Of a DNA stretch of 50,206 nt, positions 1-50,206 are shown piece after piece; position 1 is the stretch's first letter, and the number at the start of each line of letters is the position of its first letter. The position numbers and the translations under genes were made by a program. The DNA is from an uncultured Bacteroidales bacterium. GTDB taxonomy: Bacteria > Bacteroidota > Bacteroidia > Bacteroidales > Muribaculaceae. The stretch spans positions 1-50,206 of the forward strand of contig CAMWNG010000008.1 of the NCBI GenBank assembly GCA_947175575.1, given 5' to 3'. Below the pieces are notes generated by a model. That model searched no databases. It was not told the origin of the DNA and saw only the letters and a program-made list of their open reading frames with translations.

Positions 1-262
1 TGATAGATCATAAGCTCTGGGTCGAGGTAGACGGAAAGGAAACCTGTCTCATATGCCACGCTGTGTTCAAAGACGGCTACAACGAATATTTCAAGACCGA
101 AGACTGCTTCAGCTATGTGACTGAAGAAGATGCCGAGAATTGGATCAACAAGAGCATACCGAATATTTACATCTACCCTGATACGACGCGACACGAAGGC
201 CGGGAATGTAAATTCAATCCGGGGCAACTCGACTATTACTGGTATAAAATATGGGGAGATAA
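1..262 (+). repeat. Direct repeat, copy A (identical to 876-1137)
   Basis: Bases 1-262 are identical by eye to 876-1137, an offset of 875. Identity breaks at base 263 (g against a). It may continue to the left of the window. The repeat lies within the coding part of two tandem paralogues, so recent duplication or gene conversion is likely. Confidence 0.9.
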
Positions 263-449
263 GTATTATCTGGATAACGGCCTGAAATTATCGTGGCCTG
301 AAGGCGGTCAGAGCTGGGAATTGCGCTCGGAACCTAACCCCGACAATCAGGAACTCACGGACTTCTACATGAATGACAACCGTGTCATGACAAAAAAATG
401 GGATCCTGATGAAGCTGCTGTCCTGACCATCGTAGTGAATACACTGTGA
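1..449 (+). CDS. Small putative surface lipoprotein, copy 1 (5' end outside window)
   Basis: The reading frame enters from upstream at base 3 and stops with TGA at 447-449. It matches the C-terminal part of the complete gene at 677-1324: the first 262 bases are identical to bases 876-1137, and the last third is similar but diverged. By analogy with copy 2, the missing part should hold a lipoprotein signal peptide. The ATG at 63 lies inside the conserved domain, so it is not a real start. Function is unknown and I recognise no domain. The context (see the C10 peptidase remnant) suggests a gene family that accompanies streptopain-like proteases, but that is inference. Confidence 0.75.
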   Translation, partial: IDHKLWVEVDGKETCLICHAVFKDGYNEYFKTEDCFSYVTEEDAENWINKSIPNIYIYPDTTRHEGRECKFNPGQLDYYWYKIWGDKYYLDNGLKLSWPEGGQSWELRSEPNPDNQELTDFYMNDNRVMTKKWDPDEAAVLTIVVNTL

Positions 450-488
450 CTGCAAATTTATCAAGGGCGGTTTGATCTTCACCCCATA

Positions 489-680
489 TTAAAAGACCGC
501 AGTCTTTTTCGGTCAGAATCATATCTCCATATAAATTGGGGATATGCCGGATACGGAAACGGCTATTTTCATACCGGAACTTTAAATCCTTCAAAGCCGG
601 TTAAACTTGATAATCCCGATAAGAATCTCAAGGACGAAAATATCACCTATACCTCAATTCAATATACTTTAATACGATGA
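489..680 (+). pseudogene. C-terminal remnant of a C10 (streptopain-like) cysteine peptidase
   Basis: An open frame without a start codon runs to TGA at 678-680. It contains LHINWGYAGYGNGYF near codons 525-569, followed by TLNPS. This matches the C-terminal block of C10 peptidases (in SpeB, a HVNWGWGG...GFF...LNPS pattern). The catalytic Cys and His regions, which lie upstream in the family, are absent, so it cannot be active. The stop overlaps the ATG of the next gene (ATGA at 677-680), as expected if an intact peptidase gene was once translationally coupled to the small lipoprotein gene. The left border is uncertain. A sequence resembling the terminator after copy 2 (around 463-485) suggests the junction lies near 485-490. 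Confidence 0.7.
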
Positions 681-1324
681 GAATTATAAAAATTCTAAGA
701 CCTATATTATGTCCGTTATTGCTCTTTGCCATTATACTGTCGTTCACAGCGTGTTCGGAGGTGGAAGACGAACCTGTGCCTTGGAAACCTCAAACTAAAC
801 ACTATTATTGGGATTTGTTTCTTGTAGATGAGGACGGGCTTAATCTGCTTAACACTTGCGATGACACCTTCTCATTGATAGATCATAAGCTCTGGGTCGA
901 GGTAGACGGAAAGGAAACCTGTCTCATATGCCACGCTGTGTTCAAAGACGGCTACAACGAATATTTCAAGACCGAAGACTGCTTCAGCTATGTGACTGAA
1001 GAAGATGCCGAGAATTGGATCAACAAGAGCATACCGAATATTTACATCTACCCTGATACGACGCGACACGAAGGCCGGGAATGTAAATTCAATCCGGGGC
1101 AACTCGACTATTACTGGTATAAAATATGGGGAGATAAATATTTTATGGATCTCGGCTTTAAATTGTCTTGGCCGGAGGGTGGTCAAAGTTGGGAGTTGCG
1201 CTCGGTGCCAAACCCCGATAATCAGGAACTGACGGATTTCTATATCAACGGAAGTTGCGTCATGACAAAAAAATGGGAGGATGTTGAACATTCCGTCCTG
1301 ACCATCGTAGTTAACAGAGAATAA
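677..1324 (+). CDS. Small putative surface lipoprotein, copy 2
   Basis: The 215-residue product begins with a lipoprotein signal peptide: basic start, hydrophobic stretch, then a lipobox FTAC with Cys26. The residues after it, SEVEDE, are acidic, which in Bacteroidota is typical of surface-exported lipoproteins. The rest is rich in Trp and Tyr, with short motifs such as PQTKHYYWDLFLVDEDG, and I recognise no named domain. The ATG at 677 overlaps the stop of the C10 peptidase remnant, and no promoter is obvious directly upstream. The gene is a tandem paralogue of the partial gene at 1-449, with 262 identical bases. It could be a partner or inhibitor-like companion of a C10 protease, since such pairs exist in Bacteroides, but sequence similarity to those inhibitors is not evident to me. 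Confidence 0.8.
   Translation: MRIIKILRPILCPLLLFAIILSFTACSEVEDEPVPWKPQTKHYYWDLFLVDEDGLNLLNTCDDTFSLIDHKLWVEVDGKETCLICHAVFKDGYNEYFKTEDCFSYVTEEDAENWINKSIPNIYIYPDTTRHEGRECKFNPGQLDYYWYKIWGDKYFMDLGFKLSWPEGGQSWELRSVPNPDNQELTDFYINGSCVMTKKWEDVEHSVLTIVVNRE
876..1137 (+). repeat. Direct repeat, copy B (identical to 1-262)
   Basis: This is the second copy of the 262-bp identity block, inside the complete lipoprotein gene. Flanking coding sequence is clearly diverged on the 3' side. Confidence 0.9.
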
Positions 1325-1341
1325 CTTCATATATTTTTAGA

Positions 1342-1370
1342 CTAAGGGCGGACTTCATATCCGCCTTTAG
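1342..1370 (+). terminator. Intrinsic terminator-like hairpin after lipoprotein gene
   Basis: An 11-bp stem CTAAGGGCGGA / TCCGCCTTTAG has one G-T pair and a 7-nt loop. It begins 17 bases after the stop codon. A weaker related sequence follows copy 1 near 463-485. Confidence 0.7.
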
Positions 1371-1438
1371 TTGTCTATGCGGCTGTCCGATGTCCGGATT
1401 CATGTTATAGGATCAAGCCTACTGACTCCGGGGGATGC

Positions 1439-1469
1439 TTTGCGGTTTCAGGGATTTTTTGTACCTTTG
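1439..1469 (+). promoter_or_regulatory. Bacteroidetes promoter for ychF
   Basis: TTTG at 1439-1442 and TACCTTTG at 1462-1469 are 19 bp apart, the Bacteroidetes primary-sigma spacing. The ychF ATG follows 22 bases after the -7 element. Confidence 0.85.
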
Positions 1470-1491
1470 CGGTCTAAAATATTGATTTGAC

Positions 1492-2595
1492 ATGGCTTTA
1501 CAATGTGGTATAGTAGGACTGCCGAATGTGGGCAAGTCCACACTTTTCAACTGTCTGAGCAACGCCAAAGCTCAGTCAGCAAATTTCCCTTTCTGCACCA
1601 TCGAGCCCAATGTGGGGGTCATCACCGTGCCCGATGACCGTCTGACCACCCTTGTGGAGATGTGTCAGCCGCGTTCAGTAGTGCCGGCTACGGTTGAGAT
1701 AGTAGACATCGCCGGACTGGTCAAGGGGGCGTCGAAGGGCGAAGGCCTCGGCAACAAATTCCTGGCCAACATCCGCGAGACGGATGCCATACTGCATGTG
1801 CTCCGCTGCTTCGACGATGATAACATCACCCACGTGGACGGCTCCGTAGACCCTGTGCGCGACAAGGAGATAATCGAATACGAGCTAATCCTGAAAGATC
1901 TCGAAACCGTCGACAGCCGCATAGCCAAGACCTTGAAACAGGCCCAGACCGGCGGCGACAAGGTGGCCAAAATGCAGTACGAGGTGCTCCGACAGATAAA
2001 AGAGGCTCTGGACGCGGGGAAACCTGCGCGTTCGGTGGTGTTCGAGACTCCTGACGAACAGAAATTCGCCCGCGAGCTTTTCCTGCTCACCTCAAAACCT
2101 GTGCTTTATGTCTGCAATGTGGACGACGCATCGGCTGCCACAGGCAACGCATACGTGGACGCCGTGCGCAAGAGCATCGAAGGCACCGATTCGAGTCTGC
2201 TGGTTGTGGCCGCACAGACCGAGAGTGAGATAGCCGAACTTGACACCTGGGAAGAACGCAAGGAATTCCTCAACGAGATAGGCCTGGAGGAAAGCGGCGT
2301 GTCGCGTCTGATCCGTGCGGCTTATTCGCTGCTTGATTTGCAGACTTACTTCACCGCTGGCCCCGACGAGGTGCGTGCGTGGACATTCATGCGTGGCTCC
2401 AAGGCGCCGAAATGCGCAGGAATCATCCACACCGATTTCGAAAAAGGATTCATCCGTGCCGAGGTAATCAAATACGACGACTATGTGAAGCTCGGCGGCG
2501 AACAAGGCGTGCGCGAAGCAGGCAAGCTGAGTGTCGAAGGCAAGGAATATGTGGTGCAGGACGGCGACATCATGCACTTCCGCTTCAATGTGTGA
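1492..2595 (+). CDS. ychF: Ribosome-binding ATPase YchF (Obg-like)
   Basis: The 367-residue product has the normal YchF length. The P-loop GLPNVGKST lies at about residues 9-17, followed by a G3-type DIAGL and a modified nucleotide-specificity site NVDD where canonical GTPases have NKxD. This substitution is why YchF prefers ATP. The C-terminal part is a TGS domain. The family binds 70S ribosomes and modulates translation and oxidative stress responses. It stands as a single gene with its own promoter 22 bases upstream and a GC-rich hairpin after it. The start is clear: ATG with MALQCGIVGLPNVGKS. Confidence 0.97.
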   Translation: MALQCGIVGLPNVGKSTLFNCLSNAKAQSANFPFCTIEPNVGVITVPDDRLTTLVEMCQPRSVVPATVEIVDIAGLVKGASKGEGLGNKFLANIRETDAILHVLRCFDDDNITHVDGSVDPVRDKEIIEYELILKDLETVDSRIAKTLKQAQTGGDKVAKMQYEVLRQIKEALDAGKPARSVVFETPDEQKFARELFLLTSKPVLYVCNVDDASAATGNAYVDAVRKSIEGTDSSLLVVAAQTESEIAELDTWEERKEFLNEIGLEESGVSRLIRAAYSLLDLQTYFTAGPDEVRAWTFMRGSKAPKCAGIIHTDFEKGFIRAEVIKYDDYVKLGGEQGVREAGKLSVEGKEYVVQDGDIMHFRFNV

Positions 2596-2622
2596 TACGC
2601 TCCACCACCTCAAGAAAACGCG

Positions 2623-2648
2623 AAGCCCCGGCCGGATGGTCGGGGCTT
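2623..2648. terminator. Hairpin between ychF and the small minus-strand gene
   Basis: An 11-bp GC-rich stem AAGCCCCGGCC / GGTCGGGGCTT has one G-T wobble and a GGAT tetraloop. There is no strong T-tract. It lies 27 bases after the ychF stop and 21 bases after the stop of the minus-strand small ORF, so it could act for both. Confidence 0.65.
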
Positions 2649-2669
2649 GCTTGTGGCGAGCCGTCAGCC

Positions 2670-2828
2670 TCAGTTGAGGATTATGCCGGGAAGAGCCGGG
2701 GACGGTGCCGGACAATACACTCTTGCAAACTGGCGAAGAAATGCGATTGTCGATTTTCTGGGCGAGAGGTTTCTACGGCTCTCGCAAGTGGTGCCTTGTA
2801 CGGCGAAGGGAGTAGATGTCTTTTTCAT
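2670..2828 (-). CDS. Small conserved-looking Bacteroidales protein, 52 aa
   Basis: On the minus strand, ATG at 2828 opens a 52-codon frame ending in TGA at 2670. The product starts MKKTSTPFAVQGTTCESRR, has a basic centre, then KSTIAFLRQFARVY, and ends LPGIILN. An AAAAGAG sequence a few bases before the ATG fits a ribosome binding site. I recall this pattern (a TCE motif, then STIxFLxQFARxY and a terminal ..G..LN) from short uncharacterised Bacteroidales proteins, but I cannot verify that here. It fills the otherwise empty 365-base gap between ychF and pspC and sits between two hairpins. No clear TAnnTTTG promoter is seen. Function is unknown. It replaces the overlapping plus-strand frame 2647-2877, which has no familiar sequence. 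Confidence 0.6.
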   Translation of the reverse strand: MKKTSTPFAVQGTTCESRRNLSPRKSTIAFLRQFARVYCPAPSPALPGIILN

Positions 2829-2894
2829 AGGCACTCTTTTGATTGATTCTGTATTTATAACGAGCGATGTACCATAATATTATAAATATGGCCT

Positions 2895-2925
2895 AAAAAA
2901 TGGGCCACGCTTCGCAGCGCGGCCC
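2895..2925 (-). terminator. Intrinsic terminator of the padR-pspC operon
   Basis: On the minus strand, a 10-bp stem GGGCCGCGCT / AGCGTGGCCC with a GCGA loop is followed by a run of T (A-run at 2895-2900 on plus). It lies 36 bases past the pspC-type stop codon. Confidence 0.8.
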
Positions 2926-2960
2926 GTCGAACTGAATATGCGTATCTCTAAGAACCGATT

Positions 2961-4046
2961 CTATGCGAGATACATCGAGCATGCACCGGTCATTATTGAA
3001 GAAACGACCGGAACAGATACGTTGGCAACCACATTGAGAAGCACTATGGCACCGATTATGAGAACGACTTCAACCACTGCGAGAGTTATGACGGCCGAGC
3101 GCGAGGTACGGATTCTGCCGTTGAGCGAGGCAAAGCATCCCCAGACAGCGGCAACACAGGGCAACAGCACGGCGAGTGCGGCGCAGAGCAGACCAATCGC
3201 GTACATTACAGGCCACTGAGACGAATAGCAGAAGATTCCTATATCGGCAAGCATGCTGTCGGTGCCCCAGCCGGCCAGAATGATAAGTCCGCAGAGCGTG
3301 ATGATCAGGACAAAGAGTGCTCCGAGTCCGACACATACGCCCACGATGCCCAGTAACGTCATGAATATCTTGAAAATACCTGACAAAACGGTACCGAAGA
3401 AGCCGCGGGTGTCGGCCGGTTCGGACGCTATGCTGTCAAGAACGGACTGGCTGACGGAATCGACTGTCACGGCCTCTCCGCGCATTTCGAGTATCTGGCG
3501 CATGGTGGTGGCTGCGGGAATCACCATCCATGCTATGAGATAGCAGAAGAAGAGCGGCCACACGTATGTGAAGATCGCGAGGATGAATACCAGCAGACGC
3601 AGGATATTGGGATTCCAGTTCAAGTAGACCGCAACACCCGAAAGCACACCACCCAGCACCTTGTTCTGCATGTCGCGGAACAGACGCTTGCGACCGGGAG
3701 CAGGCGCCGGCGGCACAGTGCCCGTATATGGCGGAGGAACGGTACCGTCAGCGATTTCGGGTTGCGGTTCGGCATCCGAAAATTCAGCATTTGAAATATC
3801 TGCCGGCCGACCCATCTTCTCTATGATGAGGTTGACGTCAGAAATATTCACCACGCGGTGTGTGTCGGCGCACATCTCCGCGAAAATTTCGGAGATACGA
3901 CCTTCGATATCTGCCACGATTTCCTCGCCTTCGCGTCCCGGAAAAGCTGTGCGCAACTGATCAAGATAGTTGTTGAGCAGCTCGTAGGCATCTTCGTCGA
4001 TGTAAAAAACGGCACCGTTGATGTTAACAGGAAATGTCTTTTTCAT
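2961..4046 (-). CDS. PspC-domain membrane protein
   Basis: This is a 361-residue protein. Residues 1-85 form a soluble head (FYIDEDAYELLNNYLDQLRTAF...) of the kind that Bacteroidota place before PspC domains. A proline-rich linker follows, then the PspC domain at about 115-180 (KRLFRDMQNKVLGGVLSGVAVY, where the family carries a conserved G-V-AGGLA-Y block). Several further hydrophobic segments lie at about 215-350. PspC proteins are inner-membrane envelope-stress components. It is downstream of and co-transcribed with a PadR regulator (10 bases apart) and ends in a good terminator. The PadR-PspC pairing suggests that the regulator controls this envelope gene. Confidence 0.85.
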   Translation of the reverse strand: MKKTFPVNINGAVFYIDEDAYELLNNYLDQLRTAFPGREGEEIVADIEGRISEIFAEMCADTHRVVNISDVNLIIEKMGRPADISNAEFSDAEPQPEIADGTVPPPYTGTVPPAPAPGRKRLFRDMQNKVLGGVLSGVAVYLNWNPNILRLLVFILAIFTYVWPLFFCYLIAWMVIPAATTMRQILEMRGEAVTVDSVSQSVLDSIASEPADTRGFFGTVLSGIFKIFMTLLGIVGVCVGLGALFVLIITLCGLIILAGWGTDSMLADIGIFCYSSQWPVMYAIGLLCAALAVLLPCVAAVWGCFASLNGRIRTSRSAVITLAVVEVVLIIGAIVLLNVVANVSVPVVSSIMTGACSMYLA

Positions 4047-4056
4047 ATTCAGTTTT

Positions 4057-4401
4057 TTAGAGGTTTTCGTTAGGATTAATTGACTGCAGATGGCTGACCG
4101 ATGTTAGAATCTCTTCCCAGGAACTCTGGAGCTGACCGAGAAATTCATGTCCAAGCGGCGTCAGAGAGTAATATTTTCGCGGAGGCCCGGATGTGGATTC
4201 CTGCCAGTTGTAAGCCAGCAATCCGTCATTCTTGAGCCGAGTCAGCAGCGGATAGAGCGTTCCTTCCACCACAATCAGCTGAGCTTCCTTCAGGGCTGCG
4301 ATCATCTCTGACGCATAGGCAGCCTTGTGTTTCAGGATGAGCAGGACGCAGAATTCCAACATTCCTTTGCGCATCTGCGATTTCAGATTGTCGATGTTCA
4401 T
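4057..4401 (-). CDS. PadR-family transcriptional regulator
   Basis: The 114-residue product matches the short PadR form: an N-terminal winged helix (MRKGMLEFCVLLILKHKAAYASEMI...VEGTLYPLLTRLKNDGLL) and a wing ending in SGPPRKYYSLTPLGHEFL, then a short C-terminal dimerisation helix. The pattern TLYPLLxRLxxxGL and PPRKYYxLTxxG is diagnostic. It is the first gene of a two-gene operon with the PspC-domain protein. Its promoter region carries a near-perfect inverted repeat at 4446-4466 over the -33 element, which fits autorepression. The start is ATG at 4401, 25 bases from the -7 element. Confidence 0.93.
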   Translation of the reverse strand: MNIDNLKSQMRKGMLEFCVLLILKHKAAYASEMIAALKEAQLIVVEGTLYPLLTRLKNDGLLAYNWQESTSGPPRKYYSLTPLGHEFLGQLQSSWEEILTSVSHLQSINPNENL

Positions 4402-4425
4402 AGCAGTTGATTAGTTTTGTCGATG

Positions 4426-4456
4426 CAAAGTTAATGCGGCGTAAGGTACTATGCAA
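4426..4456 (-). promoter_or_regulatory. Promoter of padR-pspC operon
   Basis: On the minus strand, TAACTTTG (4433-4426) is preceded at 20 bp by TTG (4456-4454). The -33 element lies inside the inverted repeat at 4446-4466. Confidence 0.75.
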
Positions 4457-4466
4457 TACATGGTAC
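4446..4466. promoter_or_regulatory. Putative PadR operator (inverted repeat)
   Basis: GTACTATG, a 5-base spacer and CATGGTAC form an inverted repeat with 7 of 8 pairs matched. It covers the -33 element of the padR promoter. PadR proteins typically bind such dyads (often ATG(T/C)...CAT cores) at their own promoters. Confidence 0.65.
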
Positions 4467-4525
4467 TATAATTTAACATTAATTAAGTTTTCAACCTTAC
4501 TGAATATCAAATTTCACAATCAATA

Positions 4526-4557
4526 TTTGGGTATTTAAGAAAAAGTGACTAAATTTG
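4526..4557 (+). promoter_or_regulatory. Promoter for the DUF349 gene
   Basis: TTTG at 4526-4529 and TAAATTTG at 4550-4557 are separated by 20 bp. The leader to the ATG at 4623 is about 60 bases. Confidence 0.75.
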
Positions 4558-4622
4558 AGGCGTCAAACCCTCCGGGGCCCCAGAAGCCGTGCATGCGGCT
4601 AAACCGTTAAATAATTACCTTT

Positions 4623-6428
4623 ATGGAGAATTGCGATCCCATCTCGGCACAATCTGCCGAAGACCAGAACATCCGGACGGCGCCTGTACAGGAAACTGTC
4701 GCCGAGGAAACAGTTAAAACAGAAGATCCCGAAGCCGCTGCCGAGGACATCATGACCGAGAGCGAGCTTGAAGCTGTGGAAGAAGAACAGCTCACCCAGG
4801 AACTGCTCATCGAAAAAGCCAATGCCGTACTGGCAAAAGACGCGGCAGACATCACGCCCGATGACATACGCCATCTGCGTCAGATGCACAACGCACTCCA
4901 TAAAGACGAACCTCAGGAAGAAACGGCTCAGGACGAGTTCAAGACAATTCTTGAGGCCGTGCGCGCAAAGCGTGCCGAACACACCGCGAAGGTTGAAGCC
5001 GAACGCGCCGAAAATCTCGCCCGCAAGCAGGCTATCGTCGACGAAATCAACGCGCTCGCCGAAGACACCGACAATGTAAACCGCACCTTCCCCCGCTACC
5101 GCGAACTTCAGGACGAATTCAACGCACTCGGCGATGTGCCTCCCACCGAGGAAACCGCAATCTGGAAACGCTTCCAGGAAGCCAGAGAGCATTATTCAGA
5201 CAATCTCAAGATAAACAAAGAACTCCGCGACTACGATTTCAAGAAAAATCTTGACACAAAAGAACTGCTCATAGGCGAGGCCGAAGGTCTCATTGTCGAG
5301 GAGGATGTGATTGTAGCCCATCGCCGCCTGCAGGAACTGCACAACAAATGGCGTCAGGTAGGTCCCGTGGCAAAAGAAATACGCGACGAGGTCTGGAACC
5401 GGTTCCGCGCCGCATCCGCGGAAGTTGCCAAACGCTATCAGGCATATTTCGAGGCCCGCAAGGCTGAGGAAGCCGCCAACGAAGCCGTTAAGACCGCCCT
5501 ATGCGAAAAGATGGAAGCTCTCGATCTTGAAGCACTCAAGACATTCGTTGCCTGGGATGAAGCGACCGCGCAGGTGCGTGAGCTTCAGGAACAATGGCGC
5601 GCCGCCGGGCCGGCAAACCGCAAGGCCAACCGCCAGCTGTTCACCCGCTTCCGCGAACTCTGCGACAAATTCTTCGCAGCCAAAGCCGAATACTTCCACA
5701 GCACCCGCGACGCCATGGCAGCGAATCTGGCACGCAAGACGGCTCTCGCCGAACGCGCCGAAGCCCTGCGCGAATCAACCGACTGGAAATCCGCTACCGA
5801 TGAATTCGTAGCCCTGCAGAAAGAATGGAAAACCATAGGCACTGTAGCAAAAAAATACAGCGACGCCGTATGGAAACGCTTCCAGACCGCCTGCGACTCA
5901 TTCTTCGAAGCCAAGAAGAAAGCTACCGGCGACATCCGCAAGACCGAACAGGAAAATCTCCGCGCCAAACGCGAACTCATAGCCCGAATAGGCGAGATCA
6001 CCCCTGACACACCCCGCGAGGAAGCTTTAGAAATTCTCCGTTCAGTTCAGGACCAGTGGAAAGAAATCGGACATGTACCCTTCCGCGACAAGAACAAGAT
6101 TTACGAGGAATTCCGCGCTAAAGTAGATGAAGTGCGCGCGGCTCTGAATCTGCGCCGCACCGAAGCGCGCCGCGAACGCTTCAAGGAATCTGTAGCCGCA
6201 ATAGAGGGCGACGCAGGTAAACTCAATCGCGAACGCGAACGTCTGGCCCGCGCACTCGAAGGCCGCCGCCGCGATCTGGCCACCTACGAGAATAACCTCG
6301 GATTCCTGACTTCAAAGAGCAAGTCGGGCAATTCGATGGTGCGTGAAATGGAACGCAAGGTAGAAGCGTTGCGCGCCGACATCGCCGACCTCGAACAGAA
6401 AATCCGTATCCTTGATTCAAAAATCTAA
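4623..6428 (+). CDS. DUF349-repeat coiled-coil protein
   Basis: This is a 601-residue, highly charged, mostly helical protein with no signal peptide or membrane segment. The first ~75 residues are acidic and low-complexity. Then follow about five DUF349-type units, each with a W-x2-(I/V/A)-G-x-(V/A) core and a phenylalanine-rich helix: KWRQVGPVAKEIRDEVWNRF, EQWRAAGPANRK, EWKTIGTVAKKYSDAVWKRF and QWKEIGHVPFRDKNKIYEEF are the clearest. The C-terminus (from about residue 520) is a coiled coil ending in LEQKIRILDSKI. The family is common in Bacteroidota and its role is not settled. Its own promoter lies upstream and a strong hairpin follows. Confidence 0.9.
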   Translation: MENCDPISAQSAEDQNIRTAPVQETVAEETVKTEDPEAAAEDIMTESELEAVEEEQLTQELLIEKANAVLAKDAADITPDDIRHLRQMHNALHKDEPQEETAQDEFKTILEAVRAKRAEHTAKVEAERAENLARKQAIVDEINALAEDTDNVNRTFPRYRELQDEFNALGDVPPTEETAIWKRFQEAREHYSDNLKINKELRDYDFKKNLDTKELLIGEAEGLIVEEDVIVAHRRLQELHNKWRQVGPVAKEIRDEVWNRFRAASAEVAKRYQAYFEARKAEEAANEAVKTALCEKMEALDLEALKTFVAWDEATAQVRELQEQWRAAGPANRKANRQLFTRFRELCDKFFAAKAEYFHSTRDAMAANLARKTALAERAEALRESTDWKSATDEFVALQKEWKTIGTVAKKYSDAVWKRFQTACDSFFEAKKKATGDIRKTEQENLRAKRELIARIGEITPDTPREEALEILRSVQDQWKEIGHVPFRDKNKIYEEFRAKVDEVRAALNLRRTEARRERFKESVAAIEGDAGKLNRERERLARALEGRRRDLATYENNLGFLTSKSKSGNSMVREMERKVEALRADIADLEQKIRILDSKI

Positions 6429-6431
6429 TCC

Positions 6432-6470
6432 CGCGTCAGCGGCTCCGGCCTGAGGCCGGAGCCGCACGCG
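6432..6470 (+). terminator. Strong GC hairpin after DUF349 gene
   Basis: A perfect 12-bp stem GCGGCTCCGGCC / GGCCGGAGCCGC closes a 3-nt TGA loop, with an outer CGCG/CGCG pair. No T-tract follows, so this could be a structural or repeated intergenic element rather than a classic terminator. Confidence 0.6.
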
Positions 6471-6474
6471 ATAA

Positions 6475-6491
6475 CGCACCGTCGCGGTGCG
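6475..6491 (+). other. Second small hairpin in the same intergenic space
   Basis: CGCACCG, loop TCG, CGGTGCG: a perfect 7-bp stem directly after the larger hairpin. The pair fills the 86-base gap before the sugar transferase. No TAnnTTTG promoter is visible here; TAATTTCG at 6506-6513 is the nearest approximation. Confidence 0.5.
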
Positions 6492-6514
6492 CCCCTATCC
6501 AACCGTAATTTCGA

Positions 6515-7912
6515 GTGCCTGCTACACGTAAATTCCCGAAACTTGGACGTTACATACGTCCGGCTCTGCTGGCCATCGACTGGTTGCTCTTCAACCTTGT
6601 CTTTGGTGTGGTGCTGTGGTTGTTCCCGGAACTGCGACCCGACTCACACGAAATACATGTGATGCTGATTCTCATCAACATCGGGTTCATACCGGTGCTG
6701 ATCGGAGAATCAAGACGCGATTATTTCACGCTGCGCGCAATCCGGCTTGAACGTACGGTGCTTCATGCGCTCTGTACAGTAGGTCTGCACGCGCTGTTTT
6801 TCCTATCGTTCATAGCGCTGCTTGACCTGCCCTACCCCGGAATCGGGTTTTATGGGGCATACTATCTTCTCGTGAGCGCGGTCATTGTGATCTGGTCGCT
6901 CATCTCGCGCAAGCTGCTGAAGATGCATCGTCGCCGAGGCTACAATTACACCAGGGTGGTGATTGTCGGCACCAACTCCACAGCAATGCGACTGGCCTCC
7001 GAAATGGATAACGACCCGGGCTACGGCTATCGCATCATGGGATTCTTCGACGAAGAATGTCGTCCGGGCTTTCACGGCCATTACTGCGGCACCATCGACC
7101 GTCTTGACTCATACGTGCACGAAAATAACATCGACCAGATATATTTCACGATGCCCGGCCATGACGCCACCCTTACGCGCGTGGTGAAGATAGCCGACGA
7201 CAATGTGGCCGAATTTTTCTATGTGCCCCAGATTTCCCGTTACATCAGCCGAGGATTTCAGGTGGTGAACATAGGAGCGATGCCTGTGCTGACTGTGCGA
7301 CGCAACCCCTTGAAAAAGACAGTCAACCGAGCGCTTAAGCGTTCGTTCGACTTCGTAACATCTTCAATCTTCCTCTGCTTGTATCCGCTGATATATATTC
7401 CTGTGGCAATTGCCATCAAGATGTCATCGCCAGGTCCGGTGTATTTCAAACAAGAGCGTACAGGCTACAAGGGACGTCCGTTCAACTGCCTGAAATTCCG
7501 CACCATGCGTGTGAATGTGGATGCAGACCGCGCGCAAGCCACTAAGGATGATCCGCGCAAGACACGTCTGGGCGATTTCCTGCGACGCTCAAGTCTCGAC
7601 GAGTTGCCCCAATTCATAAACGTATGGAAAGGCGACATGTCCATCGTAGGTCCTCGGCCGCACATGCTCAAACATACAGAGGAATATTCGCAGCTCGTGG
7701 ACCGCTACATGGTGCGTCATCTGGTAAAGCCCGGAATCACCGGCTGGGCGCAGGTAAACGGATACCGCGGCCAGACCGACGTGCTGTGGAAAATGGAAAA
7801 ACGTGTCGAATACGACGTGTGGTATATCGAGAACTGGAACTTCCTGCTCGACCTGCGAATCATGGTGCGTACGGCACTAAACATGTTCCGCAAGGACAAA
7901 AACGCCTTCTGA
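6515..7912 (+). CDS. Undecaprenyl-phosphate sugar phosphotransferase (WcaJ-like)
   Basis: The 465-residue product has the layout of polyisoprenyl-phosphate hexose-1-phosphate transferases. About four to five membrane helices come first (residues 15-140), then a Rossmann-like CoA_binding_3 region (VVIVGTNSTAMRLASEM...), another membrane segment at about 275-300, and the bacterial sugar transferase domain. Diagnostic motifs there are SSPGPVYFKQERTGYKG, LKFRTMR, SLDELPQFINVWKGDMS, VGPRPH and KPGITGWAQVNGYRG. It starts lipid-linked glycan synthesis for exopolysaccharide, capsule or O-antigen by moving a sugar-1-phosphate onto undecaprenyl phosphate. No other glycan genes are adjacent. The start is GTG at 6515; no ATG lies nearby. 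Confidence 0.93.
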   Translation: MPATRKFPKLGRYIRPALLAIDWLLFNLVFGVVLWLFPELRPDSHEIHVMLILINIGFIPVLIGESRRDYFTLRAIRLERTVLHALCTVGLHALFFLSFIALLDLPYPGIGFYGAYYLLVSAVIVIWSLISRKLLKMHRRRGYNYTRVVIVGTNSTAMRLASEMDNDPGYGYRIMGFFDEECRPGFHGHYCGTIDRLDSYVHENNIDQIYFTMPGHDATLTRVVKIADDNVAEFFYVPQISRYISRGFQVVNIGAMPVLTVRRNPLKKTVNRALKRSFDFVTSSIFLCLYPLIYIPVAIAIKMSSPGPVYFKQERTGYKGRPFNCLKFRTMRVNVDADRAQATKDDPRKTRLGDFLRRSSLDELPQFINVWKGDMSIVGPRPHMLKHTEEYSQLVDRYMVRHLVKPGITGWAQVNGYRGQTDVLWKMEKRVEYDVWYIENWNFLLDLRIMVRTALNMFRKDKNAF

Positions 7913-7933
7913 TTCAAGAACCGATTGATCGCG

Positions 7934-8461
7934 TCACGCGAACAGACGCTGCATAATAAGTGCGTCGGCATAACTACCGCCACGGCGTATCCACGAACGC
8001 AACTTGCCCGCCGGCTTGAAGCCTGCGCCTTCGAACAACGCAAGCGAAGCCTTGTTGTCAACGGCAACCGTAGCCCAGAGCTGATGGATTCCCAGAGTCA
8101 CCTCGACATACTGGCACAACAGCCGAATAGCCTCGGCTCCGAAACCCTGACGACGAAAATCCTCGTCGATATAAATTCCTATCCCCGCGCGACGGTTCAC
8201 CTTGTCAAAGTCATAAAGGTCAATATGTCCCGCCGCTGTGCCATCGGGAAGCGACACCACCAGGCGAAGCTCGCTGCTGGAGAAAGGGTCGGCTGCATAA
8301 TTACGTATATACTCCCACATCTGGAAACGCGACACCGGGGCTGCATTAGCCACCGATTCCATGAGATCGCGGTCATTTTCCCACAGGAAGAGGCGGTCAA
8401 CATCCGCCTCTTCGGGCGCACGAAGCGTAAGAATATCTGATTTTAAAGTAACAAGGCTCAT
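7934..8461 (-). CDS. GNAT-family N-acetyltransferase (RimJ/SpeG type)
   Basis: This is a 175-residue GNAT protein. The acetyl-CoA pyrophosphate loop is visible as EDFRRQGFGAEAIRLL (consensus Q/RxxGxG/A), preceded by the β4 strand AGIGIYI and followed by ATVAVDNKASLALFEGAGFKPAGKLR, typical of ribosomal-protein or spermidine acetyltransferases. The substrate cannot be told from sequence. It is the last gene of the minus-strand operon, starting 2 bases after recR. It converges with the sugar transferase gene, 21 bases away, and no terminator is visible between them. Confidence 0.88.
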   Translation of the reverse strand: MSLVTLKSDILTLRAPEEADVDRLFLWENDRDLMESVANAAPVSRFQMWEYIRNYAADPFSSSELRLVVSLPDGTAAGHIDLYDFDKVNRRAGIGIYIDEDFRRQGFGAEAIRLLCQYVEVTLGIHQLWATVAVDNKASLALFEGAGFKPAGKLRSWIRRGGSYADALIMQRLFA

Positions 8462-8463
8462 AT

Positions 8464-9087
8464 TCAGCGGTTTTCAAAGGGGCGCCGGTCAATAAGTGAC
8501 CGGCCCAAAGTTAATTCGTCGGTGTATTCAAGATCGTTGCCGAGCGCAAGGCCGCGCGCGGGCCGCGTCACCGTGAGACCGGGCAACTCCGCGGCCTGAA
8601 GCCGACGGAAAATATAGAAATTCGTGGTGTCGCCTTCCATAGTGGGGCTAAGCGCCAGAATGACCTCCCGGATCGGCTCGTGCCGAACGCGTTCTATAAG
8701 CGAAGCGATCTCAAGGCTGTCAGGTCCTACGCCGTCGACAGGCGATATCAGACCGCCCAACACATGGTAAACACCATTGAACTGCCGCGTGCGCTCCACC
8801 ATAAGAACATCCTTCACGTTCTCAACCACGCAGACCACCGATTTATCGCGGGCTGCATCTGAGCATATCGGACATAGGTCTGTCTCGCTGATATTATGGC
8901 AGCTGCGGCAGTAACGGATTCCACGGCGCATGTCAATGAGACTCTGCCCGAGTGCTACAGCCTCCGAGGGATCACGGCGCAGGAGATACAACGCAAGGCG
9001 GAGCGCTGTCTTACGTCCCACTCCGGGAAGACGGGACAGCTCCGTTACGGCCGATTCGAGCAACGATGATGCGAATTCGATTTCCAT
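8464..9087 (-). CDS. recR: Recombination mediator RecR
   Basis: The product is 207 residues from ATG at 9087. A TTG at 9093 immediately after the miaA stop is an alternative, but MEIEFASSLLES is the better start. It contains the helix-hairpin-helix LSRLPGVGRKTALRLALYL, the four-cysteine zinc site (CRSC...CPIC), and a Toprim domain beginning VCVVENVKDVLMVERT, followed by YHVLGGLISPVDGVGPD, a RecR signature. With RecO and RecF it loads RecA onto SSB-coated gaps. It lies in an operon between miaA and a GNAT gene. The same operon encodes a coiled-coil protein with a clamp-binding tail. Confidence 0.97.
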   Translation of the reverse strand: MEIEFASSLLESAVTELSRLPGVGRKTALRLALYLLRRDPSEAVALGQSLIDMRRGIRYCRSCHNISETDLCPICSDAARDKSVVCVVENVKDVLMVERTRQFNGVYHVLGGLISPVDGVGPDSLEIASLIERVRHEPIREVILALSPTMEGDTTNFYIFRRLQAAELPGLTVTRPARGLALGNDLEYTDELTLGRSLIDRRPFENR

Positions 9088-9093
9088 AATCAA

Positions 9094-10029
9094 CTAACAG
9101 CCTCGGGTCTCGGATTGTTTGACAATATCCACCACCCGGGCGGCAAACTCTTCGGGCGAAAGGGCGTGAGAAAGCCATTCGATATGATGACCGCGCCTCT
9201 CCATGCCACGAAACCACGTCATCTGCCGTTTCGCGAACTGATGAATGGCAGTTTCAAGCGCGGAAAACATCTCGTCGTACGTCGTGCGTCCCAACAGGTG
9301 TTCGGTAAGGAATTTGTATTCCAGCCCGTAATATATGAGATCATCGGGAGCGATGCCTGATTCAAGGAGGCATCGTACTTCATCGAGCATGTTTTCCTGT
9401 TCGAGCCGATGCCGGAGACGTTCCGTAATTCGCTGACGCCGTAGATCGCGCGGAATGTCCACACCGACCGTAACGGCCCCTCTCACAGGATGCGGCACAG
9501 CCTGAGAGGCACTCTCGGGATGCTCGGAATAGTATGTTTCGATTTCGATGGCGCGTATGGCACGCTTCGCTGTGTCGACATCAGTCGTGTTGTGAAGGCG
9601 CTTCATTCCAGAAAGAATCCGAGTCAGTTCCTCGAGAGACTTGCCTTCCAGCGATGCGCGCAATCCGGGATTAGCGGGCACTTCGGGTAAACTGAGCCCG
9701 TTCAGAAGCGCCTCGACATACATGCCTGTTCCGCCCACGACCACCGGCATACGTCCGCGACTGCGGATATCCGATATCGCGGCATTGGCATCGCGCAGAT
9801 ATTCGAAAAGGTTGTATTTATACCCGGCAGGAACAATGTCAAGCATGTGCACGGGAACATCGCCGTAGTCGGCCCGGTCTTTTCCTGTGCCTATATCCAT
9901 CCCGGTATAAACCTGACGCGAATCAGCGCTCACGATCTCACCGTCGAGCGCCCGGGCGACGGCCACGCCACGCGAGGTCTTGCCCGATGCAGTCGGACCG
10001 GTGATTATCACCATCGGACAGAGGTTCAT
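9094..10029 (-). CDS. miaA: tRNA dimethylallyltransferase MiaA
   Basis: This 311-residue product shows the P-loop GPTASGKTS near residues 11-19, the DSRQVYTGMDIGTGK block that contacts DMAPP and substrate tRNA, HMLDIVPAGYKYNLFEY, and VVGGTGMYVEALLNG. A later KRQMTWFRGM matches the family's RRQ.TWFR motif. It adds the dimethylallyl group to A37 of tRNAs that read codons starting with U. Its start overlaps the stop of the upstream membrane-protein gene by four bases (10026-10029), which suggests translational coupling. Confidence 0.97.
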   Translation of the reverse strand: MNLCPMVIITGPTASGKTSRGVAVARALDGEIVSADSRQVYTGMDIGTGKDRADYGDVPVHMLDIVPAGYKYNLFEYLRDANAAISDIRSRGRMPVVVGGTGMYVEALLNGLSLPEVPANPGLRASLEGKSLEELTRILSGMKRLHNTTDVDTAKRAIRAIEIETYYSEHPESASQAVPHPVRGAVTVGVDIPRDLRRQRITERLRHRLEQENMLDEVRCLLESGIAPDDLIYYGLEYKFLTEHLLGRTTYDEMFSALETAIHQFAKRQMTWFRGMERRGHHIEWLSHALSPEEFAARVVDIVKQSETRGC

Positions 10030-11309
10030 CGACCCGAGAACAATTTGCTGAAAAACCGGCGCGCCTTATAGAACGGCTTGTCCTGATTGATCTGCGCGAC
10101 ACGCAACCAGCGGAGATCGCCGTAGTCAACCGTCCAGTCCTTGAGATCAGAAAGCCGGAACGAGGGTCTGTACTGTTTGATAGGATAACGGCGATGGCCT
10201 TCGCGATCATACGTTTTCCATGCCATCGTGATGGTGTATATCCTATATATCTCGTCAGCAAGATCGGGGGCCGCTTCAGCATGCTTGATCAGGCTGTCAA
10301 TCTGACCTATCGAGAACCACTCCGAACCGAGCCAGTGCTCGGGAATATGGTTCGAGTTTACAAAAACGGCATAATGCTCAACAGTAGATTCCGCGGTGAC
10401 ACCGGGGGTGACGTATAGACGCTTGACCTCATAGTTTTCAAGACCGGAGATATTGCCGAAAGTGCTTGCTATCAGATCGTGATTTTCCTTGTAAATAGTG
10501 TCGATATAGGTGATGGCGGGAGTATCCCAGCGTTCGAATTCATTGACCTGAAGCAGAAGCTGACCGTCGAACAGCACGAGATATCGCACCTCGAGGCCGA
10601 GTTCGTGCGGATTCATGGTCACGGGTCCGAGCACGAAGCCCATGTTGCGGTAACGGCTCCAGACGAAGAACAAAGATATCAGGTACATTCCGATAGGCAT
10701 GTAGTTGAAAAAGAACCGGTCGGGAGTGTTCATGTTCACATTATAATAATATGTGAAGAAATACCACCAGTCGACCGCGCTCATACACACCCCGATTATC
10801 AGCAGAAGCTGTACCTGATAGCGTGTCTCTGATTCGGATATAGAAGCCATAACACCATTACCGGTGACAGTGTCCTCGGCTATCTGGAATATCGGAGAAG
10901 AATATCCTCTTACCATAACGTAGACAGACAGGATGGTGAGAACCGGGAAGAGGATAAGACAGGTGATGAACGGAATGTCAGGATTCGTCGGCGACCATAC
11001 GAAGAAGTTGTCGAGCGAATAGAACATTCGCGTTGTGTTTATGGCGAGCATGATCAGGGCGGTCCAGTACATCGTGAGCTTCACCACACGCACGATGGCA
11101 GTGCAACGCGAGAGGACACCGTGTTTCATGTAGTTAGCTATAAGTGACAAGGCGTAACCTATCACGAACACGACGAGCGGAAGCCAAACCTTGGGAATGA
11201 ACATGGCAAATACGAGCACCAGGGCGAGCGCGCCGCCCGACACTGCCCACACAGCCCACAATTTACGCAGAAGGATATCTGTGATCGATTTTTTCTGATT
11301 TTGTGTCAT
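10026..11309 (-). CDS. Conserved-type integral membrane protein of unknown function
   Basis: This is a 427-residue protein that I cannot assign to a named family. The first half has about six hydrophobic segments (roughly residues 20-45, 47-60, 80-97, 115-135, 172-190 and 205-220). The second half is a soluble domain rich in aromatic residues, e.g. LEVRYLVLFDGQLLLQVNEFERW and EHWLGSEWFSIGQIDSLIKHAEAAPDL, ending with a basic tail (FYKARRFFSKLFSGR). No catalytic motif is visible. It sits between the S9 peptidase gene (10-base gap) and miaA (4-base overlap), so it belongs to the operon. Confidence 0.75.
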   Translation of the reverse strand: MTQNQKKSITDILLRKLWAVWAVSGGALALVLVFAMFIPKVWLPLVVFVIGYALSLIANYMKHGVLSRCTAIVRVVKLTMYWTALIMLAINTTRMFYSLDNFFVWSPTNPDIPFITCLILFPVLTILSVYVMVRGYSSPIFQIAEDTVTGNGVMASISESETRYQVQLLLIIGVCMSAVDWWYFFTYYYNVNMNTPDRFFFNYMPIGMYLISLFFVWSRYRNMGFVLGPVTMNPHELGLEVRYLVLFDGQLLLQVNEFERWDTPAITYIDTIYKENHDLIASTFGNISGLENYEVKRLYVTPGVTAESTVEHYAVFVNSNHIPEHWLGSEWFSIGQIDSLIKHAEAAPDLADEIYRIYTITMAWKTYDREGHRRYPIKQYRPSFRLSDLKDWTVDYGDLRWLRVAQINQDKPFYKARRFFSKLFSGR

Positions 11310-11319
11310 AGGTCGGATA

Positions 11320-13500
11320 TCAAAGATTTTTATTAAACCAGTCGAGCATCTTGCCGTACACGACGCTGCGCGCGTTACAGCCGTTGATCGAATGATTCAT
11401 ATTTGGGAAAACAAACATATCGCAGAGGCCACCCATGCGTTGCAACCGCGAGACAAATTCGAGCGTGTTGGCAGGATGCACGTTATCGTCGGCCGTGCCA
11501 TACATTATCAGCAGCGGACAGGCAAGCGATGAGGTGTGCCACAAGGGAGCCGAATCGCGGTAACCGGTCTCGTTCTGCTGAGGGGTGAGCATATAGCGTT
11601 CGGCATAGACAGTGTCATAGAAACGCCAGTCGGTCACGGGAGCCACGGCTACCGCGGCAGCATAGGAAGCGGAATCCGCCGTGGCCGCCATAAGGGTCTC
11701 GTATCCGCCGTAACTCCAACCGAAGATACCGATGCGCGAAGCATCAACATAGGGCAATGAAGCAGCATAGCGGGCGGCCGCCAGCTGGTCGATAGTCTCG
11801 TAATGACCGAGATTGCGATAGACGATGTCAGTGAAGGCACGTCCGCGTCCTCCGGTGCCTCGACCGTCAACGCAAACCACCACATAGCCCTCCTGTGCGA
11901 AGGCATCCATCCAATCGAACTGCCAGCGGTGGAGCACTTCCTGCGATCCGGGTCCGCTGTACTGGTACATCACGACGGGATACTTACGTGAGGCGTCGAA
12001 TCCGGCCGGCTTGATGATATAACCGTTCAGTGTCACACCGTCCGAATTCATGGTGAAGAATTCGCGGGGGGCGTGCTTGCCGGCCGAGCGATCCTTAAGC
12101 GCAGAGTTGTCGGCAAGTTTATACACTTCCTTACCGGCGGACGTCACAAGAGCGATGACAGGCACCTGCTCTGTATCGCTGTATGTGGTGGCAAAATATT
12201 CGCAACCGGGCGACGCCACTGCATCGGTGGTTCCCGATGTGGCGCTCACGGGAGTTACGCCCCCTTTGGGAGCGAGCTTGTAGATCGTACGGTCGAGAGG
12301 GGTGGGAGCGGCAGCCTGAAAATAGCTGTTGCCCTTTGCATCGCTGCCATAATAAGCGGTGACATCAGCATCGGGCATGCTGATCGTACGCACTTCCGAC
12401 CCGGTGTAACTTATAAAATAGAGCGCATTCCATCCGCTTTTCCATGAGTTGATGACCAGACCGTCGGAGTCCACCCGCATGTCTTCATATGCGGCGGGAT
12501 TAATCCATGTCCTGGAGTCTTCCGTATATATGCTCTTGGCTACTGTTGACTTAGGATTCACTCTATAAACCTCGAAGTGGTTCTGATCGCGGTTTAGCGT
12601 GGCGACCACAAGAGTCTCGGCATCGGGGCCATATTCAATGCGCGGAATATATTCTATGCGGGCATCCGGCAGCGCGATATCCTTCGTCTTACGGTTATCG
12701 ACATCGTAGGAATGGATGCTGACACGTGAATTGGGTTTGCCGGCTACGGGATACTTGTAGCTCCAGACAGCAGGATAGAGTTCGTCGGCTTCGTCACCGT
12801 CACAGGCCGAATAGTAGCGCTGCATGTAGTACGACGGGACGGCTGTCTCATCATACTTGATATAACTTAGGGTGAGGCAATCCGGCGCCCACGCCATCGA
12901 ACAGACGGTCGTGAACTCTTCCTCGTAGGTCCAGTCTGCCACACCGTTGATTATCTTTCCGGGCGCGCCATCGTCGGTCACAGCCACTTCTGATTGATAA
13001 TCAAGCTTGCGCAGATATATATTGTTACCGGCGACGAACGCCACCATACGGCCGTCCGGCGAAAAAAGCGGGGATTCCTGCAAGGGATGATTGTCTGAAA
13101 GCGGACGCAACAGGCGCGTGCGGATATCGTATGTGAAATACTGCGCGCGGGTGCTGCGGCGGTATATGGGCTCGGAAGCTGTCCAGACAAGCATCTTGGA
13201 ATTGTCCGGACTCAGAATGAAGCCCTCGATATTCGGCAACGAGGTCTCGCGGGTGTTCCCGAGGTCGATAAGTTTCTCCACGACCTCTCCGGACTTGATG
13301 TCCACCCGCACCACTGAACGGCAGTCGGCATCCATTATGGCGAACGATGAGCCATCGGCCATGAATGTGACTCCGGTATTGCGTATGGCAAGATTCTGTG
13401 GATAGACATAGGGCGCCACCGCGCGTACAGCATCGGACGATGCCGCGGCCGCGGTGAGAGTTACGCCAGTTGTTATCAAAGTCAGCAAAAGTTTTTTCAT
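11320..13500 (-). CDS. Exported S9 (DPP-IV-like) prolyl peptidase
   Basis: The product is 726 residues from ATG at 13500, where a signal peptide begins (MKKLLLTLITTGVTLTAAAA). The frame is open further upstream but overlaps the preceding gene. The N-terminal ~450 residues form the DPP-IV β-propeller (YEEEFTTVCSMAWAPD... is a typical Glu-motif region). The C-terminal α/β-hydrolase carries Ser596 in GWSYGGYE, the acid in GTADDNVH (about 671-672) and His703 in NMNHSING. Enzymes of this type cleave X-Pro dipeptides in the periplasm during peptide uptake. It lies 13 bases downstream of the coiled-coil gene in the operon. Confidence 0.94.
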   Translation of the reverse strand: MKKLLLTLITTGVTLTAAAASSDAVRAVAPYVYPQNLAIRNTGVTFMADGSSFAIMDADCRSVVRVDIKSGEVVEKLIDLGNTRETSLPNIEGFILSPDNSKMLVWTASEPIYRRSTRAQYFTYDIRTRLLRPLSDNHPLQESPLFSPDGRMVAFVAGNNIYLRKLDYQSEVAVTDDGAPGKIINGVADWTYEEEFTTVCSMAWAPDCLTLSYIKYDETAVPSYYMQRYYSACDGDEADELYPAVWSYKYPVAGKPNSRVSIHSYDVDNRKTKDIALPDARIEYIPRIEYGPDAETLVVATLNRDQNHFEVYRVNPKSTVAKSIYTEDSRTWINPAAYEDMRVDSDGLVINSWKSGWNALYFISYTGSEVRTISMPDADVTAYYGSDAKGNSYFQAAAPTPLDRTIYKLAPKGGVTPVSATSGTTDAVASPGCEYFATTYSDTEQVPVIALVTSAGKEVYKLADNSALKDRSAGKHAPREFFTMNSDGVTLNGYIIKPAGFDASRKYPVVMYQYSGPGSQEVLHRWQFDWMDAFAQEGYVVVCVDGRGTGGRGRAFTDIVYRNLGHYETIDQLAAARYAASLPYVDASRIGIFGWSYGGYETLMAATADSASYAAAVAVAPVTDWRFYDTVYAERYMLTPQQNETGYRDSAPLWHTSSLACPLLIMYGTADDNVHPANTLEFVSRLQRMGGLCDMFVFPNMNHSINGCNARSVVYGKMLDWFNKNL

Positions 13501-13513
13501 AAATCGTGTAATA

Positions 13514-14821
13514 TCAGAAAAGCGATAATTGTGCCGGGTTTTCGGGTGGTGTCTTTTTGCGTGCGGGAGCATTGTAGCCGAAAGAGGACTCGTCCTGTTG
13601 CGGAAGCATCGACGGAGTCTCTGGTGGCGGAGTGGCCGTAAACCATTCGCCTGTCTCGAACGATTTCTCGATGGCCGAGAGATCATCCTCGGATATGCGC
13701 GGAGCGGATTCCTCGGCTGCGACACCGAAGTCAACAGTCATCTCCGACACCACGGTCGGCGGTAGAAGCTGGTCTATCTCACGCTTCAGTTCATCCTCGC
13801 GCTCGGCCTGAAGACGCAGATTCTCTGCAATCGTTGCTTTCAGCGACCGCACTTCCTCATCTCGTTCGGCAAGTCGGCTCCGAAGCTCCGAAGCATTCTT
13901 CTCGGCTGCCGAAATCGAGGCCTCGTATTCCTCATACTTCTGTACGGCCGCCTCGACCTCAGTGAGAGCTACGGACTGTTGTTCGCGCAGAAGAGCTATT
14001 TCCTTGTCGCGTTGTTCGACAAGATCCGAGGCCTCACGATGACGGCGACGCATGTCCTCGAGCATCTCGGTGGCAACACGTGTCTGTTCCTGAAGAGACT
14101 CGTTGCCGCGGCGCACCTCTTCGAGTTCCTTTTCAAAAGATTCGCGTATGCGTGCCACGGCACTGTCCGGATCATTATGTATCTCGTCAAGCTGACGGCG
14201 CAGGTCATCGGACTCGGCGCGCAAACGCTCGAAGTCCTCGGAATGTACTCCTGCCACCTTCAGGCGGCTCATAAGCGAACGGTTTTCGAGTTCATATTGT
14301 TCCCGTTCGGCTTCAAGGGATGAGCGCTGCTGTTCGAGGTCATGTACACGTTCAGTGAGGGCGCGTTTCTGTCGGTCGGCACTCAGTTGCTGCTGTTTGA
14401 GATCAGCGGCACGCTGTTCGACCTGATCAGAGCGCCGGCGTATGTCTTCCATCTCGCGTGACATGGTGTCCTGTCTGGCCTGCCAGGCAGCTTCGTTGTA
14501 TTCCTTTACGGCCTCGGACAATGATTCGATGTAATCCTTGAGTCCTCGGTCAAGAGCGTCATAAAGACGGCGACGTTCAGCTTCCGGATCAACGCTGTTG
14601 GCCAGAAAATCGGGCAAAGCTCCATTGAACACCTCCACCACATGACTGAAGATGGCAGCGCGGTGTGAGTCACTTATCTCCACAGGACGCGGCTCACTGA
14701 CGGACACTCCGCGCCCGGAATCATCCACCTCGTCCGTCGCAGAAGAGTCTGCAAGCAACTCGGAATCATCCGCCGACGGGCCAAACCCGAACATTGATTT
14801 TAAACCGGATAGAAAACTCAT
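13514..14821 (-). CDS. Coiled-coil protein with C-terminal sliding-clamp-binding motif
   Basis: This is a 435-residue protein without signal peptide or membrane segments. Residues 1-45 are acidic; 45-100 (SHRAAIFSHVVEVFNGALPDFLANS) look like a small helical domain. About 105-350 is continuous coiled coil rich in E, R, Q and L. A low-complexity tail follows, and the protein ends exactly with NPAQLSLF. QLSLF matches the bacterial β-clamp-binding pentapeptide consensus QL(S/D)LF. Placement at the extreme C-terminus after a disordered linker is how many clamp ligands carry it. The gene starts one base after the receiver/PEP-synthase-like gene and is in one operon with recR. No homologue is known to me; the DNA-related role is inference. 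Confidence 0.8.
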   Translation of the reverse strand: MSFLSGLKSMFGFGPSADDSELLADSSATDEVDDSGRGVSVSEPRPVEISDSHRAAIFSHVVEVFNGALPDFLANSVDPEAERRRLYDALDRGLKDYIESLSEAVKEYNEAAWQARQDTMSREMEDIRRRSDQVEQRAADLKQQQLSADRQKRALTERVHDLEQQRSSLEAEREQYELENRSLMSRLKVAGVHSEDFERLRAESDDLRRQLDEIHNDPDSAVARIRESFEKELEEVRRGNESLQEQTRVATEMLEDMRRRHREASDLVEQRDKEIALLREQQSVALTEVEAAVQKYEEYEASISAAEKNASELRSRLAERDEEVRSLKATIAENLRLQAEREDELKREIDQLLPPTVVSEMTVDFGVAAEESAPRISEDDLSAIEKSFETGEWFTATPPPETPSMLPQQDESSFGYNAPARKKTPPENPAQLSLF

Positions 14822-14822
14822 A

Positions 14823-17800
14823 TCATGATTCAGACTGAAGGTGAGACGGATTCTGATGGGCCCGGGCCACTATGCCAAGGCCCTTTATGCCGTTTATAGC
14901 TATGACGAGGGGCTGTTCGAACCGGACCACACGTATGTGGCCGTCATCATACTCTGACGGCATGGCGTCGAGCATATCCGTGCGATAGACGGACTGCTCA
15001 TTTCGAGGAGCGACCGTGAAATATCCTACTCCGAATGAAGTAAGATTATGAAAGAAATGGGTGCCTTGACTCGGTTCCACGGCATAGCCGTCGAGTGCGG
15101 CTTCAGTGATCACGCGAGCCGCGCTAATGTCAGCCCAGCGCACCGGTATTCCGAGAGCGGGATCTGACGAACCCCAACGGCCCGGACCGATAAGCACATA
15201 CCCCTCCCCACGCTCGATGAACCGACGGTTGATTTCTCTGAGCACTTCCACAAGCTGCGGATTTCTCGACGAATCGAAAGCATCCGGCCGTACATACACC
15301 ACGCTTTTCACGCCTTCGACGTTCCCATGACCGATGGCCGTGGTGCTCCTCAACAGTATCTCGCTGTCGGGGATATACGACATCATGGTGTCGCTCACCA
15401 GCTCCTTGCGATCAATTATGGGTCGTATCTGGAGCCAGTATATATGTCCTTTTTCGGCTGAAGATCCCGTGATGCCGGGATTTATAGTGCCCGCGAATTC
15501 TATCTCGACAGGACGCTGCATGGCTTTCTGCCCGTTGTGCAGCATGAATTCTATGGCCGGGGCAAGCGGATACACCTTGTCGCGCAGGATATTGTTAAAA
15601 GTAACCACGCGGCGCCCAGGGCCCGATTCCGTATCCTTGAGATAACCGTCGCGCGCATCGTATGTCGACACCATGTAGCGCAGGGCACCTGTTCCGGCAA
15701 AAGACTGCACTGTGCGTGTCACGATATTGCAAGAATCGTCAGTGGTGAGGGTCAGCGGCACGCTGTCGCTCACAGGCAAGGCGCAAAGATTTGTCTGGGT
15801 CTGGGTCAACGCGAGGTCAAGAGTCGAGGTCTGCAAGACATGCTCCGGATATTTCGGCGAAAATCGCAGGCTGACGCCACCGTCGACAATATACTTGCCA
15901 AGCCCGACCGCAACCTCGGCCACTCCGTCCTCGGGGCGTTCGTCTCCAAGCGGATAATAGTTGAGCGACCGGCCCACCCCGGAGAACGACGGGAAATAGA
16001 GGCCGTTGTATTCATTGCCCACCACTTCCTGAATTATCACGGCCATCTTTTCCTGATCTATGACATTGGAGGTGGCCGTCATATAATCTTTACCGGCACG
16101 GTAGAACACAGATGCATACACAGCCTTGATGGCATCCGTAAGCATCCGCAACCGGTCAGACCGACTGTTTCCCATCGGCACCATATAGGTAGAGTAGATG
16201 CCGGCGAATGGTTGATAATGGGAGTCTTCAAGCAGGCTGGATGACCGCACGGCCATCGGTTTGTCTATCACATCAAGAAGCGCGTCAAGGTCGTCGCGCA
16301 GCCATTCGGGCAGTTTGGACTCCAAAAACCGTGCGAGTATGTCAGAGTCAGCCGCATCGCTCAATGCGAGCGGATACAAGTTGTTCCGCTCCATGAACTC
16401 GTCGAAAATATCGGTGCATAACACCACGGTACGTGGAATAGAAATAGTCACTCCGTCGAAATTGTCGCACACCGGATTTATCTTGATGATAGAATCAATA
16501 AAGGCGAGTCCGCGGCCCTTTCCGCCCAACGACCCCTGACCGATTCGTGCGAAATTGGAATAACGGTCGAAACGCTCGCGCAGAAAAACCGCCACTACGC
16601 CACGATTCTTCATCTTTCGATACCGAACGATAAGGTCGAAGAAAAGCTGTTTCGCTTCGGCCATATTGGCAGGGTCGGAACGATGTCTTTTAATTATATC
16701 CGCGATTGGGAAGATCGCACGTGAATAGAGCCAGCGGGATATGTCGTTGCGCGACGCGTGATAGTACAGGGCCGCATCCGGTATATCAAATATTTTCTGC
16801 TGCAGATCCTTCAGATCGTGCAGGCGCATGATTTCCCGGCCGGATTCAGGATCACGGATCACAAAATCGCCGAAACCGAAATTATCGCAAATGGCGTGAC
16901 CGAGGTCAACGGGCAGCTTCTTGGAATTCTTGTCAAGGAATACGCCCCCGAGACGTGCCACGTCGGCGGCATTATCCACTTCACTGCTCTCGACGATGAG
17001 GGGAAGATAGGGGTCGCGTGAGCGCAGATACTCGGCAAGCTTTATGCCGGCCTTGGAGTCTTTCACGCCTTCGCGCATGAATGACACGTCGCTTATTACG
17101 CCGAGCATATTATCCTTATACCGGTCGTAAAGCGCCACAGCTTCCTCGTAGTCGCGGGCAAGCATCACCTTGGGGCGCCCGCGCATGCGCATCATGCGCT
17201 CGTGGTCATTGAGAGCTTCTGTGGAGAATTCCCTGCTCTGCGTAAGCAGGAATTTGTATATATGCGGCAACACCGACGAATAGAACCTCACCGAATCCTC
17301 CACCACAAGTATGAGCTGTACACCGACATCCGAAATATCGTCGGCGTTCATCTTATCCTCAAGCAATTTGATTATGGCCAGCAGGAGATCCATATTTCCC
17401 AACCACGAGAACACGTAGTCAATATCGCTGAGATCTTCCTTGGCCAACCGGCGTGACACTTCTTTGGAAAACGGCGTCAGCATCACCACCGGAGTGTCCG
17501 GGAAATCAGTTTTGAGCATGCGTATGCCTTCGAGACTTTCCGAAAGATCGCCGGCAGGCATTACTATCACAAGGTCGAAGTGCTGGGAATGCATGGCCTC
17601 GCGCGCCGCTGCGAAGTTGCTTATGCGCGTGACACGGGGAGGAAGGCTCAGATTGAGCGATGTGTACTCCATGTAGAGACGTTCTTCGACACGTCCGTCC
17701 TCCTCCATGGTGAACGCATCGTAGCGCGACGCCACCAGCAGCACATTGAAGATGCGCCGCTGCATGAGATCATTGAAAGCCGTGTCCTTGAGATACACGC

Positions 17801-17828
17801 TTGAGGCTCCGGTTGCCGAGTCGTTCAT
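14823..17828 (-). CDS. Double-receiver protein with PEP-synthase-like ATP-binding domain
   Basis: The product is 1001 residues from ATG at 17828; a longer frame to 17906 is excluded because the promoter lies at 17853-17884. Residues 25-165 resemble a receiver domain lacking the acidic pocket. Residues 170-310 are a better receiver: Glu177-Asp178, acceptor-like Asp247 (VISDVSF), Ser281/282 and Lys300. From about 425 the PEP/pyruvate dikinase N-domain follows, with GQGSLGGKGRG at 430-440, MAVRSSSLLEDS and a WLQIRPII strand near the end. The phosphohistidine swivel and PEP-binding barrel of true PEP synthase are absent. The reaction is therefore unclear; a signalling or phosphotransfer role is inferred. 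It is the first gene of the seven-gene operon. Confidence 0.85.
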   Translation of the reverse strand: MNDSATGASSVYLKDTAFNDLMQRRIFNVLLVASRYDAFTMEEDGRVEERLYMEYTSLNLSLPPRVTRISNFAAAREAMHSQHFDLVIVMPAGDLSESLEGIRMLKTDFPDTPVVMLTPFSKEVSRRLAKEDLSDIDYVFSWLGNMDLLLAIIKLLEDKMNADDISDVGVQLILVVEDSVRFYSSVLPHIYKFLLTQSREFSTEALNDHERMMRMRGRPKVMLARDYEEAVALYDRYKDNMLGVISDVSFMREGVKDSKAGIKLAEYLRSRDPYLPLIVESSEVDNAADVARLGGVFLDKNSKKLPVDLGHAICDNFGFGDFVIRDPESGREIMRLHDLKDLQQKIFDIPDAALYYHASRNDISRWLYSRAIFPIADIIKRHRSDPANMAEAKQLFFDLIVRYRKMKNRGVVAVFLRERFDRYSNFARIGQGSLGGKGRGLAFIDSIIKINPVCDNFDGVTISIPRTVVLCTDIFDEFMERNNLYPLALSDAADSDILARFLESKLPEWLRDDLDALLDVIDKPMAVRSSSLLEDSHYQPFAGIYSTYMVPMGNSRSDRLRMLTDAIKAVYASVFYRAGKDYMTATSNVIDQEKMAVIIQEVVGNEYNGLYFPSFSGVGRSLNYYPLGDERPEDGVAEVAVGLGKYIVDGGVSLRFSPKYPEHVLQTSTLDLALTQTQTNLCALPVSDSVPLTLTTDDSCNIVTRTVQSFAGTGALRYMVSTYDARDGYLKDTESGPGRRVVTFNNILRDKVYPLAPAIEFMLHNGQKAMQRPVEIEFAGTINPGITGSSAEKGHIYWLQIRPIIDRKELVSDTMMSYIPDSEILLRSTTAIGHGNVEGVKSVVYVRPDAFDSSRNPQLVEVLREINRRFIERGEGYVLIGPGRWGSSDPALGIPVRWADISAARVITEAALDGYAVEPSQGTHFFHNLTSFGVGYFTVAPRNEQSVYRTDMLDAMPSEYDDGHIRVVRFEQPLVIAINGIKGLGIVARAHQNPSHLQSES

Positions 17829-17852
17829 TATCGCCTTGTTAAATATGTGGTG

Positions 17853-17884
17853 CAAAGGTAGTGAAAATCCTGTGAACGTACAAA
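17853..17884 (-). promoter_or_regulatory. Promoter of the seven-gene minus-strand operon
   Basis: On the minus strand, TTTG (17884-17881), 20 bp, then TACCTTTG (17860-17853). It fixes the start of the first gene at 17828 and is the only good promoter seen upstream of the chain of closely spaced genes down to 7934. Confidence 0.85.
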
Positions 17885-17943
17885 TAATATTGTCAAACCG
17901 TATCAATCGGGGTCGCGGACCCTGGGCAAAATCATCGCGGATT

Positions 17944-17973
17944 TTTGTAATCGCAATTTTTTACGTAACTTTG
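17944..17973 (+). promoter_or_regulatory. Promoter for nucleotidyltransferase-rsmD cluster
   Basis: TTTG at 17944-17947 and TAACTTTG at 17966-17973, 18 bp apart (slightly short). The leader to ATG 18045 is about 65 bases. It is divergent from the promoter at 17853-17884. Confidence 0.7.
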
Positions 17974-18044
17974 CAACCGTTTTGAACACCTCAAAATTCT
18001 ACATCCGATTCAAGACCCGATACAGTTAACCAATTTATCAGTAA

Positions 18045-18959
18045 ATGAGATCTACAAAACCTACTCTTTTAGTTCTTGCAGCGGGTATGGGCAGCCGTTA
18101 CGGCGGACTGAAGCAACTTGACGGCGTCGGTCCCCACGGCGAAACTATCATGGATTACTCCATCTTCGACGCTATGCGCGCCGGTTTCGGAAAGGTGGTT
18201 TTCGTAATCCGCAAGGATTTCGAGCAGGATTTTCGTGAGAAAATCTTATCGAAATACGAAGGGCACATCCCGGTTGAGGTGGTATTCCAAGCGCTCGACA
18301 AGCTTCCTGAAGGATACACCGTAAACCCCGAACGCACCAAACCCTGGGGAACCAACCATGCCGTCATGATGGGCGCCAAGGTCATTAACGAACCGTTCGT
18401 AGTGATAAACGCCGATGACTACTACGGACCCGACGCATTCCGCGTCATAGCGGAGGAACTGAAACGCGAACGCACCCGCAAAGGCGACTACTGCATGGTG
18501 GGATTCCGCGTGGCTAACACCATGACTGAGAACGGAGCCGTGTCGCGCGGCGTATGCACCAAGGATTCCGACAGCTATCTCACCGACATCGTGGAACGCG
18601 GCGGAATCAAATTCGAAGCCGACCGCACCATCGTTTTCAACGACGAGAACGGCGAGCGGCACACTCTGAATCCCGACACACCCGTATCAATGAATTTCTG
18701 GGGATTCACCCCCGACTATTTTGAATTCTCTGACAGGGAATTCCGAAAATTCCTCGATCTGAATCCGGGTTCGCTGACAGGTGAATATTATATTCCCACA
18801 GCAGTGAATACAATGCTTTCAAGTGGAGAAGCCACCGTAAAGGTGCTTGACACCACATCGCAATGGTTCGGTGTAACGTATGCCGATGACCGTGCGGGAG
18901 TGGTCGAGAACCTCGCCCGGCTCCATGCCGACGGCACTTACCCGGAACATCTTTTCTGA
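18045..18959 (+). CDS. Sugar-nucleotidyltransferase-family protein
   Basis: This 304-residue protein starts with the nucleotidyltransferase signature LVLAAGMGSRYGGLKQLDGVGPHGETIMDY (GxGSR with a following Lys), and has the metal-binding region FVVINADDYYG at about residue 125. Such enzymes join a sugar-1-phosphate to an NTP. The substrate is not readable from sequence. A second nucleotidyltransferase follows 19 bases downstream, so the two may act on related sugars. The operon continues into DUF3822 and rsmD. Confidence 0.85.
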   Translation: MRSTKPTLLVLAAGMGSRYGGLKQLDGVGPHGETIMDYSIFDAMRAGFGKVVFVIRKDFEQDFREKILSKYEGHIPVEVVFQALDKLPEGYTVNPERTKPWGTNHAVMMGAKVINEPFVVINADDYYGPDAFRVIAEELKRERTRKGDYCMVGFRVANTMTENGAVSRGVCTKDSDSYLTDIVERGGIKFEADRTIVFNDENGERHTLNPDTPVSMNFWGFTPDYFEFSDREFRKFLDLNPGSLTGEYYIPTAVNTMLSSGEATVKVLDTTSQWFGVTYADDRAGVVENLARLHADGTYPEHLF

Positions 18960-18978
18960 TTTATTAAAATTCCCCGAT

Positions 18979-19686
18979 ATGAAATTCGTCATTCTCGCCG
19001 GCGGCAAAGGTTCGCGGATGCAGGCCGAAGGGGCTTCCTGGTCAAAACCCATGACACCTCTCAAGGGCCGTCCGATGATCGGCCGTCTGATCGATCAGAT
19101 GCTTGACTGCGGAGCATCGGCAGTGCATATCGCAGCCAATCCGGCGATGGATGACATGATGGAATATCTGACCGCAAGAGCGTCAGCCGACAACCGCATC
19201 GTGGTACGCCCCATCGTGACAGACAACTCCTATGAGAGTCTGCGCGAGGCCACACGCGGCATCGAAGGGAAATTCATAGCTTCGACGGTAGATGCGATTG
19301 TCGATACCAACGAGTTGCGCGATATGGCTAATCGCTTGTCCGGAATTCCCGACAACCACGGCATAATGGGTCTGATGCGCAACATCCACGACGAAACGCC
19401 ACTTTGGGCATGCGTACAGCCGTCAGGAGAAATCACCGACTATTCGTGGGGTAAAGAACCCTTCAAATGTGGAGAAATAGCATCGGCAGGAGTTTACGGA
19501 CTATCAGGAGAGGCAATGAAACGTCTGGCCGCATCCGACATCTACCCCACTTCGCTCAGCCACTCCCAACAACTCCTTGCCCGCGACCCTCTTTATTCAC
19601 TATATAGTTTCTACTTTTCCGAAGCTTATGACGTGGACAATATGACTGACCGTGCCATGGCAGAAGATTTTCTCAACCGGCGCTGA
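18979..19686 (+). CDS. Second, shorter nucleotidyltransferase (MobA-like fold)
   Basis: The product is 235 residues from ATG at 18979; the frame is open upstream to 18880 but that part overlaps the previous gene. It begins MKFVILAGGKGSRMQAEG with SKPMTPLKGRPMI, the NTP-binding signature of sugar-nucleotide and molybdopterin nucleotidyltransferases, and has a metal-site equivalent STVDAIVD at about residue 102. It is too short for the left-handed β-helix domain of GlmU-type enzymes. Its stop overlaps the next ATG by one base (TGATG), so it is coupled to the DUF3822 gene. Confidence 0.82.
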   Translation: MKFVILAGGKGSRMQAEGASWSKPMTPLKGRPMIGRLIDQMLDCGASAVHIAANPAMDDMMEYLTARASADNRIVVRPIVTDNSYESLREATRGIEGKFIASTVDAIVDTNELRDMANRLSGIPDNHGIMGLMRNIHDETPLWACVQPSGEITDYSWGKEPFKCGEIASAGVYGLSGEAMKRLAASDIYPTSLSHSQQLLARDPLYSLYSFYFSEAYDVDNMTDRAMAEDFLNRR

Positions 19687-20507
19687 TGCAGGAAGTTCCA
19701 CTGTCCAAATCATTGATCTCCGATTCCGAGGATCGACATCTCACCCTGTTTGTGGGAAGGCGGATCATCTATGTATCAGCACGAAGCGTCACGGATGGTG
19801 AAAACGCCGTACTCGCAGCGATTCCCACAGACATCACGGCGCCATCGCTGACCAAAGCAGTGCAGGACGCGGTGTACGCCAATCCTATGCTTCTGTTGCC
19901 CTTCGCCAAAGTTACAGTAATAATAGATGCCCGCAGATTTTTCTGGATTCCGGCCGAGTGTGCTGACATCGCCTCCGACACCGCAACTGCCATGGGTTTC
20001 GATATCGGCCACACCGACTGTTGCCTCACGGCCTCCGGTGACAACATAAATACATTGGCGATGATCACCGAATCATCCCTCGTAAACTTTATCCGCAGGA
20101 CATTCCCCGATGCTGTCATCACTCATCCTGCAGCCGTGTTGGTGAGATACCTCGCACGCCGAAGTCTTACAGGGTCACGTGGGGTTCATGTCGACATAGG
20201 ACCTGAAAACATGACCGTGGCCGTGTCGGACACAACCGGGTTCACCTTGTGCGGATCTTACCGCCCGACCGGTGTGGATTCGCAGACCTACTATGTGATT
20301 GCGGCAGCCAAGACAGCCGGAGTGGATCCGGCCGAAACGGAATTCGTTCTGTCGGGCAGTCCGGATGCCAGAGCGGCTCTGACACAGCGATTGCGCCAAT
20401 TCGCTCAACAAGTCATGCCGGCTATCGTACCCACCGCCGCATATCCCGGAATCGCAGACATCCAACAACTTCCATACACACTCCTGATAAGCCCTCTATG
20501 CGAATAA
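19686..20507 (+). CDS. DUF3822 family protein
   Basis: This is a 273-residue protein with an actin/ASKHA-like look: strands such as HLTLFVGRRIIYVSA early on and GVHVDIGPENMTVAVSD in the second half, then an ending NIQ/DIQQLPYTLLISPLCE. In Bacteroidota, DUF3822 genes usually sit directly before rsmD, as here, and that synteny plus length supports the call. The function is not established. The gene overlaps rsmD by ten bases. Confidence 0.75.
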   Translation: MQEVPLSKSLISDSEDRHLTLFVGRRIIYVSARSVTDGENAVLAAIPTDITAPSLTKAVQDAVYANPMLLLPFAKVTVIIDARRFFWIPAECADIASDTATAMGFDIGHTDCCLTASGDNINTLAMITESSLVNFIRRTFPDAVITHPAAVLVRYLARRSLTGSRGVHVDIGPENMTVAVSDTTGFTLCGSYRPTGVDSQTYYVIAAAKTAGVDPAETEFVLSGSPDARAALTQRLRQFAQQVMPAIVPTAAYPGIADIQQLPYTLLISPLCE

Positions 20508-21040
20508 TCCGAGGAAAATACGGACGACGCCGCTTCGACGTACCGACCAACATCACCGCACGGCCGACGACCGATTTCGCACGTGAAAACATATTCAACG
20601 TAATTGAGAATCTGACCGATCTCGAAGGCGCACGGGCTCTTGACCTTTTCGCGGGCACGGGAGCTGTGTCGTTCGAATTCCTTTCACGCGAATGTGCATC
20701 TGTGACAGCCGTTGAAAAAGCCGCCACGCAATATAACTTCATAGTCAAGGTGGCCCGCATGCTCGACGACGACAACATCCGTGTGGTACGCGGTGACGTG
20801 TTCAAATTTTTAGCCACTGTCGCCACACCCTACGACATCGTGTTTGCCGATCCTCCCTACCTGCTGGAGAATTTTGCTGAGATACCGGGTAAGATTCTCG
20901 ACAGCAAAGCTGTAGCTCCGGGGACATTGGTGATTGTCGAGCATAACAAAGACCATGATTTTTCCGGTCTTCCGGGATTTCTCGAACGCCGTACATACGG
21001 ATCGGTGAACTTCAGCCTGTTCCGTGTACCCGAACCCTGA
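20498..21040 (+). CDS. rsmD: 16S rRNA (guanine-N2-)-methyltransferase RsmD
   Basis: The product is 180 residues from ATG at 20498, inside the end of the DUF3822 gene; a longer in-frame opening to 20249 is rejected because the RsmD N-terminus MRIIRGKYGRRRF is a family hallmark. SAM-binding motif LDLFAGTGAVSFEFLSR and catalytic motif FADPPY (DPPY/F) are present. RsmD methylates G966 of 16S rRNA. It is the last gene of the cluster that starts at 18045. Confidence 0.95.
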   Translation: MRIIRGKYGRRRFDVPTNITARPTTDFARENIFNVIENLTDLEGARALDLFAGTGAVSFEFLSRECASVTAVEKAATQYNFIVKVARMLDDDNIRVVRGDVFKFLATVATPYDIVFADPPYLLENFAEIPGKILDSKAVAPGTLVIVEHNKDHDFSGLPGFLERRTYGSVNFSLFRVPEP

Positions 21041-21110
21041 CAATGAATAATCACGTGGCTTTTTCGGGGGCTTTTTAAGTTAATTTAGGCACATTCTCAC
21101 ATTTTTTTCG

Positions 21111-21118
21111 TAACTTTG
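21111..21118 (+). promoter_or_regulatory. -7 element for asd
   Basis: TAACTTTG at 21111-21118, 35 bases before the asd ATG. The -33 region is weak, with no clear TTTG at the expected distance. Confidence 0.6.
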
Positions 21119-21152
21119 CGCTCAAGACTTTTTGATCAAAGAACAGTAAAAA

Positions 21153-22151
21153 ATGAATATTGCAATTGTCGGGGCCGGCGGAGCTGTCGGCCGTGAAATT
21201 TTAGAAATCCTCGAGGGGGGTGCCCTCCCCGTCGACAATCTGCGACTCTTCGGCTCGGCCCGCAGCGCCGGGTCAGTGATGAAATTTAAGGGAAGCGACA
21301 TCACTGTCGAAGAGCTGACGCGCCAAAGCGACTTCAGCGGAGTGGACTACGCGCTCGTATCGGCCGGAGCTTCGGTCTCCCGCGACTTCGCCGACGTCAT
21401 TACAGCGCACGGAACCATAATGATCGATAACTCAAGCGCGTTCCGCATGGATAAGGACGTGCCTCTCGTAGTGCCTGAAATAAACGGTTCTGACGCTCTT
21501 GAAGCGCCCAGACGCATAATAGCCAATCCAAACTGCACCACGATACAGATGGTTGTGGCTCTACAGCCCATACACGCTATTTCTCCGATCAGACGCGTCC
21601 ATGTGGCCACCTATCAGGCTGCCAGCGGTGCCGGCGCCCAGGCCATGGAAGAGCTGCGCCGGCAATATGCCGATATAGCCGAAGGACGCCCTGCGCACGT
21701 AGAGCGTTTCGCACATCAGTTGGCTTACAACATCATCCCTCATATTGATGTTTTCGGCGACAACGACTACACGCGCGAGGAAATGAAGATGTTCCACGAG
21801 ACGCGCAAAATCATGCACTCCGATGAAATCAGCGTGAGCGCCACATGCGTGCGCGTGCCCGTAATGCGCGCGCACAGCGAGGCCATCTGGGTTGAATGTG
21901 AACGTCCTGTAAGCGTTGCAGAAGCACGCGAGGCTTTCGAATCTGCTCAGGGTGTGGTGCTTATGGATATTCCGGCTGAAAATGTGTATCCCATGCCTTT
22001 GGAAATCTCCGGTAAAAATCCGGTGTATGTCGGTCGCCTGCGCGCCGACCTCGCCGGCGACGGCCTCACATTCTGGTGCGTCGGCGACCAGCTCCGCAAA
22101 GGTGCTGCACTCAATGCCGTACAGATAGTCGATTGGCTCATAAAGCATTAA
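21153..22151 (+). CDS. asd: Aspartate-semialdehyde dehydrogenase
   Basis: The 332-residue product starts with the NADPH-binding motif [18 protein letters not shown]. Catalytic Cys128 lies in ANPNCTT, and the acid-base His in [28 protein letters not shown] is typical of the family. It reduces aspartyl-β-phosphate to the semialdehyde on the path to lysine, diaminopimelate, threonine and methionine. An antiporter gene starts 19 bases after its stop and may share the transcript. Confidence 0.96.
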
Positions 22152-22169
22152 TCTGGCCCTACTTAAAAT

Positions 22170-24290
22170 ATGGTTCCGGCAGCACTGGTGACTCAGCCTA
22201 TACCGATATTTTTTATCGTATTGGCCATTATTCTGCTCGCGCCGCTGCTGCTCAACCGTCTTAAAATTCCCCATATTATCGGCATGATCGTCGCCGGTAT
22301 GATCGTGGGGCCATACGGTTTCGACATCCTTCAGGACGATTCCAGCTTCGCCATTTTCGGTCAGGTTGGTCTTCTCTACCTGATGTTTCTCGCGGGTCTG
22401 GAAATCGATATGTACCATCTGCGGCTCAACCTCCGCAGAGGGTTGCTGTTCGGCATCCTGACGCTCTTCATACCTCTCGGCCTCGGCATACTCACGAGTA
22501 TGCTGGTACTCCGCCTTGACCTCACCACGTCGCTGCTTCTGGGCGCGATGTACGCCGCACACACCCTCATCTCCTACCCTGTGGCGGCCAGATATGAGAT
22601 CACGAAATCGCAACCGGTCCTGATCGCCATCGTGGGCACAATAATTGCAGTGGTCGGATCACTGCTCGTGATCGCCTCAGCGGTGACCATCAAGCGCGAC
22701 GGGTACTTCAACCCGGTGGCGTTAGCGTGGTTGCTGTGCAAGATAACCCTATGGACCGTGGCCATCGTGTGGGCTTATCCCCGACTTACCCGCTGGTTTT
22801 TCAAAACTTACTCCGACCGTGTCACACAATATGTCTACTGCATGTGTCTGGTCTTTCTTGCCGCATGGACAGCCCAGATAGTCGGACTCGAGGGTGTACT
22901 CGGAGCTTTTGTCGCCGGCCTTGTTCTCAACAGGTTCGTCCCCGCTGCATCTCCTCTGATGGCATCGACAGAATTTGTCGGCAACGCATTGTTCATCCCC
23001 TATTTCCTTATCAGCGTAGGCATGATGATCAACCTTCGCGTGGTGGTGCATACCGACACCCTGACCGTGGCCGGAATAATGCTGGGTGTGGCTCTCGTGT
23101 CGAAGTGGATTCCGGCATTCGTCACCGAACGCATCAATAAACTCGGACGGCCCGGTGGCCGAGTATTGTTCGGCCTGACCACCGCACACACGGCCGTGGC
23201 ACTGGCGGTCGTAACCCTCGGTTACAAGATGGGCATGCTCTCCGAAGTGGTGCTGAACTCCACCATTCTGGTAATATTGGTCACATGCGCCGTGGCACCT
23301 ATCTTCACTGCTGCCGGTGCGGCAAGCTTGCGCATCAGCATGCTTGATCAGGATGAGATGATACGCACCAACCGCACTAACAACACCCTGATTGCTGTGG
23401 CGAATCCGCTGATGGCACGTGGCCTTGTGGAACTCGGACTCCTCATGCGCAATGACCGGGGTGCACATCGTTTCTATGCCATCCATGTGCGTAACGAAAA
23501 CAGCCGTGCCGCACGTAATCTTTCTCACGAATCACTCGAAACAGCAGAAAAAACTGCGGCCGCAGTCAACATCCCTCTGACCGGCATCGAACGCTTTGAC
23601 CTCAACACCGTGACAGGAATACTCAACGCTCTGCCTGAACGCGACATTACAGAGGTGATTGTGGGCATGCACCGCCGCTCCAACGTGATCGATTCGTTCT
23701 TCGGAAAAAAGGTGGAGCAACTTCTGAAAGCCACCAACCGCATGGTCATCATATCGCGCTGCTATATCCCACTCAATACGGTAAGCCGCATAATCGTGGC
23801 TGTGCCCCGCGGAGCACAATACGAAACCGGTTTTTCGCGATGGGTTCGCGGACTGGCGCGCCTGACCCGTCAGCTCGGGTGCCGGATAATCTTTTGCTGT
23901 CACGCCGATGTGCAGCCTCTGATCCGCGGCGTTATTTATCACGAAAACTATGGAATAAGATGTGAGTTCCGCACCACGGATTCATACGATGAATTCATCC
24001 TTCTTTCGGGTCGTATCAACCCTGATGATCTCATGGTAGTGATCAGCGCTCGTCCGAATTCCGTATCCTACACCGAAGAAGTCACCGAAATGCCGTCACT
24101 GCTGCAGCGAAACTTCGCCGGATTCAGCCTCATTGTCATTTATCCCGAGCAGTTTGGCGAGGAAGTGACGCTCACATCGTTCAGCGACCCGATGGCAGCC
24201 GACCTCAGCACAGCGCAGTCAGCACTCACCACACGATTGTGGGCGTTGCTCCGCAGCGCACGCGCATTACTTAACCGATGGTTCAGCTGA
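22170..24290 (+). CDS. Kef-type cation/proton antiporter with C-terminal Usp-like domains
   Basis: This is a 706-residue protein. Residues 10-385 are the Na+/H+ exchanger (CPA2) membrane domain with about 12 helices; LKIPHIIGMIVAGMIVGPYGF and LYLMFLAGLEIDM are typical of the first repeat, and VGLEGVLGAFVAGLVLNRF of the second. From about 395 to the end come two universal-stress-like segments (NNTLIAVANPLMARGLVEL... and SRIIVAVPRGAQYETGF...), which in related transporters sense ligands or regulate gating. There is no TrkA-N (RCK) domain, unlike KefB/KefC. It probably exchanges K+ or Na+ for H+; the ion is not determined. A perfect hairpin follows. Confidence 0.92.
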   Translation: MVPAALVTQPIPIFFIVLAIILLAPLLLNRLKIPHIIGMIVAGMIVGPYGFDILQDDSSFAIFGQVGLLYLMFLAGLEIDMYHLRLNLRRGLLFGILTLFIPLGLGILTSMLVLRLDLTTSLLLGAMYAAHTLISYPVAARYEITKSQPVLIAIVGTIIAVVGSLLVIASAVTIKRDGYFNPVALAWLLCKITLWTVAIVWAYPRLTRWFFKTYSDRVTQYVYCMCLVFLAAWTAQIVGLEGVLGAFVAGLVLNRFVPAASPLMASTEFVGNALFIPYFLISVGMMINLRVVVHTDTLTVAGIMLGVALVSKWIPAFVTERINKLGRPGGRVLFGLTTAHTAVALAVVTLGYKMGMLSEVVLNSTILVILVTCAVAPIFTAAGAASLRISMLDQDEMIRTNRTNNTLIAVANPLMARGLVELGLLMRNDRGAHRFYAIHVRNENSRAARNLSHESLETAEKTAAAVNIPLTGIERFDLNTVTGILNALPERDITEVIVGMHRRSNVIDSFFGKKVEQLLKATNRMVIISRCYIPLNTVSRIIVAVPRGAQYETGFSRWVRGLARLTRQLGCRIIFCCHADVQPLIRGVIYHENYGIRCEFRTTDSYDEFILLSGRINPDDLMVVISARPNSVSYTEEVTEMPSLLQRNFAGFSLIVIYPEQFGEEVTLTSFSDPMAADLSTAQSALTTRLWALLRSARALLNRWFS

Positions 24291-24301
24291 TAACGAATCC
24301 C

Positions 24302-24352
24302 TTTATGGAAGTAAGGTCACAATCAATGAGATTGTGACCTTACTTCCATAAA
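24302..24352. terminator. Bidirectional terminator, perfect 23-bp stem
   Basis: A perfect inverted repeat has arms 24302-24324 and 24330-24352, a 5-base loop AATGA, and T/A-rich flanks on both sides. It lies between the convergent antiporter and GH20 genes. Confidence 0.9.
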
Positions 24353-24374
24353 ATATAATGTTATTTTTTTTCAG

Positions 24375-26588
24375 TTATTCCCCGTCCTTAATCTCCGGTA
24401 ATATGGTGACAAGGGATGTGGCGCTGCCGTCGGTGGCTATTGCTCGGATTTCTCCTCCGCTATAATCGAATGGTTCTTTATAGAGCGGGGATTCAGCGGT
24501 GGGACGCGTACCATCGGTAGTGTAGTGCATCCGCAGTCCGGGATAGATCGTATTCATCACCACTTTACCGTCGCGCACGTCGATTCCGGGTTGTGCAAGA
24601 TGGTAGGCATAACCTCTTTTTTGCCATTCGGGAATCTCCCGCATCTTTATCACTGTATTGAATTTTGCGTCAGTATAAGTCGAATCGGCGTTCCACGCAC
24701 GTTCGGCCAGTCCGAGCATCTTGGGCAGCAGATATGTTTCGAGCATAGCTCCACTACGTATTGCCTCCGCGAACACCTGCCCTGAAATACCGATTATGTT
24801 GCGCGCCGCAACACTGTCTACAGGACATAACCGGGCCGGATAACCGTGCAGGGCGTCGAATTCGTCAACTGTTCCACCCCACGTCAGTCCGCGTTCATCA
24901 GGATGATAATTGTAGCACATGTCGAGATAGAAATGATCTACATTGCTGAGAACCGTAGGATAACCGGAGTGAGCGCTCCGCGAGGGCACGCTGCTTTCGC
25001 CGCCGAGGGTGCTCCAACAGTTCACGCTATATACACTGGGGCGCACGCGGGCATTGTACTCATCGCTGTGACCTACAGCGATTTCCTGCCAGCCGGACAC
25101 CGGGATACCCATCTTGTCATAATTATCCAGAAGCTCGCGGATGTAGACAAGATGAAGGTAGCGTTCGTTTGTCATTCCGTTGCGTTCCATGTAGTCTTTG
25201 GCTATCGGAGAACCTGTCCACGCACCTTTGGCCACTTCATCTCCGCCGATATGGATGGCAGCAAGAGGAACTCCGGCCTCGTCGTGCATCTTCTTGATTT
25301 CTTCGCCGACTTTGGTCATAAACCGTACCGGGCCGGGAATGGCAGGATTCATGACATTATCATGGAAGGACTGTGCCGATGTGTACACTGACACATCGTC
25401 GGGATCTATCAGGCGATATGTATCATCTCCGGTATCTGCCAACCTGCGCTCCATGGCAATGATTGCCGCACGCGCGTGCCCGGGCGATTCGATTTCGGGG
25501 ATTACCCGTATTCCGAGTTCATCGGCGCGACGCAACATATTGATATAATCCTGACGGGTAAAGTAGCCGTTTGCCGTTCCCTCGACCGCTTCGGGATTAC
25601 CGTTTCCGGCAAAAATCTGAGGGAGGAATCCGGCTTCTACTCCACCGGGATAGCCTCGGCGTGAGCCTACTGACGTCAATTCCGGAAGACCGGGAATTTC
25701 GAGACGCCACGCCTCATCATCGGCCACATGAAAATGCAGCACGTTGAGTCCGTATCGGTTCATGAGCGTGAGAATGCGGTCAAGCTGCTCCGGAGTCTGA
25801 TAATTACGGGAGATGTCAATCATTAGACCTCGGTACGGAAAGTCGGGCCAGTCTTCTATCACCGCTTCCATGAGTCCGACCCGGCTACCGAAAGCATGGT
25901 TGAGACGGTCAAGTGCGAGAGTGGCATTATTTGTCTCGACACGCACCTTTCCGTCGGCGATAACTGCTTTGAAATAGTCGGGGCGGGGGTCGGATGTCGG
26001 AACAAATTCTATTTCTTCAGGACGGTTCATGATCTTTCCCCCAAGTTGAACCTGCTTGAACGAAGGCACAATATCATAGTAATCCAGAGTGACTTCGCCC
26101 AGTTTCTCATTTTTAGCAAAAATTTGTCGTCCGTAGGGCATCTGGTCTACGCCATCTGCATAAAACTCAGGGCGTTCTGTGATGTCGGCACGGGTATATT
26201 TGACTGCGACCGGATTGCCGGACATATCGACAAGATGTGCGCCGTCCGGGGCGTAACAAATACTGCGAAGGGTGGCTGCCGTGGCAATATCGACAATAAC
26301 AGTATCGCCGGCCGTAAACCGCGAGGACGCCACGGCGTAATATCCGGGTACGATCTCTATGAGAGTATCTGCGGGATTAAGTGTCTGCATACGTCGTGCG
26401 AACTGATTGAATGCCAGACGCGAAAACGGAGTGTCGGACACTACTGTGAAGCGTTGCGTGTAGGATGGCTTGCCGTCGGGGCCTGTAGTATTGCCGAGGG
26501 TTTCCCAATGCACGAGAGGTTCGGTCTGCGCGGACAAACACAACGGTAAGGCTGTGAGAATCGCCGCCGCGAGGTTCGGAAATTTCAT
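24375..26588 (-). CDS. Exported β-N-acetylhexosaminidase (GH20)
   Basis: The product is 737 residues from ATG at 26588; the upstream TTG at 26603 is less likely. The signal peptide runs to about residue 20 (LPLCLSAQ). An N-terminal GH20b domain is followed by the catalytic barrel from about residue 250 (FPYRGLMIDISRNYQTPEQL, VLHFHVADDEAWRLEIPGLPELT). The catalytic Asp-Glu pair is in HIGGDE (about residues 450-451), for substrate-assisted hydrolysis of terminal GlcNAc or GalNAc. A chitobiase-type C-terminal domain (LRMHYTTDGTRPTAESPLY) ends the protein. It stands alone with its own promoter, and no SusC/SusD pair is adjacent. Host glycan or peptidoglycan breakdown is likely. Confidence 0.95.
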   Translation of the reverse strand: MKFPNLAAAILTALPLCLSAQTEPLVHWETLGNTTGPDGKPSYTQRFTVVSDTPFSRLAFNQFARRMQTLNPADTLIEIVPGYYAVASSRFTAGDTVIVDIATAATLRSICYAPDGAHLVDMSGNPVAVKYTRADITERPEFYADGVDQMPYGRQIFAKNEKLGEVTLDYYDIVPSFKQVQLGGKIMNRPEEIEFVPTSDPRPDYFKAVIADGKVRVETNNATLALDRLNHAFGSRVGLMEAVIEDWPDFPYRGLMIDISRNYQTPEQLDRILTLMNRYGLNVLHFHVADDEAWRLEIPGLPELTSVGSRRGYPGGVEAGFLPQIFAGNGNPEAVEGTANGYFTRQDYINMLRRADELGIRVIPEIESPGHARAAIIAMERRLADTGDDTYRLIDPDDVSVYTSAQSFHDNVMNPAIPGPVRFMTKVGEEIKKMHDEAGVPLAAIHIGGDEVAKGAWTGSPIAKDYMERNGMTNERYLHLVYIRELLDNYDKMGIPVSGWQEIAVGHSDEYNARVRPSVYSVNCWSTLGGESSVPSRSAHSGYPTVLSNVDHFYLDMCYNYHPDERGLTWGGTVDEFDALHGYPARLCPVDSVAARNIIGISGQVFAEAIRSGAMLETYLLPKMLGLAERAWNADSTYTDAKFNTVIKMREIPEWQKRGYAYHLAQPGIDVRDGKVVMNTIYPGLRMHYTTDGTRPTAESPLYKEPFDYSGGEIRAIATDGSATSLVTILPEIKDGE

Positions 26589-26622
26589 AATTTTCAGATT
26601 CAAGGTCTAATAAGTTGTCGTG

Positions 26623-26653
26623 CAAATTTACTTATTTTTCCTGTCTCGACAAA
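26623..26653 (-). promoter_or_regulatory. Promoter of the GH20 gene
   Basis: On the minus strand, TTTG (26653-26650), 19 bp, TAAATTTG (26630-26623). The ATG is 34 bases further. Confidence 0.85.
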
Positions 26654-26775
26654 CCTTCTTCGAGCCGAGTCTTACTAATTAAGTTTTTTATACATATTTT
26701 GTGTAAAGTGTCAATAATTGTTAACCCTACATCTAATTTCCACAGCTGTTGTTATAATGTAAAGAAAAAAGAGGC

Positions 26776-26783
26776 TAACTTTG
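26776..26783 (+). promoter_or_regulatory. -7 element for the acyl-CoA synthetase gene
   Basis: TAACTTTG at 26776-26783 with no good -33 partner. It implies a leader of about 90 bases. Confidence 0.55.
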
Positions 26784-26800
26784 TGACCAAAATATGTTAT

Positions 26801-26840
26801 AAAGCATCTTTTTAAGCCAAGCCTCTACTTCCGATGCTTT
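26801..26840 (+). other. Inverted repeat in the acyl-CoA synthetase leader
   Basis: AAAGCATC at 26801-26808 pairs with GATGCTTT at 26833-26840 across a 24-base loop, within the predicted 5' leader and 40 bases before the ATG. Its function is unknown. Confidence 0.4.
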
Positions 26841-26879
26841 TACTTAAAGCTCTATAACAGAAGAATTTAGTCCTATAAT

Positions 26880-28685
26880 ATGGCAAATATACTCTCAAAC
26901 CTGGCCGCCGAGCGCCGAGCTCTTTCTCCCGAATCCACAGCTTATCTGACACGTTCGGCCGACGCCAAATGGCACTCTCACTCATGGAAAGAAGTGGCTA
27001 AGAACGTCGATCAGGCTGCTTTTGCATTCGAAACTCTCGGTCTGAGACCTCAACAGATGGTGGCCGTCTTCTCGGCTAACCGTCCTCAGATGATAGTTAC
27101 AGACCTCGCCGCCTACCGTAACCGCGCGGTTCCCGTGGCGCTATATTCCACCAGCAGCCCTGAACAGGTTGAATATATACTGAAAGACTGTGGCGCTTCC
27201 ATCGCTTTCGCAGGCGACCAGCGTCAGTTCGACATACTGAATGCAGCCCGCGAACACTGTCGCGCCCTCCGACACATAATTATATATAGCGAAGATGTTG
27301 AATATGACCGCAAGGACCGTCATGTAATGACATACGAGAATTTCCTTGCGCTCGGTGCCGCAGCTTCACGCATGTGCCGTCAGGAAGTGGAAATGCGTAC
27401 ACGTCAGGCCTCTCCCGATGATCTTGCCACACTCATATACACATCCGGCACCACTGGAGAGCCTAAAGGCGCAATGCTCCCGCACAGCTGTTTCAACGCA
27501 TGTCTCAAGATACACCGCGAATATCTCACCATGCTCTCCCCCGAAATGTCCTCGCTGGCATTCCTGCCCCTGAGCCATATATTCGAAAAAGCCTGGACAT
27601 ATTTCTGCCTTTATACCGGTATCGAAGTGTACATAAATCCGGATCCTAAAATGATTCAGGACGCAATTAAAGAGGTACGCCCAAGTTGTATGTGTTCCGT
27701 GCCTCGTTTCTGGGAGAAAGCGTACGCTGTGATTCAGGACAAACTGAGCCGTGTGTCGGGCTTCAAGAAAAAAATGATGCTCAAGGCTCTGCGCGTGGGT
27801 GCCGAACGTAATCTTCGGTATGCACGCCTCGGACTGAAAGCGCCCATGCTGCTTGAAATGCAGTATCGGTTCTTCGACCGCCAGATATTCGCACCGGTAC
27901 GTCAGGCAATGGGTGTGGATCAAGGTGTGATTTTCCCAACAGCAGGCGCACCGCTGTCCAATAATATCGTAGAATTCTTCCACTCTATAGGTGTCAACAT
28001 CGTTATCGGCTACGGACTTAGCGAAACCACCGCGACAGTGACGTGCTATCCCCAGACCGGCTGGCAGATAGGAACTGTCGGCACACCGATTCCGGACGTC
28101 GAAGTGCGCATCGGTGACAACAACGAGATTCAAGTCAAGGGGCCTACCGTGATGACCGGATATTACAACCGCGAACAGGCTTCAGCCGAAGCATTCACCG
28201 AAGACGGATGGTTCCGTACCGGCGACGCCGGATACATCGATGAGGCGGGCGCTGTGGTTCTCACGGAACGCATCAAAGACCTTTTCAAGACATCCAACGG
28301 CAAATACATAGCTCCTCAGGCCATCGAGAGCCGGCTGGGCGAGGACCGTTACATTGAACAGGTGGCGGTCATCGGCGACAACCGCAAATATGTCTCGGCC
28401 ATTATCATCCCCGCTTTCGAGGCTCTGAAAGATTACGCACGCCGACACAAAATTGACTTCCGCAACATCGAGGATCTCGTGAACAACAGCGAGATACGCG
28501 AGTTCTTCTCCAAACGACTCGAAAAGTTGCAAAAAGGCCTCGCCGGGTTTGAGAAAATCAAAAAATTCACTCTCCTGCCACGCGAATTCACCATCGAAAA
28601 CGGCGAGCTGACCAATACGCTCAAGCTACGCCGTCCGGTGATCAACAACCGGTACGCCAACGTCATAGAGGCGATGTATTGCTGA
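26880..28685 (+). CDS. Long-chain acyl-CoA synthetase (AMP-forming)
   Basis: This 601-residue enzyme belongs to the ANL superfamily. The AMP-binding P-loop is YTSGTTGEPKGAM near residue 190. FLPLSHIFEK is typical of long-chain acyl-CoA synthetases, then GYGLSETTA, and the hinge region GWFRTGDAGYIDE, followed by RIKDLFKTSNGKYIAPQAIE. It activates fatty acids to acyl-CoA via acyl-AMP. The closest relatives are the Faa/FadD15-like group common in Bacteroidota. There is no signal peptide. It is probably a single-gene transcript; the next gene has its own promoter. Confidence 0.93.
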   Translation: MANILSNLAAERRALSPESTAYLTRSADAKWHSHSWKEVAKNVDQAAFAFETLGLRPQQMVAVFSANRPQMIVTDLAAYRNRAVPVALYSTSSPEQVEYILKDCGASIAFAGDQRQFDILNAAREHCRALRHIIIYSEDVEYDRKDRHVMTYENFLALGAAASRMCRQEVEMRTRQASPDDLATLIYTSGTTGEPKGAMLPHSCFNACLKIHREYLTMLSPEMSSLAFLPLSHIFEKAWTYFCLYTGIEVYINPDPKMIQDAIKEVRPSCMCSVPRFWEKAYAVIQDKLSRVSGFKKKMMLKALRVGAERNLRYARLGLKAPMLLEMQYRFFDRQIFAPVRQAMGVDQGVIFPTAGAPLSNNIVEFFHSIGVNIVIGYGLSETTATVTCYPQTGWQIGTVGTPIPDVEVRIGDNNEIQVKGPTVMTGYYNREQASAEAFTEDGWFRTGDAGYIDEAGAVVLTERIKDLFKTSNGKYIAPQAIESRLGEDRYIEQVAVIGDNRKYVSAIIIPAFEALKDYARRHKIDFRNIEDLVNNSEIREFFSKRLEKLQKGLAGFEKIKKFTLLPREFTIENGELTNTLKLRRPVINNRYANVIEAMYC

Positions 28686-28723
28686 ACATAATGCTCTAAA
28701 TCGCATATTTTTAATGTCTGCGG

Positions 28724-28754
28724 TTTGGTATATGGTATTTTTTGCGTAATTTTG
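28724..28754 (+). promoter_or_regulatory. Promoter for the polyprenyl synthase gene
   Basis: TTTG at 28724-28727, 19 bp, TAATTTTG at 28747-28754. The ATG is 20 bases downstream. Confidence 0.8.
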
Positions 28755-28773
28755 TGCAAATTTTCGCCACGTA

Positions 28774-29748
28774 ATGACGTCCATCGACTCCATCAAAGAA
28801 GCTATCGCACCTGACCTGACAAACCTGAACCGGTTGATCCGGGAACAGTTGCATGCCGACAACCCGTTGATGGACAAGGTGATCCAGGGGTTCCTGACAT
28901 CTAAAGGCAAACAGATCCGCCCGATTGTCGTGATGCTCTGCGCACGCATATTCGGTCCCGTAACCACCCGGGTGCTGAACGCTGCGGCCGCGGTAGAACT
29001 CTTGCACAACGCATCGCTGATACACGACGATGTGGTGGACGAATCAAAGCTCCGACGCAACGCGCCCACAATCAACGCCGTATGGGACAATCATATTGCC
29101 GTACTCGTGGGCGACTTTTTCGTTTCTACGGCTCTACAGCAGGCCATAGCTACAGGCGACATCCGCATTGTCGATGCTATCGGACGACTCGGCAAACTGC
29201 TTTCGCTCGGAGAAATAGAACAGATCTACAACGCCAGGCAGCACTCCCTGACTGAGGACAGCTATTTCAAAATCATAAATTTCAAGACAGCCTCACTGTT
29301 TGTGGCATGCGCACGCGTGGGCTGCCACGCTGCCGGAGCTTCAGATGCAGATACCGAACTGCTCGCAAAGGTTGCCGAACTGCTCGGGTTATGCTTCCAA
29401 CTACGTGATGATGTATTCGACTATTTCAGTTCGGACACCGTAGGCAAACCCACAGGCAACGACCTTCGCGAAGGCAAAGTTACCCTGCCACTGCTCTACG
29501 CACTGACACGCACCGATCATCCCGAATGTGCTGAAATGCGTAGCCTCACTGATGCGGAACAGTTGACCGATGCCCAGATCGAGACTCTTCAGGACTATGC
29601 ACGCCGCCTCGGGGGCATCGATTACACCTACGGAAGAATGCGCGACCTGCGCGATTCCGCCGCCGCAATTCTCGCCGAATCTACTCTCGGCCCGGCTGCC
29701 GCAGACCTTCTCAGGCTGTTCGACTACATAATCGACCGCGATTTCTGA
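28774..29748 (+). CDS. Polyprenyl diphosphate synthase (IspB-like)
   Basis: This 324-residue trans-prenyltransferase has the first Asp-rich motif as DDVVD (residues 85-89, in LIHDDVVDESKLRR), the GKQIRP substrate-binding motif at about 45-50, and the second Asp-rich motif LRDDVFDYF at about 210. It makes the long isoprenoid chain, probably for menaquinone, from IPP and a shorter allylic diphosphate. Chain length cannot be read reliably. There is no operon partner. Confidence 0.93.
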   Translation: MTSIDSIKEAIAPDLTNLNRLIREQLHADNPLMDKVIQGFLTSKGKQIRPIVVMLCARIFGPVTTRVLNAAAAVELLHNASLIHDDVVDESKLRRNAPTINAVWDNHIAVLVGDFFVSTALQQAIATGDIRIVDAIGRLGKLLSLGEIEQIYNARQHSLTEDSYFKIINFKTASLFVACARVGCHAAGASDADTELLAKVAELLGLCFQLRDDVFDYFSSDTVGKPTGNDLREGKVTLPLLYALTRTDHPECAEMRSLTDAEQLTDAQIETLQDYARRLGGIDYTYGRMRDLRDSAAAILAESTLGPAAADLLRLFDYIIDRDF

Positions 29749-29867
29749 CGCCACCGCTTCATCTCAAAGAGTCCGCCGAATCGTTAACAAATATTGGGGA
29801 ACGGGGTCTCAGTATCCCGAAACATGCTAAAAATCCTTTAATTGACCGATTTGTCAGGATTTTTTCG

Positions 29868-29875
29868 TACCTTTG
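29868..29875 (+). promoter_or_regulatory. -7 element for the starch-synthase-like/DUF4270 operon
   Basis: TACCTTTG at 29868-29875, 25 bases before the ATG. Candidate -33 elements are off-spacing (TTTG at 14 bp, TTG at 23 bp). Confidence 0.6.
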
Positions 29876-29900
29876 CACAAAGATTTAAATCATTCGATCC

Positions 29901-30704
29901 ATGGACCTTAATAAAGTTCTCTTTGTGTCGCAGGAAATGGCTCCCTACGTCTCCACCGGAGAGTTAGGCGAATTCGCTCGTCTTCTCCCCCAGAGCATAC
30001 AGGAGTCAGGTACGGAAGTGCGTACCTTTGTGCCACGCTACGGCATCATCAACGAACGCCGCAACCAGCTCCACGAAGTAATCCGCCTGTCCGGCCTCAA
30101 CATCGAGATTGATGACACGGACCACCCCCTGATAATAAAAGTCGCCACTCTCCTGCCCTCACGCATGCAGGTCTACTTCATAGACAGCGACGACTACTTC
30201 GACCGCCACAACGCCGACGGTCTTGAAACGGTGCTGAATCCTGCCGAGAACGATGAACGCGCTATATTCTTCGCCCGCGGCGTCCTCGAGACAGTCAAGA
30301 AACTCCGGTGGACTCCCTCGGTGGTGCACTGCATGGGCTGGATATCCGCGCTCACTCCCATGTACCTCAGATCACAATATTCCGAAGACCCCACTCTCGG
30401 AGGAGCAAAAGTCGTAGTCTCTCTTCTTAACGACACATTCGATACACCGCTCGACCCCCGTATCACCGAAAAGCTCAAGATGGACGGCTTCACGGAAGAT
30501 CACTTCGGACCGATCGCTGAAAGCGCCACACACGAGGCTCTCCAGCGGCTCGCCATCGACTTCGCCGATGCAATCGTGGTCAGCCACCCCGACGTACCAG
30601 AACAACTGGTCGAATATGCCCGTAATTCCGGGAAACCGATGCTCGAATACCCCGGAGCCGAAAATTACACCGACGCTTACCGCGACTTCTACCTCTCACT
30701 CTGA
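29901..30704 (+). CDS. Starch/glycogen-synthase N-domain-like protein, degenerate
   Basis: This 267-residue protein matches only the N-terminal (GT5) half of glycogen synthase: VLFVSQEMAPYVSTGELGEFARLLPQSI, then FVPRYG, and YFIDSDDYF. A full enzyme is about 480 residues with a second Rossmann domain, which is missing. The ADP-glucose-binding KTGGLG motif reads STGELG (residues 18-23), so the key Lys and one Gly are lost. Catalysis is therefore unlikely. The DUF4270 lipoprotein gene follows 11 bases downstream, a pairing I associate with Bacteroidales. Its role may be structural or regulatory; this is inference. Confidence 0.88.
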   Translation: MDLNKVLFVSQEMAPYVSTGELGEFARLLPQSIQESGTEVRTFVPRYGIINERRNQLHEVIRLSGLNIEIDDTDHPLIIKVATLLPSRMQVYFIDSDDYFDRHNADGLETVLNPAENDERAIFFARGVLETVKKLRWTPSVVHCMGWISALTPMYLRSQYSEDPTLGGAKVVVSLLNDTFDTPLDPRITEKLKMDGFTEDHFGPIAESATHEALQRLAIDFADAIVVSHPDVPEQLVEYARNSGKPMLEYPGAENYTDAYRDFYLSL

Positions 30705-30715
30705 TTACGCCGCCA

Positions 30716-32095
30716 ATGAAATCATTCATCCACTGGCTCACCGCACTTGCCATCATATTCACAGTAGCCGCTTGCAACGACAACGCCGGCGTAGGCGGGT
30801 CTCTCGCCGAAGAGAGTGTTGTGATAGTCGTTGACTCGAACTTCACAGTCTCCGCCACCGACATCCGCAACGATGTGGTTCAGTCGCGCACTCTGAGCCA
30901 ACTCATTGGCGATATAGTCGCACCCGGCTACGGATCCATCCACAGCGACTTCGTAGGACAGATGATGCCCTCACTGCAGCTCGACACTGTCAAACCCGAA
31001 AACATCGACTCAATAAAACTGTTCATACAGATGAACCGCGGGAACTTCGTCGGCGACTCACTCGTGCCGATGGGTCTTGAAGTCTACCGCCTCACCAAAG
31101 ATCTCCCCTACCCCATTTACAGCGATTTCGATCCGGACGGATACTACGACCCCAATTCCCCATTGGCATCAGGCGTATATACCGCCTCGACCATGAATGA
31201 GCCCGACTCCATCAAAAAACTCAGCGTCATATACAAGGCACTCGACCTTCCGCTGAGTCTCGGACGCGAACTCATGAAGGCCTATGCCGACAACCCCGCC
31301 GCATTCGCCAATCCGGAGACATTCTCATCACAGATATTCAAAGGCCTCTACATCAAATCAAACTATGGCAGCGGCCGCATATCCGACTTCTCCACCACTT
31401 CCATCCGCGTTTACTTCCACCGCAACGTCTACAACACCGACTCGGCCCGCTACGAACTCAAAAAATACGTAGGAGACTACTTCGCAGCCACACCCGAAGT
31501 CGTTGTCAATAACAATATTCATTACACTCCCGCACCCGAACTCGCCGCGATGGTCAACTCCGACCGCCCCGTGCTCGCCGCTCCGGCCGGCTACGAAGCC
31601 CAACTTCGTTTCCCTCTGCCCGAAATACTCGCATCCTACAACCGCTACTCAACAATGAGCCGCGTGCTCAATACCCTCACATTCCAACTTCCTGTCGAGA
31701 AAATCGACAACAAATACGAGATAGCCCCACCTCCCTACGTCCTGCTGGTGCTGAAAAGCAAAAAGGCCGAATTCTTCGCAACCAACTCCCTTTGCGATAA
31801 CGTAACATCTTTCTATGCCGCATACGACGCATCCACATCCTCCTACTCCTTCACCGGACTGCGCCAGTACCTCCTCGAGATGCTTAAGAAAGACAACATC
31901 ACCGAAGACGACTACACATTCATCGTCACCCCGGTTCAGGTCAACACAGAATCAGCCGGCAGCAACTACTACGGCATGGCATCCACGGTTGTAAGTTCTA
32001 TCGTACCATACGTATCCAAGCCCGCGATGTGCAGAATTATTCCCTCCGACGCAAAAATTAAGCTCACATTTAGTGCCGGAAACAATAAAATTTAG
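30716..32095 (+). CDS. DUF4270 lipoprotein
   Basis: This 459-residue protein has a lipoprotein signal peptide and lipobox VAAC with Cys20, followed by NDNAGVGGSLAEESV. The rest matches the DUF4270 pattern: an early DSNFTVSATDIRNDVVQSRTL, a GYGSIHSDFVGQ segment and LDTVKPENIDSIKLFIQM, then repeated β-rich stretches. The family is anchored in the envelope and is not functionally defined. It is co-transcribed with the degenerate starch-synthase-like gene. The -7 element of the following tRNA gene begins at the base after its stop codon. Confidence 0.88.
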   Translation: MKSFIHWLTALAIIFTVAACNDNAGVGGSLAEESVVIVVDSNFTVSATDIRNDVVQSRTLSQLIGDIVAPGYGSIHSDFVGQMMPSLQLDTVKPENIDSIKLFIQMNRGNFVGDSLVPMGLEVYRLTKDLPYPIYSDFDPDGYYDPNSPLASGVYTASTMNEPDSIKKLSVIYKALDLPLSLGRELMKAYADNPAAFANPETFSSQIFKGLYIKSNYGSGRISDFSTTSIRVYFHRNVYNTDSARYELKKYVGDYFAATPEVVVNNNIHYTPAPELAAMVNSDRPVLAAPAGYEAQLRFPLPEILASYNRYSTMSRVLNTLTFQLPVEKIDNKYEIAPPPYVLLVLKSKKAEFFATNSLCDNVTSFYAAYDASTSSYSFTGLRQYLLEMLKKDNITEDDYTFIVTPVQVNTESAGSNYYGMASTVVSSIVPYVSKPAMCRIIPSDAKIKLTFSAGNNKI

Positions 32096-32103
32096 TAACT
32101 TTG
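32096..32103 (+). promoter_or_regulatory. -7 element for tRNA-Thr
   Basis: TAACTTTG begins immediately after the DUF4270 stop codon, 31 bases before the tRNA. The -33 side is weak. Confidence 0.6.
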
Positions 32104-32134
32104 CACATCGAAAACCACACATAACCACCCATAC

Positions 32135-32207
32135 GCCGCAATAGCTCAGTTGGTAGAGCATTTCATTCGTAACGAAAAGGTCGTGGGTTCGAGTCCCACT
32201 CGCGGCT
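32135..32207 (+). tRNA. tRNA-Thr (anticodon CGT)
   Basis: A 73-base cloverleaf can be folded by hand: acceptor GCCGCAA/TCGCGGC, D-arm GCTC/GAGC, anticodon loop TTCGTAA with CGT at 32168-32170, and T-arm GTGGG-TTCGAGT-CCCAC. Two A-C mismatches are seen, acceptor 6-67 and anticodon stem 31-39. CCA is not encoded. It reads ACG codons. Confidence 0.9.
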
Positions 32208-32209
32208 CA

Positions 32210-32247
32210 GCGAACGCCTTGAAACAGAATCGTTTCAAGGCGTTCGC
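32210..32247 (+). terminator. Terminator after tRNA-Thr
   Basis: A perfect 16-bp stem GCGAACGCCTTGAAAC / GTTTCAAGGCGTTCGC with a 6-base loop starts 3 bases after the tRNA. Confidence 0.8.
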
Positions 32248-32349
32248 ATATCTTACCGACCACCTTAAAAGTAAACTCACTCTACCATGACCGACATTCC
32301 CCAACCGCACCATATCACAAAGATTTTTTCAAAAAAAACGGGGAAACAT

Positions 32350-32380
32350 TTTGCACTTTCAAAAAAACGTCGTACCTTTG
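32350..32380 (+). promoter_or_regulatory. Promoter for tRNA-Lys
   Basis: TTTG at 32350-32353, 19 bp, TACCTTTG at 32373-32380. The tRNA starts 18 bases downstream. Confidence 0.85.
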
Positions 32381-32397
32381 CAACGCAAAAGCAAAAA

Positions 32398-32470
32398 GAC
32401 TCCGTAGCTCAGTTGGTAGAGCAACTGACTCTTAATCAGTGGGTCGAGAGTTCGAGCCTCTCCGGGGTCA
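32398..32470 (+). tRNA. tRNA-Lys (anticodon CTT)
   Basis: A 73-base cloverleaf with good pairing: acceptor GACTCCG/CGGGGTC, D-arm GCTC/GAGC, anticodon stem ACTGA/TCAGT with loop CTCTTAA (CTT at 32431-32433), and T-arm GAGAG-TTCGAGC-CTCTC, with A73. CCA is not encoded. Confidence 0.97.
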
Positions 32471-32494
32471 CTAAACAAAACGGCAGAATGTCGT

Positions 32495-32530
32495 AAATCG
32501 CTGAAACTAAGACAGTTTCAGCGATTTTTA
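32495..32530 (+). terminator. Terminator after tRNA-Lys
   Basis: A perfect 14-bp stem AAATCGCTGAAACT / AGTTTCAGCGATTT, loop AAGAC, followed by a T-run. Confidence 0.9.
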
Positions 32531-32649
32531 TAATTTTCCGTTCCTGAAAAATCTGAATATCAGTGGATTACGGCAGTGAAGGAGGCTGCGATATAGCGAA
32601 GAGCGGGGTAAATTTTGAGTAATGTTTTCGCTTGTGAAGCTTGAACGGG

Positions 32650-34797
32650 TTATTTTGTTCTGGCGGATTGGTCTTCTTTTGATGCACGCCAAACATTGCT
32701 GACTTTGTCTCGTCCGAATCTATAACTTATTCCAAACTGTACATAGGCTGTGTGCGCGTTGAATTTCTGGCGAATATTGTAATTGGAGTAGTGTTCTTTT
32801 GATCTTGTCTTATTCCATCCGAAAATGTCATTTGCTTTCAATTGCAGACTGAGGCGATTGTTGAGCAGGATATAGCGGAGAGAAAGGTTGAACAGTTGGA
32901 AAGATTCATAATCGATCAAGTTCTGCTGCCATGGGAAGAAATGGGTAAACTGGGCGGCGAATATCAAAGTTTTCGGTCTGTTAAGCATGATATTGGTTGA
33001 AACTTCAAATTTACCCGACCAATCGTTCATGTTACTGATTTTGAAGTCCGGCACATCGCTACGGGAGGATGTGCGAAACACCTCTCCTCCTACCTTCATT
33101 TCCCATCTGCCAAAGAATGTGCGTTTGTAACTCGCATACAGTCCGGTCTTATTTGTAGAAAGACAATTATATGGCCGTGTACCAATAACGCCGCTTTCCT
33201 CAAACCTGCGGATATATCCGACAGCATCGGATGCAAATGACGTGTACAACACTGCATAAAGTCCTCCCAGTCCGTAGTAATTTATCTCGCCATTATTATA
33301 CACTGTCGGTTTCAGGGTCGGATTTCCGGCGGCATACTCGTCTGTAGTGGAATAATATTTGAAAGGGTCAAGCTCCCAAAGGTTGGGACGACCAAGCCCC
33401 TTTGAGTAACTGATGTTGAACGAGCCGATACGGTTTTTGTTCCACGATATATTAATTGAAGGAAACAGATGTCCGTAATTGTCACGGTCGACGTGCGCAG
33501 CTGTATGTTGCACGCCTTTCGTGCGTGTAAACTCATACCTAAGTCCTGCTTTAGCCCAGAAACCAGCGCCAAGCGGACGTGAAAGCGTAAGATAGGCAGC
33601 GGCCACGCGTTCCGCATAGTCAAACATATTCGATACCTTATTCGACTCGGAGCTATTACCCGCCATATACTGCATAAAGTTGTCGGAAGAATTGAGAATA
33701 TCTGTATAAGCGACACCGGTTTCCATCTGAGCCCAACTGAAAGGCAGTTTGAAATCGGCTTTTCCGCTATGAAAACGATAAATGTTTTTTCCGTCTTCCT
33801 TCACGCCATAATCCTCAACATCATTGCTATACACTGTGGTAATGTCAGAGAAGACCGGGCTATGACGGTTGAAATAATTATAGGTCAACTGCACAGATTC
33901 ACCTTTGGCGCCGAAAGTCCAGTCGTAAAACCCTGTAAGAGTCAGCGCTTCATTTGGTCTGGATTTTGTCAATGATTTCGAGGACGAATCATATCCTCCA
34001 TACTCGGTGAAGTTTGTCCCGTTGCTCGATACCGACTCGTAATTGTAATTTGCAATCACGCCGATATTCATATCCGGGGTAAATTTATATCTCAACAGAG
34101 CATTGAAACCGACATCAAACAGATGCGATTCAGTCTTAGTCAAGGACAGGCGGGAGGGGGAACCGTCCAAAAACGAATATTCCATCTCGTTGTCGTTGGT
34201 CGTGTAGTAATTTGACACATTTGCATCAAACGACATATCCCATTTTCTCGCGTTGTGACTTATGCTTCCGCTGAAATATTCGCGCAGCTTGTCTCCCCGG
34301 TTCAATGAACCATACACGCTTCCCTTGGTACCCAGTGTTTCATTCCGTGTGGTAATTGAAATATACACAGTGTTAGGTTCTGCCGCATAACGGGACGGAG
34401 GTGATGTCAGCAACTCGATTTTCTCGATATCTTCAGCGCGCATGTTTTGCAGACGCATCGACATTGCAGATGCGCTAAGTTCCATCAGAATGCCGTCAAT
34501 TATATAACGGACATTGCTCTTGCCTGCTACTGATACTGTCCCGTTATCAACCGCAACACGAGGTACGCGATCAAGTATGTTTACTCCATCAAGGCCTTTT
34601 GCATAAGGATCGTTCTTAACAAGATATATGAGTTTCCCGTCCTGCTGCTTTATAACCGGGCGTTTTGCCACAACGACAACCTCGTTAAGTTCAAGTTCCC
34701 GCTCCCAACTCGTGGAGACGGAATCGTTGTTTTCCTGAGCGGACAGACACATAGGGAGCGTCGCCACTCCCAAGAGCAGCATGCGAAGTATATACAT
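32650..34797 (-). CDS. Outer-membrane β-barrel receptor-like protein (TonB-dependent type)
   Basis: The 715-residue product has a signal peptide (MYILRMLLLGVATLPMCLSAQ). The plug-like region follows immediately: ELNEVVVVAKRPVIKQQDGKLIYLV, then VNILDRVPRVAVDNGTVSVAGKSNVRYIIDG and EDIEKIELLTSPPSRY. The remainder is a β-barrel with alternating aromatic strands, ending near YVQFGISYRFGRDKV plus a short tail. The usual N-terminal carboxypeptidase-regulatory-like domain of this Bacteroidota family is absent, and no SusD partner is adjacent. The substrate is unknown. The 198 bases upstream of the gene (34798-34995) hold no gene I can support; a possible -7 TACGTTTG lies at 34921-34914 on the minus strand. 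Confidence 0.88.
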   Translation of the reverse strand: MYILRMLLLGVATLPMCLSAQENNDSVSTSWERELELNEVVVVAKRPVIKQQDGKLIYLVKNDPYAKGLDGVNILDRVPRVAVDNGTVSVAGKSNVRYIIDGILMELSASAMSMRLQNMRAEDIEKIELLTSPPSRYAAEPNTVYISITTRNETLGTKGSVYGSLNRGDKLREYFSGSISHNARKWDMSFDANVSNYYTTNDNEMEYSFLDGSPSRLSLTKTESHLFDVGFNALLRYKFTPDMNIGVIANYNYESVSSNGTNFTEYGGYDSSSKSLTKSRPNEALTLTGFYDWTFGAKGESVQLTYNYFNRHSPVFSDITTVYSNDVEDYGVKEDGKNIYRFHSGKADFKLPFSWAQMETGVAYTDILNSSDNFMQYMAGNSSESNKVSNMFDYAERVAAAYLTLSRPLGAGFWAKAGLRYEFTRTKGVQHTAAHVDRDNYGHLFPSINISWNKNRIGSFNISYSKGLGRPNLWELDPFKYYSTTDEYAAGNPTLKPTVYNNGEINYYGLGGLYAVLYTSFASDAVGYIRRFEESGVIGTRPYNCLSTNKTGLYASYKRTFFGRWEMKVGGEVFRTSSRSDVPDFKISNMNDWSGKFEVSTNIMLNRPKTLIFAAQFTHFFPWQQNLIDYESFQLFNLSLRYILLNNRLSLQLKANDIFGWNKTRSKEHYSNYNIRQKFNAHTAYVQFGISYRFGRDKVSNVWRASKEDQSARTK

Positions 34798-34995
34798 TTT
34801 TATATAATTTGGAGTTAATTAGAATGGTATCAATGGTCACTTATAAAGAGACGTCAGCTGATGATTCTATTATCCGTTTCCATTGCTTACACTATAAATA
34901 CGTATCGACGGATCAAACGTAACAGCGTACATCAAATTTTTCACGACACTTGTTGTTATTTGATGATTATACGACTCGCACCGGGCATAGAAATC

Positions 34996-35038
34996 AAACA
35001 GTTCGCCGCGTGCCAATGCGACACGCGGCGAACTGTTT
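34996..35038 (-). terminator. Terminator after the MscS gene
   Basis: A perfect 17-bp stem has arms 34996-35012 and 35022-35038 and a 9-base loop, 19 bases beyond the minus-strand stop codon. Confidence 0.85.
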
Positions 35039-35057
35039 ATGGCAAAGCCAGAATACT

Positions 35058-36425
35058 TTATGCCTTGGGGGTATCCGTGGCCGGAGCGGCAGCGTTTGTC
35101 TTCGGCTGCACGGGAGCGGCACCCGGAGCTGCCTGATCAATGGTAAGGGAGCCGGACGTGTAGATACTAAGCCCGAAGTCGGGAATCACCACGGCGAAAT
35201 GCTCCATAATGGCGCTTTGGATGGCCTCGTATGAGTTCCAGTCGGTCGTATCGGTGAAGGCATAGAAGTCGACAGGAATACCGTTGATCGTAGGATCAAG
35301 TATGCGCACGAGCACCTGACTACCCGAACTGAGCAACGGCGAATTGAGGAGATACTGACAGCAGTAGGCGCGGAACAATCCGAGATTGGTCTCCACGGTG
35401 CCGTTGACCGGACGTATTCCCGTTCCGTAGGCCACTTCCTTATTATCCTTCTGCAGTGAATCTACAAATTCTTTCATTTCGGGGTATTTTGCCACGATTG
35501 AGGCTGTAAGTTCCGGGGTCAGTCGAGTCACGGTGGGCGTGTCGATGGTGAATGTGCGTGTGAAGCGGCGCGCACCATATTCCTTCATGCCACGGTAGTT
35601 TTGGAACGAACCGGACACCAGCGTGTACGGCGGCACGGTCACTATGGTATTGTCGAAATTCTGGATCTTTACAGCCGACAGAGAAACATCCATCACGGTA
35701 CCGTTGGCCGGGGTACCGGGCACAACGATCCAGTCGCCGACATGGAGCATATCATTCTGCGACATCTGGATGCCGGCCACGAAGCCCAGAATCGAGTCCT
35801 TGAAAATAAGCATCAGGGCTGCGGCGAATGCGCCGAGGCCTGTGAGCAGATAAGCGGGGGACTTGTCGACGATGATCGAAATGGCGATTATCACAACCAC
35901 AATCCAGAGGATTCCCAGGCTGATATTCAGTATTCCTTTGATGGGCAGCCCTTTGGTGTTCTCCCGGCTATTGTATCGGAAGAATATGAAACTTCCCACC
36001 GCACTCAGCCCGATTCCGAGAGCCACCACCGCGTATGCCGCGGTAAAGCGTTCGAGAAGCTCGAGCAGATGATTCCCGCGGTTGAAAGCTATGGGCAGGA
36101 AACCCATGAAGACAAGCGGCGGTATGAATTTGGCGCATTTTGAAATCACCTTATGGTCAAGAATCTGCTGCCCAAGCACGCTGTGTTTGAGGCTCACGAG
36201 TTTACGCACAGCGGCGATCACCAACCATTTGATGCACATGCCCACGGCGATGGAGACACACATGATCAGTGCCACGTAAATTATCTCGACCACAACCTGA
36301 TTGTGGCCAAGTCCGAATATATCAAGAAACCGGTGTATAAGATTCAGCAACCATGTGCCAACGGCATGCGAGGGTATGATTTTCCCGGCCGGCAATACTT
36401 TCGTAACGTCTGTAACTTGACTCAT
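35058..36425 (-). CDS. MscS-family mechanosensitive ion channel
   Basis: The product is 455 residues from ATG at 36425; the frame extends to a GTG at 36485, but the extra residues look non-coding. About five membrane helices lie between residues 45 and 215. The pore-lining helix and following β-domain are evident in LLTGLGAFAAALMLIFKDSILGFVAGIQMSQNDMLHVGDWIVVPG and NGTVMDVSLSAVKIQNFDNTIVTVPPYTLVSGSFQNYRGM. The protein is longer than E. coli MscS (about 286 residues), with an extended C-terminal domain and a low-complexity A/P/T tail. It releases solutes on osmotic downshock. It is monocistronic with its own terminator. No TAnnTTTG promoter was found upstream. Confidence 0.93.
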   Translation of the reverse strand: MSQVTDVTKVLPAGKIIPSHAVGTWLLNLIHRFLDIFGLGHNQVVVEIIYVALIMCVSIAVGMCIKWLVIAAVRKLVSLKHSVLGQQILDHKVISKCAKFIPPLVFMGFLPIAFNRGNHLLELLERFTAAYAVVALGIGLSAVGSFIFFRYNSRENTKGLPIKGILNISLGILWIVVVIIAISIIVDKSPAYLLTGLGAFAAALMLIFKDSILGFVAGIQMSQNDMLHVGDWIVVPGTPANGTVMDVSLSAVKIQNFDNTIVTVPPYTLVSGSFQNYRGMKEYGARRFTRTFTIDTPTVTRLTPELTASIVAKYPEMKEFVDSLQKDNKEVAYGTGIRPVNGTVETNLGLFRAYCCQYLLNSPLLSSGSQVLVRILDPTINGIPVDFYAFTDTTDWNSYEAIQSAIMEHFAVVIPDFGLSIYTSGSLTIDQAAPGAAPVQPKTNAAAPATDTPKA

Positions 36426-36577
36426 AAATGTGAGGAATTGAATTAGTCGTTGAAAAATGCTTTTTAGATATAACCCGACAGACACTCAAATCGTTCAGAC
36501 CGCATAGCGAAAAAGCAAAAAAATCGCCGGGGTCAAAAAAAATAGCTGAAAAATTTCCGTAATTGCAAAGAATATAG

Positions 36578-36585
36578 TACCTTTG
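36578..36585 (+). promoter_or_regulatory. -7 element for acpP
   Basis: TACCTTTG at 36578-36585, 97 bases before the acpP ATG. There is no good -33 at 19-21 bp. Confidence 0.65.
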
Positions 36586-36594
36586 CAGCGCAAA

Positions 36595-36633
36595 AGAATG
36601 TGGCAACGGTGCCCCGGGCACGAAAAACATTCT
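36595..36633 (+). other. Nested hairpin in the acpP leader
   Basis: The outer stem AGAATGT (36595-36601) / ACATTCT (36627-36633) encloses an inner stem GTGCC / GGCAC (36609-36613, 36617-36621). It lies at the expected 5' end of the acpP mRNA and could stabilise or regulate it. Confidence 0.45.
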
Positions 36634-36681
36634 AAAATGCTTTAACCGAGATAATTATTAATAACATTAATAAAAACAATT

Positions 36682-36918
36682 ATGTCTGAAACTGCAAACC
36701 GCGTGGTGGCAATCATCACCGACAAGCTGGCTCTTTCGCCCGATCAAGTTACTCCCGAAGCATCGTTCACCACCGACCTCGGCGCTGACTCTCTGGACAC
36801 CGTTGAACTCATCATGGACTTCGAAAAAGAATTCGATCTCTCGATTCCCGACGAAGACGCTCAGAACATCAAGACCGTCAAGGACGCTATCGACTACATC
36901 GAAAGCCACAAGGCTTAA
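36682..36918 (+). CDS. acpP: Acyl carrier protein
   Basis: This 78-residue acidic protein has the phosphopantetheine attachment motif [12 protein letters not shown] with Ser37. Length and composition are normal for AcpP. It carries growing acyl chains in type II fatty-acid synthesis. fabF follows 143 bases downstream, after a hairpin at 36969-37008. Its leader is AT-rich near the start codon. Confidence 0.98.
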
Positions 36919-36968
36919 GTTGTCGACAGCCGACAATCAGTCACTATCTCCCTCCTCATTAAGTCTCT

Positions 36969-37008
36969 AACCCCCTTCGCCGCGCACATCGTGCGCTACG
37001 GGGGGGTT
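36969..37008 (+). terminator. Hairpin between acpP and fabF
   Basis: A stem starts AACCCCC and ends GGGGGTT, with an inner GCGCAC / GTGCGC stem and ATC loop. It may partially terminate acpP transcripts or stabilise their 3' ends, giving more acpP than fabF mRNA. Confidence 0.6.
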
Positions 37009-37061
37009 GACCATATCTCAGCCAGAGGCTTTTTTCTGACCAGTATCTTATCATTTAACTT

Positions 37062-38327
37062 ATGGAATTAAAACGTGTAGTAGTTACCGGCATGGGTGCT
37101 GTCACCCCGCTGGGCAATGACGTGGAAACCACCTGGACCGCAGCCATCAACGGCGTGAGCGGTGCCGGACCCATCACCCACTTCGACGCATCGTTGTTTA
37201 AAACACAGTTCGCCTGTGAAGTCAAAGGCTTCAAAGCCGAAGATCACTTCGACCGCCGCAAAGAGCGTCAGCTCGACCTCTATGCCCAGTATGCTCTCGT
37301 GGCAGCCCGTCAGGCCGTATCTGACGCCGGACTCCCCGACGACGAGAATCTCAACAAAGACCGTGTGGGTGTCATCGTAGCTGCCGGTATCGGCGGTCTC
37401 CACACCTTCGAGGAAGAAGCCGGATACTACGCCAAAAACGAAGAAAAGGGTCCCAAATACAATCCTTTCTTCATTCCTAAGATGATCGCCGACATAGCCT
37501 CGGGCCATATCTCCATGGAATACGGCTATCACGGCCCCAACTACGGCGTGGTTTCAGCTTGTGCTTCATCCAATAACGCCATCATCGACGCTTTCAACCT
37601 CATCCGCCTCGGCAAAGCCGACGTGATGCTCACAGGAGGTGCCGAAGCTGCAATATATCCCGCCGGTGTGGGCGGCTTCAACAGCATGCACGCCCTCTCC
37701 ACCCGCAACGATTCTCCCCAGACAGCCTCGCGCCCCTTCTCCAAGAGCCGCGACGGATTCGTGATGGGCGAAGGTTCCGTGGTGCTCATCCTTGAAGAAC
37801 TCGAGCATGCTCTGGCACGCGGCGCCAAAATATATGCCGAAGTGGCCGGCGGCGGCATGAGCGCTGACGCTCACCATCTCACCGCCACCCATCCCGAAGG
37901 CCTCGGTGCCATCCTCTCGATGCGCAACGCGCTTGAAGACGCCGGCATGAAGCCCGAAGACATCGACTACATCAACGTACACGGCACATCGACCCCTGTG
38001 GGCGACGTGTCCGAGGTAAAGGCCATCCAGCAGGTGTTCGGCGACCACGCACGTAACCTCAACATCTCATCCACCAAGTCAATGACCGGTCACCTCCTCG
38101 GTGCCACCGGCGCACTTGAAGCCATGTTCTCGATTAAAGCCGTCGAGAACGACATCGTACCTCCCACCATTAACCACGAAGAAGGCGACGAAGACGAGCA
38201 GATCGACTACTCTCTCAACTTCACCTTCAACCGCGCACAGGAGCGTCCCGTACGCGCCGCCCTGTCCAACGCATTCGGCTTCGGCGGCCACAACGCAACA
38301 GTGATCGTCAAGAAATTCGAGAAATAA
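37062..38327 (+). CDS. fabF: β-ketoacyl-ACP synthase II
   Basis: The 421-residue product begins ELKRVVVTGMGAVTPLGNDVETTW, typical of FabF. The catalytic Cys is in VVSACASSNNAI, the two His in NVHGTSTPVGD and MTGHLLGATGA. The C-terminus SNAFGFGGHNATVIVKKF is a hallmark. It extends acyl-ACP by condensation with malonyl-ACP. It follows acpP, the usual bacterial order. Confidence 0.98.
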   Translation: MELKRVVVTGMGAVTPLGNDVETTWTAAINGVSGAGPITHFDASLFKTQFACEVKGFKAEDHFDRRKERQLDLYAQYALVAARQAVSDAGLPDDENLNKDRVGVIVAAGIGGLHTFEEEAGYYAKNEEKGPKYNPFFIPKMIADIASGHISMEYGYHGPNYGVVSACASSNNAIIDAFNLIRLGKADVMLTGGAEAAIYPAGVGGFNSMHALSTRNDSPQTASRPFSKSRDGFVMGEGSVVLILEELEHALARGAKIYAEVAGGGMSADAHHLTATHPEGLGAILSMRNALEDAGMKPEDIDYINVHGTSTPVGDVSEVKAIQQVFGDHARNLNISSTKSMTGHLLGATGALEAMFSIKAVENDIVPPTINHEEGDEDEQIDYSLNFTFNRAQERPVRAALSNAFGFGGHNATVIVKKFEK

Positions 38328-38353
38328 ATTCTTTCGACCTCAAGCCATATCCG

Positions 38354-38386
38354 AGGCTGCCGACCCGTCGGCAGCCTTAATTTTTT
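38354..38386 (+). terminator. Intrinsic terminator after fabF
   Basis: A perfect 10-bp stem AGGCTGCCGA / TCGGCAGCCT with a CCCG loop, followed by a T-tract at 38381-38386. Confidence 0.92.
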
Positions 38387-38518
38387 GTCTGCATTCAACA
38401 GATCTGTTTATGTATTGCTACACCGAAGAACCGGCGAAGGACTCGGGCAGTTCACCGTTTTTTGGCGAACAGCGAGGTTCTATAGGTAAATGACATCGGG
38501 GTTTAAAAATAAATTGAT

Positions 38519-38526
38519 TAACTTTG
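38519..38526 (+). promoter_or_regulatory. -7 element for the LytS/LytTR operon
   Basis: TAACTTTG at 38519-38526, only 15 bases before the ATG. The -33 side is AT-rich without a clear TTTG. Confidence 0.6.
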
Positions 38527-38541
38527 CTTCCGTAAGTTGGA

Positions 38542-39558
38542 ATGAAAAACCTGCCGAAATATATAGATATCGCCTTCTGTCTGCTGGTGCTGCCGGCCAT
38601 GCTGTTCATGTTTCCGGTGGAGCGCTGGTATCATAATTTCCAAACTTATATGGTGTCAATGGTGGCCTGGCTGTACTGTCTTTATTTTATCAACCGCACC
38701 CTCACTGTGCCTTGCCTTTTCAAGAGCAAAAAGATGCGACTGGCCGGAATAGGCATCATTGTGGCGTCGCTTTTCGTCACATACTGTTTTTCGGCGATAT
38801 CGCTTTTCAATCCCCCGCCACATAAGTTCCACGACGGCTACACGCGCCTGCTGCCTATGGTGAAGCCTTATCAGCAGGCTGTATGGTCGCTCTTCATGAT
38901 CGTCGAGGCTTTCAGCTTCGCTGTGGGGCTTTTCACGCAGACCGAGGTGCAGCGCACGCGCCGGCGCGAAGTGGAAGCGCAACGCGACCGCGCGGAAATC
39001 GACCTGTACCGCGCGCAGATAAAGCCGCACTTCATGTTCAACACGCTCAACTCGCTTTACGGGCTGTTTCTCACCGGCAACGCCAACGCCCTGCCGTCGC
39101 TTGAGAAATTCATCTCCATGATGCGTTACATCCATACCACCGCGTCGCACACCGAATCCGTATCGCTGTCTGAAGAAGCCGACTACATTCAGCAGTACGT
39201 CGAACTACAATCATTGAGGCTCAACGATAAGACGAAAGTGGCGCTCAACATCGACATAGCCGATAAATCGCTGCGTGTGCCACCGATGCTTCTGGTCACC
39301 TTCGTTGAAAACTGCTTCAAACACGGCGTCTCGCCTGTGGAGGAGAGCACGATTACCATCTCTCTCACGGAACGCGACGGAGTGCTTGAATTCCGTACCT
39401 GCAACCGTATGTTTCCCAACCGCCGCGTGGGTGAGCACTTGGGCATCGAAAACTGTCGCAAGCGCCTGAACCTCAGTTATCCGGATTCACACCGGCTCAC
39501 AATTTCAGATGCCGATAGACTTTTCGGTGTGGAACTCATAATAAATCTTACGAAATGA
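38542..39558 (+). CDS. LytS-type sensor histidine kinase
   Basis: This is a 338-residue protein. Four membrane helices lie in residues 8-132, with no extracellular sensor domain of any size. A short coiled linker follows, then the His_kinase (PF06580-type) motif AQIKPHFMFNTLNSLYGL with phospho-acceptor His163. The ATP-binding domain shows PPMLLVTFVENCFKHGV (N-box) and a late GEHLGIENCRKRL (G-box). It passes phosphate to the LytTR regulator encoded next, with which it overlaps by four bases. The ligand is unknown. Confidence 0.94.
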   Translation: MKNLPKYIDIAFCLLVLPAMLFMFPVERWYHNFQTYMVSMVAWLYCLYFINRTLTVPCLFKSKKMRLAGIGIIVASLFVTYCFSAISLFNPPPHKFHDGYTRLLPMVKPYQQAVWSLFMIVEAFSFAVGLFTQTEVQRTRRREVEAQRDRAEIDLYRAQIKPHFMFNTLNSLYGLFLTGNANALPSLEKFISMMRYIHTTASHTESVSLSEEADYIQQYVELQSLRLNDKTKVALNIDIADKSLRVPPMLLVTFVENCFKHGVSPVEESTITISLTERDGVLEFRTCNRMFPNRRVGEHLGIENCRKRLNLSYPDSHRLTISDADRLFGVELIINLTK

Positions 39559-40268
39559 TACATTGTGTGGCCATCGATGACGAGCCCATAGCGCTCTCTA
39601 TCATTAGCGAATATGCCTCGCGCTACGGTAATATGGAGCTAAAGTGCTTCACCTCGCCCGTGGAAGGAATGGACTTCATCCGGGACACTCGACCGGATGT
39701 GGTGTTCCTCGACATCGAGATGAACTCGCACAACGGAATCGAGCTTGCCAGAGAACTGCCTGAAGGAACGACTCTTATATTCACCACTGCATACGCGCGC
39801 TACGCACTCGACGGATTCAATGTCAACGCTGTCGATTTCCTGCACAAGCCCATATTTTATCCGCGTTTCGTTCAGGCTATGGACAAAGCCCGCGCATGGG
39901 TCGATCGCGACCGCCCGGCAGCTTCTCCGGAGTGCATCACGCTCAAATCCGGACACCGGACAGTTGTGGTAGGCCTTGATTCGATAAAACATGTGGAGGC
40001 CATGGACAATTATGTAAAAGTGTACCGCAAGGACCTTCCCATGGTGGTCTCCCAGATCACGATGAAAGAAATGGAATCGATGCTTCCATCTGACAGATTC
40101 GTGCGCGTGCATCGATCGTTCATCGTGTCGCTGAAGGCTGTCGAAAGTTTTTCAAACCGAAAGATACAGATAAGGGGAGTGCAGATGCCCATACCCGTGG
40201 GACGGACATACACTGATTCGGTTCGGGCAGCTTATGAACGCTTCGGATCGGAGAGACGGCCGGATTAA
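39555..40268 (+). CDS. LytTR response regulator
   Basis: This 237-residue protein has a receiver domain (residues 1-120) with acidic pair Asp8-Asp9, acceptor Asp53 in VVFLDIEM and Lys in FLHKPI. Residues 135-235 form a LytTR DNA-binding domain (SIKHVEAMDNYVKVYRKD, FVRVHRSFIVSLKAVESF). It is translationally coupled to the kinase. Its stop codon interlocks with that of the convergent aldo/keto reductase gene through a shared TTAA at 40265-40268, with no terminator between. Confidence 0.95.
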   Translation: MIHCVAIDDEPIALSIISEYASRYGNMELKCFTSPVEGMDFIRDTRPDVVFLDIEMNSHNGIELARELPEGTTLIFTTAYARYALDGFNVNAVDFLHKPIFYPRFVQAMDKARAWVDRDRPAASPECITLKSGHRTVVVGLDSIKHVEAMDNYVKVYRKDLPMVVSQITMKEMESMLPSDRFVRVHRSFIVSLKAVESFSNRKIQIRGVQMPIPVGRTYTDSVRAAYERFGSERRPD

Positions 40269-41665
40269 GCCGGATTTTGCTTAAGCGACTCTACGTAGCG
40301 GTCAATACGGTGTAATTCCTTGGGAATATCGATCGACTGCGGGCAGTGCGGAGAACATTGGTTGCAGCCTATGCAATGGCTGGCCTGACGAAGCCGCGGA
40401 ACAGAGCGGTCGTATCCCACCAGGAAGGCCCGCCGTGCTTCCGCGTAATTGGACGCCTGGGTACCTTCGGCCACATTTCCCTGATTTACACATTTATTGT
40501 AGTGGAGCAGAATGGCCGGAATATCTATGCCGTAAGGACATGGCATACAATATTTACAGTCGTTACAGGCTACGGTGGGATATTGCACCATCAGATCGGC
40601 CGTGTCGTACAGGAACTGCATCTCATCATCGTTGAGTGGGACAAGCGGCGAGTAGGTATGCAGATTATCCTCCAGATGCTCCATGTATGTCATTCCGCTC
40701 AGCACGGTCAGCACTCCGTGATGTGTACCGGCGTAACGGAACGCCCACGATGCCACACTTTTCTCCGGCTCGCGTTGCTTCAGGCGCGCTGCGATATGAT
40801 CGGGCACGTTGGAAAGCCGGCCGCCGAGCAGGGGTTCCATGATTATGGCCGGAATACCGCGTTTTTCAAGTTCGCCGTATAGATACTCCCCGTCTGTATT
40901 CCGGGGATTGAGCTGTTTGGCATGTTTCCAGTCAAGATAGTTCAGCTGTATCTGTACGAAATCCCATTTGTATTTGTCATGGTTTGCCAACGCCCAGTCA
41001 AACACGGCTATCTCTCCGTGATACGAAAAGCCGAGATTGCCGATGCGGCCGGCTTCACGCTCCGCCATCAGAAAGTCAAGCATACCGTTGTCGATATAAC
41101 GTGCGCGAAAATCATCCATTCCGTTTCCGCCACCGATGGAGTGCAGCAACATATAGTCGATGCGATCCGTCTGCAATTCCTTGAAAGATTTGTGATACAT
41201 AGCCATTGATGCCTCGCGGCTCCACGTCTGCGGAGCGAAATTCGATAGTTTGGTGGCTATGTAATACGACTCGCGCGGGTGGCGTGAGAGGGCTATGCCT
41301 GTGGCTCGTTCCGAGAATCCCTTGCAGTAGGCGGGTGAAGTGTCGAAATAGTTGACACCGTGCGCTATGGCCGTATCGACCAGCCGGTTCACCATTTCCT
41401 GATCAATGACATCCTCACCCTCCTTATCTTCGGAGCGGACAGTCGGCCACCGCATGCAGCCATAGCCGAGTATAGACACCTTCTCTCCGGTCTTGGGATT
41501 GATGCGATAGGTCATCGAACCCTCGGCGGAGTCGCCGGAAGCCGCGCTTCGGGCTGCATCGTTTTCTGCTTCAGAACGGCATCCGGTCAGCGCGAGCGCT
41601 GTCAGTCCCGTTCCGAGGCCGAGCCGTTTCATAAAATCGCGACGTGTGATCTTTATCTTTTCCAT
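40265..41665 (-). CDS. Exported iron-sulfur aldo/keto reductase (Tat-lipoprotein-like)
   Basis: The product is 466 residues from ATG at 41665; the longer frame to 41770 runs into the preceding gene. The N-terminus KITRRDFMKRLGLGTGLTALALTGC is a twin-arginine signal with a lipobox-like Cys29. The aldo/keto reductase barrel has the full tetrad by position: Asp108, Tyr113, Lys139 and His175. The C-terminus carries ferredoxin-like cysteines: CNDCKYCMPCPYGIDI and CIGCNQCSPHCPQSIDI. NAD(P)H is not available outside the cytoplasm, so electrons probably come via iron-sulfur proteins. The upstream NapH-NapG-like gene (16-base gap) is the obvious donor. The substrate is unknown. Confidence 0.9.
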   Translation of the reverse strand: MEKIKITRRDFMKRLGLGTGLTALALTGCRSEAENDAARSAASGDSAEGSMTYRINPKTGEKVSILGYGCMRWPTVRSEDKEGEDVIDQEMVNRLVDTAIAHGVNYFDTSPAYCKGFSERATGIALSRHPRESYYIATKLSNFAPQTWSREASMAMYHKSFKELQTDRIDYMLLHSIGGGNGMDDFRARYIDNGMLDFLMAEREAGRIGNLGFSYHGEIAVFDWALANHDKYKWDFVQIQLNYLDWKHAKQLNPRNTDGEYLYGELEKRGIPAIIMEPLLGGRLSNVPDHIAARLKQREPEKSVASWAFRYAGTHHGVLTVLSGMTYMEHLEDNLHTYSPLVPLNDDEMQFLYDTADLMVQYPTVACNDCKYCMPCPYGIDIPAILLHYNKCVNQGNVAEGTQASNYAEARRAFLVGYDRSVPRLRQASHCIGCNQCSPHCPQSIDIPKELHRIDRYVESLKQNPA

Positions 41666-41681
41666 GTTTTCAGGCGGGGGA

Positions 41682-43166
41682 TCAGATGATACGGTGGTTT
41701 TCATGTCCTTCGACATAGATGGCGCTGAATGGCCGCGCCGGGCACAGATTCTCACAGGCTCCACAACCAATGCACCGCTCAGTATTGACTGCCGGAATTT
41801 TCAGTGAGGATTCATCGGCAGGATCAGAAGGCACCATGGTGATGGCGCCGACGGGGCAGTGGCGCGCGCAGTTGCCGCACTCAACACCATCGGCAAGAGG
41901 CACACAGTTGGCCTTTATCCATACAGCGTGACCGATCTGGACTGCTGATTTGTCAGCTACAGAAAGCGGCCTTATGGCTCCTGACGGGCACACCTCGGAG
42001 CATCGTGTGCATTCCGGGCGACAATAGCCGCGCTCGTATGACGATTCCGGCTGCATCAATGTATCTAACGATGCCGACGGACGGAGCACTCCGTTGGGAC
42101 AGACGGCCACACACAACTGACAGGCAGTGCAGTGCCCGGCCATATTCCGGAGACTTACGGCTCCTGGGGGGACTATGCGTGTGCGACGCGCCGGAATTTT
42201 CTTGTCGGCTATCACGGCCAGACCGCCGTCCACTGTCTTTTCGCGCGCTTGAGTGGCGGCGGCCGCACCCAGAGCGGCCAGTGCGGTCATGAAATTGCGC
42301 CGGCCGGAGTCGGGTCGGTTATCAGTCGAGACTTCCACTTTCGACCGCCCGTAGGACGGAGCGTATGAGATGGCATCCTTATGACATTTTCCTATGCAGT
42401 CAAAACAGGTCACACATCGTGAGTAATCAATCGTATGAGCGGCAGAATCAATGCAGGCGGCCTTGCAGTTTCGCGCGCACAGCCCGCAGCTGTTACACTT
42501 TGACTTGTCTATAACCGGACGCAGCACCGAGAAACGGGCGAAGAACCCGAGTACAGTCCCGACCGGACACACTGTATTGCAATAGGTCCGTCCGTTTCGC
42601 CACGCCAGTATGGCCAGCAGAATCAGGGTCCCCACCGCCACAGCGAGCGTGGCCGACCCGCGCAGCCATATATCGACAGAATAGAACGCGTAGCTTTCAT
42701 GCGATGCAGCCACCGATGCCAGAAGATTATTCACCCATGCCCATACCGGAGCGATAAGACTCTGTGCGATGCGCCCGTAAGCGCTGTACGGTGCCAAAAG
42801 TGCTACGACAGCACCGATTCCGGCCACGATGGCGATCACCATTACCGCCAGCATTGCGTAACGCAGAGCGTTCTTAGCTTTCGAGTAGGAATAACGGTTT
42901 TTACGGGCCAGTTTCCCGAGTCGTCCGAATCCGTCCTGCATTATACCGAGCGGACAAATCACCGAACAGTAAAGGCGTCCGAAAACCAGAGTCAGAATTA
43001 TCAGTGCCGCGATGACCGCCAGGTTTAGAGCAAGCACAGCCGGCAGAAACTGTATTTTGGCCATCCAGCCGAACCATCGCTGCGCCGTGCCTGAAAAATC
43101 CACGAATAACAGCGTCACCATGACTATTGCGGCCACAGCCAATATTTGTCTTATTCTTTTGAGCAT
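41682..43166 (-). CDS. NapH-NapG-like fusion, membrane iron-sulfur electron carrier
   Basis: The 494-residue protein reads as two joined parts. Residues 1-275 resemble NapH: several membrane helices, RLYCSVICPLG (Cys67, Cys71), TYCNTVCPVG (Cys196, Cys200), and two 4Fe-4S sites (Cys224/227/230/234 and 251/254/257/261). A twin-arginine-like stretch GRRNFMTALAALGAAAA follows at 288-304. Then comes a NapG-like ferredoxin with four cysteine clusters (346-356, 382-393, around 421-437, and 465-475). NapG/NapH pass electrons from quinol towards periplasmic reductases. No Nap or nitrate enzyme is nearby; the co-transcribed exported aldo/keto reductase is the likely acceptor. Confidence 0.85.
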   Translation of the reverse strand: MLKRIRQILAVAAIVMVTLLFVDFSGTAQRWFGWMAKIQFLPAVLALNLAVIAALIILTLVFGRLYCSVICPLGIMQDGFGRLGKLARKNRYSYSKAKNALRYAMLAVMVIAIVAGIGAVVALLAPYSAYGRIAQSLIAPVWAWVNNLLASVAASHESYAFYSVDIWLRGSATLAVAVGTLILLAILAWRNGRTYCNTVCPVGTVLGFFARFSVLRPVIDKSKCNSCGLCARNCKAACIDSAAHTIDYSRCVTCFDCIGKCHKDAISYAPSYGRSKVEVSTDNRPDSGRRNFMTALAALGAAAATQAREKTVDGGLAVIADKKIPARRTRIVPPGAVSLRNMAGHCTACQLCVAVCPNGVLRPSASLDTLMQPESSYERGYCRPECTRCSEVCPSGAIRPLSVADKSAVQIGHAVWIKANCVPLADGVECGNCARHCPVGAITMVPSDPADESSLKIPAVNTERCIGCGACENLCPARPFSAIYVEGHENHRII

Positions 43167-43209
43167 ACGAAACGAAATGTGATATCTGCGCCGAAAATTT
43201 CCGACAAGG

Positions 43210-43240
43210 CAAAATTAAACAAAAAAATCCGATATAGCAA
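43210..43240 (-). promoter_or_regulatory. Promoter of the NapH-NapG-like/reductase operon
   Basis: On the minus strand, TTG (43240-43238), 20 bp, TAATTTTG (43217-43210). The ATG is at 43166. Confidence 0.75.
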
Positions 43241-43375
43241 CAGATGTGCTGACATCCGCTTTTCACCGCTTAAAATCCCCTCGTTGTCACACATATTTGC
43301 GAGTGAGTGAACATGTCGGGCAATTTGGGAATTATATAATTATGTATAATTCGAATTCTGATAATTTCTGATAAT

Positions 43376-44812
43376 ATGGAAAAACAAACTATATATTCAC
43401 GGTTCAAGAAAATCGTTGAACTTCAGCCTGAATCACCGGCTATAATAGAGGAGGACCGCACCTTGTCGTACAAGGAGTTGGACGAGATGGCAGATGCCAT
43501 TCTCTCCAAATTCTATGATCGCTCGCCCCGTATGGTCGGTATTGTCATGCACCACGGAGCCGAACAGATCGCAGCAATGCTCGCCGTGTTGAAAAGCGGG
43601 GCCGCATACATACCCGCAGAGCCGACTTTACCTCAGGAGCGCATCGATTACATGATGAGCACGGCAGGAGCCGAACTTATAATAAAAGACAGCTTTTGCA
43701 GGCATCTTTCACCGGCACGGAAAGAGATGGTAGACCGTTCTACTGCAGACGGAGTGGCGTATGTCCTTTATACCTCAGGCACATCGGGAAAACCTAAGGG
43801 CGTGGTTGTTGAGAATCATTCAGTGGTTAATTACGCTGAAGCCTTCGAAGCCGAATTCGGGACGGGAGCCGGCGACATAATGCTGCAATATTCGGTTTGT
43901 TCATTCGATATCTTCGTGGAGGAAGTGTACACCACACTGCTCAATGGCGCAGCGCTTTGCATTCCGTCGCAGGCGGTGCATAACGGCTCTCTTGATGGAT
44001 TGTTGAAATTCGTCGAAAGACATGGTGTCACCATCATAGACGGCTTTCCATACCTTATTGCGGAAATGAACAAGCTGCCCGATATTCCCCGATCAATAAA
44101 ATTGATTATAAGCGGAGGAGATGTAATACGTGGAAGTTACATCACCAATCTGCGCGACAAAGGCATTAAAATCTACAATACCTACGGTCCGTCGGAGACA
44201 ACCGTCTGCTCGAATTATTTCCGGGTGGATGACGCCGAGCCACTGGCCGATGGCACTTTCCCGGTAGGAAAGGCCGTGAAAGGTGTATCTGTCAAAATAA
44301 TGGACAAGAATCTCAAGGAAGTGCCCAAAGGCGAAATCGGAGAAATATGTATATTCGGCGAGGGGGTCAGCCGCGGCTATCTCGGCAACCCGCCTGAACA
44401 GGCCAATTTCGTGACACTGCCCGACGGGACACGTATGTATCGGAGCGGCGACCTCGGATATGAACTTCCAGACGGCAATCTGGCGTTTCTGCACCGTCGC
44501 GACGACCAGGTGATGATTCTCGGAAAACGCGTCGAACCGGAGGAGGTGGAAAACGTGCTCAACACATGTCCGTCCGCCGAGCGTGGTGTCGTACGGGCTT
44601 TCAAGGACGACAACGGCCTTCATTACCTCATAGCCTATCTTATTCCCAAAGAAGGTTGCCGCCTCCACGACGTGAAGGCATGGCTTCAGGCCAGACTCAC
44701 GGATTTCATGATTCCGGAATTCTTCGTTAAAGTCAATCATATTCCGTTGACACGCAGAGGGAAAGTGGATGTGGATGCTCTTCCGGTAGTGATGAAAGAA
44801 GGTGGTGTATAA
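43376..44812 (+). CDS. Free-standing NRPS-type adenylation domain
   Basis: This is a 478-residue ANL enzyme with NRPS-type core motifs: A3 VLYTSGTSGKPKGV, A4 SFDIFVEEVYTTLLNGA, A5 NTYGPSETTVCS, A7 MYRSGDLG, A8 RRDDQVMILGKRVEPEEVE, and A10 RRGKVD. It ends just after A10, so carrier and condensation domains are missing. The Asp that binds the α-amino group is present (SFD), so the substrate is probably an amino acid. Pocket residues aligned by eye to GrsA read D-I-E-D-I-S-T-V-C-K; the two acids would suit a basic side chain, but this is tentative. A GNAT gene starts 5 bases later. The upstream region is AT-rich; no clear promoter was found. Confidence 0.88.
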   Translation: MEKQTIYSRFKKIVELQPESPAIIEEDRTLSYKELDEMADAILSKFYDRSPRMVGIVMHHGAEQIAAMLAVLKSGAAYIPAEPTLPQERIDYMMSTAGAELIIKDSFCRHLSPARKEMVDRSTADGVAYVLYTSGTSGKPKGVVVENHSVVNYAEAFEAEFGTGAGDIMLQYSVCSFDIFVEEVYTTLLNGAALCIPSQAVHNGSLDGLLKFVERHGVTIIDGFPYLIAEMNKLPDIPRSIKLIISGGDVIRGSYITNLRDKGIKIYNTYGPSETTVCSNYFRVDDAEPLADGTFPVGKAVKGVSVKIMDKNLKEVPKGEIGEICIFGEGVSRGYLGNPPEQANFVTLPDGTRMYRSGDLGYELPDGNLAFLHRRDDQVMILGKRVEPEEVENVLNTCPSAERGVVRAFKDDNGLHYLIAYLIPKEGCRLHDVKAWLQARLTDFMIPEFFVKVNHIPLTRRGKVDVDALPVVMKEGGV

Positions 44813-44817
44813 GGATA

Positions 44818-45306
44818 ATGTCAGATAAACGCCACCTAATGATCACTTTAAAGCAAATTACCGACATTCAGACCCTTATGCTGTGGCGTGAGGAGGTGAT
44901 ACGCAACGTATTCGGCGTGATACCGGATACGGAATTGCTCGAATCCAATCGCGAATATTATCGTAAACACATCGCTGATGACAGTCATCTGGCGTTTGTG
45001 GCCGAAAGGGCAGGTGTGGAGTGCGGGTGCGGGGCAGTATGTCTCACCGCTGAATTACCGTCGCCTGACAACAGGTCGGGATTGTGCGCCTACCTGATGA
45101 ATATATACGTGCGGAAAGGATTCCGTAATCAAGGTATCGCGCACACAATTGTCCGTCGGCTCGTGGAGGAGGCGCAGGCGCGCGGATGCGGCAAGATATA
45201 TCTGGAAACTACTGCGGAAGGGAAACCGGTCTACTCGTCGCTCGGCTTCCGCGATATGCCTGACATGATGAAGTATATAGAGGTCCGGGAGGGCTCTAAA
45301 AGTTGA
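44818..45306 (+). CDS. GNAT-family N-acetyltransferase paired with the adenylation gene
   Basis: This is a 162-residue GNAT protein: LCAYLMNIYVRKGFRNQGIAHTIVRRLVEEAQARG contains the acetyl-CoA loop (RNQGIA), then KIYLETTAEGKPVYSSLGFRD. An internal ATG at 44839 is possible, but the first ATG is only 5 bases from the adenylation gene's stop and fits a coupled pair. Genes of this type often accompany amino-acid-activating enzymes. The substrate is unknown. Confidence 0.85.
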   Translation: MSDKRHLMITLKQITDIQTLMLWREEVIRNVFGVIPDTELLESNREYYRKHIADDSHLAFVAERAGVECGCGAVCLTAELPSPDNRSGLCAYLMNIYVRKGFRNQGIAHTIVRRLVEEAQARGCGKIYLETTAEGKPVYSSLGFRDMPDMMKYIEVREGSKS

Positions 45307-45343
45307 AAAAAAGAGAATTCAGAGTGAAAACGGCTTAAAAATC

Positions 45344-45355
45344 ACGGAATTCCGT
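45344..45355. promoter_or_regulatory. Perfect 12-bp palindrome upstream of the LuxR-type regulator
   Basis: ACGGAATTCCGT lies two bases upstream of the -33 element of the 45425 gene, where an activator or repressor dimer could bind. Confidence 0.4.
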
Positions 45356-45357
45356 AA

Positions 45358-45388
45358 TTGACGCGTATTGAATGGCTGTGTAATTTTG
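45358..45388 (+). promoter_or_regulatory. Promoter of the LuxR-type regulator
   Basis: TTG at 45358-45360, 20 bp, TAATTTTG at 45381-45388. It excludes the longer open frame that starts at 45368 and supports the ATG at 45425. Confidence 0.75.
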
Positions 45389-45424
45389 CAAACGATAAAA
45401 AACTTTGCAAAACAGCATTCAGTA

Positions 45425-46096
45425 ATGAACGAAAAAGCCGCATCGGAGGCATCGGATTTAGCACAGGTAAGCATAGCCGTGGTTGATGACCATGATCTTA
45501 TCCGGGAAGGTCTCAACACAATACTCACCAACCACGGAGCTGGTCATGTCGAGAAGTTCAGCTCCGCGATGGGTCTGGTATCCGAAATGGATGCAGGGAG
45601 GTTTTTCGACTTCTATATTCTGGATCTTGAATTGCCGGACCTCGACGGGTTCGTTTTGATCGAAATGATACGTGCGCGCGATTCTCAGGCCCGTATAATC
45701 GTGAGCACTCTGCACGATGAGCTTTGGACCTTGCGCAAACTGCTTGCAAGGGATGTGAATGCAATAATCTACAAATCAAGCGACGGGGATGAAATCGTGA
45801 GTGCCCTCAGCGAGATACTAAAAGGACACAAATATTATTGTTCCGAAGTGGCCACGGCGATTCAGGCCGCGTCCGACAACAGCCTTCATCCGACAGCACG
45901 CGAACTTGAAGTCCTCTACAAGATAGCTCAAGGCAAGACATCCCGCGAAATTGCCGCCTCGATGTTCGTAACCGATAATACGGTAGAGGCGCACCGTAAA
46001 GCTCTTTTCACCAAACTCGGCGCGGTAAATGTGGTCGACCTGATAATAAAAGCCATCGCGAAAGGCTATCTTGACAAAAACGGAGAGCGCCGCTGA
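45425..46096 (+). CDS. Orphan NarL/LuxR-type response regulator
   Basis: The product is 223 residues from ATG at 45425. The receiver domain has acidic pair Asp21-Asp22, acceptor Asp67 (YILDLELPDLDG) and Lys in AIIYKSSDGDE. The C-terminal LuxR helix-turn-helix (about 150-215) reads PTARELEVLYKIAQGKTSREIAASMFVTDNTVEAHRKALFTKLG. No histidine kinase is adjacent, so the partner is encoded elsewhere. The region just upstream has a 12-bp palindrome and a good promoter. Confidence 0.93.
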   Translation: MNEKAASEASDLAQVSIAVVDDHDLIREGLNTILTNHGAGHVEKFSSAMGLVSEMDAGRFFDFYILDLELPDLDGFVLIEMIRARDSQARIIVSTLHDELWTLRKLLARDVNAIIYKSSDGDEIVSALSEILKGHKYYCSEVATAIQAASDNSLHPTARELEVLYKIAQGKTSREIAASMFVTDNTVEAHRKALFTKLGAVNVVDLIIKAIAKGYLDKNGERR

Positions 46097-46142
46097 GACT
46101 ACTGACACATATATCCGTTTTACAGACGTTTTTCCGTCACTC

Positions 46143-46173
46143 TTGCGTAAATCACGCATGTTGTGTAACTTTG
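46143..46173 (+). promoter_or_regulatory. Promoter directly at the TamA-like gene start
   Basis: TTG at 46143-46145, 20 bp, TAACTTTG at 46166-46173. The ATG at 46178 follows after only four bases, so the mRNA is probably leaderless or nearly so. Confidence 0.75.
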
Positions 46174-46177
46174 CAGC

Positions 46178-48493
46178 ATGAATCGCCGCATCCGTCTGTT
46201 ATTGTTTATTGTGGCGGCTGTGGGCCTTGCGGCCTGTAGCTCGGTCAAACATGTGCCACAGGGACAGATGCTCCTGGATAATGTATCAATAACCGTGGAG
46301 GACAACGACGAGATCAGCTCGACCGAACTTGTAAATTTCCTGCGTCAGACGCCGAACCATAAAGTTTTGGGATTCGCCCGGCTGCAACTCGCGACATACT
46401 CCCTCTCGGGCAGCGATTCAACAAAATGGTATAACCGCTGGCTCCGTTCGCTCGGCCGGCCTCCTGTCATATTCGATGAGGAACTTACAGCCGCCTCTGT
46501 CCGCCAGCTGAGGCAGGCTCTGGTTAACCGGGGCTATATGGACGCGACCGTCACCGCCGACACCATTCTGCGCCCCGATCGACGACGGGCGAAAGTCAAC
46601 TACCGGATACACGCCGGTGCACCCCACACCATAAAATCCGTGGCTCTGAACGTCCCTGACTCAGCTATCGCAACGATTCTGCGGGCAGACACGTCCCTGA
46701 TAGACATCAAACCCGGAGAACTTTTCGACCGCAACCGGCTCGACAATCTACGTACGGCGGTGGCTTCGGCCATGCACAACGCAGGATATTACGATTTCTC
46801 GCGCGAATTCATATCATTCACAGCCGACACCGTACGCGGCAGCAAGGACATCGCCCTCACGATGAATGTCTCAGGCCCTGAGGGTCCGCGTTCAAAGAAT
46901 GTATTGACGCCACACCGCCAATATATAGTGCGAAAAGTGATATTCATGATGACTGACCCCGCTGACAGTGTGCCGGCTGACACCGTTCATTACCGAGATA
47001 TCTCAGTGGTTTACGGTCCCGACCGATATCTCAAACCGTCAGCACTATACGACATGTGTTTCATAGAGCCGGGCAAACCGTACAGCACCCGGGCTGTCGA
47101 CCGCACCTACTCGGCTCTTTCGCGACTGAGCATCCTGCGGTTCATCAACATCGACATGCGTCCCGCCGGCTCAATCGACGGTGTCGGCTTGCTCGACGCT
47201 GTCATATCTCTGTCACGCAACAAGAAACAAAGCGTATCGCTCGAGCTTGAAGGCACCAACTCCGCCGGCGACCTCGGATTCGGAATCGGAGCGACATATC
47301 AGAACCGCAATCTTACTCATCGGTCCGAACTGTTTTCAGTGAAATTCCGCGCCGCATACGAGAGCCTGTCCGGCAACCTCGACGGATTCATAAACAAACG
47401 ATATTCCGAATACGCGGCGGAGACCGGCATCACTTTTCCGAAATTCGAACTCCCGCTCGCCTCGCGCGCCTTTAAGAAACGCATGCAGGCCACTACGGAG
47501 TTCGCCTTGTCGTTCAATTATCAGGAACGCCCCGAGTACACCCGCGTGATTGTAGGCGGAGCATGGCGTTGGAAATGGAACAACCGCCTCCGCGACATGG
47601 CGCGACGGCACACCTTTGACCTCATCGACATCAACTATGTGCGGCTGCCCAGAAGCACCATTGACTTTCTGGACTCCATCGCCCCGTCAAATCCCCTGCT
47701 GAGATATTCCTACGAAGATCACTTCATAATGCGAATGGGCTACACGTTCTATCAGTCGAACCGTCGAATCCCCACTCCGGAGGTCAACGCATTCGCCATG
47801 CAGCCGTCAATCACAACCCTGCGCGCATCAGCCGAAGTGGCCGGTAATTTGCTCTATGCCATAACGTCAACATTCTGTCAGCGTCCGCCCGACGGTGCCT
47901 ATAAGGTGTTCGGCATACAATATTCACAATATATAAAAGGCGAGGTCGACTATACCTACACCCTCAACCTGAACAGCCGCAATGCCTTGGCTTTTCACGC
48001 TGCGGGAGGCATCGCATATCCCTACGGCAATTCTTCCATGGTGCCGTTTGAGAAACGCTTCTACGCCGGGGGTGCCAACGGTGTGCGCGGATGGGCGGTG
48101 CGTACACTCGGCCCGGGAGCCTACGATTCCCGAAACTCGGTAACGGACTTCATCAACCAGTGCGGCGACATCTCCATGCTTTTCAGCGCGGAATACCGCG
48201 CCAAGCTTTTCTGGGTGCTCGAAGGCGCACTGTTCATCGACGCCGGAAATGTCTGGACAATCCATAATTACCCCAATCAGCCGGGCGGTATGTTCAAATT
48301 CAACAAATTTTACAAACAGATAGCCGCGGCTTACGGAATCGGTCTGCGCATGGACTTCACTTACTTTCTGCTGCGTTTCGATCTCGGCTTCAAGGCTCAC
48401 AATCCGGCCATGAACCAGGAGCCGTGGCCGCTGATTCATCCCCGATGGAGTCGCGACACCAATTTTCATTTTGCCGTGGGCTACCCGTTCTGA
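46178..48493 (+). CDS. TamA/BamA-family outer-membrane lipoprotein
   Basis: This is a 771-residue protein with signal peptide and lipobox LAAC (Cys20). POTRA-like repeats occupy about residues 30-320 (e.g. LRQALVNRGYMDATVTADT and PGELFDRNRLDNLRTAVASAMHNAGYYDFS). The C-terminal half is a 16-strand-type barrel of the bacterial surface antigen (D15) family: ELEGTNSAGDLGFGIGATYQNRNL, and KRFYAGGANGVRGWAVRTLGPG corresponds to the family's conserved VRGF/Y loop motif in barrel strand 6. It ends HFAVGYPF with a terminal aromatic residue. It probably assists insertion of outer-membrane proteins. A lipidated BamA/TamA homologue is a Bacteroidota feature. The start is firm, given the signal peptide. 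Confidence 0.93.
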   Translation: MNRRIRLLLFIVAAVGLAACSSVKHVPQGQMLLDNVSITVEDNDEISSTELVNFLRQTPNHKVLGFARLQLATYSLSGSDSTKWYNRWLRSLGRPPVIFDEELTAASVRQLRQALVNRGYMDATVTADTILRPDRRRAKVNYRIHAGAPHTIKSVALNVPDSAIATILRADTSLIDIKPGELFDRNRLDNLRTAVASAMHNAGYYDFSREFISFTADTVRGSKDIALTMNVSGPEGPRSKNVLTPHRQYIVRKVIFMMTDPADSVPADTVHYRDISVVYGPDRYLKPSALYDMCFIEPGKPYSTRAVDRTYSALSRLSILRFINIDMRPAGSIDGVGLLDAVISLSRNKKQSVSLELEGTNSAGDLGFGIGATYQNRNLTHRSELFSVKFRAAYESLSGNLDGFINKRYSEYAAETGITFPKFELPLASRAFKKRMQATTEFALSFNYQERPEYTRVIVGGAWRWKWNNRLRDMARRHTFDLIDINYVRLPRSTIDFLDSIAPSNPLLRYSYEDHFIMRMGYTFYQSNRRIPTPEVNAFAMQPSITTLRASAEVAGNLLYAITSTFCQRPPDGAYKVFGIQYSQYIKGEVDYTYTLNLNSRNALAFHAAGGIAYPYGNSSMVPFEKRFYAGGANGVRGWAVRTLGPGAYDSRNSVTDFINQCGDISMLFSAEYRAKLFWVLEGALFIDAGNVWTIHNYPNQPGGMFKFNKFYKQIAAAYGIGLRMDFTYFLLRFDLGFKAHNPAMNQEPWPLIHPRWSRDTNFHFAVGYPF

Positions 48494-48523
48494 TTCCGAC
48501 ACCGCACCCAATATTTCCCACTT

Positions 48524-49171
48524 ATGAAAACTCTTGCAATATTCGACCTCGACGGCACACTGCTCAACACCATACAAGACCTCGGCGCGGCCACAAATTA
48601 CGCGCTCGAAATGCACTCGCAACCCGTACACTCCATCGATGCGTATGAACGCATGGTAGGCAACGGAGTGCGAAAACTAATCGAAAGGGCCTTACCTTCC
48701 GAATATGCCAACGATGCCTATATCGACCGCCTGCTCGTAGACTTCAAACAGTACTACAACGACCACATGACCGATGCCACCCGACCCTACCCCGGCATTC
48801 CTGAACTTCTCCGCGAACTCACTGACCGTGGTGTGGCTGTAGCTGTGGCGTCGAACAAATACGAGAGCGCGGTACAGCACCTGATGGAGCATTATTTTCC
48901 TCAGATTCCGTTCGCGGCCGTTTGCGGCAACCTCGAGGGCTTTCCGGCAAAGCCCGATCCTTCCATCGTGTTCCGTGTACTTACCGAACATCCAACGCCG
49001 AAAGCCGAGGTGCTTTACATAGGCGATTCCGGAGTGGATATGGAAACGGCGCGCCGTGCATGCGTTGACAGCGTAGGTGTCACATGGGGATTCCGTCCAC
49101 GCCGCGAACTGGTCAACTCTCTCGCCGGCACCATCGTCAGCGAACCTTCAGAAATCCTCGCTCTGCTTTAA
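48524..49171 (+). CDS. HAD-family phosphatase, phosphoglycolate-phosphatase type
   Basis: This is a 215-residue HAD hydrolase: motif I FDLDGTLLNT (nucleophile Asp8, acid Asp10), motif II AVASNK, motif III Lys in PAKPDPS and motif IV YIGDSGVDMETARRA. The cap (type C1) and length fit Gph-like phosphatases. It probably removes 2-phosphoglycolate or a similar small phosphate ester. It lies 30 bases after the TamA-like gene and converges directly on the Fic gene, whose stop begins on the next base. Confidence 0.92.
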   Translation: MKTLAIFDLDGTLLNTIQDLGAATNYALEMHSQPVHSIDAYERMVGNGVRKLIERALPSEYANDAYIDRLLVDFKQYYNDHMTDATRPYPGIPELLRELTDRGVAVAVASNKYESAVQHLMEHYFPQIPFAAVCGNLEGFPAKPDPSIVFRVLTEHPTPKAEVLYIGDSGVDMETARRACVDSVGVTWGFRPRRELVNSLAGTIVSEPSEILALL

Positions 49172-50062
49172 TCAGCCATCGTACTTTATTCTGAATTTGT
49201 CAAGAATGGTTTTGAAATTGTCCTGAGCGGTAAGACAAGTATCCATCAGATACCCCTTGATAGCAGGCCAGTTGCGCAGCCCGTTATAGTAAAACATTTT
49301 CAAGTCATCGGTTACGATGAACGGAACATGACCCGCCCGTAAACACTCGCGGAACATTATCAGCCTGCCCACACGTCCGTTACCGTCTTGAAATGGATGA
49401 ATAGATTCAAATCGATGATGGAAATCCAATATTTCTTCAAATGACGGCATCTTTTTTGCATTGTATTCTCTTAACAATGCCTTAATTTCCCTATGCACAT
49501 TTTCCGGCGCCACTGTCTCGTTACCGCCCACCTCATTTGGGAGTTTCTTATAATCTCCTATTCGAAACCAACTCTTTCTCTCGCCAGAGGTACCGGACTT
49601 AAGAATAAAATGAAGATGTTTTATGAACGCTTCTGTCAGTTTACCGGCCGCATGGTCAATAATATAGTCAATAGCCCGGAAATGATTTATAGTCTCTATA
49701 ATATCATCAATATAAACAGCTTTATCCGTGACACCAATGGTATTGGTATCAAATATATAAAGGGTCTGGTCGTGTGTCAACCGACTGCCCTCGATATGAT
49801 TTGAATTGTACGTAAGGTCAATCTGTACGCGATGATATATGCCGCCTTTAATCTTACAGGCTTTCTGGTCGCGTAAAATTGAAAGCAACGGAGATAATGT
49901 CAAATCATTTTTGCGCCCCGGGATTGATGCATCTGACGGGACGCTCCATGTTTTTCCGACAAGATAAGCTCCGTCAATTTTACCCTGCGCACAATAGTTT
50001 CGGGCTGTTCGTTCCGAAACACCATGACTCTGCGCCCAAGCCTTCACTGAGATATATTCCAT
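49172..50062 (-). CDS. HTH-Fic protein (AMPylator, class II-type)
   Basis: This 296-residue protein has an N-terminal helix-turn-helix (SVKAWAQSHGVSERTARNYCAQGKIDGAYLVGKTWSVP, about residues 5-43) like small MerR/excisionase-type domains. The Fic domain motif HPFQDGNGRVGR is at 222-233, with a complete catalytic set: His222 and the GNGRxxR anion-binding loop. An inhibitory helix motif SNHIEG (Ser87-Glu91-Gly92) precedes it, as in class II Fic proteins, which are self-inhibited. It transfers AMP to a target protein. The coding sequence is clearly more AT-rich than its neighbours, which suggests transfer. Palindromic sites at its promoter point to self-regulation through the HTH domain. Confidence 0.93.
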   Translation of the reverse strand: MEYISVKAWAQSHGVSERTARNYCAQGKIDGAYLVGKTWSVPSDASIPGRKNDLTLSPLLSILRDQKACKIKGGIYHRVQIDLTYNSNHIEGSRLTHDQTLYIFDTNTIGVTDKAVYIDDIIETINHFRAIDYIIDHAAGKLTEAFIKHLHFILKSGTSGERKSWFRIGDYKKLPNEVGGNETVAPENVHREIKALLREYNAKKMPSFEEILDFHHRFESIHPFQDGNGRVGRLIMFRECLRAGHVPFIVTDDLKMFYYNGLRNWPAIKGYLMDTCLTAQDNFKTILDKFRIKYDG

Positions 50063-50063
50063 A

Positions 50064-50078
50064 ATATCGGCAAGTTTC
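50064..50078 (-). promoter_or_regulatory. Operator half-site at the fic start
   Basis: ATATCGGCAAGTTTC repeats one arm of the palindrome at 50106-50129. It touches the start codon (50060-50062), so a bound protein would cover translation initiation or early transcription. Confidence 0.6.
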
Positions 50079-50094
50079 GATTACAATTGCAGCG

Positions 50095-50125
50095 CAAAGA
50101 TAACAAAACTTGCCGATATCGGCAA
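50095..50125 (-). promoter_or_regulatory. Promoter of the fic gene
   Basis: On the minus strand, TTG (50125-50123), 20 bp, TATCTTTG (50102-50095). The -33 element lies inside the palindrome at 50106-50129. Confidence 0.75.
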
Positions 50126-50129
50126 GTTT
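50106..50129. promoter_or_regulatory. Perfect 24-bp palindromic operator of fic
   Basis: It consists of half-site AAACTTGCCGAT and its exact reverse complement, centred between 50117 and 50118. It overlaps the -33 element of the fic promoter. With the extra half-site at 50064 it forms an operator array for the HTH domain of the Fic protein or a related regulator. Confidence 0.75.
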
Positions 50130-50206
50130 CAGCCCGGTATCTATAGCTTGAACCACGGCTCTTTCATTTAAGATTTCGTCTCCTTTTCAGGAAATGGGTT
50201 ATTTTA

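Follow-up and report, generated by a model that had tools for sequence, protein, structure and literature searches.

A predicted exported iron-sulfur aldo/keto reductase that appears to be wired to a NapH-NapG fusion polyferredoxin in many Bacteroidales

Described polyferredoxins and the gene pair

Several described systems pass electrons across the inner membrane to an exported enzyme. In the discussion of Tooke et al. (2017; PMC5449189), NapGH is presented as a quinol dehydrogenase feeding outward to a periplasmic reductase, and MsrPQ as a system whose membrane partner draws on the respiratory chain to supply an enzyme exported by Tat. The same paper also describes a NapH-NapG fusion, the polytopic polyferredoxin PFD (Q1NSB0, delta proteobacterium MLMS-1), and shows with reporters in E. 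coli that the outer half of the MLMS-1 PFD crosses the membrane by Tat. The locus analyzed in this work lies in a window of 50,206 nt, by which we mean the whole stretch of DNA analyzed, and consists of two genes on the minus strand, a fusion of this kind followed by an Fe-S aldo/keto reductase (AKR). An ORF check of the window confirmed both frames where the preliminary description had placed them. The AKR starts at the ATG at 41665, a longer ORF of 501 aa being a TTG extension, and the 16 nt that separate the fusion stop from the AKR start are consistent with the single transcript that we presume. The features are as follows:

41682..43166, minus strand: NapH-NapG fusion (polytopic polyferredoxin), 494 aa (ORF, Pfam/NCBIfam matches, alignment)
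42603..43145, minus strand: NapH-like membrane part (Kyte-Doolittle scan, loop charges, alignment)
42384..42497, minus strand: two ferredoxin cysteine sets of the fusion, C224-C261, presumably cytoplasmic (Pfam, alignment, scan)
42240..42308, minus strand: internal twin-arginine motif and weak fifth hydrophobic segment, residues 287-309 (TIGR01409, Kyte-Doolittle)
41742..42131, minus strand: NapG-like four-cluster ferredoxin, C346-C475, presumably periplasmic (Pfam, NCBIfam, alignment)
41666..41681, minus strand: intergenic gap, 16 nt
40265..41665, minus strand: Fe-S AKR with Tat signal, 466 aa (ORF, Pfam/NCBIfam, alignment)
41579..41665, minus strand: Tat signal with lipobox, R8 R9 ... C29 (TIGR01409 24.5 bits, orthologue alignment)
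40616..41479, minus strand: AKR barrel with tetrad D108 Y113 K139 H175 and dinucleotide-site residues S214, Q238, G324, N334 (Pfam, alignment)
40538..40567, minus strand: first C-terminal Fe-S cysteine set, C367 C370 C373 C376 (Pfam, alignment)
40343..40375, minus strand: second C-terminal Fe-S cysteine set, C431 C434 C437 C441 (Pfam, alignment)

A scan of 39500-43600 with a sigma-70-type model, which is not made for Bacteroidota such as this host, gave nine promoter-like sites against 3.9 in shuffles and two terminator-like sites against 3.8; its outcome was left unused.

The fusion matched Fer4_5 and several Fer4 models of Pfam, and among NCBIfam models those of NapH matched its N-terminal half and those of NapG/MauM its C-terminal half, all under their own cut-offs, which agrees with the proposed joining of a NapH-like part to a NapG-like four-cluster ferredoxin. 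The NapGH of nitrate respiration is similar in domain content, but the fusion is one polypeptide, has an AKR as its partner and lies far under the equivalog cut-offs (71.5 bits vs 234 for NapH and 63.4 vs 269 for NapG). Four strong hydrophobic segments were found in a Kyte-Doolittle scan (residues 8-26, 44-62, 106-124, and 170-188), with values of 2.2-3.0 vs 0.52 for a fifth. One CxxxCP motif is at C67/C71 and a second at C196/C200, just past the membrane part, and the loop charges, judged by simple scan rather than by a topology predictor, indicate that the N-terminus and the loop of residues 64-100 lie on the inner side. The twin-arginine-like GRRNFM (R289, R290) reported in the middle of the chain is present and is itself a TIGR01409 match (17.3 bits vs a cut-off of 16.7); together with the fifth segment it may be the point of handover from Sec to Tat. 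As far as PFD is described in the sections cited, the two proteins share the NapH-NapG fusion, a twin arginine before a weak TM5, positive charge after TM5 and clusters predicted on both sides of the membrane, a likeness of plan rather than of alignment; the window's fusion has the NapH-like four-TM part, the twin arginine with weak fifth segment and the four C-terminal sets of that description, and it is paired with a Tat-signal AKR, whereas those sections name neither partner genes nor a function for PFD.

The AKR likewise carries what had been claimed for it, namely a whole tetrad, a Tat/lipobox signal and two ferredoxin cysteine sets. Over a 486-aa stretch of its frame, Pfam gave Aldo_ket_red at 5.8e-32 and Fer4_9 and Fer4_17 barely above cut-off, and its signal reached 24.5 bits in TIGR01409 (cut-off 16.7). 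R8, R9, F11, and C29 are invariant in 20 aligned orthologues, taken from 20 loci of 29 matches. Across the window and 76 relatives, the tetrad is complete in 77/77, six of the Fe-S cysteines are present in 77/77, and C437 and C441 each in 76/77. The lipobox fits a strict pattern in 59/76 and a permissive one in 77/77, and at least two fusion-linked AKRs (L194, L195) lack its cysteine. A surface-lipoprotein export signal was rejected for now, with no 5-mer of at least three D/E after the cysteine in the 59 strict-pattern sequences of the 76.

The preliminary description held that no system of this form had been described. This is not the case for the fusion, a known kind of protein that Tooke et al. 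(2017; PMC5449189) both described and tested, whereas its pairing with an exported Fe-S AKR seems undescribed: no description of it was found in open-access PMC among the titles and abstracts of the matches listed. MsrPQ, as outlined in the discussion of the same paper, is similar in that a membrane partner feeds a Tat-exported enzyme, but it uses heme and a molybdenum cofactor where the pair has Fe-S and an AKR.

Conservation and linkage in the order

Of 29 fusion cysteines checked, 28 are invariant across 136/136 fusions, indicating that the fusion is more than a chance joining. C67/71/196/200 and C224-C261 are conserved in this alignment, and the 16 cysteines of the four C-terminal [4Fe-4S] sets are each present in 136/136. 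RR or KR occupies the internal site in every one of the 136. Among the 80 closest named loci and the window, the site reads RRx[FILMV] in 71/81, KR in place of the strict twin arginine in 9/81 and RRxA in 1/81, and KR occurs in 16/55 of the more distant set; the mean Kyte-Doolittle value over the 72 fusions with aligned RR is 0.87 for the fifth segment vs 2.28 for the first. A fusion alignment of 20 loci took 19, L035 being omitted for a stop inside its fusion frame; the rows of L037 and L040 are shortened, and L027 holds an X.

The gene pair itself is conserved, with the AKR adjoining the fusion in 76/80 named loci (at most 400 nt downstream in 75, directly upstream in L078) and 47/53 of the highest-scoring AKR matches in a sample of the order lying directly beside a fusion. 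L079, L081, and L107 have no AKR in the fusion flank, and in L050 the sole partner after the fusion is an Fe-S AKR-like protein without a signal. Such a protein is a second partner in five of the 80 loci (L044, L047, L050, L070, L101), and a search of the window's genome at E 1e-10, run without a positive control, gave none. Of 295 genomes sampled from the order, 135 have the fusion module, and many Bacteroidales appear to possess an adjacent gene pair that apparently wires an exported AKR to a membrane electron supply. When the AKR profile was searched across the phylum at E 1e-60, it matched 1/296 genomes, the window's own; only two besides the window's among the 21 genomes listed for it came from the same order, and the search within the order replaced it.

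The co-occurrence of the two genes is one-sided. The AKR is seldom found away from a fusion, but 54/55 more distant fusions examined are accompanied by a Tat-signal DUF362 protein, with an AKR in none of the 54; in L169 and L180, which score in the range of the distant fusions, an Fe-S AKR adjoins the fusion or lies close to it. With the AKR beside the closest fusions and DUF362 beside most of the distant ones, the fusion resembles an electron-donor module whose exported enzyme can be swapped. The co-divergence of the two proteins adds little and was dropped as evidence, since over 25 loci the identities of fusion and AKR (r 0.78) are hardly more closely correlated than those of either protein with TatC (0.65 and 0.72).

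The export machinery needed for such signals is encoded in the window's genome, in which TatC (8.2e-59) and TatA (2.1e-13) were found, and TatC is present in 38/41 genomes. TatC also lies within the fetched flanks of 27/80 named loci, against about 0.4/80 expected for a single-copy gene when relatedness is left uncorrected; it is within the flanks of 3/55 DUF362-type loci and of 0/12 AKRs away from a fusion.

Proposed electron path and its direction

From the domains, motifs, conservation, gene linkage, and Tat genes read in these sequences, we infer localization, cluster occupancy, electron path, outward direction, and substrate class. We favor, with a probability of roughly 0.6, a two-protein inner-membrane electron-transfer system in which the exported AKR is wired through the fusion to reduce a carbonyl-type substrate. 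Sec would first insert the fusion by four TM helices with its N-terminus inside and clusters on the cytoplasmic side, and the weak fifth segment would then be handed to Tat, which would carry the NapG-like four-cluster domain, already folded, to the outside. The AKR would fold with its clusters in the cytoplasm, be exported by Tat and be held at the membrane by its lipid anchor. The electron source would be menaquinol or a low-potential donor in the cytoplasm that reaches the clusters on that side; from there, electrons would travel along the seven clusters predicted in the fusion to the two [4Fe-4S] clusters predicted in the AKR and so arrive at the AKR active site, the place of substrate reduction. 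Because Fe-S clusters carry electrons one at a time and an AKR transfers hydride, an intermediary in the form of bound NAD(P) or a flavin is probably required.

Flow is probably outward, to the AKR. However, menaquinol, at about -75 mV, reduces ordinary carbonyls (about -200 mV) poorly, so that outward flow calls for a more strongly reducing donor or a more easily reduced substrate. By these potentials, the reverse is thermodynamically easier: the AKR may oxidize a periplasmic alcohol, lactol, or sugar and the fusion pass the electrons to menaquinone, as a respiratory dehydrogenase. The nearest solved relatives of the AKR by sequence are indeed L-galactose dehydrogenases with the AKR barrel (7smi, 8scc, 7ezi), but their chains of 324-362 aa match only over the barrel with remote similarity, a distant kinship that spans the general fold, and the outward function of NapGH given in the discussion of Tooke et al. 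(PMC5449189) argues in the other direction; we consider inward flow rather unlikely. We give about the same low credence to an AKR exported with tightly bound NAD(P), a cofactor which the Fe-S clusters would reload. Tat exports folded proteins already loaded with cofactor, and glucose-fructose oxidoreductase is exported with tightly bound NAD(P). The residues that we take to form the dinucleotide site are kept, S214, G324, and N334 in 77/77 and Q238 in 73/77, and all four occur in 8/8 fetched distant Fe-S AKRs, which also share the tetrad, the SxH, MEP, and GM...N residues and eight cysteines. Seven of these eight seem to lack a signal, and no listed fusion shares a contig with any of the eight; C392 is missing in at least 5/8, and 7/8 have Q, not H, at 330. 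Thus, the claim that the system works without NAD(P)H was not borne out. Against a bound NAD(P), a Met stands in 77/77 at the position, equated by motif, that we presume to be that of the usual nicotinamide-stacking aromatic, and we know of no way for electrons to get from a [4Fe-4S] cluster to NAD(P) unless a flavin mediates.

The genomic neighbors would suit a module for cofactor assembly or salvage rather than catabolism, with an imported cofactor precursor as the AKR substrate: an ECF-S-like membrane protein is near 23/80 and 21/55 loci, DUF1893 near 29/80, a phosphoribosyltransferase near 6/55 and a TonB receptor near 10/80 and 7/55, and in the named loci the tallied neighbors share the strand of the pair in all arrangements. 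Such a role nevertheless seems improbable, as 28 of the 77 named loci that contain both genes lack any tallied neighbor, the ECF-S label is under cut-off, TonB receptors are common in this phylum, and the window has, by eye, no such neighbor beside the pair; DUF1893 was not found in a search of its genome, for which a control was positive in Thermotoga maritima. We give hardly any weight to the idea that the signals do not work and that an ordinary cytoplasmic NADPH-dependent AKR lies beside an unrelated ferredoxin. Signal-less Fe-S AKRs do occur in the order, and a signal-less Fe-S AKR-like protein comes after the fusion of L050, but [RK]R followed by Cys was counted, permissively, in 77/77 AKRs, and both the TatC linkage and the conserved adjacency of AKR and fusion speak against it.

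Several observations run against the favored outward-reducing pair, namely the retained NAD(P)-site residues, L050, the AKR-less flanks of L079/L081/L107, the lipobox of L194/L195, and the KR fusions. The interpretation first put forward is supported in part: the conserved pair, the Tat genes, and the Tat signals stand, the novelty of the fusion does not, the independence from NAD(P)H is unsupported, and the pairing is one-sided. A wider version, in which electrons of the quinone pool or ferredoxin run the exported AKR without free nicotinamide and the AKR is one of the interchangeable ends of a modular transmembrane ferredoxin wire, its enzyme (AKR or DUF362) being exchanged between lineages of Bacteroidales, is considered tentatively, at clearly less than even odds.

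Significance for Bacteroidales

The aldo/keto reductase superfamily is known for soluble NAD(P)H enzymes. If the proposed wiring is true, this superfamily would join the Tat-exported, membrane-wired oxidoreductases, and a role would be given to a module present in nearly half of the genomes sampled from the order. DUF362, a domain of unknown function, would be tied to the same electron wire. Moreover, in the window's genome (91.8% complete), only three TIGR01409 matches are over the cut-off and two of them are this pair; the pair therefore bears on why these bacteria keep Tat.

The gene pair and the topology of the fusion

Two genes lie 16 bases apart in the window sequence, and their open reading frames, Pfam and NCBIfam domains and Tat signal agree with the positions and character that the preliminary description had given to both:

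43166-41682, minus strand: ORF of 494 aa, the NapH-NapG-like fusion
41665-40265, minus strand: ORF of 466 aa, the Fe-S aldo/keto reductase (AKR)

NapH-type NCBIfam models match the N half of the fusion and NapG/MauM models its C half, all below their cut-offs, and Pfam Fer4 domains run along the whole chain. The AKR combines an aldo/keto reductase domain with a C-terminal Fer4_9/Fer4_17 region (Pfam) and a Tat signal above the curated NCBIfam cut-off. On the minus strand, TAATTTTG at 43210-43217 was noticed by eye some 44 nt ahead of the start of the fusion, and we take it to fit the Bacteroidetes -7 promoter motif TAnnTTTG. Elsewhere in the same genome, G000:C11:38991-39635 encodes a further NapH-like protein with an open frame of 287 aa. 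Tat genes, whose presence the preliminary description had proposed to check, are there: TatC (8.2e-59) and TatA (2.1e-13) are adjacent to each other on another contig, and TatC occurs in 38 of the 41 genomes of the relatives sample. The Tat-signal model TIGR01409, searched up to E 10, gave four matches in the window's genome, and the three above the cut-off are the AKR, the internal motif of the fusion and a protein resembling, by eye, a dipeptide epimerase.

The Kyte-Doolittle (KD) scan and the loop charges give four strong hydrophobic segments (2.2 to 3.0), a weak one (0.52) following the internal RR, and an N-terminus and first ferredoxin part placed inside; weaker peaks (0.45 to 1.34), several over cysteine-rich stretches, are read as not crossing the membrane. 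Among 81 fusions (the window's and the best 80 of 427 named loci), the 72 with an aligned RR have a mean KD of 0.87 in the fifth segment versus 2.28 in the first. Of the 81 internal motifs, 71 are RRx[FILMV], 9 are KR and one is RRxA; the 55 more distant, DUF362-type fusions have RR in 36, KR in 16 and another RR form in 3. Not every fusion therefore carries a strict twin arginine. All but one of the 29 cysteines examined are invariant in 136/136 fusions, and the remaining one, C238, is kept in 80/81 and 52/55, respectively. Tooke et al. (2017, PMC5449189) describe Q1NSB0 as NapH and NapG fused in one protein, with seven predicted clusters (three inside, four outside) and a twin arginine ahead of TM5; their MBP and AmiA reporter assays showed that both Tat and the twin arginine were required for export. 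In its described plan, the window fusion matches this protein; the NapH-NapG fusion is thus already known, and the earlier statement that no system of this form had been described does not hold for this part.

Linkage to the reductase and its exchange for DUF362

In the relatives sample, which includes the window's own genome, the AKR was found in 26 and the fusion in 32 genomes (E 1e-20); across 295 genomes of the order, the figures are 57 (E 1e-40) and 135 (E 1e-60). Among the top 53 AKR matches in the order (at least 666 bits), 46 follow a fusion at a distance of at most 200 nt, one is directly upstream (L179), two are within 3 kb with other genes intervening (L177, L178), and four are on contigs without a listed fusion; two of these four are each a second copy in a genome that also has a linked pair. 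L180 (451 bits) and L169 (420 bits), which come next, are beside or near a fusion. The 13 matches below 300 bits, at least one of them fragmentary, had no listed fusion on their contigs, in a comparison made by script for 61 of the fusion places and by eye for the rest of the list. The best 80 of 427 named loci are biased to the fusions most similar to that of the window. In 75 of them the AKR follows on the fusion's strand within 400 nt, and in L078 it sits directly upstream; L079, L081 and L107 have no AKR in the flank, and in L050 its place is taken by a signal-less Fe-S AKR-like protein. A second, signal-less protein of this kind lies downstream in the same orientation at L050:4304-5452, L044:8916-10064 and L101:3653-4801, and that of L050 has apparently lost the tetrad Tyr and Lys positions in an alignment to P0001.

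The expected co-occurrence thus stood for 76 of these 80 loci but not for most of the more distant fusions. A count by eye puts 88 fusion places of the order at 418 to 585 bits, and an Fe-S AKR lies beside or close to two of these (G349:C26, which is L169, and G499:C48, which is L180). Among the other 86, we read 55 loci (L162-L168, L170-L176, L181, L200-L239): no AKR reaches 150 bits in any of them, and 54 have a DUF362 protein, identified by Pfam in three members and by profile in the others. The exception, L231, has its fusion start at the contig end. The DUF362 protein, of about 310 aa with a Tat signal, is on the strand of the fusion in 54/54 and has RR or KR within the first 40 residues in 52/54. 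It lies upstream in 52, at gaps of no more than 151 nt, and in the other two the called ORFs overlap. A FastTree was built from 74 fusions: the window's, those of every second locus and of the exceptions, and L169 and L180. On this tree the partner label requires 5 changes versus 26.7 when shuffled, so partner type tracks the lineage of the fusion.

Residues of the reductase and neighbouring genes

In 77 AKRs (the window's and 76 from the best 80 of 427 named loci), the tetrad, C367, C370, C373, C376, C431, C434, S214, G324, N334 and M276 are present in 77/77, C392, C437 and C441 in 76/77 each, and Q238 in 73/77. With residue equivalences assigned by motif, the M276 position is often a nicotinamide-stacking aromatic in other AKRs. 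Eight distant Fe-S AKRs (L186 with an RR start, seven apparently signal-less) share these residues save C392, missing in at least five, and H330, which is Q in seven. Since the dinucleotide-site residues are common to both sets, nothing marks loss of the site in the signal-bearing form, and operation without NAD(P)H stays a proposal. A strict signal pattern finds RR in 70/76 and a lipobox in 59/76 AKRs from the named loci, and a permissive one covers 77/77; the AKRs of L194 and L195 have no lipobox cysteine.

Flanks reached up to 6 kb and were often shorter, so neighbour counts are lower bounds. The best 80 of 427 named loci have TatC (27), DUF1893 (29), an ECF-S-like protein (23), a TonB receptor (10), a flavodoxin (7) and an FMN-reductase-like protein (4; without a Tat signal in L050); 47 loci have one or more of TatC, DUF1893 and the ECF-S-like protein. 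The 55 DUF362-type loci have ECF-S-like proteins (21, by two profiles), a phosphoribosyltransferase (6), TonB (7) and TatC (3), and 12 loci with the AKR away from a listed fusion have TatC 0, ECF-S-like 1 and DUF1893 1. In the arrangements tallied, every neighbour is on the strand of the pair. None of the tallied neighbours occurs in 28/77 named loci with fusion and AKR, and by eye none of the six kinds listed for the named loci is beside the window pair. ECF-S is a weak assignment (28.4 bits at best, below the cut-off of 30.7); this small membrane protein of about 170 aa (L194:1560-2072, L048:4509-5030, L164:10476-10985) recurs next to fusions of both the AKR and the DUF362 type, as well as next to one Fe-S AKR without a signal (L193). 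DUF1893 (TM1506), at L075:8817-9359 and 28 other named loci, is downstream of the AKR and on its strand in nearly all cases, and the term is absent from papers in the open-access literature searched. At L194:7002-7625 and L195:7017-7640, the gene immediately before the fusion, in the same orientation, encodes a flavodoxin that by eye seems to carry a Sec signal.

Novelty and direction of electron flow

Fe-S AKRs are known by annotation. Neither the pairing of the fusion with an exported AKR nor the AKR/DUF362 exchange was found among the matches listed in the open-access literature; these two features are apparently new, and for the pairing the earlier claim of novelty seems to stand. Electrons might run inward through the fusion, which is thermodynamically favoured for ordinary carbonyl/alcohol pairs, whose potentials disfavour outward flow; however, this preference lapses if ferredoxin feeds electrons at the cytoplasmic clusters of the fusion, where they would enter. 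Outward flow through the fusion is the reading we favour, because the module resembles NapGH and may serve two different Tat-signal heads, AKR and DUF362, which share it.
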